From: a virus
Virus record (IMG/VR): IMGVR_UViG_3300032156_000027
Coordinates: 1 to 43,396 of that record
DNA: 43,396 nucleotides
Reading direction: 5' to 3' (one strand)
Shown here: positions 1-43,396 of the stretch, piece after piece
How positions within the stretch are numbered: the stretch's first letter is position 1
Layout: each line of letters begins with the position of its first letter
Notes under the pieces: model-generated
Told to the model about the DNA's origin: nothing
What the model saw: the letters and a program-made list of their open reading frames with translations, nothing else
Database searches by the model: none
Made by a program: the position numbers and the translations under genes

Positions 1-439
1 CCTCGTGCGTTTTATTATTTATTTTTTGATTATAGTACCACTCGGCAATTAAATTATGCTCTGTAACCCATCCATGATGTCCTTCGCTTGAATTACACGA
101 ATAGATCCAATTATAGTTATCATTATTGTAAAAAGATTTTCTATAAAATGGCATCATTGAATCTCCTTCTTTCAAATCCTCTACTTTACAATATACCCCA
201 TCTCGTTTTAAAAATCTATGACCATAGGTTGCAATAATAAAACTATTATTATCAAATGTTATTTTATAGGTCATTTCATCTCTTGTATAATGGGCATTCC
301 TGGCTTTTGCAGGAACAACCTTTTTAAGATTATGATCATATGAATAAACAATAAATTCATAATCTCTACCTTTATCAGATAAATCCTTTATTGATATAAA
401 TCCGTTTGGAGTAGCTATTTTAGTTAACTCACTGATACT
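1..439 (-). mobile_element. Intein (Hint splicing domain), N-terminal part
   Basis: Starting at Ser 93 of the portal frame the protein reads SISELTKIATPNGFISIKDL, which matches intein block A with Ser as first residue. About 74 residues into the intein comes TYGHRF followed by KVEDLKEGDSM, matching block B (T..H) and the strand after it. The last visible residues (GWVTEHNLIAEWYYNQK) look like the entry to an endonuclease insert, but that part and the C-terminal splice motif are off the window. An intein excises itself from the host protein after translation. The insertion point follows MEF in a conserved portal segment, a typical site for an intein. Confidence 0.8.
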
Positions 440-715
440 GAACTCCATACTCTCATAATCATAATATGCCGACAGTCTGTTAGGTTCATAATAAACAGAC
501 TGATTATAGAGGGACATATCAAGCTTTGACCACTTATCTGCAATATATTGACTTTGTTGCGCTTGTAGTTTGGCTTTTTCAAAATCGGTTCTGCTATCGG
601 TCTTTAGTAACTCAGTTTTATCAAACTCAAAAGCTAGCGGCGGTTTCTCGCTTGATCCTTGAAAACCAAACGCTTTTGTTAGTCTTTGATAAATTGTTAA
701 AGGTCGTTTTTCCAT
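1..715 (-). CDS. T4-type portal vertex protein, 5' part, interrupted by an intein (cut by window edge)
   Basis: The reading frame starts at ATG 715 and runs open through base 1, so only 238 residues are visible. Residues 1-92 look like the N-terminus of a T4 gp20-type portal, the dodecameric ring through which DNA enters the capsid: it begins MEKRPLTIYQRLTKAFGF and reaches YYDYESMEF at 84-92. From residue 93 the sequence stops looking like a portal and becomes a Hint-fold intein (separate entry). The gene lies directly downstream of the large terminase on the same strand, a usual packaging pair. The portal assignment rests on this N-terminal region, on context and on my memory of related portals; the rest lies outside the window. 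Confidence 0.75.
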   Translation of the reverse strand, partial: MEKRPLTIYQRLTKAFGFQGSSEKPPLAFEFDKTELLKTDSRTDFEKAKLQAQQSQYIADKWSKLDMSLYNQSVYYEPNRLSAYYDYESMEFSISELTKIATPNGFISIKDLSDKGRDYEFIVYSYDHNLKKVVPAKARNAHYTRDEMTYKITFDNNSFIIATYGHRFLKRDGVYCKVEDLKEGDSMMPFYRKSFYNNDNYNWIYSCNSSEGHHGWVTEHNLIAEWYYNQKINNKTHE

Positions 716-718
716 GCA

Positions 719-726
719 TATAAATA
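719..726 (-). promoter_or_regulatory. TATTTATA element before portal gene
   Basis: On the minus strand an exact TATTTATA ends 3 bases before the portal ATG. The same 8-mer, in sense orientation, sits just before several other genes here. It is the reverse complement of the T4 late promoter box, so it may be a phage late promoter; at this distance the message would be leaderless or nearly so. Confidence 0.35.
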
Positions 727-765
727 TTGATTATAATATAAAGATTTTTTTTGTTATTTAAAAGC

Positions 766-2562
766 CTATTTATCTTTATCCAATCCTCCAAATAACCAAG
801 CATACTTTTTATACATATTTTTTCTATCAAGCATTATTTGATTCTGAAATAATGGATTTTCAATCGGCACCTTTCCATTAGCGTCTATGGCGCCTAACGG
901 ATCAAAAGCTCGGCCATAGGAGTAAAATGATTTATTAGGTTCATAGGATCTTTCCGATAACATCCAAGATTCCATCATTGATTTATTTATTGCATTATTT
1001 CTTTCTAGCTGATTAAAACAAGTATCGCCAGCATATAATGCAATTGATATACTCATAATAGAATCATCGTGAGTTCCTTTCATATGATCGGGCCTACCAT
1101 TAATAAAAACGAATGTATTAAATTCATTTGCTAATCTTAATGATTTAACGATAAATCCGTGTCTTACTTGTTCTTCAAGAGAGGCAACAATTTGTGTTCT
1201 TTTATTATTAAAATTAATGCCAGGAATTTTTTCCACCATTTTAGCATCATATTCCCACACATTTTGCGTATTAATCCCGTCAATAAACAAATTCTTATAT
1301 TGCATTTCTTGAAGCTTTCTTGATGTTGCAACGCCCATTCCTCCAGTTATATCAACCACAATAAAACAGTTATATAATATACCCCATTTATATGCTATAG
1401 CAGCTAAATCATCTGGCGGCATTTTTCCAACATATTCAAGAACTTGTTCTCTATCATCAAAATCTATTATATTAATAGCAGAATAATCTTCACTATCTCC
1501 TCTTGACACATCAACACCCATAATATAACGATGGCCCTGAACTGGATCTTTCCATTGCCACATTTGCCCCATCATATACTTTTCTTTGGGCTCTCTAACC
1601 ATTTCTTCGATGATCTTTTTTCGAACATCTAAAGGAATAACATTATCGCCAGATCCAAGAAAATCACATTCCAATTCTTGGCTAATACGTCGTTTATCAT
1701 ATTTGAATTTTTTAGCCATACCTTCAAACCATGGTGAATATGGCTTATATCCTTTTTCAATTAATTCTTCATAAGTATTCGGATCAGCATCGCGAATAAC
1801 TATTTCATCATCATTATATTCTGCTCGATTTAGCATATAATGAACAATATCGCCAACTTTAATCCAGCTTAAATTTTTTGAGTATCTAGGATCTCTATAC
1901 CATTTCAATTCTGTTATATGAAAATTATTATCTCCACGAACAGATTGTTCATAAATCCCATAATATATTGGATCATATCCATTTGGTGTGGATATTAAAA
2001 TAACCTTACCGCCAGTTGAAAGAGAAGCCATACAAGCTGCCCAGAAATCTTCGCCTGCTTCAATATAAGCCGCCTCATCAAAAATTAGAATTGTTGGAGT
2101 GTAACCACGAAGAGCGTCTCTGGATGTTGCAACAGCTTTCACTTCACATCCATTATTTAATCTAAACCTACTTTCTGAATTCTTAGATTGGGAAAACCCA
2201 ACATTAATCCAATCAGGCCATTGTTCAATAAAATGTCTGATTTTATCGGCCATTTCAACAGCTGTGTCTCTTTTATTCGCAACAATTAAAACTTTTTCTG
2301 GTTTTTCAGGTTTTGCTATTTGTAATTTTTTAGAAATCCAAGCGGCAGTTACAGTTGTAACGCCAGCTTGTCTGTATTTTCTGGTTATATTTTCATTATA
2401 ATCTTCATAGTCTCTTACTAATTGAGTTTGATCGGGAAATAAGTCTAAAGGGACATATCGGCTCTGAGTATTATCATAAGTCTGTAAATATGTTTTTAAT
2501 GCATATGGAGTATCTTTAATAATACGAGCATATTCTTTAAGTTGTTCAATTCGAGTATCCAT
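766..2562 (-). CDS. Large terminase subunit (T4 gp17-like packaging ATPase/nuclease)
   Basis: A 598-residue DNA-packaging motor. The ATPase half has a P-loop-like RQAGVTT at 64-70, Walker B ILIFDE at 158-163 and a coupling motif ISTPNG at about 190-195. The nuclease half has the RNase H-type acidic residues: D351 (GVDVSRGD), D404 (VVDITGG) and D499/D500 (THDDS). Length and domain order match T4 gp17. The Walker A lysine is replaced by Val (GVTT instead of GKTT), a variation known in some terminases. It has its own TATTTATA element just after the terminator of the upstream gene block, so it seems to be a separate transcription unit, followed by the portal gene. Confidence 0.95.
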   Translation of the reverse strand: MDTRIEQLKEYARIIKDTPYALKTYLQTYDNTQSRYVPLDLFPDQTQLVRDYEDYNENITRKYRQAGVTTVTAAWISKKLQIAKPEKPEKVLIVANKRDTAVEMADKIRHFIEQWPDWINVGFSQSKNSESRFRLNNGCEVKAVATSRDALRGYTPTILIFDEAAYIEAGEDFWAACMASLSTGGKVILISTPNGYDPIYYGIYEQSVRGDNNFHITELKWYRDPRYSKNLSWIKVGDIVHYMLNRAEYNDDEIVIRDADPNTYEELIEKGYKPYSPWFEGMAKKFKYDKRRISQELECDFLGSGDNVIPLDVRKKIIEEMVREPKEKYMMGQMWQWKDPVQGHRYIMGVDVSRGDSEDYSAINIIDFDDREQVLEYVGKMPPDDLAAIAYKWGILYNCFIVVDITGGMGVATSRKLQEMQYKNLFIDGINTQNVWEYDAKMVEKIPGINFNNKRTQIVASLEEQVRHGFIVKSLRLANEFNTFVFINGRPDHMKGTHDDSIMSISIALYAGDTCFNQLERNNAINKSMMESWMLSERSYEPNKSFYSYGRAFDPLGAIDANGKVPIENPLFQNQIMLDRKNMYKKYAWLFGGLDKDK

Positions 2563-2565
2563 GCT

Positions 2566-2573
2566 TATAAATA
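2566..2573 (-). promoter_or_regulatory. TATTTATA element before terminase gene
   Basis: Exact TATTTATA on the minus strand, ending 3 bases before the terminase ATG and lying beside the hairpin at 2577-2600. Same spacing as before the portal gene. Candidate late promoter or translation-start element. Confidence 0.35.
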
Positions 2574-2576
2574 CAA

Positions 2577-2600
2577 AAAACTGGATTTAAATCCAGTTTT
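2577..2600 (-). terminator. Intrinsic terminator after the 455-aa gene
   Basis: A perfect palindrome (AAAACTGGATTT and its complement) forms a hairpin, followed on the minus strand by a T run. It ends the block read from 6410 to 2609 and abuts the start of the terminase gene. Confidence 0.75.
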
Positions 2601-2608
2601 TATTATTC

Positions 2609-3976
2609 TTAGTTGGGGTTTCCGATCCCCAAATTTCTGAGAATATCATTTATGCCGCCATCATCTTCGGGCGGCGGCGCTGCTCTTTTTTGCTCGTATC
2701 TTTGTTTCATATTTCTAGCTTGAGTAAATATTTCTCTAAATGCATTCTTAGCAACTATTTTGTCTCTTTCATCCTGAGAAACAACATTACTAATAAGATT
2801 AAGAAATGGAATCGGTTTAATTTCATAAAGAATTTTATAAAAGAACGGTTTTATGCCATAATTTTCATCATCAAACATTTCATTAGGTAAACATTCTCTA
2901 ATACGATCAACAAGTTCAGGGCCAATTCTTAATGACATAGCTTCGTTGGGTAACGTATCGGCTTGACCTATTACGGCATTAGCTATGTCTGGTTCGTCAG
3001 AATATCCAAATTTACCAAGAGCCTCTTCGATTCCTTTTATTACTTCATGGCATAATATCGGAAATAAAATGCCACGAGCACTAATATTATGTTCACTAAC
3101 TTCGTGTCCTTGTAGTTCTTCTCCACCAGCTTCTCCACCTTCATCTTCACCCCCTCCGCCTTCATTTCCTTCAGGAGGCTTATTGCCCGTAAGATCTTCT
3201 CTACCGCCAATACCTTGACCACTTCTGGACATCATATCAATTAGGCTATCCATTGTAAAATAAAAATAATCATTTATAGCCATTAATTTTAAATAATAAC
3301 CATAAAGATTGGGGTCCATTTCGTCTAATTTTGCTTTTATTTCAGGATCTTGAAAAATATAATGACCCTTTTTGGCTGCTCCCTGTATAATTCCATTTAT
3401 AATATTTCTTTTATGTACTTCTAATTCAAATCTTTCATCTTTTGTTAAAATATTAGGATCAAATCTCTCTTCATTACCTTCTTCTCCACCTTCCTGACCT
3501 TCTTCTCCGCCTTCCTGACCCTGTTGCCCAAATTGTGGTTTTGGTTTAGGAGCAAGCTGAAATTTCTCAGCGCCAATTCCTTCTACGGCCCCTGTTAATT
3601 TAGCATCTATATTATACTTTCCCTCTGGGGTTTCTGTCATTTTAAGCGCAGATTGAACCGCTAATTCTTCTAGTTCTTCAGTAAATCGAAGTTCTATTGA
3701 TTTAGCATTCATTGTTGAGGTTTGAAATTCACGCATAATCATTTCTTGAACATATCTAGGCGTAAGATCAGGCTGATTTATTGCTCCTCTTAACTTATCA
3801 ACAACTTTTTTGAATCTATCTGACGCTAATCTTTGTACATCTAATGATCCGCCAGGCATTGCGGGATTTGTGCCATAAAGATTTTTTTCTGGATCACTTA
3901 TTCTTCTTTCCGTGCCTGGGTCCATCCTTTCAGGATAATCGCCATAGTCTATTTGTTCTCTAATTTTTTTTGACAT
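2609..3976 (-). CDS. Putative virion structural protein with acidic Gly/Glu-rich segments
   Basis: Not recognised by family. It is 455 residues, with a charged N-terminus, a helical region, and two low-complexity stretches rich in Gly, Glu and Gln (around 150-172 and 268-293), the second containing GNEGGGGEDEGGEAGGEE. The C-terminal third is ordinary folded-looking sequence ending in a Pro/Asp-rich tail. It is encoded 3 bases after the 277-aa gene and immediately before the terminase, so a head, neck or packaging-linked role is inferred from position only. Confidence 0.6.
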   Translation of the reverse strand: MSKKIREQIDYGDYPERMDPGTERRISDPEKNLYGTNPAMPGGSLDVQRLASDRFKKVVDKLRGAINQPDLTPRYVQEMIMREFQTSTMNAKSIELRFTEELEELAVQSALKMTETPEGKYNIDAKLTGAVEGIGAEKFQLAPKPKPQFGQQGQEGGEEGQEGGEEGNEERFDPNILTKDERFELEVHKRNIINGIIQGAAKKGHYIFQDPEIKAKLDEMDPNLYGYYLKLMAINDYFYFTMDSLIDMMSRSGQGIGGREDLTGNKPPEGNEGGGGEDEGGEAGGEELQGHEVSEHNISARGILFPILCHEVIKGIEEALGKFGYSDEPDIANAVIGQADTLPNEAMSLRIGPELVDRIRECLPNEMFDDENYGIKPFFYKILYEIKPIPFLNLISNVVSQDERDKIVAKNAFREIFTQARNMKQRYEQKRAAPPPEDDGGINDILRNLGIGNPN

Positions 3977-3979
3977 ATT

Positions 3980-4813
3980 CTATCGTAGCATTTTCTTCAT
4001 CAAATCAATGATTTTATCTTTCGCTTCTTTTGCTGAAATATGTTGTTTTTCTCTGGCTTTTGGACCTGGATCAATTCCTGGATGCGGATCTCTAAATGGA
4101 TCATCAGGATCAACGCCAGGCTCAGTTTTAGGTCTTGCAGGAATGACATCGGGATCAACCTCCGTTTCTTTTGGACGCGGTGCAGTTTGTGGAGATCCTT
4201 GCGATGCAGATGGCTCCATAACATCAACATCATCGTCATCTTTCCATAACTTTGTTTGTTCGGTTAATTTAATATTAATTAACTCCATAATTTCGCCCTT
4301 TGATGTAAATGGATGAACATTTTTTTCAACTATTTTATTAACCCACTCTTTTAAATTTTTATCTTTATTTGAGATTATTTTTTCCGTACTTTCAGGAAGT
4401 TTACCATCGTTTAATTTTTTAATTAATCTCGTATAATCACCATATTCTTTACCATCTTTAATGGCTGCTCTAATTTTTGCCTCCGCGCCTTTAATGGCTT
4501 TCTCTTTATCACTATAATCTTTCTTTTCGGCCCCCAATTTAAGATCTTCTTTCATTTCGCCTTCATATGTTGCAAAAATTTTCTTTTGTTGTTTTGCCGC
4601 ATTTATGCTAGTCTGGTCTGTTTTTGGTATATTAATAATAGATGGCGAATTAGCTGAAGGTGTTGTGGCTGCTGATGATGCGGTATATGTACTATATTGT
4701 TCCGAAAGCATTCTTTCAGCCAATATTCCAAGTTGTTTATCGTTCATATTAACTAATGTTTTTTCAGTTAGTCCTTCTTTCATTAGTCTTGTAATTATTT
4801 TTTTTCTATTCAT
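3980..4813 (-). CDS. Tagged, acidic/proline-rich putative virion protein
   Basis: 277 residues, family unknown. The first ~40 residues (MNRKKIITRLMKEGLTEKTL...) form an amphipathic helix of the kind seen at the start of many proteins in this window, and include LTE and LSE tripeptides. The middle is Lys/Glu-rich and probably coiled. The C-terminal quarter is rich in Pro and Asp (DPDDPFRDPHPGIDPGPK). It overlaps the 142-aa gene by 4 bases and is followed 3 bases later by the 455-aa gene, so these are translated as one operon. A capsid core or internal virion protein is a guess from tag and position. Confidence 0.6.
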   Translation of the reverse strand: MNRKKIITRLMKEGLTEKTLVNMNDKQLGILAERMLSEQYSTYTASSAATTPSANSPSIINIPKTDQTSINAAKQQKKIFATYEGEMKEDLKLGAEKKDYSDKEKAIKGAEAKIRAAIKDGKEYGDYTRLIKKLNDGKLPESTEKIISNKDKNLKEWVNKIVEKNVHPFTSKGEIMELINIKLTEQTKLWKDDDDVDVMEPSASQGSPQTAPRPKETEVDPDVIPARPKTEPGVDPDDPFRDPHPGIDPGPKAREKQHISAKEAKDKIIDLMKKMLR

Positions 4814-5238
4814 GGAAGTTTATATTTTATTTCATCATTTATTAGTCTAAGTCCTTTGGTTATTAACTTATCTGTTACACTTTCTAACGGATCGCCAAAA
4901 TGGAAGCAAATTCTTGGAAATTTTTCATTTTTTTCCATATCATATTTTTCCCATCCTAAAGCCACGACGCCATCAATAGCATCAATCATTCCAAAATAAT
5001 CAGAATTTTGAACAAGTTCTAGTTCTAAATCTGAATTTTTTAATAGTCCCACTAAATCTATAGCCTCAATCTTTGGAGGAAATGATCTCCCTGATGAGGG
5101 TATTATAAACCATTCGTTTTCTATTTCTAATGTGTCATTATCATTATAGGCAGATATCAATTCTTTACCAAAAATAAACTCATACTGCCTTTGTCCTTTA
5201 TAATCCTTTCCAAGTTCGTTGATGTATATCAAATACAT
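4810..5238 (-). CDS. Conserved phage protein of unknown function (142 aa)
   Basis: Compact, well-folded-looking sequence beginning MYLIYINELGKDYKGQRQYE. No signal peptide, membrane segment or catalytic motif is visible. It shares one base with the 390-aa gene upstream (stop/start overlap at 5238) and overlaps the 277-aa gene downstream by 4 bases, so it belongs to the same head/packaging operon. I recall similar N-termini in phage proteins but cannot assign a role. Confidence 0.65.
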   Translation of the reverse strand: MYLIYINELGKDYKGQRQYEFIFGKELISAYNDNDTLEIENEWFIIPSSGRSFPPKIEAIDLVGLLKNSDLELELVQNSDYFGMIDAIDGVVALGWEKYDMEKNEKFPRICFHFGDPLESVTDKLITKGLRLINDEIKYKLP

Positions 5239-6410
5239 TATTCACTAAAATATTTACTTAATGTTTCTCTAACACTTCCATTAACTGCATTGGTTAATTC
5301 ATCAATATCAACTTCTTTTATTTTTTCTTCTTCTGTTGATGGTTCTACTGATTCGCCAGACATAAATTCATCGACTTCCTCATCATCTTTTTTTTCAAGA
5401 TCAGGATCAAGTTCATCACTTGAACTATCATCATCGTCATCCATTCCTTCTCTTTCTTTTGAAATATCATGATGCGCAGCTTCTGCCGCTTTGTAATCTT
5501 CGGGGCCTATTGTAAATGTTTCATCCTCATCCTCATCATCATCAGATGGAGTAAAACTATCATCGTCAAACGGATTATTGATTAATTCCTCCAATGCGCT
5601 CATTCCATCAACCATACTAGATCCAGCTATTCCAGGTACTCCATCAGCCTCTCCCACTTCACTTTCTTCAGCAGGAACGGGCGTTTGATCATTTGGAACA
5701 CCTGTATCTGGCAATTCTTCACCCTCATCTTCTTCATCCTCAAGTTTAGATAGAATTTCTTCTTTATCTGTTTCTTCCAATTTATCAAGATCAACAGCAG
5801 CTAAAACCATATTTAACACATACTTAATGTCTTTACTTTCAAGTTTATCCTGATAAGTGCTTAATTTTTGAGTGAGCTTACCAGTCATTTTTTGAATAAT
5901 TTTTAAATAATTTTGAGCATCATCTTCAGGAGTTTCACTGCCCGTTTCATCTGGCAATGGAGGTAAATTGTCTTCGGGAGCAGGAGGCGGAGCATTGCCT
6001 TCTGGCGCGGCTGGCGGTGGCGGTAATTCATTTGTGGGCATTGGAACTGGCGCCTCCGCCTGTGAAACTGGTTTAGGCTGTTTTAAGATATATTTTGTGG
6101 CTTCTTGTAAATTTTCCTGTTCAATTAAGAAATCGCATTTTTTAAGAGCTTCCCCATATGATGAAAACTTATTTTTATTTTTCATATATAGACCGCCAAT
6201 GTAATCTAATGAATTTTCATCAAGGCCCCTTTTAACATAATATCCATCTTTTTCTTTGACGATACCATAAACGCCTGTAGCTGATTCTTTAATAACTTCA
6301 GATGGTTTTACTGAGTCATCTGATGAGTTATAATATGTGAGTTCGAGAATTCGTTTTAATTTCGCATCCCCAGTTAATTTCTCACTCCCAATTGGTTTTA
6401 ATTCTCCCAT
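5238..6410 (-). CDS. Highly acidic protein, possible prohead core/scaffold component
   Basis: 390 residues. Residues 1-110 form a small domain (DAKLKRILELTYY at the start). Then comes a Pro/Ala-rich linker (about 115-155), a predicted helical stretch (NYLKIIQKMTGKLTQKLSTY and LNMVLAAVDLDKL), and a long acidic tail full of Asp and Glu runs, ending in the helix VDIDELTNAVNGSVRETLSK. Acidity, helix content and position in the terminase/portal operon resemble T4-type core or scaffold proteins, but no sequence motif proves this. First gene of the operon reading to 2609. Confidence 0.6.
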   Translation of the reverse strand: MGELKPIGSEKLTGDAKLKRILELTYYNSSDDSVKPSEVIKESATGVYGIVKEKDGYYVKRGLDENSLDYIGGLYMKNKNKFSSYGEALKKCDFLIEQENLQEATKYILKQPKPVSQAEAPVPMPTNELPPPPAAPEGNAPPPAPEDNLPPLPDETGSETPEDDAQNYLKIIQKMTGKLTQKLSTYQDKLESKDIKYVLNMVLAAVDLDKLEETDKEEILSKLEDEEDEGEELPDTGVPNDQTPVPAEESEVGEADGVPGIAGSSMVDGMSALEELINNPFDDDSFTPSDDDEDEDETFTIGPEDYKAAEAAHHDISKEREGMDDDDDSSSDELDPDLEKKDDEEVDEFMSGESVEPSTEEEKIKEVDIDELTNAVNGSVRETLSKYFSE

Positions 6411-6516
6411 TTTGATAATGTTAAATATAAATTATTCTTAGCAATAAATACAACTATAAGTTGAAAAAATATTGTTTATTGTTATCTTATAGACATTTTA
6501 TAATTGTAGTTTAGAT
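6411..6516. other. Short intergenic region, possible minus-strand promoter
   Basis: 106 AT-rich bases between two minus-strand genes. On the minus strand AATTTATA (one base off TATTTATA) lies about 20 bases before the 390-aa start, so a late-type promoter is possible. No hairpin terminator was found. Confidence 0.25.
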
Positions 6517-7827
6517 TCAAAAGAGCCCCTCATCTTCAATATCAATATATGCTTTTGGCTTAATTCCTTCTTTATAATATGATTTAATTCCGTTAATTAT
6601 ATAATCTTCAGGCGTGTCATCCTCATATTCAACATATGCGTCTTCATTCATTTCAACAATAACTTTTCCATTTTGTTGTTTTATTATTTGACGCAATATT
6701 TCAAATTGCTGTTGCGTCGGTATTTGATGCATATCAATTGAACGAGATTCTGGAAGATATCGAATAAATCCCATATCCATCACGGCATACATTCCCCGCG
6801 ATGCACTATTTTTCCATTTATCACTTTCATATTCTCCTAAATCTATATCAAGAGTGTCTAATATATATCCAATATTTCTATGATCTAGAACACGAGATCC
6901 TAATCCTTCACCAAAATTTAATAAATATCCATTTGGCGTTATAAATCCTGTATTATGAAATGAATGCGTCTCTCCATAATGTTGTAGTGCGGCTTTCTCT
7001 ACTCGTAAAGTATCTTTATAATTGAAATCAACAGATTGATGAGATTCATTTAACTTTTTTTTTTCGTTCACAGATAATTTTCTATCTGTTAGTTCCTTTT
7101 TAAGTTTGAGCAATTTTTCAATATAACCATTTCTTCTAAGCAATTTAAAGGTTAAATTTTCATATGAATATTCTCCGCCATCGTCTAATCCGCTTTGTCT
7201 GAATCGTTTTATTTTCTTTTTCACATCTTCAACTTTAGTCTTAGCATCAGGATCGTTTTCTTTTTTCTTAATTAAATCATCAATTATCTTCGCATATTCT
7301 TCGCCCTTCTCTAGAATTTTTCTATCATCTATTTTTTGCTTTGATTTTTGCGGCTCAATAATCCATTTATTATTCAATATAGAATATACCCCGCTTGATA
7401 TGTGTTTTTCTTTTATATCCTGAACATATAATTCGACTTCGTAATTCTTTATTTTTATATCATGAGAAATATTCCAAACGGCTTTTTTAGCATTAAAAAA
7501 TTCTTTAAGTAAATCTTGTTTATGGCCGCTTTCTTCGTAGTCTATAATGATATGTAAATCAATATCAGAAAATTCAGACCAGTTATAATTTGCTAGGGAG
7601 CCAGTTAATACGACATCGTGAGTAAAGAAATCCACCCCCAGAAAATCAATAAAATTATCGGCGATGGATAATAATCTGTCTCTTACAGACTCAATCATTT
7701 TATATTGTCCATTAGTTTCTTCAAATATATCTAAAGATAATGAATTTTTAGCATAAAAAGATTTTATTATCTTTTCATCCTGATCTCTATCTTCAGATAA
7801 TTCATCAACTAAGGATCTGCCAATCAT
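6517..7827 (-). CDS. Nucleotidyltransferase (Pol beta superfamily) with unknown C-terminal domain
   Basis: 436 residues. The N-terminal half has the Pol beta-type signature LTGSLANYNWSEFSDIDLHI: GS at 76-77 and the metal-binding pair D88 and D90. A third acidic strand (YEVELYVQD) follows about 40 residues later. A charged linker spans roughly 190-260. The C-terminal ~180 residues form a separate domain with GFITPNGYLLNFG and LDHRNIGYILD, which I cannot name. Related nucleotidyltransferases occur in T4-like phages; the substrate is unknown. The gene overlaps the KTSC gene by 4 bases. Confidence 0.8.
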   Translation of the reverse strand: MIGRSLVDELSEDRDQDEKIIKSFYAKNSLSLDIFEETNGQYKMIESVRDRLLSIADNFIDFLGVDFFTHDVVLTGSLANYNWSEFSDIDLHIIIDYEESGHKQDLLKEFFNAKKAVWNISHDIKIKNYEVELYVQDIKEKHISSGVYSILNNKWIIEPQKSKQKIDDRKILEKGEEYAKIIDDLIKKKENDPDAKTKVEDVKKKIKRFRQSGLDDGGEYSYENLTFKLLRRNGYIEKLLKLKKELTDRKLSVNEKKKLNESHQSVDFNYKDTLRVEKAALQHYGETHSFHNTGFITPNGYLLNFGEGLGSRVLDHRNIGYILDTLDIDLGEYESDKWKNSASRGMYAVMDMGFIRYLPESRSIDMHQIPTQQQFEILRQIIKQQNGKVIVEMNEDAYVEYEDDTPEDYIINGIKSYYKEGIKPKAYIDIEDEGLF

Positions 7828-8069
7828 TTAAGCTTCTTATATTTATAATTTTTACTTATATGTTCATTAAAAAATTTACCTTGTGACTCCGACATTCTAA
7901 ATTTTGTGAAGAGTTCCCAAGGAACTTCATAATACACATAAATACTTTCATTATTGAAAGTGGTGGTTAACATCTTAGTTGACGTATCATACGATGCAAA
8001 CTTTAAATTAGATGATTTAATAGTAACATTAATCGTGTGACCTGAAATTTGTTCCGAAATAATTGACAT
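7824..8069 (-). CDS. KTSC-domain protein
   Basis: 81 residues from MSIISEQI; an ATG nine codons upstream (8096) is possible, but the internal start better fits the family. The domain pattern is clear: an early strand with ASYDTSTKMLTTTF, then IYVYYEVPWELFTKF, then SQGKFFNEHISKNYKYKKL. KTSC domains (about 60-70 aa) are small modules common in phages and bacteria, with unknown biochemical role, often linked to nucleic-acid enzymes. Its 3' end overlaps the nucleotidyltransferase start by 4 bases, suggesting co-translation. Confidence 0.8.
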   Translation of the reverse strand: MSIISEQISGHTINVTIKSSNLKFASYDTSTKMLTTTFNNESIYVYYEVPWELFTKFRMSESQGKFFNEHISKNYKYKKLK

Positions 8070-8115
8070 AGTTTTAATTTTTAATATAATATACAAAAAT
8101 TAACGCAAAAAATAA

Positions 8116-8138
8116 ACCCTCAATTTTTGATTGAGGGT
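8116..8138 (-). terminator. Intrinsic terminator
   Basis: Stem ACCCTCAA/TTGAGGGT with a 7-base loop, followed on the minus strand by a T-rich tract. It closes the operon of tagged small proteins that ends at 8166. Confidence 0.75.
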
Positions 8139-8165
8139 GAAATAAACGATACAAATATTATCTTA

Positions 8166-8408
8166 TTATTTTATGATATGTTTTTTAATCACATAATTTA
8201 TCGCGTCTTCAATTACTTCATTTTTAAGATCATTTTGATATTTTTTTATTATTTCTAATAATTCTTTTATTAATTCTTTTCTTAAAAAATATTCCTTAGC
8301 TTTGTCAAATGACGATTCTTTATCCTGTATCCAATTTCCTTTCCAGTCAATATGCTCCTTAATAATATTGTGAAGTTGAGATTCATTAATTTTAATTACC
8401 TTCTTCAT
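8166..8408 (-). CDS. Small tagged protein (80 aa)
   Basis: Starts MKKVIKINESQLHNIIKEHI, the recurring tag with an INE tripeptide. The remainder is a charged, all-helical sequence rich in Lys, Glu and Ile. No known domain. The start overlaps the end of the 338-aa gene by 4 bases, so it is the last gene of the operon running from 10129. Probably a minor virion or capsid-internal protein if the tag is a sorting signal; this is inference. Confidence 0.6.
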   Translation of the reverse strand: MKKVIKINESQLHNIIKEHIDWKGNWIQDKESSFDKAKEYFLRKELIKELLEIIKKYQNDLKNEVIEDAINYVIKKHIIK

Positions 8409-9421
8409 TTTATTATTTTATTCAAATTTTTAATCCTATCAATTGATTCAATTAATGTTTTTTTATTTTTAACAAATTCCGCCATTTCTGCCACCATACT
8501 CTGTTCTTCATCTGATAAATTTGCATCTATATAGCTCATAATGAATTCAATTTCATCAGATATTTTGTTTATATTTTCTGATGATTTTATATTTTGCATA
8601 CGATGATAAATTGTTCTAAGATATTCTCTAATGCCTTTTTCATCAATACTATTCCTAACGCTTTCAATTTCATCCGCCATTGATTTTATTTCATCTGGCG
8701 AACTTGCATTTTTTATACGATGATGAATTGATTTAAGTTTATCCATTGGCGATTCTTCTGGTGCCTCTGGCTCAGATGGTATTTCTGGCGTTGGTTCTGG
8801 AATCAATTCAGGCTCTGGCGATTTCCTTATATTAAATCTTTTTTCGGGCTCAGGCTTCACATATCCTGAAGGTAATGGATATCTTTTAGGATCAAGATCA
8901 TGTAATTTTAATTGAGCTTCAAGCGCCTTATCTTTAGTTGCGTTAAATTTATTTTTCTTTAATATTTCTTTGTATGTCGAAACTGAGTCATCTGGATTTT
9001 GTAATTTTTTTTCAATGATATCAATGACAATATTTTTAAGTTCTTGTCTATTCATATGATCATACTTATCAAAAACAAGTTTTTGCATTTCGGCAGCTTC
9101 TCTGGAATATCCTTCAGGATTTATAGTATTTTTAGTTCTTAGTCTTCTGAAATTTAAGCCTTGTTTTAACAAAGAAGCCCCACTACTTCCAATAACCTGA
9201 TTAGTGAAATCCTCTCTTCTTTGGGCGTCATTTCTAAATTCTCCTGGCCAAATATCCCCAAGACCATATTTTTCATTATAAAGAGCCAGGAGTTGGTCTT
9301 CTTCATTCCAAAATGGCTTAATTCTCTGGCCGCCAGCCTCATCTATTTCTTTTTGCTCCCGAATCAATTCTTTAAGTATGACATTAAACCCCGATTCAGT
9401 TAATCGAATTATTTTTTTCAT
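8405..9421 (-). CDS. Tagged protein with proline/glutamate-rich linker (338 aa)
   Basis: Begins MKKIIRLTESGFNVILKELI followed by REQKEIDEAGGQRI, a full version of the shared tag. Residues ~40-185 look globular (WNEEDQLLALYNEKYGLGDI). A Pro/Glu-rich linker at about 195-230 is followed by two related helical repeats: KLKSIHHRIKNASSPDEIKS and YLRTIYHRMQNIKSSENINK. The internal duplication suggests a repeated helical hairpin. No enzyme motif seen. Likely virion-associated by neighbours and tag. Confidence 0.65.
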   Translation of the reverse strand: MKKIIRLTESGFNVILKELIREQKEIDEAGGQRIKPFWNEEDQLLALYNEKYGLGDIWPGEFRNDAQRREDFTNQVIGSSGASLLKQGLNFRRLRTKNTINPEGYSREAAEMQKLVFDKYDHMNRQELKNIVIDIIEKKLQNPDDSVSTYKEILKKNKFNATKDKALEAQLKLHDLDPKRYPLPSGYVKPEPEKRFNIRKSPEPELIPEPTPEIPSEPEAPEESPMDKLKSIHHRIKNASSPDEIKSMADEIESVRNSIDEKGIREYLRTIYHRMQNIKSSENINKISDEIEFIMSYIDANLSDEEQSMVAEMAEFVKNKKTLIESIDRIKNLNKIIK

Positions 9422-9445
9422 CTATTAATAAATGAATTAATCGGA

Positions 9446-9793
9446 TTATTTTCTTTTCTTTGATTCGGCCATATTTGCCATTGGATCAACTTTAGGTTCG
9501 GCTTCAGGCTCAACTTCGGGCTCAGCTTCTGGTTCTGGCTCGGCCTCTTTAGCTTCGCAAAGCTTGTCAACTAAGTTTCCAATTGTAATCCCCTGTGACA
9601 TTAATTCTTGAGCCGCGCTCATAAATGCCGCGTAATCGGGCTCTCCACCCTCTTCCCCAGCTTCATCTTCAGGACCGCCAGCCATTTTTTCTTGATCAAC
9701 GCCAGTCATAAATTGATCTTCTTCTTGTTCTTTAAGAGCCTTCTTAATGATATCATTAAGCTGGGTTTCTGTGATTCTTACTTTCCTTTTCAT
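9446..9793 (-). CDS. Tagged acidic small protein (115 aa)
   Basis: Starts MKRKVRITETQLNDIIKKAL. After an acidic Gly/Glu segment it has a short helical domain (AAQELMSQGITIGNLVDKL) that resembles the LLDSGYHLNDLIDKI segment of its neighbour at 9790-9990, so they may be paralogous. The tail has repeated EPEAEPE-type units. Overlaps the upstream gene by 4 bases. Confidence 0.6.
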   Translation of the reverse strand: MKRKVRITETQLNDIIKKALKEQEEDQFMTGVDQEKMAGGPEDEAGEEGGEPDYAAFMSAAQELMSQGITIGNLVDKLCEAKEAEPEPEAEPEVEPEAEPKVDPMANMAESKKRK

Positions 9794-9990
9794 ATTTGTT
9801 TTTTATTTGCTATTATTTTTATTTTATCTATTAAATCATTAAGGTGATACCCGCTATCCAATAAAACTTCTACGGATTTTACAAATTTGTGCTCCCAGTG
9901 CTCCACATATGCATGCGGTATTTCTTCATTAATAACCTTTTCAATTAAATCATTAAGCTGGGATTCATTGATTTTTACGATTTTTCTCAT
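9790..9990 (-). CDS. Tagged small protein (66 aa), paralogue of the next gene
   Basis: Starts MRKIVKINESQLNDLIEKVI, then YVEHWEHKFVKSVEVLLDSG and DLIDKIKIIANKK. The second half is clearly similar to the 54-aa product at 9965-10129 (VEHWKNKFNKAVDILLQSG...LIEKIKII), indicating a local duplication in which one copy carries the tag and the other does not. Overlaps its upstream neighbour by 26 bases in another frame. Function unknown. Confidence 0.6.
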   Translation of the reverse strand: MRKIVKINESQLNDLIEKVINEEIPHAYVEHWEHKFVKSVEVLLDSGYHLNDLIDKIKIIANKKQI

Positions 9991-10129
9991 TTTCTATAAT
10001 TTTTATTTTTTCTATTAATTCATCAGATTTAATTCCGCTTTGTAATAGTATATCTACCGCCTTATTAAATTTATTCTTCCAATGTTCAACAACCATAGGC
10101 GTTATTTTGCCCCCGTCCCCCACTTTCAT
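9965..10129 (-). CDS. Untagged small paralogue (54 aa)
   Basis: ATG at 10129 encodes MKVGDGGKITPMVVEHWKNK and then FNKAVDILLQSG...ELIEKIKIIENEKNRKNQ. It matches the second half of the 66-aa protein encoded next to it, but lacks the N-terminal tag. An exact TATTTATA lies about 10 bases upstream, making this the likely first gene of the operon down to 8166. Short, but the paralogy supports it as real. Confidence 0.6.
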   Translation of the reverse strand: MKVGDGGKITPMVVEHWKNKFNKAVDILLQSGIKSDELIEKIKIIENEKNRKNQ

Positions 10130-10138
10130 ATATTTTAA

Positions 10139-10146
10139 TATAAATA
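10139..10146 (-). promoter_or_regulatory. TATTTATA element before the tagged-protein operon
   Basis: Exact TATTTATA on the minus strand, 9 bases before the ATG at 10129. Candidate late promoter for the genes down to 8166. Confidence 0.35.
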
Positions 10147-10162
10147 TAATGTAATCAAAAAA

Positions 10163-10187
10163 AAACTCCCGATATCTTCGGGAGTTT
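10163..10187 (-). terminator. Intrinsic terminator of the Hsp20 gene
   Basis: Stem AAACTCCCGA/TCGGGAGTTT with a 5-base loop, followed on the minus strand by an uninterrupted T run. It lies 8 bases past the Hsp20 stop codon. Confidence 0.85.
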
Positions 10188-10194
10188 CATTTAA

Positions 10195-10584
10195 TTACTT
10201 GATTTCAATAAATCGTTCATTTAATTTCTTCTTGGATCTTGGAATAATAACTTCCAAAATTCCATTTTCTATTTTACCTTCAATGTTTTTATCTTCAGCA
10301 TCATCAGGTAATCTATATTCTTTTTGAAAGGAAGTAGTAAAGAAGAATGTTTTATCGTCGGTTTCTTTCTTCTCGTGTGAAATTCTAATAATAGAATTGT
10401 CAACGCTAATCTTAATGTTTTCCTTTGTGAGGCCAGGAACCGCTATCTGAATACGATAGTCATCCTCATTGGTTACAACATTACTTCTCCGAAATGTTTT
10501 ATCAACAAAACTTGGAGTTTCATTAAAAAAATCAATCATATCTGAGAAAAAGGGATCTCTCCATAATTTAATTAAGTTGCTCAT
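10195..10584 (-). CDS. Small heat-shock protein (Hsp20/alpha-crystallin)
   Basis: 129 residues, normal for bacterial and phage Hsp20. The alpha-crystallin domain runs from about 35 to 122: DDYRIQIAVPGLTKENIKIS at its start, YRLPDDAE in the middle, and the A-x-x-x-n-G-x-L-like end NGILEVIIP. The C-terminus ERFIEIK holds the I-x-I motif used for oligomer contacts. Hsp20 holds unfolding proteins in an ATP-independent way; T4-like phages often carry one, probably to help virion assembly. It is transcribed away from the small membrane protein and Clp genes, with possible shared operators between them, suggesting a chaperone/protease pair. Confidence 0.93.
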   Translation of the reverse strand: MSNLIKLWRDPFFSDMIDFFNETPSFVDKTFRRSNVVTNEDDYRIQIAVPGLTKENIKISVDNSIIRISHEKKETDDKTFFFTTSFQKEYRLPDDAEDKNIEGKIENGILEVIIPRSKKKLNERFIEIK

Positions 10585-10655
10585 AATAGTATAATTTAAT
10601 TTAATTTATTATTTTATAAAACATCACACAAAAATTTTACCAACAATTATTCATA

Positions 10656-10688
10656 GACAATTTGACATATTATTGCGACAATTTGTCA
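10656..10688. promoter_or_regulatory. Two palindromic operator-like sites 21 bp apart
   Basis: GACAATTTGAC (10656-10666) and GACAATTTGTC (10677-10687). The second is a perfect 11-base palindrome; the first has one mismatch. They are spaced 21 bp, two helical turns, between the divergent Hsp20 and membrane-protein/Clp genes. Looks like a dimeric repressor binding region. Confidence 0.45.
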
Positions 10689-10702
10689 ATTTATATTTTT
10701 AT

Positions 10703-10733
10703 TTGGAAATAATAAATATTTGCCTTATATTTG
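10703..10733 (+). promoter_or_regulatory. Bacteroidetes-type promoter for 10771 and clp
   Basis: TTGG at 10703 and TATATTTG at 10726-10733, with 20 bases between TTG and TA. Matches the host sigma consensus TTG / TAnnTTTG. Confidence 0.75.
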
Positions 10734-10770
10734 TACCGTAAATTAAATAAACAATTAAAATTTAAAAATT

Positions 10771-11013
10771 ATGGAAAAATTTATGGAAAACTTTCTTATT
10801 GGATTGGGAATGATTGTTCTTATCGCTTTTCTTGCACTAATTAGCGGAACAATTGTATATTGGATATGGCCAGTCGCGATTCCAGCCGCTTTTCCTGGAT
10901 TAGTTGCTTCTGGGGCAATAGCAGGAAAACTAGCTTGGTGGCAATCGGTATGCCTCACATGGATATTTGCTATTTTAATTAAAAGTGCAAATACTGTTAC
11001 TAATAATAAATAA
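10771..11013 (+). CDS. Small membrane protein (80 aa)
   Basis: Two or three hydrophobic segments: about 9-33 (IGLGMIVLIAFLALISGTIV), about 36-52 (Ala/Pro-rich) and 58-70. The C-terminus is short and polar. Not recognised. It is first behind a strong host-type promoter and 20 bases before the Clp ATPase gene, so it is probably co-transcribed with it and may place the Clp machine at, or link it to, the membrane; that is a guess. Confidence 0.65.
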   Translation: MEKFMENFLIGLGMIVLIAFLALISGTIVYWIWPVAIPAAFPGLVASGAIAGKLAWWQSVCLTWIFAILIKSANTVTNNK

Positions 11014-11033
11014 GAAAACAATACTTATAATAT

Positions 11034-13067
11034 ATGCCAAACATAATTCCAGATTTTTTTGCTGAAGAACCCCCAAAGCAAACACAAAAACCCAAAAGGG
11101 GAAATTCAACAACGCCCATACTCGATAATTTTTCGAGAGATCTCACTAAATTAGCTGAGGAGGGCAAAATAGATCCAATTATTGGAAGAAACAACGAGGT
11201 AAAAAGAATCGCTCAGATTTTATCTCGTAAGAAAAAAAATAATGTTGTTATTGTTGGTGATCCAGGGTGTGGAAAAACAGCATTGGTAGAAAAACTAGCA
11301 TTAATAATAAATAAAGGAGAATGCCCAAGCAATTTGTTGGATAAACGAATAGTATCTCTTGATTTAACTTCATTAGTTGCAGGAACAAAATATCGTGGAC
11401 AATTTGAAGAAAGAATTAAAGGTATTTTAGTTGAATTACAAGATAATCCTGATGTGGTAATATTCATTGATGAATTACATATGATGGTTGGGGCGGGAAA
11501 TGCGAGCGGATCTATGGATGCTTCAAACATCTTTAAACCCGCTCTATCTCGCGGTGAATTACAATGTATCGGATCAACAACATTTGATGATTTTAAAAAA
11601 TATATTGAAAAAGACGGGGCGCTAACTAGAAGATTTCAAAAGCTCATTTTAAAAGAGCCAACATTTAATGAAACAATTGAAATTTTAAACAATCTAAAAG
11701 CAACATATGAAGATTTTCATAAAGTAATGTATGGAAATAATGTAATTGAAACAATTGTATTATTAGCATCAAAATACATCACCGACAGACAATTTCCTGA
11801 TAAAGCAATAGATATATTGGATGAATTAGGATCAGAAAAAAAAGTATCGACTAAAATTCCAGAATCAATTGAAAAATTAAGAGCCGAAATTGAGGAAATA
11901 AAAGAAAGAAAAATGGAAGTTGTAAAAAGTCAAAAATATGAATTAGCTGTTAAATTACGAGATGAAGAGAAAAAATTAATGAAACGGCTGGAAGATGAAA
12001 AAGAAAATTGGACAACCAACAAAAAAGATAATAAAGATCCAATAACCGTTGATGATGTCTATAGTATTGTAAGTAATATGACTGGAGTTCCAATCGCTAA
12101 ACTCGATGTTCAAGAAACTGAAAGTTTATTAACTCTTGAAAAACAGCTTAGCAATAAAGTTATTGGGCAAGAAGAAGCAATATCTACAATTTCCCGAGCA
12201 ATCAGAAGAAATCGCGTGGGAATTAAAGGGTCCAATAAACCAATCGGATCATTTTTATTTTTAGGCGGAACAGGAACAGGAAAAACGTATCTTGCAAAAT
12301 GTCTATCAGAAATTCTATTTGGATCCGCAGATAAAGTAAAAAGAATCGATATGAGCGAATATATGGAAAAACATAATGTTTCGCGATTAATTGGGTCGCC
12401 GCCAGGATACGTAGGATATGAAGAAGGAGGACAACTAACCGAAGCGATAAAAAACGATCCCTTTGCTGTTATTTTACTTGATGAATTAGAAAAAGCCCAT
12501 AAAGATGTTTATAATATTTTACTTCAGATTATGGATGAGGGTCATTTAACTGATTCATTTGGCCGAAAGGTAAATTTCACCAATACTATCGTTATTATGA
12601 CATCTAATATTGGTTCCAAGAAAGTGGCAGAATATGGAAATGGTATGGGATTTTCCTTACCATCAAAAGAGGATAAAATAAAAGCTAAAAATTCAATAAT
12701 ACAAAAAGAATTAAAAAAACATTTCAATCCAGAATTTTTAAATCGTCTCGATGGATATATTATGTTTAATCCATTAGGTGAAGAAGAACTTAAAAAAATA
12801 ATTTCAATTGAAATTATTAATTTAATTAACAGAATGAAAGAAAAAGAATACTCAGTTGAATTCGATCAATCGGTTTATAATAAAATTTTTGAATTAAATT
12901 CCGAAGAAGATTATGGGGCAAGGCCAGTTAAAAGAATCATTCAAAATCTTTGTGAGGACTTTTTAAGCGATGAAATATTAAAAGGTAATATTCAACAACA
13001 TAAACATATTCTTATTAAATGTAATGAGGTGGGAGAATTAAGAACAGCATTAAATGATAATTTATAG
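11034..13067 (+). CDS. ClpC/ClpA-like double AAA+ ATPase without the N domain
   Basis: 677 residues. D1: Walker A GDPGCGKT (75-82), Walker B VVIFIDE (about 141-147) and the pore loop GTKYRGQFEER. A short coiled middle region (about 275-330, KYELAVKLRDEEKKLMKRLE) resembles the ClpC/UvrB-type M domain. D2: Walker A GGTGTGKT (411-418), Walker B VILLDE (479-484). GNGMGFSLP places the tripeptide MGF (538-540) where ClpA/ClpC carry their ClpP-docking loop, so partnership with host ClpP is likely. The N-terminal substrate/adaptor domain (~140 aa in the host protein) is absent and replaced by ~30 polar residues. Probably unfolds host or phage proteins for degradation. Confidence 0.92.
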   Translation: MPNIIPDFFAEEPPKQTQKPKRGNSTTPILDNFSRDLTKLAEEGKIDPIIGRNNEVKRIAQILSRKKKNNVVIVGDPGCGKTALVEKLALIINKGECPSNLLDKRIVSLDLTSLVAGTKYRGQFEERIKGILVELQDNPDVVIFIDELHMMVGAGNASGSMDASNIFKPALSRGELQCIGSTTFDDFKKYIEKDGALTRRFQKLILKEPTFNETIEILNNLKATYEDFHKVMYGNNVIETIVLLASKYITDRQFPDKAIDILDELGSEKKVSTKIPESIEKLRAEIEEIKERKMEVVKSQKYELAVKLRDEEKKLMKRLEDEKENWTTNKKDNKDPITVDDVYSIVSNMTGVPIAKLDVQETESLLTLEKQLSNKVIGQEEAISTISRAIRRNRVGIKGSNKPIGSFLFLGGTGTGKTYLAKCLSEILFGSADKVKRIDMSEYMEKHNVSRLIGSPPGYVGYEEGGQLTEAIKNDPFAVILLDELEKAHKDVYNILLQIMDEGHLTDSFGRKVNFTNTIVIMTSNIGSKKVAEYGNGMGFSLPSKEDKIKAKNSIIQKELKKHFNPEFLNRLDGYIMFNPLGEEELKKIISIEIINLINRMKEKEYSVEFDQSVYNKIFELNSEEDYGARPVKRIIQNLCEDFLSDEILKGNIQQHKHILIKCNEVGELRTALNDNL

Positions 13068-13088
13068 GATTTTTAAAATAAAGAATCT

Positions 13089-13119
13089 AAACCCCGACAG
13101 ATAGTTGGGGGTTTTTTTT
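13089..13119 (+). terminator. Intrinsic terminator after clp
   Basis: Stem AAACCCCGAC/GTTGGGGGTT (with one wobble/bulge) followed by eight T. It ends the transcript begun at 10733. Confidence 0.8.
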
Positions 13120-13148
13120 GTTTTAACATTTTTATTTCTTATATTTTG
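13118..13148 (+). promoter_or_regulatory. Probable host-type promoter for the 108-aa gene
   Basis: TTG at 13118-13120 and TATATTTTG at 13140-13148, 19 bases apart. It has one base more than the TAnnTTTG consensus, so weaker than the other promoters of this window. Confidence 0.4.
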
Positions 13149-13170
13149 ATATAACTAAAAATTTAAAATC

Positions 13171-13497
13171 ATGAGTGAAACAGAATCTACAAAAGAAATT
13201 AAATTAGTAATTAAAAAAAGCTTTAGAGATTTTCCGACTTTTTATTGTGACTCAAAAAAAGTAATTTATTGTGGAATTATAGATCTCTTTGAAAAAATAA
13301 AAGAAACTGGAAATAAGGATATGAAATTAATTATTATAACGACAATAAACAATCGAACATTCGATACCGATTTTGGGTTTGACAATAAAATTCTTAATAT
13401 GCTAACAGATCATATCATACCATTTTTTGAAGAAATCGAAGATTATGAAACCTGTATGAGAATAATGAGTATATATCAATATTTTCAAAGATATTAA
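13171..13497 (+). CDS. Unknown small soluble protein (108 aa)
   Basis: Acidic protein with no known motif. Its C-terminus (FFEEIEDYETCMRIMSIYQ) faintly resembles the end of the 101-aa product at 38024-38329 (ILEKKEEYEKCQVLLNKKK), so the two may be distant paralogues. Single gene behind a host-like promoter, convergent with the membrane protein at 13494 (4 bases shared). Confidence 0.6.
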   Translation: MSETESTKEIKLVIKKSFRDFPTFYCDSKKVIYCGIIDLFEKIKETGNKDMKLIIITTINNRTFDTDFGFDNKILNMLTDHIIPFFEEIEDYETCMRIMSIYQYFQRY

Positions 13498-13778
13498 AGT
13501 ACTTGTTTTTTACCTGTTAGTTTTTCGTTATCAGGACCGTTATTTGTGTTAGGTTTTCGTAGTTTAAATTTTTCAAAGGAACGAATTCCTAATAAAAGTC
13601 CAATAAATACCAATATTTGATAATAATCTTTATCGGTAAAAATTATTAGATAAATTGATACTCCAGTAAAAATATATACAAGTAATTTTTTTGCTGAATA
13701 AATACAATCATCACGAAGGAAACATAAAAAGAAATTTCCAATTCGCTTGAATATGCTCCTTATGTATAAAAGTATCAT
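13494..13778 (-). CDS. Small membrane protein (94 aa), possible lysis-related
   Basis: Hydrophobic segments at about 32-47 (LLVYIFTGVSIYLIIF) and 53-65 (ILVFIGLLLGIRS), followed by a polar, Lys/Asn-rich tail. Overlaps the upstream 146-aa membrane/coiled-coil gene by 4 bases, so the two are translated together. Size and topology would fit a holin-like protein, but no family signature confirms it. Confidence 0.55.
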   Translation of the reverse strand: MILLYIRSIFKRIGNFFLCFLRDDCIYSAKKLLVYIFTGVSIYLIIFTDKDYYQILVFIGLLLGIRSFEKFKLRKPNTNNGPDNEKLTGKKQVL

Positions 13779-14215
13779 GGTTTTATTTTTTTAGATTTAT
13801 TTTTAGGTAACAGATATGGGTACAAATAAATGATATTCGAATCGCCATTTATTTCTTGTATAAATCTAATAAAGTCTTCTTTGGTTAATGCTTCATCTTG
13901 ACTTATATATCTAAGATAGGATGTCTTTACTCCTTTAATATCCTTAGTGTGCGTTTCAGTTTTTACTTCAACAATTCCTAATCTTTCTTCCAATTTAGAT
14001 ATTTTAGATAATAGAATCGAATCGGTTTTTTCATGTTCTTTTTTCTCTTGAATTAGCGTCTTGATGTCGCTATGGATTTGTGCGTTATCATCTTTCCAAT
14101 TATCAAATACCACAAATCCTCCCCACAATCCGCCAAATATGATTGTAATTGCTAAATAATACCCAGCATATATTTTAATATGATCTAATACCGTTTTAAG
14201 TTTAGTCATTGTCAC
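13775..14215 (-). CDS. Membrane-anchored coiled-coil protein (146 aa)
   Basis: One N-terminal transmembrane helix (about 18-36, YYLAITIIFGGLWGGFVVF), then a charged coiled coil (about 45-92, with LLSKISKLEERLGIVEV) and a short C-terminal region. The anchored coiled coil resembles the N-terminal layout of the M23 peptidases at 20665 and 21568 but lacks the enzyme domain. Together with the 94-aa membrane protein it could be a holin/accessory pair; unproven. Confidence 0.6.
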   Translation of the reverse strand: MTMTKLKTVLDHIKIYAGYYLAITIIFGGLWGGFVVFDNWKDDNAQIHSDIKTLIQEKKEHEKTDSILLSKISKLEERLGIVEVKTETHTKDIKGVKTSYLRYISQDEALTKEDFIRFIQEINGDSNIIYLYPYLLPKNKSKKIKP

Positions 14216-14268
14216 CCATATTTATCAATAAATAGGTGATAATTAAGAATATTTTCGTTTTACATAGT

Positions 14269-15291
14269 CTATTTTCTATGTCCACTGCCATATGATCCAG
14301 AACTCTTACTGCCGCTTGATCCCCCAAAAGATCCTCTCCCATATGATCCTGAACTTCTACTTGGGGCAGAATGGTTAGAACTTCTTGATGGCATCGAATA
14401 GCTCTTTGAAGATGAACTTCTTGGCGTGGTTGAATATGATCTTGATGTTCTGTTTTGTATAGGATACGAATTTTTCATTGTTCTATTCTGTGATTGATTA
14501 GAATATGAACCTTTAGAATTATTATATGACGGGCGAGTACTCATACGTGGTTGTGAATAATTCGGACTATATGATTTATTCTTGCTTCGACTATATACTG
14601 GCTTATTTTCTGGTGAAATATATGATCTTCTATTTGATTGTATTGAAGATAATTGTGTTCTTGATTTAGATGCAAAATTATTTGTTGTTTTATAAGAAGA
14701 GCTTCTTCTTGTCATAGGATATGAATTAGCAAAAGATTTATGATTTGTAGACCCGCTTTCATATCTTGAATATCCATATCCGTAGTTGTGACTTCCTAGC
14801 ATTCCTACGCCATGATCAGCATGCCCCCCATAACCCCAATAATATCTATGCCCATAATAAGGATATCCGTAATATGGATAATACCAAGGATCCCACCAAT
14901 AATATGAATACCAAGGATCCCACCAATAATATGAATGATAAGGATACCCATAATAAGGATAACCCCAAAGACCAAAAGTAAGAGAAAATGAAAATGGTGA
15001 AAAAAATGAACTATAGTAAAATGGTTCACCAATATAATTTTCATTAGCATCCTTGTATCCTTCAACATATCCTTGATTATATCCTTCAGGTTTTGAATCT
15101 TTAGACTCTTTCATACGATCAAATATTGTTATTGGTTTATCAGATTTGATCACTGGATTTTCTACAACCTTTTGACTTTCAACTATTGAATCCTCCCTGG
15201 CTTCCCAGTATTTTTCATAGTTAGATTTCTCTTGAGCAAATAATGCTCCCGTTAAAAACATAACGACAATAATGAATAATAACTTTTTCAT
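14269..15291 (-). CDS. Exported Tyr/Trp/Gly-rich repeat protein
   Basis: 340 residues with a clear signal peptide (MKKLLFIIVVMFLTGALFAQ) cut after Ala/Gln-type ending. Residues ~85-160 consist of repeated YYGYPY and YYWWDPWY units; at the DNA level a ~27-base unit is repeated around 14890-14940. The last ~150 residues are rich in Ser, Arg, Tyr and Gly (SKSYSMPSRSS). Similar low-complexity exported proteins occur in Bacteroidetes genomes. In a phage this looks like host-derived cargo that alters the envelope; function unknown. Confidence 0.7.
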   Translation of the reverse strand: MKKLLFIIVVMFLTGALFAQEKSNYEKYWEAREDSIVESQKVVENPVIKSDKPITIFDRMKESKDSKPEGYNQGYVEGYKDANENYIGEPFYYSSFFSPFSFSLTFGLWGYPYYGYPYHSYYWWDPWYSYYWWDPWYYPYYGYPYYGHRYYWGYGGHADHGVGMLGSHNYGYGYSRYESGSTNHKSFANSYPMTRRSSSYKTTNNFASKSRTQLSSIQSNRRSYISPENKPVYSRSKNKSYSPNYSQPRMSTRPSYNNSKGSYSNQSQNRTMKNSYPIQNRTSRSYSTTPRSSSSKSYSMPSRSSNHSAPSRSSGSYGRGSFGGSSGSKSSGSYGSGHRK

Positions 15292-15307
15292 AGTATAATG
15301 TTTTATA

Positions 15308-15315
15308 TATAAATA
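15308..15315 (-). promoter_or_regulatory. TATTTATA element before the exported Tyr-rich gene
   Basis: Exact TATTTATA on the minus strand, 16 bases before the ATG at 15291, a spacing that allows a short 5' leader. Confidence 0.35.
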
Positions 15316-15352
15316 AACAAGTATCGTACCAAAAAGCTATATTATGCAGATA

Positions 15353-15520
15353 TTAATTCAAAAGATAAATGGTTTTCGGGTATATTAATGATAATACCAC
15401 TTTGTTTCTTCCCCAGAACCGTATTAAGGTTTTTAGTAAGGCGGTTTTTTTCTTACCCGCTGGAGGTAAATCAGGGTCTTCTGATTCGATTTGAGTTGGT
15501 TGCGAATTTTGTGTATTCAT
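15353..15520 (-). CDS. Possible small basic protein (55 aa)
   Basis: From ATG 15520: MNTQNSQPTQIESEDPDLPP followed by a basic segment with GKKKTALLKTLIRFWGRNK. A start five codons earlier (15535) is also possible. TATTTATT lies upstream on the same strand. No family known. The hydrophilic start and basic helix look protein-like, but support is weak. Confidence 0.4.
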   Translation of the reverse strand: MNTQNSQPTQIESEDPDLPPAGKKKTALLKTLIRFWGRNKVVLSLIYPKTIYLLN

Positions 15521-15607
15521 ATCATTTTTTATCATGAATAAATATAGATAAATTAAATAAAATTTCAATCTTAAATAAAATAATAAAAAATATTTTTTCA
15601 AAAATAT

Positions 15608-15638
15608 TTGGTGATTAGAAAAACATTTTATATCTTTG
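15608..15638 (+). promoter_or_regulatory. Host-type promoter for the 171-aa exported protein
   Basis: TTGG at 15608 and TATCTTTG at 15631-15638, exactly 20 bases between TTG and TA. It excludes an upstream GTG (15640) as the gene start, because transcription would begin after it. Confidence 0.8.
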
Positions 15639-15660
15639 CGTGGCAATTAAAAAAATTAAG

Positions 15661-16173
15661 ATGAAAAAAACTATAATTGTGTTATTATTAGCGTTTTATG
15701 GACTATCGTTAAACGCTCAAAAGCCAACAACATTTAATCTTCGCTTTGGTGACTCTGAAATAAAGGGCCTGTTTGGGACAGAATTTCAAGTTTCAAGATT
15801 TTCGCTTTCTGCTGGATGGAGGCCAGTGGCTAAATTAGAAGGTGAAACTTTACATTCATTTTGCGGAGCGCTTACTATTTACGAAAAACAAAATTGGCAA
15901 TCGTCTTCTTTATATTTTTCCATCGGTGGAGCATCTAAAGGATATTTATATTCGCTGGAATATCCACACAAGAATTATACTCCAGAACCCGCGCTTATTT
16001 TATTGGGCGGCCGCAGATTCAATATTGGTGAAATTGTTCATAAGCCCCAAACCAGATTAATGATTGATGTTGGTATAGGATGTAGAATGAGCGAGCACAA
16101 TGTTGGGTTTACATTTGAATTTGTATTTACATATTCGATATTTAATAATTCTCCAAAACCCAGATATAGATAA
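15661..16173 (+). CDS. Exported protein, probable small outer-membrane beta-barrel
   Basis: 170 residues from ATG 15661, chosen because the promoter box ends at 15638. Signal peptide MKKTIIVLLLAFYGLSLNAQ. The rest alternates hydrophobic and polar residues as in outer-membrane strands (FNLRFGDSEIKGLFGTEFQV, SSSLYFSIGGASKGYLYSLE, RLMIDVGIGCRM) and ends in aromatic-rich FTFEFVFTYSIF. No family recognised. A phage gene under a host-type (early) promoter that sends a barrel to the outer membrane could act in receptor masking or superinfection exclusion; this is inference. Confidence 0.65.
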   Translation: MKKTIIVLLLAFYGLSLNAQKPTTFNLRFGDSEIKGLFGTEFQVSRFSLSAGWRPVAKLEGETLHSFCGALTIYEKQNWQSSSLYFSIGGASKGYLYSLEYPHKNYTPEPALILLGGRRFNIGEIVHKPQTRLMIDVGIGCRMSEHNVGFTFEFVFTYSIFNNSPKPRYR

Positions 16174-16192
16174 AATTTATGATTATTCCTAA

Positions 16193-16200
16193 TATTTATA
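16193..16200 (+). promoter_or_regulatory. TATTTATA element before tagged genes 16216-17203
   Basis: Exact TATTTATA 15 bases before the ATG at 16216, on the coding strand of two tagged proteins. Confidence 0.35.
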
Positions 16201-16215
16201 TGGAAATCATATATT

Positions 16216-16872
16216 ATGAAAAAAACATTAATTGAAGAACAAAAAAGAATTTTTCAAATAATGTCACAAATAGATGGGTCATTCAAATCAAAACTAAATG
16301 AAGCCATAAGAACTGTAACTAATGATGCTGGCGAGCCAATTGGAACAGAATATGAGCCAGATGAATTTGATCCACAAGACGAACCTGAAGATGATGGAAG
16401 AGAATTTCAGCAATATCACGGATTAGGCGAATTTAATAGTATCGACTGGAATACATTATATGAACAATTGCTTATAAATACGGAATTATTGAAAGCTGGC
16501 GAAACAAGTGATGAAACAGGAGTGGTAGCTAATGTTGGAGATCTTACTGATTATGATGGAATGTTAAATCCAGACGAATTAAAGCATCTTGAAGATTGGC
16601 AATTAATTTATATTGATGGATCATTTCCAATAATTGATAATGAAAAATATCTTGATTTTGATGCTTTTAAGGCAAAAGCATTAGAAATATGGAAAAAAGA
16701 ACCTCCAAATTATATGACAGGAAAAGACTCAGAAACACCATTTTTAAGAGGAACTGAGCTAGACGAAGGTAACGCTTTTGTTTTTGCAGCAAAAAAAGCA
16801 AAAGAAGATGGCAAAGATGCCTTTGAATTTGAAGGAAAAACATATAAAGTAAACGAATCTATAAAAGAATAA
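16216..16872 (+). CDS. Tagged acidic virion-type protein (218 aa)
   Basis: Starts MKKTLIEEQKRIFQIMSQID, a second version of the N-terminal tag (EE..RI..IM). A very acidic linker follows (about 45-75). The C-terminus has NAFVFAAKKAKEDGKDAFEF then EGKTYKV, a helix-strand motif (F...AR/K..G...F...GK.Y) that I recall at the C-terminus of many phage structural proteins. Next gene starts 1 base after its stop codon. Confidence 0.65.
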   Translation: MKKTLIEEQKRIFQIMSQIDGSFKSKLNEAIRTVTNDAGEPIGTEYEPDEFDPQDEPEDDGREFQQYHGLGEFNSIDWNTLYEQLLINTELLKAGETSDETGVVANVGDLTDYDGMLNPDELKHLEDWQLIYIDGSFPIIDNEKYLDFDAFKAKALEIWKKEPPNYMTGKDSETPFLRGTELDEGNAFVFAAKKAKEDGKDAFEFEGKTYKVNESIKE

Positions 16873-16873
16873 T

Positions 16874-17203
16874 ATGAAAAAAACATTAAAAGAACAACAG
16901 GAACGAATTAAGGAAATAATGATTCCTGGACACACTTTAGATAAAATTGATGTTACAAAAGGCGGTTCATGGTATAGATATGAACTAAATGGTGAAGAAT
17001 TTATAATCATTTTTAAAGATGAAAATATAAATTCAATGATGGTGTTACAACCAGCTAAATTACATTCAGAAGATATGATTGGAATGAAAAAAGATATGCA
17101 AATTTTTCTTAAATCATTAGAATCAAAGGATTTACCTGTCAAACAAGAAACTGATGAATATTTAAATCAGTATAATAAAAATATGAGTCAGGGATTTAAA
17201 TAA
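16874..17203 (+). CDS. Tagged small protein (109 aa)
   Basis: Starts MKKTLKEQQERIKEIMIPGH, clearly related to the N-terminus of the 218-aa protein just upstream. Residues 25-70 look like a small beta-rich domain (GGSWYRYELNGEEFIIIFKD), followed by a helical tail. Function unknown; probably co-expressed with the upstream gene. Confidence 0.6.
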   Translation: MKKTLKEQQERIKEIMIPGHTLDKIDVTKGGSWYRYELNGEEFIIIFKDENINSMMVLQPAKLHSEDMIGMKKDMQIFLKSLESKDLPVKQETDEYLNQYNKNMSQGFK

Positions 17204-17231
17204 AAAAAAATAAAAATTTTTTCAAAAACAT

Positions 17232-17262
17232 TTGGTATTTATAATTATTATATTTATATTTG
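17232..17262 (+). promoter_or_regulatory. Host-type promoter of tRNA array 1
   Basis: TTGG at 17232 and TATATTTG at 17255-17262, 20 bases between TTG and TA, followed by TACCGTAA, also seen at 10734. Transcription should begin near 17269, 18 bases before the leader ATG. Confidence 0.8.
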
Positions 17263-17286
17263 TACCGTAATTAAAATTTAAAAGAT

Positions 17287-17373
17287 ATGAAAAAATTACT
17301 CGACACATTACATATCCTCTTGGCCGCTGACCTATTATGGGCAGATGAGGATAAATTATATTCAGTCGGGTAA
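17287..17373 (+). CDS. Leader peptide 1 (28 aa), attenuator sensor for tRNA array 1
   Basis: Encodes MKKLLDTLHI, then LLAADLLWADED, then KLYSVG and a stop. Residues 11-22 consist only of Leu, Ala, Asp, Trp and Glu, the amino acids of the array's tRNAs; 17 of the 28 residues are of these types. Leu codons include UUA, CUC, UUG and CUA, one for each of the four tRNA-Leu downstream (UAA, GAG, CAA, UAG). The last codons and the stop overlap attenuator segment A. By analogy with leader peptides of the trp and leu operons, ribosome stalling here should favour read-through into the tRNAs. No other function is apparent for so short a product. Confidence 0.75.
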   Translation: MKKLLDTLHILLAADLLWADEDKLYSVG

Positions 17374-17438
17374 GTTTAACATACATCATCCTTTCTTAAC
17401 AGAAAAGACCCGACTCCTTACAAGTCGGGTTTTTTTTT
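17364..17438 (+). terminator. Three-segment transcription attenuator 1
   Basis: Segment A (17364-17371) and segment C (17423-17430) are the identical octamer AGTCGGGT; both are complementary to segment B (17408-17415, ACCCGACT). B with C makes an intrinsic terminator followed by eight or nine T; A with B would prevent it. A lies over the leader's stop codon, so a ribosome finishing the leader hides A and permits termination, while one stalled earlier leaves A free. Confidence 0.75.
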
Positions 17439-17439
17439 A

Positions 17440-17450
17440 GTTCTTTGACA
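17440..17450 (+). promoter_or_regulatory. boxA-like antitermination element, array 1
   Basis: GTTCTTTGACA right after the attenuator, 13 bases before the first tRNA. It resembles rrn boxA (CTCTTTAACA in E. coli) recognised by NusB/S10. The same core occurs before array 2 and before the tmRNA. Confidence 0.55.
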
Positions 17451-17463
17451 TAATGGAATAAAC

Positions 17464-17538
17464 AGTGCGTTGGTGAAGTCTGGTTATCATGCGAGCCTGT
17501 CACGCTCGAGTTCACGGGTCCAAATCCCGTACGCACTG
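17464..17538 (+). tRNA. tRNA-Asp(GUC)
   Basis: Acceptor AGTGCGT/ACGCACT, anticodon stem CGAGC/GCTCG with loop CTGTCAC (anticodon GTC), T stem ACGGG/CCCGT, G73. No CCA encoded, so maturation needs a CCA-adding enzyme. First tRNA of array 1. Confidence 0.92.
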
Positions 17539-17548
17539 CAAATAAAAA

Positions 17549-17619
17549 GCTCGGTTCATCTAGAGGTAGGATTCAGGGTTTTCATCCCTGCCACAGCAGT
17601 TCGAGTCTGCTACCGAGTA
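17549..17619 (+). tRNA. tRNA-Glu(UUC)
   Basis: Acceptor GCTCGGT/ACCGAGT, anticodon stem CAGGG/CCCTG, loop TTTTCAT (anticodon TTC), T stem GCAGT.. with loop TTCGAGT. CCA not encoded. 10 bases after tRNA-Asp. Confidence 0.9.
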
Positions 17620-17634
17620 CTAAATTTTAAAACT

Positions 17635-17811
17635 ATGAGTATAAAAATGTTAGACGATCTCGTTATCGAATATGGCGATGAGGAAACAATTAAAGCCTAT
17701 TTTGAATATTGTGAAAAAGCGGATAAAGCAGCTAGACAGCCGCCATTCATTATATGTAGTAAAGAAATAGCAAAAATTCTAAATGAAATTCAAACAAAAG
17801 ACAGCAAATGA
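17635..17811 (+). CDS. Small protein inside tRNA array 1 (58 aa)
   Basis: ATG 17635 follows tRNA-Glu by 15 bases and the product is MSIKMLDDLVIEYGDEETIK...AYFEYCEKADKAARQPPFII...QTKDSK. The frame is open further upstream but only through tRNA sequence, so that part is not coding. The sequence is charged, helical and protein-like, with no known family. A hairpin (CAAAAGAC at 17795 with GTCTTTTG at 17820) overlaps its end and separates it from the next tRNA, possibly as a processing site. Confidence 0.55.
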   Translation: MSIKMLDDLVIEYGDEETIKAYFEYCEKADKAARQPPFIICSKEIAKILNEIQTKDSK

Positions 17812-17837
17812 TGTTTAGTGTCTTTTGTTGGCAAAAA

Positions 17838-17919
17838 GTCGTTGTGTTGAAACTGGTAGACAAGTATGGTTGAGGGCCATATATCGAAAGATGTGAGGGT
17901 CCGAGTCCCTTCAACGACA
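17838..17919 (+). tRNA. tRNA-Leu(GAG)
   Basis: Acceptor GTCGTTG/CAACGAC, anticodon stem TATGG/CCATA, loop TTGAGGG (anticodon GAG), long variable arm typical of Leu, T loop TCCGAGT, A73. CCA not encoded. Confidence 0.88.
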
Positions 17920-17942
17920 CAAAATAATGGATCAAAAAATAC

Positions 17943-18026
17943 GCCCTTATGGTGCAACTGGAATAAGACACACATGCCTTAGGAGCATGCCTTAACTGGA
18001 TGTCGGTTCGAGTCCGACTAAGGGCA
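17943..18026 (+). tRNA. tRNA-Leu(UAG)
   Basis: Acceptor GCCCTTA/TAAGGGC, anticodon stem CATGC/GCATG, loop CTTAGGA (anticodon TAG), long variable arm, T stem GTCGG/CCGAC, A73. CCA not encoded. Confidence 0.9.
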
Positions 18027-18028
18027 CT

Positions 18029-18098
18029 ATCTTACTTGAGAAGTGAAGCGATTAACTCTCGGCGCTCAGGCTTGAAGTAATAGTTTAAGAGTAAGATC
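18029..18098 (+). ncRNA. tRNA-sized structured RNA without recognisable tRNA arms
   Basis: Between two tRNA-Leu genes, ATCTTAC (18029-18035) pairs with GTAAGAT (18091-18097), giving a 7-bp closing stem at tRNA spacing. Inside, GAGA/TCTC and CTTGAG/CTCAGG pairings are possible, but no anticodon stem or T arm can be drawn. It may be a decayed tRNA or another small RNA. Confidence 0.35.
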
Positions 18099-18102
18099 AA
18101 CT

Positions 18103-18188
18103 GCTCCTGTGGCGAAATTGGCAGTACGCAACGGACTTAAAATCCGTGGGTCCAAAAAACCGTGAGGGTTCGACCCCCTTCAGGAGCA
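18103..18188 (+). tRNA. tRNA-Leu(UAA)
   Basis: Acceptor GCTCCTG/CAGGAGC, anticodon stem ACGGA/TCCGT, loop CTTAAAA (anticodon TAA), long variable arm, T loop TTCGACC, A73. CCA not encoded. This isoacceptor reads UUA, the leucine codon favoured in an AT-rich genome. Confidence 0.9.
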
Positions 18189-18377
18189 CAAAAGTTCAGA
18201 AAAGATAGGTAGATCTCTGCGACTCATGTTTCCCGTATTATGGTAAAGAAAGACTGGTCTAGGGTAAGAGCGAGCAACGGCGAAAATGAGATCGGAGAAC
18301 TTTAAGTAGTAGATGTCTAAGTTAAGTCAGGACATCCATAATAAATGTCAGGGCTTTTTTTCGGTCTACTACTTTAC
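18189..18377 (+). ncRNA. Unidentified structured RNA region between tRNA-Leu(UAA) and tRNA-Ala
   Basis: 189 bases without a gene. Part one: AAAGTTC (18191) pairs with GAACTTT (18297), enclosing GATCTC (18212)/GAGATC (18288). Part two: AAGTAGTAGA (18304) pairs with TCTACTACTT (18365), a 10-bp stem around two mutually exclusive hairpins, GATGTC/GACATC and GACAT/ATGTC, followed by AGGGC and seven T. Nested pairing at this density suggests one or two real RNAs. I do not recognise a family. Confidence 0.45.
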
Positions 18378-18451
18378 GGGGATGTAGCTCAGATGGCTAG
18401 AGCATCTGCCTTGCAAGCAGAGGGTCGAGGGTTCAAGCCCCTTCTTCTCCA
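18378..18451 (+). tRNA. tRNA-Ala(UGC)
   Basis: Acceptor GGGGATG/CTTCTCC with one U-U mismatch and the G3-U70 wobble that marks alanine tRNAs. Anticodon stem TCTGC/GCAGA, loop CTTGCAA (anticodon TGC), T loop TTCAAGC, A73. CCA not encoded. Confidence 0.9.
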
Positions 18452-18497
18452 CATGCACGGTTCGCCCTATACGCAGGATTGTTAGGAAGGGCAAAAC

Positions 18498-18568
18498 GGG
18501 TCATTAGTTCAAAGGATAGAACACCTGTTTCGCAATCAGGAGATCGGGTTCGAGTCCCGATGTATCCA
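18498..18568 (+). tRNA. tRNA with anticodon CGC (probably Ala), imperfect acceptor stem
   Basis: D stem GTTC/GAAC, anticodon arm CCTGT-TTCGCAA-TCAGG (anticodon CGC by position), T arm TCGGG-TTCGAGT-CCCGA, A73 followed by encoded CCA. The acceptor stem GGGTCAT/TGTATCC pairs at only four positions, including a G3-U70 wobble that fits Ala. If the anticodon loop were shifted by one base it would read UCG (Arg). May be decayed or edited. Confidence 0.6.
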
Positions 18569-18574
18569 CCAAAT

Positions 18575-18654
18575 GCCTCTGTGGATTATGCAAATAGGCA
18601 CAGCTAACAGGCTCAAACCCTGATCTTGTATGGGTTCGACTCCCTTCAGAGGCA
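18575..18654 (+). tRNA. tRNA-Leu(CAA)
   Basis: Acceptor GCCTCTG/CAGAGGC, anticodon loop CTCAAAC (anticodon CAA) closed by CAGG/CCTG, T loop TTCGACT, A73. The variable region is shorter than in the other Leu tRNAs and one T-stem pair is mismatched. CCA not encoded. Confidence 0.75.
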
Positions 18655-18660
18655 CAATAT

Positions 18661-18739
18661 ACGTCTGCATCTATTGGTGAAGTAAGCAGTCTCCAAAACT
18701 GTGCCTGCGGGTGTGCTGGTTCGAATCCAGCCAGGCGTG
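18661..18739 (+). tRNA. tRNA-Trp(CCA)
   Basis: Acceptor ACGTCTG/CAGGCGT, anticodon stem GCAGT/ACTGT, loop CTCCAAA (anticodon CCA), T stem GCTGG/CCAGC, G73 followed by an encoded CCA (18740-18742). Last tRNA of array 1. Confidence 0.9.
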
Positions 18740-18772
18740 CCAATTCATGCGCTTCAATATTTATTGTTATCT

Positions 18773-20365
18773 ATGACAGCAATAAAATATAGTACAACAC
18801 CAGTCAATTATACCATCAAGTCAAATAATATTGTAATTGGTAATGATATTGCGCCTTATGGGCCAACATCATCAACAGGATTTTATGCTGGAATTACTCC
18901 GCCTGATAACGGATATACAATTTATTGCGTAAATAGTGCCACGCATATTCCAACTGCTGTCGTTGCCCATAATGATGATGAATGTATCTGGTTTGCCAAA
19001 TCATTTGATGGAACAAATATCGTTACGATACAAGATGCCATAGCATATCTAATAACAGGGTCCACTGGAACAACTATAGTTAATATGGATTGTCCTCGTA
19101 TTGCTACAAGTGGATTAACGATGTATATGGCTACCGAATATCTTCCATCATATCCAAGAAAAGGTTCAACATGGAGAGATTTAAGTGGTAATCAGAATCA
19201 CGGCGCAATAGGATCAACCGTAGTATTTGACAATATAAATTATGGGGAATTCATATTTTCTGCTAGAACAGGTAATATGGATCATAAGAGTGATAATATT
19301 TATATTCCCCATAGCGCTTTCGGAGAAGACGCTCAATGGACGCTTTCTGCATGGTTTAAAACCACCGCAACTTATTATCAAGAAGTTGCGGATGGATATT
19401 CAGGTGAAATGTGGGGCGGCTTAGTAGTATTGTCATATGATCCAATACTTGCGGTGTTTGATACTGGCGCCGTGGCGGTCAGCTGGTCTGATGGTGTAAC
19501 ATATCCTCGAATTACCACCACTGGTACCACATATAATGATGGTATTTATCATAATGCCACAGCGACATATGATGGAACATATGTTCGTCTTTATATGGAT
19601 GGTAATCTTTTTGGTAGTCCATATCCCACATCTACTATACATTCAATATATGATGATTTTTATATTGGAGTTGAAATTAGCCTTGGAGATAGAACATTTA
19701 ATGGATCTATCGCTAGCGCTCAAATTTATGATCGAGCTATATCATCAGCAGAAGTTCTTCAAAATTATGACGCAATGAAATCAATAAGAAACATAATATT
19801 TTTTGATGATTTTAGTAGTTATACTCCAGGTTATCTTGGAGGTCAGGGAAGATGGGAAACTTATTTAGCCAATCCGTCAGGGCATCTTGTCACGACAGAT
19901 AAGACGGTTACTGGTGATGGTTCGTCTAATTATGATTTGGTCGATTTTAATTCAGATTTAGATGAAAGTTTAGGTTGGAAATTATCATTTAGGATTACCA
20001 AATTTAGTAATGAGGGGAGCTCGATTTTCATAGGTAATTCTTCATATTTGAAAATTTGGAATGATAATGGGGCCGAATTTATATGGTGTGCTCCCATAAT
20101 TACTGACAATGTTACATTTTGGAGGGATCCTAATTATCAAGTAGGCGATATTATAAAAATAAAGCGGCAAGGAAAACATCTTGAATTTTATTTAAATGGA
20201 GAAATTGATACGGAGTGGTATTTACATGAAGGTGATGCGACAGGAGATGATGGAGTATTTGATTGTGCAAATGATTTTGATTGGGATGAATCTGATGCTA
20301 TTTGGCTTCTACTAAGTGATTTAGATGAAATAGATGACATCCGATTTGAATATAATATTATGTGA
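18773..20365 (+). CDS. LamG/concanavalin-like virion surface protein (530 aa)
   Basis: Start ATG 18773, because the frame upstream runs through tRNA-Trp. Residues 1-105 form an N-terminal domain; about 110-345 is a LamG/concanavalin-type jelly roll (WRDLSGNQNHGAI, WTLSAWFKTT, VRLYMDGNLFG, FNGSIASAQIYDRAISSAEV); about 345-530 is a second jelly-roll-like domain (FFDDFSSYTPGYL, KLSFRITKF, LEFYLNGEIDTEW). Such domains bind carbohydrates and are common in phage fibres and head decorations. The first LamG is related to those in the 550-aa protein at 30758. ATATTTATTG lies upstream, similar to the late-type element. Confidence 0.75.
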   Translation: MTAIKYSTTPVNYTIKSNNIVIGNDIAPYGPTSSTGFYAGITPPDNGYTIYCVNSATHIPTAVVAHNDDECIWFAKSFDGTNIVTIQDAIAYLITGSTGTTIVNMDCPRIATSGLTMYMATEYLPSYPRKGSTWRDLSGNQNHGAIGSTVVFDNINYGEFIFSARTGNMDHKSDNIYIPHSAFGEDAQWTLSAWFKTTATYYQEVADGYSGEMWGGLVVLSYDPILAVFDTGAVAVSWSDGVTYPRITTTGTTYNDGIYHNATATYDGTYVRLYMDGNLFGSPYPTSTIHSIYDDFYIGVEISLGDRTFNGSIASAQIYDRAISSAEVLQNYDAMKSIRNIIFFDDFSSYTPGYLGGQGRWETYLANPSGHLVTTDKTVTGDGSSNYDLVDFNSDLDESLGWKLSFRITKFSNEGSSIFIGNSSYLKIWNDNGAEFIWCAPIITDNVTFWRDPNYQVGDIIKIKRQGKHLEFYLNGEIDTEWYLHEGDATGDDGVFDCANDFDWDESDAIWLLLSDLDEIDDIRFEYNIM

Positions 20366-20398
20366 ATAATTTAACGGTGATACAAGCTTAAATATTTT

Positions 20399-20605
20399 TT
20401 ATTCTGTTGTCATTTTTGCTTCTTTAGGGCTAACAATCCATAATGCAATGTATGTTACAAGGAAAAAAGGACAGGCAAATATTCCGCCCATTAAAAAAAT
20501 TAATCTCCAGAATACTGGATCCATTTTAAAGAATTCTCCAAGTCCGCCGCAAACACCAGCAATCACTTTATTTTTTCTACTTCTGTACAGTTTTTTTGTT
20601 TCCAT
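20399..20605 (-). CDS. PspC-domain membrane protein
   Basis: 68 residues from METKKLYRSRKNK (16 codons further upstream are open but less family-like). GVCGGLGEFFKMDPVFWRLI is the diagnostic PspC start, followed by a transmembrane helix (about 36-58) ending WIVSPKE. In bacteria PspC is an inner-membrane part of the phage shock response; the isolated domain is widespread in Bacteroidetes. In a phage it may protect or sense the membrane during infection. Confidence 0.85.
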   Translation of the reverse strand: METKKLYRSRKNKVIAGVCGGLGEFFKMDPVFWRLIFLMGGIFACPFFLVTYIALWIVSPKEAKMTTE

Positions 20606-20664
20606 AATCTTATGCTTTATACTAAAGACGATGGAAAAATCGAAGTGCGGCAATAAAATGAAAA

Positions 20665-21423
20665 TTAATTTTCAAATAAAGCAATAAAGTTTCGATAGTT
20701 CAATAAACCTGAGATTTTTTCATCTGATACATTCTTGAGAGGTGTACGGAAGATATTTGGATTAATATGTTTCTCCATATATGTGATTTCATAATGAAGA
20801 TGAGGCCCCGTTGCTCTTCCCGTTTTACCGACATTCCCAATTAAATCGCCTCTTTCCACATTTTCATTTACTATAACATTAATAATGCTCAAATGTGCAT
20901 ATAGAGATTCGTATCCGTTTAGATGATCAATTCTAATCATTTTTCCATATTCCCCATCCGATTCCGCTTTTTTAATTTTTCCGCTCGCCGTAGCATATAC
21001 AGGAGTACCTATTTTTGCTGGATAATCAATACCCCAATGGAATCTTTTATCTCCACTAATTGGATCTATTCTCTCACTATATACAGAGGATGATTTGGAT
21101 AAATTCACAACCGCAAGCGGTAATATTGCTGGATAATATTTTAATTGTTCATCCATAGCACTATCTTTTTCTGTCATTATCACTAATTGATAACGAATCA
21201 ACTTGATGTTATTATTAATATCCTTTTGTTCCTGAGATAATTCTGCAATTCCATTTTCGATATTTTCTAGTGAATTTAAGGGTTTTTTAAAATTCAAATA
21301 CCATAAAACAAGTACGATTTGAAGTAAAACTATCATCAAGGCCCATATAATCTGTTTTCTATGATTATTGGCCATCTCATAAATTCTCACAACGAAATTC
21401 CATATTTTATATGAATTCATCAT
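20665..21423 (-). CDS. Membrane-anchored M23 peptidase (LytM-type)
   Basis: 252 residues. Transmembrane helix at about 25-44 (IWALMIVLLQIVLVLWYLNF), coiled coil at ~48-85, and an M23 metallopeptidase domain at ~130-235 with the zinc motifs HWGIDYPAKIGTPVYA (HxxxD) and GPHLHYEI (HxH). M23 enzymes cut peptidoglycan cross-bridges. The anchor suggests it acts in the periplasm from the inner membrane, probably in lysis. Related in layout to the 217-aa protein encoded next on the same strand. Confidence 0.88.
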   Translation of the reverse strand: MMNSYKIWNFVVRIYEMANNHRKQIIWALMIVLLQIVLVLWYLNFKKPLNSLENIENGIAELSQEQKDINNNIKLIRYQLVIMTEKDSAMDEQLKYYPAILPLAVVNLSKSSSVYSERIDPISGDKRFHWGIDYPAKIGTPVYATASGKIKKAESDGEYGKMIRIDHLNGYESLYAHLSIINVIVNENVERGDLIGNVGKTGRATGPHLHYEITYMEKHINPNIFRTPLKNVSDEKISGLLNYRNFIALFEN

Positions 21424-21567
21424 TATTGATAAATATTCAACAATAGATAAGAATCACATCCTATGATCTACATTCATTTTAAGAATTTTTTATATCATTG
21501 GAATCTCACGCTTTGTATTATTAAAATTTTTTAATAATATATTCTGCACGCCCTCTAAAAAGACTTC
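21424..21567. other. Intergenic region between the two M23 genes
   Basis: 144 AT-rich bases. TATTTATC lies 6 bases before the ATG of the 252-aa gene on the minus strand, one base off the late-type element. I see no gene or clear terminator. Confidence 0.3.
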
Positions 21568-22221
21568 CTACTGAAAAATATTTGGATTAATAGATTTACC
21601 CTTATATGTTATTTTATAGTGAAGATGATATCCTGTTGATATTCCAGTGCTGCCAACAGTACCAATTGTATCACCTCTTAACACTTCTTGTTCAGTAATG
21701 ACTTTTCTGGTGTCTAGATGGCCATAAAAAGTCACATATCCGTTTTTATGATCAATTTCAATATGATTTCCATATCCATTATCAGAACCAGAATCAATAA
21801 TAATTCCATCGCCAGCTGAATATACTGGTGTTCCTCTCTTTGCGGCAAAATCTATTCCATTATGAAACCTAACCATTCCATATTTTACATTAGTTTTCAT
21901 TCCATATGTGGTAGATATGGCAACTATATCTTGACCTCGGATTGGTTGCAACGAAGGACGATGCCTTAATTGGGTGATATTAATACTATCTTTTATTCGT
22001 ACCATTTTTAAAAGATAATTAATAGTATCATTAGTTTTTTTAACCGTAACAATTTCAGATTTCAATATGGAATATTGAGTATCTCTTGGCACATAACAAG
22101 CAAATAATAAAACAATGATAATAATTTCAAGTGATAATTGAGCGAAAGATTTCTTATGTATCGAGACAAGCTTACAATATAGCCAATAGACTTTATCAAG
22201 TAATCGTATTATCGTCATCAT
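21568..22221 (-). CDS. Second membrane-anchored M23 peptidase
   Basis: 217 residues. Transmembrane helix at about 30-44 (LEIIIIVLLFACYVP), short coil, then M23 domain with FHNGIDFAAKRGTPVYSA and GYHLHYKI carrying the zinc ligands. Same fold and layout as the neighbour at 20665, so a tandem duplication that has diverged. Probably a peptidoglycan hydrolase acting from the inner membrane. Confidence 0.88.
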   Translation of the reverse strand: MMTIIRLLDKVYWLYCKLVSIHKKSFAQLSLEIIIIVLLFACYVPRDTQYSILKSEIVTVKKTNDTINYLLKMVRIKDSINITQLRHRPSLQPIRGQDIVAISTTYGMKTNVKYGMVRFHNGIDFAAKRGTPVYSAGDGIIIDSGSDNGYGNHIEIDHKNGYVTFYGHLDTRKVITEQEVLRGDTIGTVGSTGISTGYHLHYKITYKGKSINPNIFQ

Positions 22222-22315
22222 TGCTATAACTATTTAAATAATTCCAAAACGAACATCCTAATTACCCCCAAAAAACCTGTCAAAAATTTATTTTTTAAAA
22301 TTTTTCCAAAAATAT

Positions 22316-22346
22316 TTGGTTTTTACAATTATTATATGTATTTTTG
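22316..22346 (+). promoter_or_regulatory. Host-type promoter of tRNA array 2
   Basis: TTGG at 22316 and TATTTTTG at 22339-22346, with 20 bases between TTG and TA, as at array 1. Start of transcription expected near 22353, about 26 bases before the leader ATG. Confidence 0.8.
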
Positions 22347-22378
22347 TTGCGTATTTAATATTTATATTTTTTAAGGCA

Positions 22379-22450
22379 ATGAAAAATTTATTAAACAATG
22401 GTCGCCCCCAGCAACATCCACAAGTGGATGAATGGGGATACTATGTTTAA
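22379..22450 (+). CDS. Leader peptide 2 (23 aa), attenuator sensor for tRNA array 2
   Basis: Encodes MKNLLNNG-RPQQHPQ-VDEWGYYV and a stop. Residues 9-15 consist only of Arg, Pro, Gln and His, exactly the amino acids of the five downstream tRNAs. Codons are CGC, CCC, CAG, CAA, CAU, CCA, CAA, matching tRNA-Arg(ACG), Pro(UGG), Gln(CUG), Gln(UUG) and His(GUG). Attenuator segment A lies on codons 18-20. It has the same position, size and signals as leader 1 but a completely different sequence, which argues that its amino-acid content is the selected property. Confidence 0.75.
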   Translation: MKNLLNNGRPQQHPQVDEWGYYV

Positions 22451-22512
22451 ACTTTTTTATGAGAAGTTTTTAAATTAAGCAGAAACCCCATTCATTAAGA
22501 GTGGGGTTTTTT
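22430..22512 (+). terminator. Three-segment transcription attenuator 2
   Basis: Segment B AACCCCATTC (22484-22493) pairs with segment C GAGTGGGGTT (22499-22508, one G-U) to form a terminator with a six-T run. Segment A GAATGGGG (22430-22437), inside the leader ORF, is an exact complement of the same B segment. A small hairpin AAACTT/AAGTTT (22449-22469) sits between. Same logic as attenuator 1 with unrelated sequence. Confidence 0.75.
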
Positions 22513-22518
22513 ATTTTT

Positions 22519-22529
22519 GTTCTTTGATA
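22519..22529 (+). promoter_or_regulatory. boxA-like element, array 2
   Basis: GTTCTTTGATA directly after the attenuator T run and 5 bases before the first tRNA. Same core as at 17440 and 32452. Confidence 0.55.
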
Positions 22530-22534
22530 TATTC

Positions 22535-22607
22535 ACCCCTGTAGTTCAACTGGATAGAGCGCTAGACTACGGATCTTGAAATGCGGTTTCGAATACTGCC
22601 AGGGGTA
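22535..22607 (+). tRNA. tRNA-Arg(ACG)
   Basis: Acceptor ACCCCTG/CAGGGGT, anticodon stem CTAGA/TCTTG with one mismatch, loop CTACGGA (anticodon ACG, normally modified to ICG), T arm GCGGT-TTCGAAT-ACTGC, A73. CCA not encoded. Confidence 0.88.
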
Positions 22608-22634
22608 CAATATCGTTTAAATAAGTGATAAATT

Positions 22635-22716
22635 AAATTATCGCGTAATTACACGATAATTTGAAAATATAGCTTATAGAGGCTATAAATGATAAATATA
22701 GCCTGTAGAGGCTATA
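22635..22716 (+). repeat. Hairpin spacer with duplicated TATAGC..GGCTATA unit
   Basis: Between tRNA-Arg and tRNA-Pro: a 9-bp hairpin AAATTATCG/CGATAATTT (22635-22662), then two copies of a 20-base hairpin unit TATAGC(C/T)TxTAGAGGCTATA at 22668-22687 and 22697-22716. Probably RNA processing signals that separate the tRNAs. Confidence 0.5.
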
Positions 22717-22719
22717 AAA

Positions 22720-22804
22720 CGGGATGTGGTGTAGTTGGTAGCATGCGTGTTTTGGGAACATGAGGGAACGAAAGTCATCGCAGGTTCGAGTCCTGCCATC
22801 CCGA
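22720..22804 (+). tRNA. tRNA-Pro(UGG) with enlarged variable arm
   Basis: Acceptor CGGGATG/CATCCCG, anticodon stem CGTGT/ACATG, loop TTTGGGA (anticodon TGG), T arm GCAGG-TTCGAGT-CCTGC, A73. The variable region has about 17 bases (AGGGAACGAAAGTCATC) where Pro tRNAs have 4-5, as if about 12 bases were inserted. CCA not encoded. Confidence 0.85.
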
Positions 22805-22809
22805 CAATC

Positions 22810-22832
22810 ATCTAATTATCAAGTAATTAGAT
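22810..22832 (+). repeat. 9-bp hairpin between tRNA-Pro and tRNA-His
   Basis: ATCTAATTA/TAATTAGAT with a 5-base loop; no T run follows, so it is more likely a processing element than a terminator. Confidence 0.45.
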
Positions 22833-22841
22833 AATTTATAT

Positions 22842-22915
22842 GGTGTTCTTAGTGTAGTGGTTTAGCACAATACTCTGTGGAAGTATTAGCATCAGTTCGA
22901 CTCTGATATTACACC
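22842..22915 (+). tRNA. tRNA-His(GUG)
   Basis: Anticodon stem ATACT/AGTAT, loop CTGTGGA (anticodon GTG), T arm ATCAG-TTCGACT-CTGAT. G at position -1 (22842) faces C73 (22915), the histidine identity pair. Acceptor GTGTTCT/ATTACAC has two mismatches. CCA not encoded. Confidence 0.87.
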
Positions 22916-22930
22916 CTAATAAATAAAAAC

Positions 22931-23001
22931 TGTCTTATAGTATAGTGGTAATACAAATGCCTCTGGAGCATTGGTCCTAAGTTCGAATCTTAGTGAGACA
23001 A
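22931..23001 (+). tRNA. tRNA-Gln(CUG)
   Basis: Acceptor TGTCTTA/TGAGACA with the weak U1-A72 pair typical of Gln, anticodon stem AATGC/GCATT, loop CTCTGGA (anticodon CTG), T loop TTCGAAT. CCA not encoded. Confidence 0.88.
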
Positions 23002-23011
23002 CTAATTACAT

Positions 23012-23083
23012 TACCATATAGTGTAATGGCCAGCACAAGACCCCTTGGAGGTTTTAGTTACAGTTCGAATCTGTATATGGTAG
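23012..23083 (+). tRNA. tRNA-Gln(UUG)
   Basis: Acceptor TACCATA/TATGGTA (U1-A72), anticodon stem AGACC/GGTTT, loop CCTTGGA (anticodon TTG), T arm TACAG-TTCGAAT-CTGTA, G73. Its 3' half overlaps the end of the HNH gene on the other strand by 30 bases. Confidence 0.88.
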
Positions 23084-23749
23084 CAACCTATATTTTTCAT
23101 AAAATTTAATCCATTTCCTTATTGTATTATCACTAACGCTATATTTTCTCCCTGTGCCACAATACCCAAGTTCTTTAATTTCTTTTTGTAATTCGAAATA
23201 TTCGGGGCGATTTACTTTACGTTGCAAAATTGAAAGTTTTTGAGGATCTATATTCCTTTTATTTTTTATGCAAATTTCCTTTTTAATGTGTTTAACGCCT
23301 CTACAATGTGTTGGTAATGTCGCTTCACAATTTGGGCAAATGATTCTTAAATTTGATAATCTATTATCATTACTAACTCCATTAATGTGATCAATGATTA
23401 AACTTATTTTTTTACCCTGCCATATTTCGTCTTGTCCACATAATTCGCATTTATGATCTTTTATTCCTTCGTCGTATAACCTATTTTTTAAGTGGAATGT
23501 TCCAGTAAATAAAGAATTCTCTATTAATATTTTATCTAATGGGATTCTTCTAAATTTTCCGTTACGTCTATTTATTTGAATCAGGTTTTGAAAATGAGAT
23601 ATATCAATATTATACTGATTGATATATTTTTTTACTGTTTTTCTAGCATTTCCTCTTGTTGTTAAATTTAGTTTTGTCAGTACTTCTGTTAGACTATTTG
23701 AATTTAATACAAGGGGCTCGAAATTTTCTTTTAAGTATTTATTTTTCAT
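23054..23749 (-). CDS. HNH homing-type endonuclease
   Basis: 231 residues from MKNKYLKENFEPLVL; 28 more codons are open upstream but would run toward the forward promoter. N-terminal helical region, then HNH core with two CxxC zinc pairs: CELCGQDE, LIIDHINGVSNDNRLSNLRI and CPNCEATLPTHCRG. The C-terminus ELGYCGTGRKYSVSDNTIRK is a helix-turn-helix common in phage HNH enzymes. Free-standing homing endonucleases cut cognate genomes lacking the insert. Its last 30 bases are antisense to tRNA-Gln, so it has settled against the tRNA array. Confidence 0.9.
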   Translation of the reverse strand: MKNKYLKENFEPLVLNSNSLTEVLTKLNLTTRGNARKTVKKYINQYNIDISHFQNLIQINRRNGKFRRIPLDKILIENSLFTGTFHLKNRLYDEGIKDHKCELCGQDEIWQGKKISLIIDHINGVSNDNRLSNLRIICPNCEATLPTHCRGVKHIKKEICIKNKRNIDPQKLSILQRKVNRPEYFELQKEIKELGYCGTGRKYSVSDNTIRKWIKFYEKYRLLPYTDSNCN

Positions 23750-23847
23750 TTGTTTAATATTTAATTCATATATATAGTGTTCGAGCCAAAAATAACCATT
23801 ATAATATGAAAAGTAAACCATTAAGAGAAACAAAAATCAAAAATTAT

Positions 23848-23878
23848 TTGGTAATCTCAAAAATTCCATATATCTTTG
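23848..23878 (+). promoter_or_regulatory. Host-type promoter for the 83-aa gene
   Basis: TTGG at 23848 and TATCTTTG at 23871-23878, 20 bases between TTG and TA. Confidence 0.8.
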
Positions 23879-23904
23879 TGTTTTAACTAACAATAATATA
23901 GGAA

Positions 23905-24156
23905 ATGGGACAGAAATTTTATTCAGAAGTAGGAGAAAGGGATCAATTAAGCCCCAAGCTTCTAAAAATTTCAAAAGAATCTACGCAGGGGCGTAAAATG
24001 ATTTACATTCCTGAGCTTCGTTTACTTGTATTTACGAGGATTAACGAAACTATTGAAGAAACTAGGAATAGATACTTAAATAAAACCCTTACCTATGGTA
24101 AATCAAGAAATTTTACCGAAACAGTAGAAGTAGAAGCAATGGATGTGGAAGAATGA
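23905..24156 (+). CDS. Unknown small protein (83 aa), early-type
   Basis: MGQKFYSEVGERDQLSPKLL...: charged, with a beta-like central segment (MIYIPELRLLVFTRI) and an acidic C-terminus. No family recognised. Expressed from its own host-type promoter, so probably an early host-takeover protein. Confidence 0.6.
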   Translation: MGQKFYSEVGERDQLSPKLLKISKESTQGRKMIYIPELRLLVFTRINETIEETRNRYLNKTLTYGKSRNFTETVEVEAMDVEE

Positions 24157-24171
24157 TAAATCTTAAAATAC

Positions 24172-24202
24172 TTGGCAATTTCATATTTATTATATATCTT
24201 TG
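24172..24202 (+). promoter_or_regulatory. Host-type promoter for 24233 onward
   Basis: TTGG at 24172 and TATCTTTG at 24195-24202, 20 bases between TTG and TA. Confidence 0.8.
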
Positions 24203-24232
24203 TACAATAATAAGAATGTTAAAAGTAGCAAT

Positions 24233-24349
24233 ATGAAAAAGTTCTTAAAAATTTTAAACGACATAGCCGACTACGCTCTTATGTTAATATATACTATTAT
24301 TTTCATTTATGGCGTCGTATCAATACTTAAAGATATGGGTGTTATTTAA
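24233..24349 (+). CDS. Small single-pass membrane protein (38 aa)
   Basis: MKKFLKILNDIADYALMLIY then TIIFIYGVVSILKDMGVI. One transmembrane helix (about 14-31) after a basic start. It lies 31 bases after a strong promoter and 24 bases before the 239-aa gene. No attenuator-like pairing was seen here, unlike the leader ORFs. Confidence 0.55.
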   Translation: MKKFLKILNDIADYALMLIYTIIFIYGVVSILKDMGVI

Positions 24350-24372
24350 TTATCCACTAAAACGAGAAATAA

Positions 24373-25092
24373 ATGTATATTATCTCAAAGAAAAAAGATT
24401 ATTATGACGGAGTGGCAGGAACAACTGGTATTGATAAAACTATTATATATGACCGTCAAATCATTGAACTAGAGAATAATATTCTTCCAAAAGAATTTCA
24501 GCCATATTCCCTATGGAAAAATCCAAAACCGAGTCCGTTTATTAAATTGGGAAATACGCAGATTAAAAAAGAATTGCGCGTTGTATATGGTGACGCATCT
24601 CATTTTATCATTGGCTTTTGTGGGAAATTATATATTGGTTGGAAATTATATAGTGAAGGAAAAAAATTATCATACGGTGGTAGAGAATTAATAACCACAA
24701 TATCTTATGATAATGACAATATGAAAAAATTGGTTGAGGCAAACACTTTTGGTGGATATTTCGAAGATAATCTCAATTATGTTTTAACATATGATCCTAT
24801 TGAAATTTTCAGAACATTGAATACTCCAGTATTTGTATATGATAATGAATATAATAGAATAGCGCTTGATCAATGGAAATGTCATTCAAAATTTATTATA
24901 AATCCTCCATTAAAAGAATATGAATTCTATAAAGTATTTAATTCCGTACAAGCATTTCAGGAAATTAGCATGTTTCTTGGCGGCGTTCTTGGAAATAAAG
25001 AAAAAGAAATTGTAAATGTCGAAGACAAATACAAGATAACCCAGCATGGGTTTGATAAATGGTCATTTCGGAAAGAACCCGAAGAAAAATAG
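24373..25092 (+). CDS. Conserved uncharacterised phage protein (239 aa)
   Basis: Starts MYIISKKKDYYDGVAGTTGI and ends with ITQHGFDKWSFRKEPEE. I recall proteins with these two conserved ends in many phages and bacteria, without known function. The body is a mixed alpha/beta domain (LRVVYGDASHFIIGFCGKLY; VFVYDNEYNRIALDQW). Its stop codon is inside the stem of the following terminator. Confidence 0.75.
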   Translation: MYIISKKKDYYDGVAGTTGIDKTIIYDRQIIELENNILPKEFQPYSLWKNPKPSPFIKLGNTQIKKELRVVYGDASHFIIGFCGKLYIGWKLYSEGKKLSYGGRELITTISYDNDNMKKLVEANTFGGYFEDNLNYVLTYDPIEIFRTLNTPVFVYDNEYNRIALDQWKCHSKFIINPPLKEYEFYKVFNSVQAFQEISMFLGGVLGNKEKEIVNVEDKYKITQHGFDKWSFRKEPEEK

Positions 25093-25115
25093 AGCCAGAT
25101 TCTGGTTCTATTTTT
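25085..25115 (+). terminator. Intrinsic terminator overlapping a stop codon
   Basis: AAAAATAGAGCCA pairs with TGGTTCTATTTTT (13 bp, one G-U), loop GATTC. The TAG stop of the 239-aa gene is in the 5' arm. The end TATTTTTG (25109-25116) also matches a -7 box but lacks a TTG 20 bases upstream. Confidence 0.75.
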
Positions 25116-25138
25116 GGTATTTAATAAAAAAAAAGACT

Positions 25139-25693
25139 ATGAAGAAACTTACAATAATGATTTTATTTTTATTCACTTTTTATGTTTCTAGTTCGCCGAG
25201 TTTATCCGTAATTCAAAATGAGGACATAATAAAAAGAATATCTGTGAAACGGGAATATGAACAGGAGTATACGCGTTTTATTAATCATCTTGGGTATAGA
25301 GAATCAAGTAATAATTGGATGATAATTAATAAAATCAATTGTTTCGGGGAGTGGCAATTTTCATATAATACTTTAAAAGTCTTGGGATATGGAAATATAA
25401 CACCAGATAAATTTAAAAAAGATCCCACTATTTTTCCCAGAGATTTACAATTAAAAGTTTTAAAAGAATTAATTGAACTTAATACCGAATATCTTAATCC
25501 ATATAAGAATTATATCGGAAAAATCATCAACGGTGTTAAAATAACCAAATCAGGCTTGCTTGGCGGCATGCATTTGGGCGGTATTGTTTGTATAAAACTT
25601 TATCTTACGTCCAATGGGGTTATAGATCGAGCGGATTTAAATGGAACCAAAATATCTGATTATATCCGAGAATTTGGAATATATAATCTATAA
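25139..25693 (+). CDS. Exported lysozyme-like/lytic transglycosylase domain protein
   Basis: 184 residues from MKKLTIMILFLFTFYVSSSP (signal peptide). The domain has the goose-lysozyme/SLT-like start GYRESSNNW, where Glu is the likely catalytic residue, then CFGEWQFSYNTLKVLGYG, and an end with ITKSGLLGGMHLGGIVCIKL and GTKISDYIREFG. I recall this C-terminal pattern from phage and Bacteroidetes muramidases. It should act on peptidoglycan after export, perhaps as an endolysin carried by the Sec pathway. Confidence 0.8.
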   Translation: MKKLTIMILFLFTFYVSSSPSLSVIQNEDIIKRISVKREYEQEYTRFINHLGYRESSNNWMIINKINCFGEWQFSYNTLKVLGYGNITPDKFKKDPTIFPRDLQLKVLKELIELNTEYLNPYKNYIGKIINGVKITKSGLLGGMHLGGIVCIKLYLTSNGVIDRADLNGTKISDYIREFGIYNL

Positions 25694-25698
25694 AATAT

Positions 25699-25729
25699 TT
25701 GGAGATTTCAAAAATTTATTTTATCTTTG
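25699..25729 (+). promoter_or_regulatory. Host-type promoter for the 25736-26756 operon
   Basis: TTGG at 25699 and TATCTTTG at 25722-25729, 20 bases apart. The ATG at 25736 is only 7 bases past the box, so this message is close to leaderless. Confidence 0.75.
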
Positions 25730-25735
25730 TATATT

Positions 25736-26185
25736 ATGAAACCGCTTATAAAATATACTGACGAAGAAAGGAAAGCCCTTTTCGATAAAGCAATTGCCAA
25801 GGACACCGAGAATCAGAAGAAACGGGCGAAACAGGAACTTGAAGCGTGGAATAATCTTAAACCATTTAAAGATCCATGGGACGTGCCGCGAATTCCCCAG
25901 GTTACCAATAAAATATATAAAGAATTCTATATTCCAAGATTGATTGCCGCGGGCGCGATTCCCAAGAAAAATCTAATTGACGGACAGGTATACATTGGAG
26001 ATCATCGAAGATGTATCGCAGGTAAATGGAATGCAGCAACTCAAAAATTTTTATACAAGAGAAATAAATGGGGTGGAACAATTTTGGACGATTGTAATCA
26101 TTTTGAGGATGATGATGGATTTGCGCTATTTGTTCCGATCAAATTAGGAACTGAAGAAGAATGGAAAATAAATAAACAAATATAA
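25736..26185 (+). CDS. Uncharacterised protein (149 aa)
   Basis: Start MKPLIKYTDEERKALFDKAI. The C-terminal half (YIGDHRRCIAGKWNAATQKF, DDCNHFEDDDGFALFVPI) looks like a compact beta domain with conserved aromatic and acidic residues. I cannot name it. Shares one base with the YopX gene (TAATG), so translation is coupled. Confidence 0.65.
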   Translation: MKPLIKYTDEERKALFDKAIAKDTENQKKRAKQELEAWNNLKPFKDPWDVPRIPQVTNKIYKEFYIPRLIAAGAIPKKNLIDGQVYIGDHRRCIAGKWNAATQKFLYKRNKWGGTILDDCNHFEDDDGFALFVPIKLGTEEEWKINKQI

Positions 26186-26553
26186 TGGAAAGAACAATTA
26201 AATTCAGAGCATGGGACGAAAGTAACAAAATCATGCACAACAACTTTCAATTCATTCGTTCAGGAGAAGAAAGTAATGATTGGATAGTATTTACATCCGA
26301 TAAACAAACGCTTAAAGATAAACAACATCCATTAGAAAATCCGTATCTTCAACAACAATTGAAAATAATGGAATGGTCAGGAATTGAAAACATCTTCGAG
26401 GGAGATATAGTATCATTAGGTGACATTGATGACGAGGGCGTGGTTAAATACGATGAAGATAGATTTTATGTTGATTATGGAACCGCCCATACCAGAATCA
26501 GTAAAAATCATAAGGTATTGGGAAATATTTTTGAAACAATAGAAGTGAGATGA
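26185..26553 (+). CDS. YopX-family protein
   Basis: 122 residues beginning ERTIKFRAWDESNKIMHNNF, the standard YopX opening (KFRAWD...M), and containing IMEWSGIENIFEGDIVSLGD and KVLGNIFETIEV at the usual places. The family occurs in phages of Firmicutes and Bacteroidetes; no biochemical role is established. Overlaps the zinc-ribbon gene by 4 bases. Confidence 0.88.
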   Translation: MERTIKFRAWDESNKIMHNNFQFIRSGEESNDWIVFTSDKQTLKDKQHPLENPYLQQQLKIMEWSGIENIFEGDIVSLGDIDDEGVVKYDEDRFYVDYGTAHTRISKNHKVLGNIFETIEVR

Positions 26554-26756
26554 GTGGAGAAGTAGAATTCGATATATGTGAAATTTGTGGTAAAGAAACC
26601 TCAATAGAAAGAACATACTTTAGATATGATATTAAGTGTGAATGTCATTCACCTTATCATTTCGAATTTGTTAGGCATTGTAAGGATTGCGTTGCAAAAG
26701 AGCCAACAGAAACCAAAATCACATTGAAAACATCAAATCTTTCAAGAATAAAATAG
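26550..26756 (+). CDS. Small zinc-ribbon-like protein (68 aa)
   Basis: Cysteine pattern CEICGK ... CECH ... CKDC, consistent with one bound zinc. No other domain. Last gene of the operon from 25736 and directly before a strong bidirectional terminator. Possibly a nucleic-acid or protein-binding accessory factor. Confidence 0.65.
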   Translation: MSGEVEFDICEICGKETSIERTYFRYDIKCECHSPYHFEFVRHCKDCVAKEPTETKITLKTSNLSRIK

Positions 26757-26813
26757 TTTTCCTATACTTAAAATAGGATGGTGGAGCGGCAACCATTTAC
26801 CTGGTAGCCCCAA

Positions 26814-26846
26814 TAAAAAAGTCGGAACTCAAATTCCGACTTTTTT
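26814..26846. terminator. Bidirectional intrinsic terminator
   Basis: AAAAAAGTCGGAA pairs with TTCCGACTTTTTT around a short loop, with T runs on both strands. It ends the YopX operon (+) and the LAGLIDADG gene (-), whose last codons lie in the stem. A further hairpin TCCTAT/ATAGGA lies at about 26759-26777. Confidence 0.85.
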
Positions 26847-27638
26847 TATCATTCTTCGTTTAATTGATCTAACAGAAGGATACGGAATATTTAATTTAAT
26901 AGATATGTTTTTCAAATTAACGCCCTGATTAAACAAACGCATTACCTTTTCTTCAATTCCGGTTTCTCTATATATTTTCTTCTTTAATGTTAAATTAAAT
27001 TCATCAAATTCAATAAATTTATTTTTTTTACGCATTAATGAGAAGGATACATTATCATAAAGTAAGTTTTTTAATTTAACTATATTTAGTCTTCCTTTGA
27101 TTTCTAGCATACAAGAATAATTATTTTCTCTTCTATGTCTAATATTACATGATGTAATATTTTTTTCTTGTAAATATTTTTTTAATTCGTTTAAAACCCA
27201 AAAATTTCCACTAAAACAACATCCATATTCCCTTGAATTACAATCGGATCTTTTAGACGCATATATTGATCCATCACCATCAAAAAAACCACATATCATT
27301 GAATTATAATATTTATTTTGATTATCATATGGTAAGTGTTGTGACGTATATGTTTTATTTCGTAGAATACCCATCGATATTAAATCATTTACCATTTTAT
27401 TTGAGCAAACAGTTAAATTTACATATCCTATTCTATTTGTTCTTATAGGATAATCTGTTTCAAATTCTTTTTGTATAAAATTTAAAACCTCAATATCACT
27501 CTCACAAATAACAATGCTCAAATAATTTCCATTTATCGATCCGTCGGCATATATAAACCCCAGAATATATGCTTTTTCTGGGGTATCTATCTTTTCAAAA
27601 TATCCATCATTTAATTTATATTTTCTTTTTCTGCTCAT
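26829..27638 (-). CDS. LAGLIDADG homing endonuclease
   Basis: 269 residues with two dodecapeptide motifs: ILGFIYADGSI (about 25-35) and ICGFFDGDGSI (about 115-125), each giving a catalytic acidic residue of a monomeric, pseudo-symmetric enzyme. The C-terminus (IEEKVMRLFNQGVNLKNISI...IPYPSVRSIKRR) looks like a helix-turn-helix. Inserted between the CCA-adding gene and the YopX operon as a free-standing mobile gene. Confidence 0.9.
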   Translation of the reverse strand: MSRKRKYKLNDGYFEKIDTPEKAYILGFIYADGSINGNYLSIVICESDIEVLNFIQKEFETDYPIRTNRIGYVNLTVCSNKMVNDLISMGILRNKTYTSQHLPYDNQNKYYNSMICGFFDGDGSIYASKRSDCNSREYGCCFSGNFWVLNELKKYLQEKNITSCNIRHRRENNYSCMLEIKGRLNIVKLKNLLYDNVSFSLMRKKNKFIEFDEFNLTLKKKIYRETGIEEKVMRLFNQGVNLKNISIKLNIPYPSVRSIKRRMIKKVGI

Positions 27639-27651
27639 AATAGTGTTTTAT

Positions 27652-27659
27652 TATAAATA
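27652..27659 (-). promoter_or_regulatory. TATTTATA element before the LAGLIDADG gene
   Basis: Exact TATTTATA on the minus strand 13 bases before ATG 27638. Confidence 0.35.
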
Positions 27660-27696
27660 GTATATGGGCTACGAAAAAGATCAATTTTTAAGATTT

Positions 27697-28428
27697 TTAT
27701 TTTTCGAATGTGGGTTTCAACCATAGTCCATCCACGTTAAAAATATAATCCCTCAACTTTGGAAATTCGTTCAGTAATAAAATTGTTTTCAATGTGTTAT
27801 GTTTTAAACATTTAGTCAATTCCTCACGAATTCTGTCAGATGAAACAACAAACATTTTTGTTTCATAATCATATGTTTTAATCGTTTCGATAATTTCATC
27901 ACACATTGTAAAACCTTTAGTTATAGAAAATCTGGCGGCCCTTAAAATTCTGAGAGGGTCGTCGTCAAAAGTAACTTGGCAATCTAATGGTGTTCTTAAT
28001 ATACCATTCTTCAAATCCTGAATTCCGTTGAAATAATCTATGATTTTTCCATCAGATCCTTTGGCAAGAGCGTTGAGTCGAAAATCTCTTCGAGCCAGAT
28101 CATCATATAGAGTCCCTGGTTTGATTATCGGGGTTCTCGTACCTTGTATATAGCCAACTTCCTTACGAGCCATTACGAAGTCTGCCACACCCTCATATTT
28201 ATGTCCTTCGGGAAATCTTGCCCTTATTGTAAAACAACCAGGGGTTTCCAAGAAGATTTCAAACTTTTCGGCGGTCAGGTAATCACTTAGCACCTGAAAC
28301 ATATCAGAAGCTTCCGTGTATTCCCTTAAAAGCATTTCATTCGGAACGGCAACATAATCGACATCCTTAGATTTTAAACCTAGGATCTCATCTCTAATTT
28401 TACCTCCAACCTCAAAAAATTCAAACAT
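27697..28428 (-). CDS. CCA-adding enzyme/poly(A) polymerase-type tRNA nucleotidyltransferase (short form)
   Basis: 243 residues. Class II signature: FFEVGGKIRDEILGLKSKDV with the carboxylates of DVD (22-24), third acid in VADF (D83), LARRDFRLNALA (RRDFxxNA, 113-120), DDPLRILRAARF (156-167) and an arginine-rich SSDRIREEL near 197. It adds CCA to tRNA 3' ends. Most tRNAs in this window lack an encoded CCA, which explains its presence. At 243 residues it lacks the long C-terminal body and tail of the usual ~400-residue enzymes, so tRNA binding may differ. Confidence 0.92.
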   Translation of the reverse strand: MFEFFEVGGKIRDEILGLKSKDVDYVAVPNEMLLREYTEASDMFQVLSDYLTAEKFEIFLETPGCFTIRARFPEGHKYEGVADFVMARKEVGYIQGTRTPIIKPGTLYDDLARRDFRLNALAKGSDGKIIDYFNGIQDLKNGILRTPLDCQVTFDDDPLRILRAARFSITKGFTMCDEIIETIKTYDYETKMFVVSSDRIREELTKCLKHNTLKTILLLNEFPKLRDYIFNVDGLWLKPTFEK

Positions 28429-28453
28429 AATTGATTATTTTATTAATTTAGTA

Positions 28454-28461
28454 CAAAGATA
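28454..28461 (-). promoter_or_regulatory. Possible minus-strand host-type -7 box for the CCA enzyme gene
   Basis: TATCTTTG on the minus strand, 26 bases before ATG 28428. No TTG at the expected distance, so the promoter may be weak or need an activator. Confidence 0.45.
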
Positions 28462-28463
28462 AT

Positions 28464-28493
28464 TTGTTTTTTGAATAAAAAAAATTATATTTA
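28464..28493 (+). promoter_or_regulatory. Possible promoter for 28501-30734
   Basis: TTG at 28464-28466 and TATATTTA at 28486-28493, 19 bases apart; last base deviates from TAnnTTTG. ATG follows after 7 bases. Confidence 0.4.
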
Positions 28494-28500
28494 CATTATT

Positions 28501-29202
28501 ATGAAAATTTGTTTAATTTCTGACACTCATGGTTTGCATGAGTTTATTAGTCGTTCCTTACCAAAAGCCGACATTCTTATACATGCGGGAGACACATGTA
28601 ATATGGGAAGTGAAGGAGATGTCCGTAGTTTTGTTTATTGGTTTCAGAGTCTTAAAAGATTTGATACTAAGATTTTTATCGCTGGAAACCATGATTGGGG
28701 TTTTGAAAGAAAAGAACCTTGGTTGTACAACTACATCAATGATGAAAACTTATCACAATCTGATTGTGTATATCTTGAAGATAGTGCGTTTACATTAGAA
28801 GTCCCAGAATTTTCGAGACCAATAAAATTTTGGGGATCTCCATGGCAGCCGCCATTTATGAATTGGGCATTTAATGTACCAAGAGATGAATTATATAAAT
28901 ACTGGGAAATGATACCTCTCGATACTGATATATTAATAACCCACGGTGGACCCGAAGGAATTAGGGATTTTACATTAGACAATCAGCAACATGGATGTTC
29001 ATCACTTAGACATTATGTGGAAAAAATAAATCCTGCTCTTCATGTTTTCGGGCATATTCATGAGGCGTACGGAGCAATGGTTCAGGGTGAAACATTGTTT
29101 GTTAACGCATGTACATGTACACGAAGTTATAACCCAATAAATAAGCCAATAATCGTTGATTTAACAGAAGTCGACGGAAAATTAATAGCAAATATAATAT
29201 GA
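28501..29202 (+). CDS. Metallophosphoesterase (calcineurin-like)
   Basis: 233 residues from MKICLISDTHGLHEF. All five metal motifs are present: DTHG (8-11), GDTC (about 36), GNHDW (about 68), THGGP (about 154) and FGHIHEAYG (about 190). Length and motif spacing match cytosolic phosphodiesterases of the UPF0046/MPPED type. It may act on cyclic or oligonucleotide signals, which would suit counter-defence, but the substrate cannot be read from the sequence. Overlaps the glycosyltransferase gene by 4 bases. Confidence 0.9.
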   Translation: MKICLISDTHGLHEFISRSLPKADILIHAGDTCNMGSEGDVRSFVYWFQSLKRFDTKIFIAGNHDWGFERKEPWLYNYINDENLSQSDCVYLEDSAFTLEVPEFSRPIKFWGSPWQPPFMNWAFNVPRDELYKYWEMIPLDTDILITHGGPEGIRDFTLDNQQHGCSSLRHYVEKINPALHVFGHIHEAYGAMVQGETLFVNACTCTRSYNPINKPIIVDLTEVDGKLIANII

Positions 29203-30734
29203 ATTTAGTAACAGTTGTTATATCAACAAGAAAAAGAGATGAAGAGTATTACAAACATGTAAAGAAAATGTTTTCACATCCGAAAACTCAGATCTTAATG
29301 TATGAAAATGAAGGTATTATGTCATTACCTGAAGTATATAATAAAGGTTTGGAAGAAAGTGAGAATGATATCGTTGTGTTTTCACATGATGATCTTATTC
29401 TTCAATCTACCAATATGACCCCAAAAATCATCAAGATGTTTGATAAACATCCGGATTATGGAATTATCGGTATTGCAGGGACAACCGATTTGGTTAATGG
29501 TAGATGGTGGGAAATCCGGAAATCTATGTATGGTAAAGTTGGACACACTAAAGATGGTAAAATATGGATGAACAAATATAACAACGAATCTTTTGTTGAT
29601 AATTTGAAAGATGTTGTTTGCGTTGATGGAGTATTCTTTATGATTCATAAGAAAAGAATTCAATTTCCTTTTGACGAAGACTTCAAAGGATTCCATTTCT
29701 ATGATATTCCATTCTGTATTTTGAATTATAAAGCAGGCGTTAAAATTGGCCTTACGACCAAAATTGAAATTGTACATAAATCTATTGGCGAAACTAATGA
29801 ACAATGGGAAAAGAATAAATTACAATTTGAAGAAAAATTTAAAGATGTTTTACCGATTAAAATGACGAATAATAAAAGTTTTACGGAAAAAATGAATTAT
29901 TCAAAAGATAGTATTGGCGTTGGCATAGTAACTTACAATGCTCCTGAAAGAATTAAACAATCAGCAGCAACAATTCCTAATTGGATTAAACATTTTGTTA
30001 TTGTAAATGATGGTACGCCATATGATAATTCAGTATATCCTCCAAATGCTCATATTATTACTCATAATACAAATAAATCTGTTGGACAAGCCAAAAATAC
30101 CGCAATGAAATATCTTATGGATGAAGGATGTGAACACATTTTTATAATGGAAGACGACATCTTAATACAATCTGAACTTATATTTCAAACGTACATAAAA
30201 GCATCACTTTTTACGGGTATTAAACATTTAAATTATGCGTTGCAGGGGCCAGCGAATAAAAAAGGATCTCAAGGATTTAATAACTTGGAAGATAGAGCCA
30301 AACAACAAAATCTTACCGACCCTAATCCAAGGCAAATTATAAAATATGCAGAAGATGTCGAAATAGCCCTTTATCCAAATAGCGTTGGAGCGTTTTCTTA
30401 TTATCAAAGAGAAGTATTAGAAGCCATTGGTGGATTTGACGATTTTTATAAAAACGCCTGGGAGCATGTTGACCACACATTACAAGCGTTTAAAAAGGGA
30501 TATACTACTCCTTATTGGTGGTTTGCCGATATTAATAATTCATGGATGTATATTAAAGATATCGAAGGATGTATTGAAAATTCCACTATTGGCCATACCG
30601 ATGAGTGGAAAGAAAATTATCAACGAGGATTCCTCCATTTTAAGAAAAAACACGGATTTGGTCCAACAGAAGTGCCAGACTCTAAACCTGAACAAGTTCA
30701 GCACATATTGAATTATCTTTATCAAAACAGATAA
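29199..30734 (+). CDS. Two-domain glycosyltransferase (GT2-like)
   Basis: 511 residues with two GT-A-type domains. Domain 1 (1-215): VVISTRKRDEEYYKHVKKMF, IVVFSHDDLIL (DxD-like HDD) and a FHFYDIPFC acceptor region. Domain 2 (about 235-490): GVGIVTYNAPERIKQSAATI, HIFIMEDDILIQ (EDD metal site) and an ending with ENAWEHVDH-like residues (NAWEHVDHT). Probably sugar transfer to a virion protein, DNA base or cell-surface glycan. It precedes the Thr/Ser-rich LamG protein by 23 bases, making that a candidate acceptor. Confidence 0.85.
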   Translation: MNLVTVVISTRKRDEEYYKHVKKMFSHPKTQILMYENEGIMSLPEVYNKGLEESENDIVVFSHDDLILQSTNMTPKIIKMFDKHPDYGIIGIAGTTDLVNGRWWEIRKSMYGKVGHTKDGKIWMNKYNNESFVDNLKDVVCVDGVFFMIHKKRIQFPFDEDFKGFHFYDIPFCILNYKAGVKIGLTTKIEIVHKSIGETNEQWEKNKLQFEEKFKDVLPIKMTNNKSFTEKMNYSKDSIGVGIVTYNAPERIKQSAATIPNWIKHFVIVNDGTPYDNSVYPPNAHIITHNTNKSVGQAKNTAMKYLMDEGCEHIFIMEDDILIQSELIFQTYIKASLFTGIKHLNYALQGPANKKGSQGFNNLEDRAKQQNLTDPNPRQIIKYAEDVEIALYPNSVGAFSYYQREVLEAIGGFDDFYKNAWEHVDHTLQAFKKGYTTPYWWFADINNSWMYIKDIEGCIENSTIGHTDEWKENYQRGFLHFKKKHGFGPTEVPDSKPEQVQHILNYLYQNR

Positions 30735-30735
30735 T

Positions 30736-30743
30736 ATTTATAG
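30736..30743 (+). promoter_or_regulatory. TATTTATA element before the second LamG gene
   Basis: Exact TATTTATA 14 bases before ATG 30758, on the coding strand. Confidence 0.35.
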
Positions 30744-30757
30744 GTATATATTTTATT

Positions 30758-32410
30758 ATGACAGAATTAATTGAAAAATTTGCCGAATGCGCATTTCCAT
30801 CAAATGCAGTTGCATATTGGAATTTCGATGAGTCGTCAGGAACATTTCTTGATAAAGTCGGTGGTTATATTGGTACAGGTTCTGGCATAATATATAGTGC
30901 GTCAGGAAAATTAGGTAGATGCGTAGAATTTAGTAAAAATACTGATTATATAGCAGTGCCAAATAATTCTGGTTTTGTTCCAATAAATGATAAATATTCA
31001 ATTTCATTGTGGTTTAAGATGGATGTACTACCGTCAGTAGCAAAAAGAATTTATATGTTGGCCAGATTATATGATAATGCGGCAGGAAGGCATTCATTTC
31101 AGATATCGTTACCATCTGATGGTAATTATCTACACTTTGAAGTGACTAATAATACCTCAACAGCATATGGAACAGATGCCGAATATCCTTTCGCTATTGG
31201 CACTTGGTACCATATTGCGTGCGTTAATTTAGGCAATGGAATTCCAGCACTGATTTATGTTAATGGAAATAATAATACAACTTGGCACAGCGCGACTTTT
31301 ACAGGAACAATACTAAAAGCAAATGGTACATTGAGAATTGGAAACATTTCAACATCTGGAACATCAGCAATCGACGGATCTATAGACGAATTAGGATTAT
31401 GGAATAGAGATCTATCATCAAGTGAGATATTGACATTATATAATGGTAATAGTGGACTTACGTATTGTACTGTATCTTCTATAACACCAACCCCAACCGT
31501 TACAAAAAGTACAACGCCTGCCAGCACAAGCGATGTCACTCCGACTGTTACATCCACAAGAAGCACAACGCCTACAATTATATTAAGCGCAACTCCAAGT
31601 ATCACGAAGAGTATTACGCCCACAAAAACTGTGACGCCGACAATTATATTAAGCGCCACTCCAACTATTACAAAAAGCATTGCCATACCAATACCATCGC
31701 CATCCGTTGCATGTACATTTCCATCTGGATGTGTAGGTTATTGGAAATTAGATGAAATATCTGGCAGCACATTAGATAGTGTTAACACAAACAATGGAAC
31801 ATTAATAAATTCGCCGACGCGGGGCGCCGCTGGTAAAATAGGAACTTGTTATACATTTGTTGATACAAGTTCTCAATCCATAAGTATGGGCGAGGTATCG
31901 GCTCTTAAACTTCCAAAATTAAGTGTATCTGCTTGGTTTAAGACAACAACAAATCATTATGATTGTATAGTATCTGAAATTAATGGATCATTATCAGCGG
32001 GATGGGCAATCACTACTGAATTATCAAAATTAAGATGTAGGTTAGGTGATAACGCAACACACGCAGTAAATATTGACGGTACAACAAATGTTATTACTGG
32101 CGCTTGGTTCCATATTGTACTAACAAGTGATGGAGCGTATGGTAAAATGTACATCAATGGAAAACAAGAAGGCGGAAATGTTGCATTTCCATATAATCTT
32201 GCGTATGGTACGGGATCTAATGGATATTTCAGAATTGGAGCTCGTGGCAGCTTGCCAGGTCAATTTTTTAATGGATCTATTGATGAGGTCGGAATTTGGA
32301 ATCGAGCTTTAACGGCAGCAGAGGTTTCTACTCTCTATAATAGTGGAAATGCTCTTGCTTATTGTAAAAAATGTACTATGATTGTTTCAATTAATGTAAT
32401 AAGCGAATAA
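30758..32410 (+). CDS. Double LamG-domain virion surface protein with Thr/Pro linker
   Basis: 550 residues. Two LamG/concanavalin-like jelly rolls at about 10-232 (AVAYWNFDESSGTFLDKVGG ... SIDELGLWNRDLSSSEILTL) and 323-540 (CVGYWKLDEISGSTLDSVNT ... SIDEVGIWNRALTAAEVSTL). A ~75-residue linker of Thr, Pro, Ser and Ile repeats (TPTITKSI-type units) joins them; the repeats are also visible in the DNA around 31490-31690. Likely an exposed fibre or decoration that binds glycans. The linker is a plausible O-glycosylation target for the glycosyltransferase encoded upstream. Confidence 0.78.
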   Translation: MTELIEKFAECAFPSNAVAYWNFDESSGTFLDKVGGYIGTGSGIIYSASGKLGRCVEFSKNTDYIAVPNNSGFVPINDKYSISLWFKMDVLPSVAKRIYMLARLYDNAAGRHSFQISLPSDGNYLHFEVTNNTSTAYGTDAEYPFAIGTWYHIACVNLGNGIPALIYVNGNNNTTWHSATFTGTILKANGTLRIGNISTSGTSAIDGSIDELGLWNRDLSSSEILTLYNGNSGLTYCTVSSITPTPTVTKSTTPASTSDVTPTVTSTRSTTPTIILSATPSITKSITPTKTVTPTIILSATPTITKSIAIPIPSPSVACTFPSGCVGYWKLDEISGSTLDSVNTNNGTLINSPTRGAAGKIGTCYTFVDTSSQSISMGEVSALKLPKLSVSAWFKTTTNHYDCIVSEINGSLSAGWAITTELSKLRCRLGDNATHAVNIDGTTNVITGAWFHIVLTSDGAYGKMYINGKQEGGNVAFPYNLAYGTGSNGYFRIGARGSLPGQFFNGSIDEVGIWNRALTAAEVSTLYNSGNALAYCKKCTMIVSINVISE

Positions 32411-32415
32411 ATAAT

Positions 32416-32446
32416 TTGTTTTATTCGAATATTTATATTATCTTTG
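32416..32446 (+). promoter_or_regulatory. Host-type promoter of the tmRNA unit
   Basis: TTG at 32416-32418 and TATCTTTG at 32439-32446, 20 bases between them. Confidence 0.75.
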
Positions 32447-32451
32447 CATCT

Positions 32452-32460
32452 GTTCTTTGA
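32452..32460 (+). promoter_or_regulatory. boxA-like element before the tmRNA
   Basis: GTTCTTTGA immediately after the promoter, the same core found before both tRNA arrays. The ~105 bases between it and the tmRNA 5' end contain a small hairpin (CGTAG/CTACG near 32510) but no gene that I can see. Confidence 0.45.
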
Positions 32461-32566
32461 AAATACAAGCTGGTGATATTCCGAATGGATATTGGTAAGC
32501 AATCAGTCGTAGATGACCTACGCAATTAGTCTTATTTACAGTAGAGGGTATGTAAATCCAGCAAAC

Positions 32567-32970
32567 GGGGGTGACTTGGATTTGATTTCAGGTATCAGAA
32601 ATAAATTGCAAGCGGTCAGATATCATCTATGACTTTAATCTACGATGGTAATTTATAAATGGCAACATTTATTCGAACATGGAAGTGGCAGGTTTACTTG
32701 CAACTTCTAATGTAGCAGCTTAGTCTCAGACAAAGTTCTACAAGGGGTCAGGGGAGTATATAACCCATCAACAGAAACTCTGAAAGCGAACACCGCTGCA
32801 GTGTGTTAGGAATAATTTATGGTTCAATTCTAATATAAATGAACCGTCCATAGTTTCGGATAACGATGGAAAAATAGGAATTCGATATTTGTTTGTTATG
32901 AATAACAAAATAAACTTGTAGTAATTTATTGTTGAACAGGAAAGACTCGGCTTCGATGCCGACACCTCCA
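32567..32970 (+). ncRNA. ssrA: tmRNA (transfer-messenger RNA)
   Basis: 5' end GGGGGTGACTTGGATTTGA and 3' end CGGC-TTCGAT-GCCGACACCTCCA form the tRNA-like part. The acceptor stem GGGGGTG/CACCTCC has the G3-U70 wobble required for alanylation; the T loop has 6 bases (TTCGAT) instead of 7. The mRNA part holds a frame ending GLLATSNVAA and TAG (stop 32721-32723), an AA-ending degradation tag like ALAA. The resume codon cannot be fixed by eye. tmRNA rescues ribosomes on broken messages. Length about 404 bases. Confidence 0.88.
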
Positions 32971-32980
32971 CTCATTACTA

Positions 32981-33010
32981 AGAGATTCTTTATTAAGGAT
33001 CTCTTTTTTA
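32981..33010 (+). terminator. Intrinsic terminator after the tmRNA
   Basis: AGAGATTCTT pairs with AAGGATCTCT (10 bp, one G-U), followed by a T run. Confidence 0.8.
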
Positions 33011-33073
33011 TTTATTACTAACATCATCTATGTTAGCGTGCAAAATGAATGATATCACATTGATATAGACAAA

Positions 33074-33097
33074 CAAAGGAGAGTGAAGCCTCCTTTG
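33074..33097 (-). terminator. Hairpin at the end of the 408-aa gene
   Basis: CAAAGGAG/CTCCTTTG with an 8-base loop, 18 bases past the stop codon on the minus strand. T tract only moderate, so a weaker terminator. Confidence 0.55.
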
Positions 33098-33114
33098 TTG
33101 AGATAATTAAATTA

Positions 33115-34341
33115 TTATGTCATCATTTTTTGTGGCGCATTGCCGCCCAATTTTTTCATATAATCATTTAACCATGCGGTTTCAGCACTATTTAAAGGGG
33201 GCCCGACATATTTTTTACCCCTTCTTATATTGCTTTGAATTTGTTTCATTCGTTCAGGCGAAACAGGTTGCTTCATTGCGACATATGATGTTTTATCTAT
33301 TTTTGGAGCTAAAGCCGACAATTTTAAATTAGATGTTGGTGCTGTCATAGGTTCTTTCACGCGCGTAGGTACAGATGCCGCAGCAGCCGCCTTACAAATT
33401 GATTCGACATCATCATCGGTAAATCCCTCTGCTCTTCCAATTAAATCTAGTTTCACTTGCGTTTTAGGACCAAATTTACCATCTATAACTAGGCCTCCCA
33501 GGCATTTTTGTACTCTAGCTATTGTGTCAGACTGGCATCCAAAACTGTATGTTCCTGAGCAAGGTTTATAATTTCCACCGCCAGTTATTGCTTGGTCTTC
33601 TGGTGGATTTTCTTGAGCTAATTGTCTTGCGAATTTTTTCACAAGATTTCTAACTGGAACATAAATTTTATTCCATGTTGACGAAATATCAATGTCAGAA
33701 TCGAGCCATTCAAGTAAATCTCCATCTCCTTCATTTAAATGATCCTCATTAAATATCGCAATTAAAGCCGATAAATCAGATACGGTAACTAAAGAATTAA
33801 ATACACTAAAAAGAAGTTTATTCCTAGTACCAAGTCCTTTCATTGCATTGTATAAATCATCAGATAATGCCTGTATTGTATCATCATCTAATCCTCTATC
33901 TATTTGATCAATCTTTTCTTTATTGTTTTTTACATATTCGAATAATTTTTTAGTTTTTGGATATGCTTTATCTTTATCAACTAACCATAATACTAATGGA
34001 ACTACCGCTAAAGCCGCTGCTCCTCCAAGAATTGCTCCTCCAATGGCCCCAGCACTGGCAACGCCTGCCGATCCTAACACCATTTCACCCACAGCAGCTG
34101 CTGTTGATCCTCCAGAGATAGCAGCTCCTGTTGAGCCAGCGGCTGATGATGCCCATATAGGTGCAGCAATTGAACCAGCAATCGATCCTGCGCCTGCCGC
34201 TCCGCCTGTTGCTATTGCAGTTTTTTTAGCTATACCCCAAGGTGATTCTAATTGTTCATTAAGAGTTTTTGAGATGTCATAATTCATCATCAATTTAATT
34301 CTCTCTAACGATTCTTCGGCTGTTAGTTTTTTTCTTTTCAT
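33115..34341 (-). CDS. Tagged modular virion protein: Gly/Ala membrane region and peptidoglycan-binding domain
   Basis: 408 residues. Tag at 1-31 (MKRKKLTAEESLERIKLMMN, then YDISKTLNEQ). Residues ~35-120 are Gly/Ala-rich and hydrophobic, ending in ALAVVPLVLWLVDK, so it probably inserts in a membrane. Residues ~135-240 are helical with IQALSDDLYNAMKGLGT, which faintly resembles an annexin repeat. Residues ~258-300 are a PG_binding_1-like unit (VIDGKFGPKTQVKLD). Paralogue of the next gene. The layout fits a protein carried in the virion and released into the envelope during DNA entry. Confidence 0.7.
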   Translation of the reverse strand: MKRKKLTAEESLERIKLMMNYDISKTLNEQLESPWGIAKKTAIATGGAAGAGSIAGSIAAPIWASSAAGSTGAAISGGSTAAAVGEMVLGSAGVASAGAIGGAILGGAAALAVVPLVLWLVDKDKAYPKTKKLFEYVKNNKEKIDQIDRGLDDDTIQALSDDLYNAMKGLGTRNKLLFSVFNSLVTVSDLSALIAIFNEDHLNEGDGDLLEWLDSDIDISSTWNKIYVPVRNLVKKFARQLAQENPPEDQAITGGGNYKPCSGTYSFGCQSDTIARVQKCLGGLVIDGKFGPKTQVKLDLIGRAEGFTDDDVESICKAAAAASVPTRVKEPMTAPTSNLKLSALAPKIDKTSYVAMKQPVSPERMKQIQSNIRRGKKYVGPPLNSAETAWLNDYMKKLGGNAPQKMMT

Positions 34342-34343
34342 AT

Positions 34344-35234
34344 TTATGCTAATTTTTTAAGCGGAGGGGCCTGTCCAAATTTAGGTATGCTACCTTTTAA
34401 TTGTGCTATTGGTGCTGTTAGTGGTTTTACTTGAGCAATATTTCTTTCCGGAGATTCTTGTGGTACTTCTTTTCCTTGTATTTTAGCCTGAAGATTTAGA
34501 ATATCATCATCGGTAAAAGTTTGAATTCCAAATGGAGATAATGCAGCTTGTGTTTTTGTACCAAATTTACCATCTGGAACCAATCCAAGAGATGTTTGTA
34601 TTGGTTTTATTCCTTCTCCACTAGTTCCGAATCTATATGGATCATCTGCTGTTCCTGTTACTGGCTTATATCCGCCTGTGGTGGCAAGTTTTTGTTTTTC
34701 TACAGGTTGATTTTCTATATCCATCTTATCTTCCTTAGCGGGTAGATTTTGGGCCGCTGTCGTCATAAGATTCTCAAGTGATGTGAGGATTCTAGTTTGA
34801 ACATTTCTTCCCATTCCCACTTCCTTAGTAATCCACGTATACAAATCCTCTTTTGCCCCATAAGTACTATTAAATGAATCATTCAAAGCAACAAAATCAG
34901 ATGCGGATTTTAACATTTCAAATACATTAGCAACTGGTCTTTTATTAAGCCCAAGACCCTGCATAGTTGAATATAATGTTTTAGACAATGTAGCTACTTG
35001 TGCATCGCTTATTCCTCTTGGTACTTTACTGAGCTGTTCTTTATATGTTTCTGCATAATCGAACATTTGTTTCAATTTACCAAAATAATCGCTAAGTTGT
35101 TCTCTACTGCCAGGACCAAAAATTCGTTGGCCGCCATATTCTAATTGCTCAGTAAGAGTCTTTGATGAATCATAATTCATCATAAATTTAATTTTATTAA
35201 TTGATTCTTCAATTGTTTGGTTAGATTTTTTCAT
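34344..35234 (-). CDS. Tagged virion protein with peptidoglycan-binding domain (296 aa)
   Basis: Paralogue of the 408-aa protein without its membrane region. Tag MKKSNQTIEESINKIKFMMN then YDSSKTLTEQ; helical region with LSKTLYSTMQGLGLNKRP, aligned to AMKGLGT of the neighbour; peptidoglycan-binding-like unit GLVPDGKFGTKTQAALSPFG; Pro/Glu linker and a short C-terminal PLTAPIAQLKGSIPKF shared in type with the neighbour (PMTAPTSNLKLSALAPKI). Two bases separate the genes. Confidence 0.7.
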   Translation of the reverse strand: MKKSNQTIEESINKIKFMMNYDSSKTLTEQLEYGGQRIFGPGSREQLSDYFGKLKQMFDYAETYKEQLSKVPRGISDAQVATLSKTLYSTMQGLGLNKRPVANVFEMLKSASDFVALNDSFNSTYGAKEDLYTWITKEVGMGRNVQTRILTSLENLMTTAAQNLPAKEDKMDIENQPVEKQKLATTGGYKPVTGTADDPYRFGTSGEGIKPIQTSLGLVPDGKFGTKTQAALSPFGIQTFTDDDILNLQAKIQGKEVPQESPERNIAQVKPLTAPIAQLKGSIPKFGQAPPLKKLA

Positions 35235-35247
35235 ATTATGATTTTTA

Positions 35248-35255
35248 TATAAATA
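35248..35255 (-). promoter_or_regulatory. TATTTATA element before the 296-aa gene
   Basis: Exact TATTTATA on the minus strand, 13 bases before ATG 35234. Confidence 0.35.
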
Positions 35256-35274
35256 TCTATTATTATTAATTATT

Positions 35275-35568
35275 TTACATTCCTTTTATTGGGTTCGCTC
35301 TACCTCTTACAGGATTTGCTTCTGGATAATCTTCATGTTTCTTTGTATAGTCTACTGGGTTAGCCACACTTCTTTTTACTAGATCCTCTGCATGATCGAC
35401 TTCTGGATACGGCGGATAATCTTTAGCACCAAGGCTAGATCCAGATTCACTTGATGTTGTAGACGATGGCGTCGCTGATGTGGTGGAAGTTATATTATCA
35501 ACCTCGTCAATTTTTTGATTTTTCCCAAGTATTTTAACAAGTTGTTTTTCGGTTATAATCATTTTCAT
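35275..35568 (-). CDS. Small tagged protein (97 aa)
   Basis: Starts MKMIITEKQLVKILGKNQKI, the short form of the tag with an ITE tripeptide. The middle is Ser/Thr-rich (ITSTTSATPSSTTSSESGSS) and the C-terminus is polar with repeated NPV/NPI units. It looks largely disordered. Likely a virion-internal or processed peptide if the tag is a sorting signal. Confidence 0.55.
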   Translation of the reverse strand: MKMIITEKQLVKILGKNQKIDEVDNITSTTSATPSSTTSSESGSSLGAKDYPPYPEVDHAEDLVKRSVANPVDYTKKHEDYPEANPVRGRANPIKGM

Positions 35569-35572
35569 ACCA

Positions 35573-35580
35573 TATAAATA
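35573..35580 (-). promoter_or_regulatory. TATTTATA element before the 97-aa gene
   Basis: Exact TATTTATA on the minus strand, 4 bases before ATG 35568, like the portal and terminase genes. Confidence 0.35.
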
Positions 35581-35602
35581 CTAAAAATTTTCCGAATTTG
35601 TA

Positions 35603-35631
35603 TTGTGTATCCAAAAAAATAACTATCTTTG
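35603..35631 (+). promoter_or_regulatory. Host-type promoter for the lipoprotein
   Basis: TATCTTTG at 35624-35631; TTG candidates at 35598 and 35603 give spacings of 23 or 18 bases, so the -33 element is less certain than elsewhere. Confidence 0.6.
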
Positions 35632-35654
35632 TTTTAATTATAAATGATAAACAT

Positions 35655-36149
35655 ATGAAAAAATTATTATTTTTATTATTAATTCCGTTTCTTTTTGGAT
35701 GTGAGCCATATATAGATCCGATTGATCCACATTTAAGTGGAGGAATTTGGATATTTTATGATTATGATATTATCACACTAATTCCTAATGAATTAATAAT
35801 CGAATCCGATACCATTTGTTTAGGTGGTTTAAATTATCATTTAACCCCAATTGATAAAAGATTTATTAAAAATCAAACAAAATGGGAATTTGACGACAAT
35901 AGTTTTTCATTATATTGCGACATTAATGATTCCATTCAATCACGCATCAGATTTGATGTAATATATCCGCCATATACATACGATGAAATAACAATAAATA
36001 ATTTAACATATAATTTTGTTATAAATTCGGCATACCCAAGTAGGCTAGCATTATTAACCCCGCCAGTCAGAGCTGACATATATCTATTAAACGGAGATGA
36101 ATATAAAAAAATTAATGTACAAATTTTATTGAAATTTATGCGGGAATAA
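35655..36149 (+). CDS. Lipoprotein (164 aa)
   Basis: Starts MKKLLFLLLIPFLFGCEPYI: a signal peptide with lipobox LFGC, so Cys16 should be lipidated. The mature part looks beta-rich (GGIWIFYDYDIITLIPNELI, SRIRFDVIYPP). Not recognised. A phage lipoprotein from a host-type promoter may work at the outer membrane, for example in blocking superinfection as T5 Llp does; this is analogy only. Confidence 0.7.
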   Translation: MKKLLFLLLIPFLFGCEPYIDPIDPHLSGGIWIFYDYDIITLIPNELIIESDTICLGGLNYHLTPIDKRFIKNQTKWEFDDNSFSLYCDINDSIQSRIRFDVIYPPYTYDEITINNLTYNFVINSAYPSRLALLTPPVRADIYLLNGDEYKKINVQILLKFMRE

Positions 36150-36175
36150 TTATTGATGTGGCCTTTAAACTTATC

Positions 36176-36940
36176 TTAGCATCTATGAAATAGATTTTCT
36201 TTTATTATATTAAGATCGTTTGAACTATAAATATCGGCAGTCCATCCTTTATAATAATCTATGACGTGTCTTCCTAATTCTGAAATAGATTTACGACGAA
36301 TTTTTAAATCGCCACATGTTTTTAATAAATTTCTAGTTATATACACATAATTATTTGGCGACGATAACACCCAAATATTGTTATGTTTTGTTTTAACAGT
36401 TACATCTAAATTAATTTCAGAAACGCCTGTAATACATCTTCTATCTATATTTTTTCTAATATTTCTATTTTTATTAGACTCACATCTTTTGTTTTTTAAA
36501 ATAATAGATTTATCATATCCATAAATTTCTTCATATGTTTTCCCCCTAGTACTTGATCCAAAACGATACCTAAGTTCATCAGATGGATTATAATGTCCGC
36601 CAAAACCCCCATCATTTAAATTTGTCAATGGACCATTTTTAATGTCAATCCTTCCAATATGTTTAATCATATCAGACTCACTTATATATGCTTCAGTTTC
36701 GGTTATATTAGTAAAATATTTAATGATAATGGGATTTAGATTTAATCGTTTTATTTTATTTATCTTATTAATTTTTAAATAATTTTTATCATAAGACGAA
36801 TTTTGTAGATGTTTTAGATATCGTTTTCCATATCCTTTTCCAACATAGAATGGCTCGTATTTAAAAATATATTTACCATATGTGAAATTGCCAGATTTTC
36901 TAGGATCTAAATACACATATACATAAAAATTATTCATCAT
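36176..36940 (-). CDS. GIY-YIG endonuclease (homing type)
   Basis: 254 residues. N-terminal nuclease domain: YVYVYLDPRKSGNF (GIY-like strand), EPFYVGKGYGKRYLKHL (YIG-like strand YVGKG with the catalytic Arg) and TETEAYISESDMIKHIG (Glu). The C-terminal ~130 residues are basic and rich in Asn/Arg, as in DNA-recognition parts of Seg-type enzymes. It overlaps the upstream metallopeptidase-like gene by 11 bases and probably invaded that operon. Confidence 0.82.
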   Translation of the reverse strand: MMNNFYVYVYLDPRKSGNFTYGKYIFKYEPFYVGKGYGKRYLKHLQNSSYDKNYLKINKINKIKRLNLNPIIIKYFTNITETEAYISESDMIKHIGRIDIKNGPLTNLNDGGFGGHYNPSDELRYRFGSSTRGKTYEEIYGYDKSIILKNKRCESNKNRNIRKNIDRRCITGVSEINLDVTVKTKHNNIWVLSSPNNYVYITRNLLKTCGDLKIRRKSISELGRHVIDYYKGWTADIYSSNDLNIIKENLFHRC

Positions 36941-37298
36941 AAATTTCGGGATGTCTTATAGCAAATATTTTTATCAATTGGCCAGCCTTTGCATTACTTT
37001 CATCTTCAATTTCACCTCCAATGTCGGGCGGTTTAATTTTTAATCGGCCCTGTTCAAATTGTTTATGGTGATTAAGTTCATGGGCTAAACTTCTCATAAT
37101 ATCAACCAACATTCTGTTTTTACCATATACTTTAATTATTTTATTTTCTTTGGCATAATCATAATTGGCCATAGTTTTTAAATGCTCTCTTTTATTTAAT
37201 ATAGCAATGGTTGGAATATGCTTGATATCTAATTCTTTTTTAACGAATCTTGCAAACTCATATAGTTTTTCTTTTTTATTATCGTCTAAAAATTCCAT
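36930..37298 (-). CDS. HExxH metallopeptidase-like protein (122 aa)
   Basis: Residues ~68-80 contain SLAHELNHHKQ, an HExxH zinc-binding helix, and about 20 residues later GGEIEDESNAKA supplies a candidate third ligand. Short minimal zincins like this occur in phages. The gene starts 1 base after the M23 gene stop, so it may act with it in the virion or at lysis. The active site is visible; the substrate is not. Confidence 0.7.
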   Translation of the reverse strand: MEFLDDNKKEKLYEFARFVKKELDIKHIPTIAILNKREHLKTMANYDYAKENKIIKVYGKNRMLVDIMRSLAHELNHHKQFEQGRLKIKPPDIGGEIEDESNAKAGQLIKIFAIRHPEIYDE

Positions 37299-37299
37299 A

Positions 37300-37971
37300 T
37301 TAAGCTAGATTAGGTTCTACTGAAACTGGATTCATCGCAATACCGCTTTTATCTAAAATTTCATAATGTAAATGCGGCCCTGATGATATGCCAGGATGTG
37401 GATCATTTCGTCCTCCGCCAGAATACCCTATTATTTGTCCCTTTTTAACTTTTTCTCCTTGTCGAACAATCATTTTTCCTAAATGACAAAATTTTGTTTC
37501 CACATTTATATGATCTAATTTAATGAACCCCCCGCATGCATTTGGCGTCGTATCACGAGAATCCAATACTACGCCATCTAATGGGGCATATACTGGAGAA
37601 TTTGAAGGGGTGGAGATGTCAACACCTTTATGATTTTTAGTCGCCCCCTTAATTCCCGTATTTCTTGCTCCGAACCAGCTAGTAATTGGTTTTTTATGTC
37701 CCAATGGATGCATCATCTGATCGCCTTTCGGAATGTTTTTAGCAAATTTATTATTAGAAATATTTCTTATTTTTGATAAAATCCCTTCTTTTTTATTATT
37801 AGAAAAATTTTTTGATAAAGCGTCAGTTTCTACATTTTTGTTTGTCATTAAAAATTTAACCAGTTTTGATAAATTAGGCGCTTCTTTTTCCAAATCTATA
37901 CTATCAGAAGCATCGCCTTTTAAATTATTAACTAATCCTTCAATTTGTTGTTCTGTTAATTTAATCTTCAT
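37300..37971 (-). CDS. Tagged M23 peptidase, probable virion-associated
   Basis: 223 residues. N-terminal tag MKIKLTEQQIEGLVNNLKGD instead of a membrane anchor. M23 domain from about 90: SWFGARNTGIKGATKNHKGV with DIS (HxxxD), PSNSPVYAPLDG, and GPHLHYEI (HxH). A cysteine pair (ACGG, FCHL) is unusual. Unlike the M23 enzymes at 20665 and 21568 it has the tag shared with virion-type proteins, so it may be packaged or tail-associated and open the cell wall during entry. Confidence 0.87.
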   Translation of the reverse strand: MKIKLTEQQIEGLVNNLKGDASDSIDLEKEAPNLSKLVKFLMTNKNVETDALSKNFSNNKKEGILSKIRNISNNKFAKNIPKGDQMMHPLGHKKPITSWFGARNTGIKGATKNHKGVDISTPSNSPVYAPLDGVVLDSRDTTPNACGGFIKLDHINVETKFCHLGKMIVRQGEKVKKGQIIGYSGGGRNDPHPGISSGPHLHYEILDKSGIAMNPVSVEPNLA

Positions 37972-38023
37972 ATTAATGAGTTGTATGTATATAATTATAT
38001 TGTTTTTGGTATTTATGCGTATA

Positions 38024-38329
38024 ATGTCGATAAATTTTTTACTTCAAGCAATTAGGATCATTCATCTTGGTAGTTATAATGAAACTGAAGTACGAATGAT
38101 ATACGATTATTTAAGAAACCTTGACAATATCGCATTAAATGATTATTTTGGATCACATACAGTTTTACAATATAATAACGACCTAGAAATTTGTATTGAG
38201 GTAATTGATAAAATGATAAAGATCTTAGAAAAAAAAGAAGAATACGAAAAATGTCAGGTACTATTAAATAAGAAGAAAGTGTCATTAGACATAATGAGCA
38301 TAAATGTTGACAGATATGAGCATACTTGA
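38024..38329 (+). CDS. Unknown small protein (101 aa)
   Basis: Starts at ATG 38024 (MSINFLLQAIRIIHLGSYNE); an ATG three codons earlier overlaps a TATTTATG element. Charged, helical protein ending ILEKKEEYEKCQVLLNKKKV...DRYEHT. Possible distant relation to the 108-aa product at 13171. Followed by the 51-aa gene, overlapping 14 bases. Confidence 0.55.
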   Translation: MSINFLLQAIRIIHLGSYNETEVRMIYDYLRNLDNIALNDYFGSHTVLQYNNDLEICIEVIDKMIKILEKKEEYEKCQVLLNKKKVSLDIMSINVDRYEHT

Positions 38330-38471
38330 AATGTCAGAAGAGGAAAAAAAAGAGATCCTTGAAAAGCACAAAAAAGCCGCAAAAGAATTCTATCAAAAAA
38401 AAGCAGATGAAAAATCTGGACTAAAGCCAAAGCCGGCAGAGAAGCCAGCAGAGAAACCAGCAGAAAAATAA
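38316..38471 (+). CDS. Small basic/acidic repeat protein (51 aa)
   Basis: MSILEMSEEEKKEILEKHKK then AAKEFYQKKADEKSGL and a tail of KPAEKPAEKPAEK repeats. One amphipathic helix followed by a disordered, charged tail. The EEKKEILEKH segment is similar in kind to the tag helices elsewhere. Ends one base before the convergent glycosyltransferase gene. Confidence 0.5.
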   Translation: MSILEMSEEEKKEILEKHKKAAKEFYQKKADEKSGLKPKPAEKPAEKPAEK

Positions 38472-38472
38472 T

Positions 38473-39957
38473 TTATACGGGAAAATTTTCCGTTGTTTGT
38501 TCTGTTATAATAGGTTCTTCCAGCATAATTGGTTGTTCATCCATTATAACTAATGGTTGTTCATCTATTATAGGCTGTTCTACTATAACTATAGGCTGTT
38601 CTACTATAACTAATGGTTGTTCATCCATTATAGGTTGTTCTAACCAGTTTAACGGTTCTTCTGGAATAAGCTGTTCCACTATAACTAACGGTTCTTCTGG
38701 AATAATTGGTTGTTCATCTATTGGTATTTCCATTATAAAAGATGATCCGTCATAATCATCATTGTCGGGTTCTATTTCATTTTTATAAGATTTATCGCCC
38801 AATGTTCTAGGCCAATAAAATCGGTCCCCAAGTGGATGCTCAAGTAATTTTGGATGATTACATCCTGTATGCGCAACGCTAGCAGTATTTCTCACAACAG
38901 GAAATGTTTCAGCTCGTTCATTTTGTTGCCAGAGTTCCCACGTTGTATAGAGATGGCTGTCAGGTTCATAGGGAACAACAAACATCTTAATATCCTTATC
39001 CATAAAGTATTGTGAAACCAGTGCGTCATCAGATAGCGTTCTTCCAAGATAATAATCAAAAAAATCTTGATCAAATAATTTCTTTTTATATGATACCGAT
39101 TTATAATGTTGAAGTGAATGGACGGCTCTAACTTGAGTGACGCATATTATCCAAGAATCTCTGATATCGCCTGGAATGGATTGATGTAATAAAATGTCAG
39201 ATCCTCTTCCCTCATAACAAATACAAGAATTGGGATTTAGATTTTTTTGATACTTTCTGTGTTCGGAAATCATATCAGAATGATATATAAGATCGTCATC
39301 AACAACAAGTAATATTGTTTCAGGATCTTTAACTCTTTTTAAAGTAGGTACAAGTTTTGTTGGGGGTCCAATATCTTTTGGCCTAAAAATTTTTAAATTA
39401 TTATATTTTAATTTACATTCCTCTAGCCAATCAGGTATCGCATATAGTTCTTTGGTTATATTATAAATTCTAGGAATGTTAAAATGTACTTCATAGTCGT
39501 CGTCATGCTGTGTACAAATAGAATCAATAACATCCCTTAATCCAGATTCAATCGGAGCGGCCAATCTTTCAGGAACAGTTGTTAATGTAATTATAAGGCT
39601 AGGATACACTTCACTACCATGATCTATTTTTACTTCAATATAGCCTTCATTATATTTTGAATTAATTTCATTTTTAATATCGATCCTTATTTTATTCATA
39701 TCTCTAAGTAAAATTGCTCTTCGTCCAATTTCTTCCAACCCTAAAAGATTTTCATTTCCGCTTTTAATCGCCGATTCTAAATTCCATATTTCGCCGTGTA
39801 ATTTATAAAGTCGCTCGAGATAAGATAATGCCCCATCGTAGTTTCGCATTTCATCAAATAGATCGCGCATTTCTTTCGAAGTGTCGATTTTTCCCCTTTC
39901 GAATTTTAATTTGCAAATTGCATATCTATCAATTATTTCACCAATTGCTATTTTCAT
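38473..39957 (-). CDS. Glycosyltransferase-like protein with EQP repeat tail
   Basis: 494 residues. N-terminal ~105 residues (MKIAIGEIIDRYAICKLKFE) form a helical domain of the DUF6165 type by memory. Residues ~115-390 look like a glycosyltransferase: PSLIITLTTVPERL, LLVVDDDLIYHSDM (DDD metal site), GRTLSDDALVSQYF and WPRTLGD. The last ~85 residues are degenerate repeats of the form EQPLVIVEQPI / EEPL, with matching DNA repeats at about 38500-38720. Probably modifies a phage or cell glycan, with the neighbouring triple-fusion enzyme; acceptor unknown. Confidence 0.75.
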   Translation of the reverse strand: MKIAIGEIIDRYAICKLKFERGKIDTSKEMRDLFDEMRNYDGALSYLERLYKLHGEIWNLESAIKSGNENLLGLEEIGRRAILLRDMNKIRIDIKNEINSKYNEGYIEVKIDHGSEVYPSLIITLTTVPERLAAPIESGLRDVIDSICTQHDDDYEVHFNIPRIYNITKELYAIPDWLEECKLKYNNLKIFRPKDIGPPTKLVPTLKRVKDPETILLVVDDDLIYHSDMISEHRKYQKNLNPNSCICYEGRGSDILLHQSIPGDIRDSWIICVTQVRAVHSLQHYKSVSYKKKLFDQDFFDYYLGRTLSDDALVSQYFMDKDIKMFVVPYEPDSHLYTTWELWQQNERAETFPVVRNTASVAHTGCNHPKLLEHPLGDRFYWPRTLGDKSYKNEIEPDNDDYDGSSFIMEIPIDEQPIIPEEPLVIVEQLIPEEPLNWLEQPIMDEQPLVIVEQPIVIVEQPIIDEQPLVIMDEQPIMLEEPIITEQTTENFPV

Positions 39958-39988
39958 ATTAATTTTTTATTTAATAATTATACCCGAA

Positions 39989-42900
39989 TTAATTTTCTCT
40001 TCTTTCTTCTGGGCTGTAATGTTTTATTCTTTCATGCCAAATTGGAGATGCCATAAGCACGCCTGCAGTTACTTCTCCTGCCTTTATTAAGTTATACACA
40101 TGAGAGCTCCATGTTTGTTCATATGGGTGCGCCCATTTAGTGTCAATAAAGATTTTTCTATTGCCATCTTTAGATACAATAATTGGCCAATTGCAATAAT
40201 TAACATCGCCTACTAGATATGCCACACCATTATATATTTTGATGTGTTTATAATTAGCAAGAGGAGAATTTGGATCTAGTCCGCTAACTGGTAATTTATC
40301 ATAATCTGGCCAATCACGAGTACGAACATCCTGTGGTACATTATACCACGGAAGAGATTTATCATTATCGAAATATACTTCAGTAAATGATAGTTTCAAA
40401 AAGTCAAAATTTTCTCTCATTATTATTTTATGAGCGATATCATATAAACCAGGAACATATTTTCTAAATCCGTTTCTACAAAATTCACCAGATAATTCTG
40501 AAGAATTAATAGTCATATCATCTTCGAAAAAAACCATAAAATCAGCATCGGATTCATGAAAATGTTCTGCCGCTTTTTGTCTACCCCCGCATATTCCTGT
40601 ATTGTATTCCATTTTAATATGTTCCATATTATATTTTTTCGCTATAGCTTCATTATCATCAATGGCTTCTTTAGATGCAGAATTATCAATAAGAATTAAA
40701 TGAGGTTTTGCTAGCCATTCTGGAACTTTTTCCATTGAGGATAAAAGATACAGAAGTTGTTCTGGAAAATTAAATGTTAATATATAGAGATTGGTTTTTA
40801 TTTTTTCTAAATTATAATCAGTAATAGGAATATTAACATTTTTCTTGGTTTTAGGTATAGGTTCCAAAACAACTTTATCATTTGCAAGAGCATCTGCGAA
40901 TTTAACTATTAGCCCATTTTCATCCAAAGAGTACCTTCTATATATATGTGGCTCTCGATACGCCATAATAGAGAAAATACTTTCTTCAGTGCCCATCAGT
41001 CCTTTCGATAAGGTATCATGAAGTAAATGCCAATATGTTGAATTTCCTTCATGGATAATATCTTTATGCCCCCCAAATAATCCACCTCTACAAACATACT
41101 TTACAGGTTCTTTTGTATATTTGTTTAATTCAGTATATGTAAATCCATGTATTTCATTAGTTGCTTCATATGGGTAGCTTAGAAATAGAAATGTTTCTAG
41201 ATATGGAATTATTTTATCTAGAATTCTATATTCTGTAAAATATTTTTCGTAAACACTGAATGTAATTCCACCATCTAGCCAAAGAAAATAATCCGTATTA
41301 AATGGGTTCCATACTGTCACATTATGTAACAACGAATATTTTGACATTACGATTGGATTATACCATTCCAATTTTGCCTGCGGAGAATCTGTTAACCATC
41401 CAGCTTGATTATACCATAATGGGTTCTCTCTAATTTTTTGGGTTTTATCCCAGAAATCTCCATACAAATCTTTTATGTCTTGTAATTCAAAAACCCTAAC
41501 AAATGTATTTTCTTTTTTTCTTTTTTCCCACACAATATATTCATATTCTTTAGGAATGAGCACAAATAAATTACAATCAATATCTAATACATTTTTAAAT
41601 TGCTCGATATATGTGTCAAAAGGGCGATTAGATCTTCCAATATTCCATAATCCTGTGACAACAGTTAAATTTTGTTTTTGAGGTTTTATATCTGCGTTAT
41701 TCACAACAATTTCAGTTTTCTCTTTGTTTTTATTTTTTGGTTTCTTAATATACATATCCTCTAAAAATAATCCATCCATTTCAGTATTATTATACACCTG
41801 AAATGCTTCCTTATATGTATTTAGAATAGGTTTTCCTGACACATTGAATGATGTATTGAGTAGTACCCCAATACCTGTCTTTTTTTTGAATTCAGTTAGT
41901 AAATTATATAGCCATGGATTCTCGCTATGAGTAACAGTTTGTATCCTTGCTGTTCCATCAGTATGTGTTATAGATTCTAATTTCTCTCTGTACTCAGGTT
42001 TAACCTTTGGACAATAACTCATCCATCGGCTTGGTTTATCCCATTCAAAATATTCATTAACATCCTCTAATCTAACAACAGGAGCAAATGGGCGATACCA
42101 TTCTCTGTTTTTAACTTTCTTATTTAAAATATCTTTCATTCCATTAATTGAAGGATTGCAAAGAACACTACGATGACCCAATGCCCTTGGTCCATGCTCC
42201 GATTTTCCCATTACAACCCCAATAATACTTCCACAAGCCAAATCATTAGTCAATTCGTCAATACCGTAATAAATTTCTTCATCAGCAGTATAATTCATTA
42301 ATGCGTCAGGATCTAAAATTTCCAAACCGCTATATGTAACGTCAACTGGCTGTTCAGGTATAATACGACTACATAACATACCAACAGTTAATCCACAATC
42401 ATTTGGATTTGGAGAAATAAAAACTTCTTTACCCATATTAACCAAGATTGTATTCAATAAAATATTAAGAGCTCCTCCACCAGTAATGTGAAGAGGTAAA
42501 TGAGCAAATAACTCCATATATGGCTTTAAAAATTCAAGAATGTTTTGTTCAAAAACAAATTGACTTGTTGCGGCCAAGTCTTTACTATCTTCTTCTGATA
42601 CCAGATCATTTTCATCAAGAACAATATTAAGCTTATTGAACATAGCTTTAATCTGACTAATATGATCCACATGAGGCCCTAATGAATACCATTCCTTTAA
42701 TCCCTCAATCCATTGTTCCCGAACTTTTCCATATCCAGCCAATCCCATTAGTTTTCCAGCATAGACTAAATTTCCAATGTCATATGTATTTTCGTGTCTT
42801 ATTGATTTAAGATAATGACCGATCATTCCGTAACATACGCCATAATTCACTTCTAATACCTTTAATGTTTCAAGGTATTCTCTTTTTTTCCCTCTATAAA

Positions 42901-43384
42901 GTATAAACCATCCATCACTTCCACCCCCATCAAAAGATAAAATTAACGCTTCATTATGGGGTGATTGATATAGCGATCCATAAGCATGACTTACATGATG
43001 ATACGCTCTGCAGTATTCTTTTGACGGAAAATATCTTTGTATTTCATCTAAATTAACTGCGTCATAAAAACATAAATCAAACTCTCGAATGTTATATTTG
43101 GTTCTGAATCGATTTAGAATCCAATTGAATATTAACTCTTTGTTTTTAACGATAGTAGCGTCATAGGAATATAGTGCCGCATTTTTCTTGCCAACTAATC
43201 TTTCAATTTCGATAACTTCTTTTATTTCGTCATTAATTGCCAAACTAACCGCAGCATTATGTGATCCATGAATTGCTAGTATGCTAAAATCTTTACTAGC
43301 TTCTTTTAATCTATTTTTTATTGGCTCTAATTCTGGAAGAGCTCTTAATTTTTCCAAATCCCACAATCCCAATATTTTTCTCAT
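39989..43384 (-). CDS. Carbamoyltransferase/HtrL-type/glycosyltransferase triple fusion
   Basis: 1131 residues. 1) About 33-555, a complete NodU/TobZ-type carbamoyltransferase: LAIHGSHNAAVSLAI, HHVSHA (129-134), TGGGALN (301-307), EHGPRALGHRS (396-406) and LLNTSFN. 2) About 573-835, HtrL/YibB-type domain: TVVTGLWNIGR, FLWLDGGITFS, CRGGLFGGH. 3) About 865-1131, GT-A glycosyltransferase: LILIDNSAS, NTGICGGRQKA, VFFEDDMTI (954-956). The frame stays open beyond ATG 43384 to the window end, so the true start may lie further upstream. It suggests that one polypeptide both glycosylates and carbamoylates an acceptor (virion glycan, surface sugar or modified base). Confidence 0.85.
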   Translation of the reverse strand: MRKILGLWDLEKLRALPELEPIKNRLKEASKDFSILAIHGSHNAAVSLAINDEIKEVIEIERLVGKKNAALYSYDATIVKNKELIFNWILNRFRTKYNIREFDLCFYDAVNLDEIQRYFPSKEYCRAYHHVSHAYGSLYQSPHNEALILSFDGGGSDGWFILYRGKKREYLETLKVLEVNYGVCYGMIGHYLKSIRHENTYDIGNLVYAGKLMGLAGYGKVREQWIEGLKEWYSLGPHVDHISQIKAMFNKLNIVLDENDLVSEEDSKDLAATSQFVFEQNILEFLKPYMELFAHLPLHITGGGALNILLNTILVNMGKEVFISPNPNDCGLTVGMLCSRIIPEQPVDVTYSGLEILDPDALMNYTADEEIYYGIDELTNDLACGSIIGVVMGKSEHGPRALGHRSVLCNPSINGMKDILNKKVKNREWYRPFAPVVRLEDVNEYFEWDKPSRWMSYCPKVKPEYREKLESITHTDGTARIQTVTHSENPWLYNLLTEFKKKTGIGVLLNTSFNVSGKPILNTYKEAFQVYNNTEMDGLFLEDMYIKKPKNKNKEKTEIVVNNADIKPQKQNLTVVTGLWNIGRSNRPFDTYIEQFKNVLDIDCNLFVLIPKEYEYIVWEKRKKENTFVRVFELQDIKDLYGDFWDKTQKIRENPLWYNQAGWLTDSPQAKLEWYNPIVMSKYSLLHNVTVWNPFNTDYFLWLDGGITFSVYEKYFTEYRILDKIIPYLETFLFLSYPYEATNEIHGFTYTELNKYTKEPVKYVCRGGLFGGHKDIIHEGNSTYWHLLHDTLSKGLMGTEESIFSIMAYREPHIYRRYSLDENGLIVKFADALANDKVVLEPIPKTKKNVNIPITDYNLEKIKTNLYILTFNFPEQLLYLLSSMEKVPEWLAKPHLILIDNSASKEAIDDNEAIAKKYNMEHIKMEYNTGICGGRQKAAEHFHESDADFMVFFEDDMTINSSELSGEFCRNGFRKYVPGLYDIAHKIIMRENFDFLKLSFTEVYFDNDKSLPWYNVPQDVRTRDWPDYDKLPVSGLDPNSPLANYKHIKIYNGVAYLVGDVNYCNWPIIVSKDGNRKIFIDTKWAHPYEQTWSSHVYNLIKAGEVTAGVLMASPIWHERIKHYSPEERREN

Positions 43385-43396
43385 ACCGTCATCATA

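Follow-up and report, generated by a model that had tools for sequence, protein, structure and literature searches.

The viral DNA analysed here, a stretch of 43,396 nucleotides that we call the window, contains on its forward strand five tRNA genes that are preceded by a promoter, a short open reading frame, and an intrinsic terminator. ARAGORN and Rfam agree on the order tRNA-Arg (acg, 22535–22608), tRNA-Pro (tgg, 22720–22805), tRNA-His (gtg, 22843–22916), tRNA-Gln (ctg, 22931–23002), and tRNA-Gln (ttg, 23012–23084), as the original prediction had listed them. The reading frame (leader 2, 22379–22450) encodes the peptide MKNLLNNGRPQQHPQVDEWGYYV followed by a stop codon. As in his/trp attenuators, it sits between the promoter (22315–22346) and the terminator (22481–22511). 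The promoter is of the Bacteroidota type, with TTTGG at 22315–22319, a 19-nt spacer, and TATTTTTG at 22339–22346, and the same arrangement recurs upstream of a second leader in the window (leader 1) and of most leaders in related phages. The promoter consensus of Bacteroidota is TTTG/TAnnTTTG, and the host of this fragment was probably a member of that phylum. The 29 bases from 22300 to 22328, which overlap the start of the leader 2 promoter, recur as a short copy (86%) at 15592–15620 on the forward strand, and this copy is possibly another promoter.

Codons 9–15 of leader 2 (22403–22423; CGC CCC CAG CAA CAT CCA CAA) translate to RPQQHPQ, as predicted. This run uses only the four amino acid types of the downstream array, and its CAG and CAA codons match both Gln anticodons, which bears out a further part of the prediction. 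In a random 22-mer with the composition of this phage, a seven-residue run with all four types is expected with a probability of about 6e-6. Since 1 of the 385 small ORFs in the window, unrelated and antisense, also contains a seven-residue R/P/H/Q run, the motif alone is not decisive. What decides against chance is the position of leader 2, the second leader, and the comparative data.

The RNA between the control codons and the first tRNA gene can be divided into the four segments of a classical attenuator. Segment 1 lies within the control codons (22403–22423) and pairs with segment 2 if no ribosome is present. Segment 2, the antiterminator strand GATGAATGGGGA at 22427–22438, was assigned by duplex energy and a footprint model. 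Segment 3 (22485–22496) is the 5′ arm of the terminator and can pair either with segment 2 or with segment 4, the latter pairing giving a terminator with a 13-bp stem (AGAAACCCCATTC/GAGTGGGGTTTTT) and a T-run. Complementarity had been claimed between GAATGGGG (22430–22437, codons 18–20) and CCCCATTC (22486–22493); it exists and is longer than stated, because the antiterminator ATGAATGGGG:CCCCATTCAT forms ten perfect base pairs plus one G-U pair and is mutually exclusive with the terminator. The duplex of segments 2 and 3 has an energy of −18.5 kcal/mol compared to a mean of −8.7 kcal/mol for shuffled sequences (p 0.005).

Leader 1 belongs to a unit of the same layout at 17231–18742, also on the forward strand. 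A promoter (17231–17262, TTTGG ... TATATTTG) is followed by an ORF (17287–17373) that encodes MKKLLDTLHILLAADLLWADEDKLYSVG and a stop codon with the control run LLAADLLWADED, by an intrinsic terminator (17400–17438, AGAAAAGACCCGACTCC...AAGTCGGGTTTTTTTT), and by a tRNA array (17464–18742) that was read with ARAGORN and Rfam as Asp, Glu, Leu(gag), Leu(tag), Leu(taa), Ala, Ala, an additional tRNA at 18575–18654, and Trp. The additional gene matches Rfam with 32.3 bits and was not called by ARAGORN; its anticodon can be read as CAA (Leu). The control run contains four different Leu codons (CTC, TTG, CTA, and TTA), which match the three assigned tRNA-Leu species (gag, tag, and taa) and the additional tRNA if its anticodon is CAA. 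A 12-residue A/D/E/L/W run such as that in leader 1 has a chance probability of about 5e-7, in keeping with the earlier argument that repetition of the same logic in a second leader speaks against coincidence. None of the Rfam amino acid leader families (His, Trp, Leu, Thr) reached its gathering score between 17150 and 23150; Thr_leader gave a subthreshold match on leader 1 (27.2 bits against a cut-off of 55).

Several other genes in the window are worth recording. Two similar neighboring ORFs on the reverse strand (20665–21423 and 21568–22221) lie between the tRNA arrays. The ORF at 21568–22221 matches Peptidase_M23, and a search for its relatives found none; the other one resembles it by eye. 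Directly after the second array, an HNH-endonuclease-like ORF on the reverse strand (23054–23833) contains 232 bp that are 74% identical to LR756504. Compared with phage records at the DNA level, the region from 16.8 to 24.2 kb gave matches to tRNA and HNH genes only. The product of 27697–28428 (reverse strand) contains a PolyA_pol head domain (2.8e-15), the fold of CCA-adding enzymes, and may possibly be such an enzyme. CCA is apparently not encoded in the tRNA genes of the window.

Folding computations agree with the predicted switch. The leader 2 RNA folds with a z-score of −4.75 (0 of 200 shuffles as good), and the control codons of leader 2 precede the antiterminator strand by one ribosome footprint; together with the complementarity described above, these results support the prediction. 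Modelled ribosomes stalled at R9 to Q15 leave 4–11 antiterminator pairs before segment 4 is made, with only a partial antiterminator at P14 and Q15, and a stall at V16 leaves none. The codons that keep the antiterminator strand free in the model are thus exactly the array-matching codons 9–15. In leader 1, stalls at the matching codons L11 to D22 leave 7–8 pairs and a stall at L24 leaves none. Without a ribosome, pairing of segments 2 and 3 falls from 9–11 to 3.6 bp in leader 2 and from 7–8 to 0.2 bp in leader 1. Hence, by computation, both untranslated leaders favor the terminator through pairing of segments 1 and 2, as in the his and trp operons, and in the footprint model, a purely computational one, a control-codon stall exposes segment 2 while a ribosome at the stop codon covers it. 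At equilibrium, the full-length RNA prefers the terminator for most stall positions. The switch must therefore be kinetic and act during transcription.

Close relatives contain the same two array classes as the window. In class A, the control region contains Val where the array has tRNA-Val (L005, L053, L056, L194) and lacks Val where this tRNA is absent (the window and L003). A DNA pattern search for leader 2 found the contig of L005 as its sole match. The leader 2 ortholog on this contig reads HQRPQGQPP before an array of Pro, Arg, Pro, His, and three Gln tRNAs. In the 148-kb near relative G034 (L215 12422, L216 8130), the ortholog in L215 reads PQHQPQQ before Pro, Pro, His, Gln, and Gln tRNAs, with neither a tRNA-Arg nor an R in the motif; R occurs in the leader 2 motif only where the array includes tRNA-Arg. 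G034 contains four leader units, among them a Lys-rich leader upstream of two tRNA-Lys and the leader NISSSVTISGITTRSSRSCNGMSMFNRIFTGINTG before a Cys/Ile/Phe/Gly/Met/Asn/Ser/Thr/Arg array. In L047, which belongs to another lineage, the tRNAs are split over two arrays, one with the leader MKRFTHIITMSFTTCSKWAEVADIRMSRG (Ala, Phe, Lys, Asp, Val, Trp, Arg, Cys, His, Ile, Met, Thr, Ser, Glu) and one with the leader MKNLVNIQQPSNNPLSGNGRGIYL (Leu, Arg, Pro, Asn, Tyr, Met, Gly, Gln, Ser).

The huge-phage records LR756502, LR756504, and LR756501 (636–735 kb) contain many small leader units. Leaders from this set include QQQQQQQ upstream of four tRNA-Gln (L213), KKQQYKQYQPQYK before a Tyr/Gln/Lys array, and TPAPAVAFRRGTGTGTGTCVPAG before an Arg/Thr/Val/Ala/Gly/Pro array. 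The QQQQQQQ leader is an extreme case of matching, as are LSLCLSLSLSL upstream of Leu/Ser/Cys tRNAs (L226) and IAIVEIAVIGGAEEGV upstream of Glu/Ala/Ile/Val/Gly tRNAs (L222). Genomes above 634 kb in PMC7162821 belong to the Mahaphage clade, phages of Bacteroidetes, and LR756501, LR756502, and LR756504 are, judging from size and source, presumably Mahaphage genomes from that study. In several huge-phage records (L164, L172, L205, L206, L229, L243), ARAGORN reports tRNAs with the anticodon cta, labelled Pyl, which are possible amber suppressor tRNAs.

A survey that ignored leader composition allowed a statistical view of this correspondence. A unit was defined as an ORF of 15–50 codons ending 8–55 nt before a terminator that lies at most 700 nt from a tRNA. 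Searches with a ClpB-like AAA+ protein and the large terminase provided 160 IMG/VR loci, and whole-record tRNA searches added many arrays. This blind pipeline returned 61 units, 40 of them nonredundant after clustering the leaders at 45% identity. The fraction of leader residues that belong to the isotype set of the leader's own array is 0.515, compared to 0.265 when leaders are shuffled among arrays (z 14.4, 0 of 20,000 permutations), and 98.9% of array isotypes are present in the corresponding leader, compared to 67.7% after shuffling. In the +1, +2, and antisense frames of the 40 units, the leader-array match gave no signal. Antiterminator complementarity reaches p < 0.05 in 27 of the 40 units, with a combined p of approximately 1e-26.

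Segment 2 typically occupies the stretch from 24 to 10 nt ahead of the stop codon. With the first position of segment 2 as the reference for alignment, matches are most frequent at codon −6 (0.92), still reach 0.82 at −4, drop to 0.58 at −3, and fall to background inside and beyond segment 2. This is the profile predicted from a ribosome footprint that extends past the A site by about 12 nt on the downstream side. Where a codon box is split, leaders tend to use the codon that corresponds to the anticodon present (Arg 16/18, p 0.002; Ser 26/36, p 0.045). The correspondence is not complete. Some leaders contain residues with no matching tRNA, such as A in L163–L169, and two units (L166/L179 and L046/L171) show no leader-array match. 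Of the 40 nonredundant units, these two (L166 and L171) appear to be false positives that the blind rule let through, because they lack antiterminator complementarity as well. Related-phage arrays in L165, L176, L183, and L187 have no detected leader or terminator, some of them with a promoter directly upstream, so leader control is not universal.

Among eight control phages with about 230 tRNAs (Providencia PSTCR5, Cronobacter S13, Vibrio D69, Streptomyces CeilingFan, Rhodococcus Trina, LR756511, LR756508, and Flavobacterium immuto), the blind rule found a single unit, in Vibrio phage D69, and this unit is itself a leader of the same kind. The D69 leader MSHSICSQSAQHSARYNAFNSWISN precedes Ser, Tyr, Ile, Ala, His, Phe, Arg, Ser, Cys, Trp, Gln, and Asn tRNAs and contains a 24-residue run with all 11 isotypes of the array and no other residue. 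The length of this run exceeds that of all 40 other leaders, and the plain match fraction of 0.76 is equalled by one other (0.77). The complementarity of the D69 antiterminator strand was not significant in our test. This leader (L236, 19519–19662) is annotated from an upstream ATG as hypothetical protein VPHD69_0165; a better start lies at 19555, with AAGGGG before it.

The Lak-A1 leader MTYGMHPVCGMVHMFPCGGGRPM, which precedes His, Pro, Arg, Gly, Cys, and Met tRNAs, and the Bacillus phage G leader CSWFEFDTDFTDVFYCEYTFYSLYTF (also given as MMKCSWFEFDTDFTDVFYCEYTFYSLYTF...), which precedes Cys, Asp, Phe, Tyr, Glu, Thr, and Ser tRNAs, match their own arrays better than all 40 other leaders do. 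The match in Agrobacterium phage Atu_ph07 and in Lak unit b is not above that of other leaders, and their assignment to the same kind is suggestive only. The leaders of Vibrio phages 1.081.O and D479 cannot be judged by composition because their arrays hold nearly all isotypes. Judged from these sequences, the leader system is present in the 636–735 kb huge phages and in Lak-A1, and apparently also in Bacillus phage G and Vibrio phage D69. The comparative test proposed for the locus thus came out as expected: leaders match arrays in relatives and in unrelated phages, and residues come and go with the corresponding tRNAs (Val in class A, Arg in leader 2).

These results allow us to weigh other explanations for leader 2. 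The leader and terminator may be real, with the array regulated in nature by an antitermination factor of phage or host origin, or simply by timing; amino acid polling would then be secondary and tRNAs never limiting during infection. Huge phages do encode transcription and translation factors (PMC7162821), and related arrays without leaders exist. We nevertheless consider this explanation improbable, since it accounts neither for the close tracking of array content by leader composition nor for the end of the matches at the footprint boundary. Still less likely is a T-box-like switch, in which uncharged tRNA would bind the leader RNA directly and the apparent codons would be specifier sequences that need no translation. 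The agreement of leader codons with the encoded tRNAs down to split codon boxes would suit such a switch, but we reject it because no Rfam T-box match was found in 17150–23150 even at E 1, because the matches form an in-frame ATG-to-stop ORF with many consecutive matching codons, and because the antiterminator strand is fixed relative to the stop codon, one footprint from the control codons. A chance origin, in which a short ORF upstream of an ordinary intergenic terminator would be enriched in the matching residues by accident, is suggested by the antisense ORF with a similar run but, barring a biased unit set, is dismissed by the permutation result for 40 dissimilar leaders with silent alternative frames, by the antiterminator statistics, and by the footprint-shaped match profile.

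We conclude, with a probability of roughly 0.9, that leader 2 is a ribosome-mediated transcription attenuator that controls the phage tRNA array and senses shortage of the charged tRNAs which this array supplies. The computed support consists of anatomy, codon-array matching, antiterminator complementarity, footprint geometry, and recurrence in many phages. From these we infer leader translation, stalling, read-through, and the signal during infection. All testable sequence-level consequences of the proposed his/trp-type attenuator polling its downstream tRNAs held.

In the proposed mechanism, transcription would start just past the promoter and a ribosome would enter the 23-codon leader. With ample charged tRNA-Arg, -Pro, -His, and -Gln, the ribosome would reach the stop codon and cover segment 2, the terminator would form, and the tRNA genes would remain silent. 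Scarcity of any one of the four in charged form would stall the ribosome at codons 9–15. Its footprint would then block segment 1, and segment 2, left free, would pair with segment 3 ahead of the synthesis of segment 4, allowing read-through into the genes for the same tRNAs. Absence of translation would favor termination through pairing of segments 1 and 2. Shortage of any tRNA in the set would thus release the whole array and recovery would restore termination, making the switch a self-limiting, demand-driven supply of replacement tRNAs. The natural trigger may be depletion of host tRNAs by takeover or by tRNA-cutting defences. Such a supply fits the proposal, made in PMC10264068 and PMC11555353, that phage tRNAs stand in for host tRNAs that defence nucleases have cut.

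Leader 2 probably exemplifies a general and previously unrecognised layer of regulation in large tailed phages, in which tRNA arrays would be partitioned into operons, each with a leader that counts the matching isoacceptors and releases replacements upon depletion, for example by anticodon nucleases or host takeover. Phages that infect Bacteroidota, Bacillus (phage G), and Vibrio would share this layer, either through convergence or because it is ancient. It has long been asked why phages have tRNA genes of their own and at what point they use them. If a leader responds to exactly the tRNAs of its array, these tRNAs would be emergency replacements on demand; the leader would name the shortage that each array answers and provide a sequence rule to predict the tRNA losses that phages anticipate. 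What has been a question about uncultured huge phages thereby becomes testable in isolates such as Bacillus phage G.

We know of no earlier case in which tRNA genes are subject to attenuation or one peptide polls up to 14 amino acids. A search of the open-access literature, including PMC7162821, PMC13282480, and PMC10264068, revealed no earlier description of phage tRNA arrays under the control of a leader. The mechanism class, his/trp attenuation, is known; the tRNA target, the multi-amino-acid sensing, and the viral setting appear to be new.

Leader-peptide attenuation is a classical mechanism (PMC1183508). The his, trp, leu, thr, and ilv leaders of enterobacteria share with the phage units a promoter, a short ORF with control codons, segments 1–4, competition between terminator and antiterminator, and a spacing of one footprint between the control codons and segment 2 downstream of them. 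Unlike these bacterial leaders, the units described here occur in phages, control tRNAs instead of enzymes, and poll from 1 to 14 amino acids together in one leader, and their genes make the very molecule whose shortage is sensed. T-box riboswitches likewise sense tRNA charging and place aminoacylation-related genes under antitermination, but they bind tRNA directly without translation, and the leaders in the window gave no T-box match. Large tRNA sets are a feature of Bacteroidota phages of 540–735 kb, both the huge phages of the Mahaphage clade (PMC7162821, where the words "leader" and "attenuat" are absent) and the Lak phages (PMC6784885), and LR756501, LR756502, LR756504, and MK250015 carry leader units. 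That arrays of phage tRNAs make up for lost host tRNAs and counter tRNA-cutting defences is described in PMC10264068 and PMC11555353, which concern the tRNAs themselves, with no mention of a leader or attenuator in PMC10264068. To this picture, the phage leaders add a way in which need could turn such arrays on.
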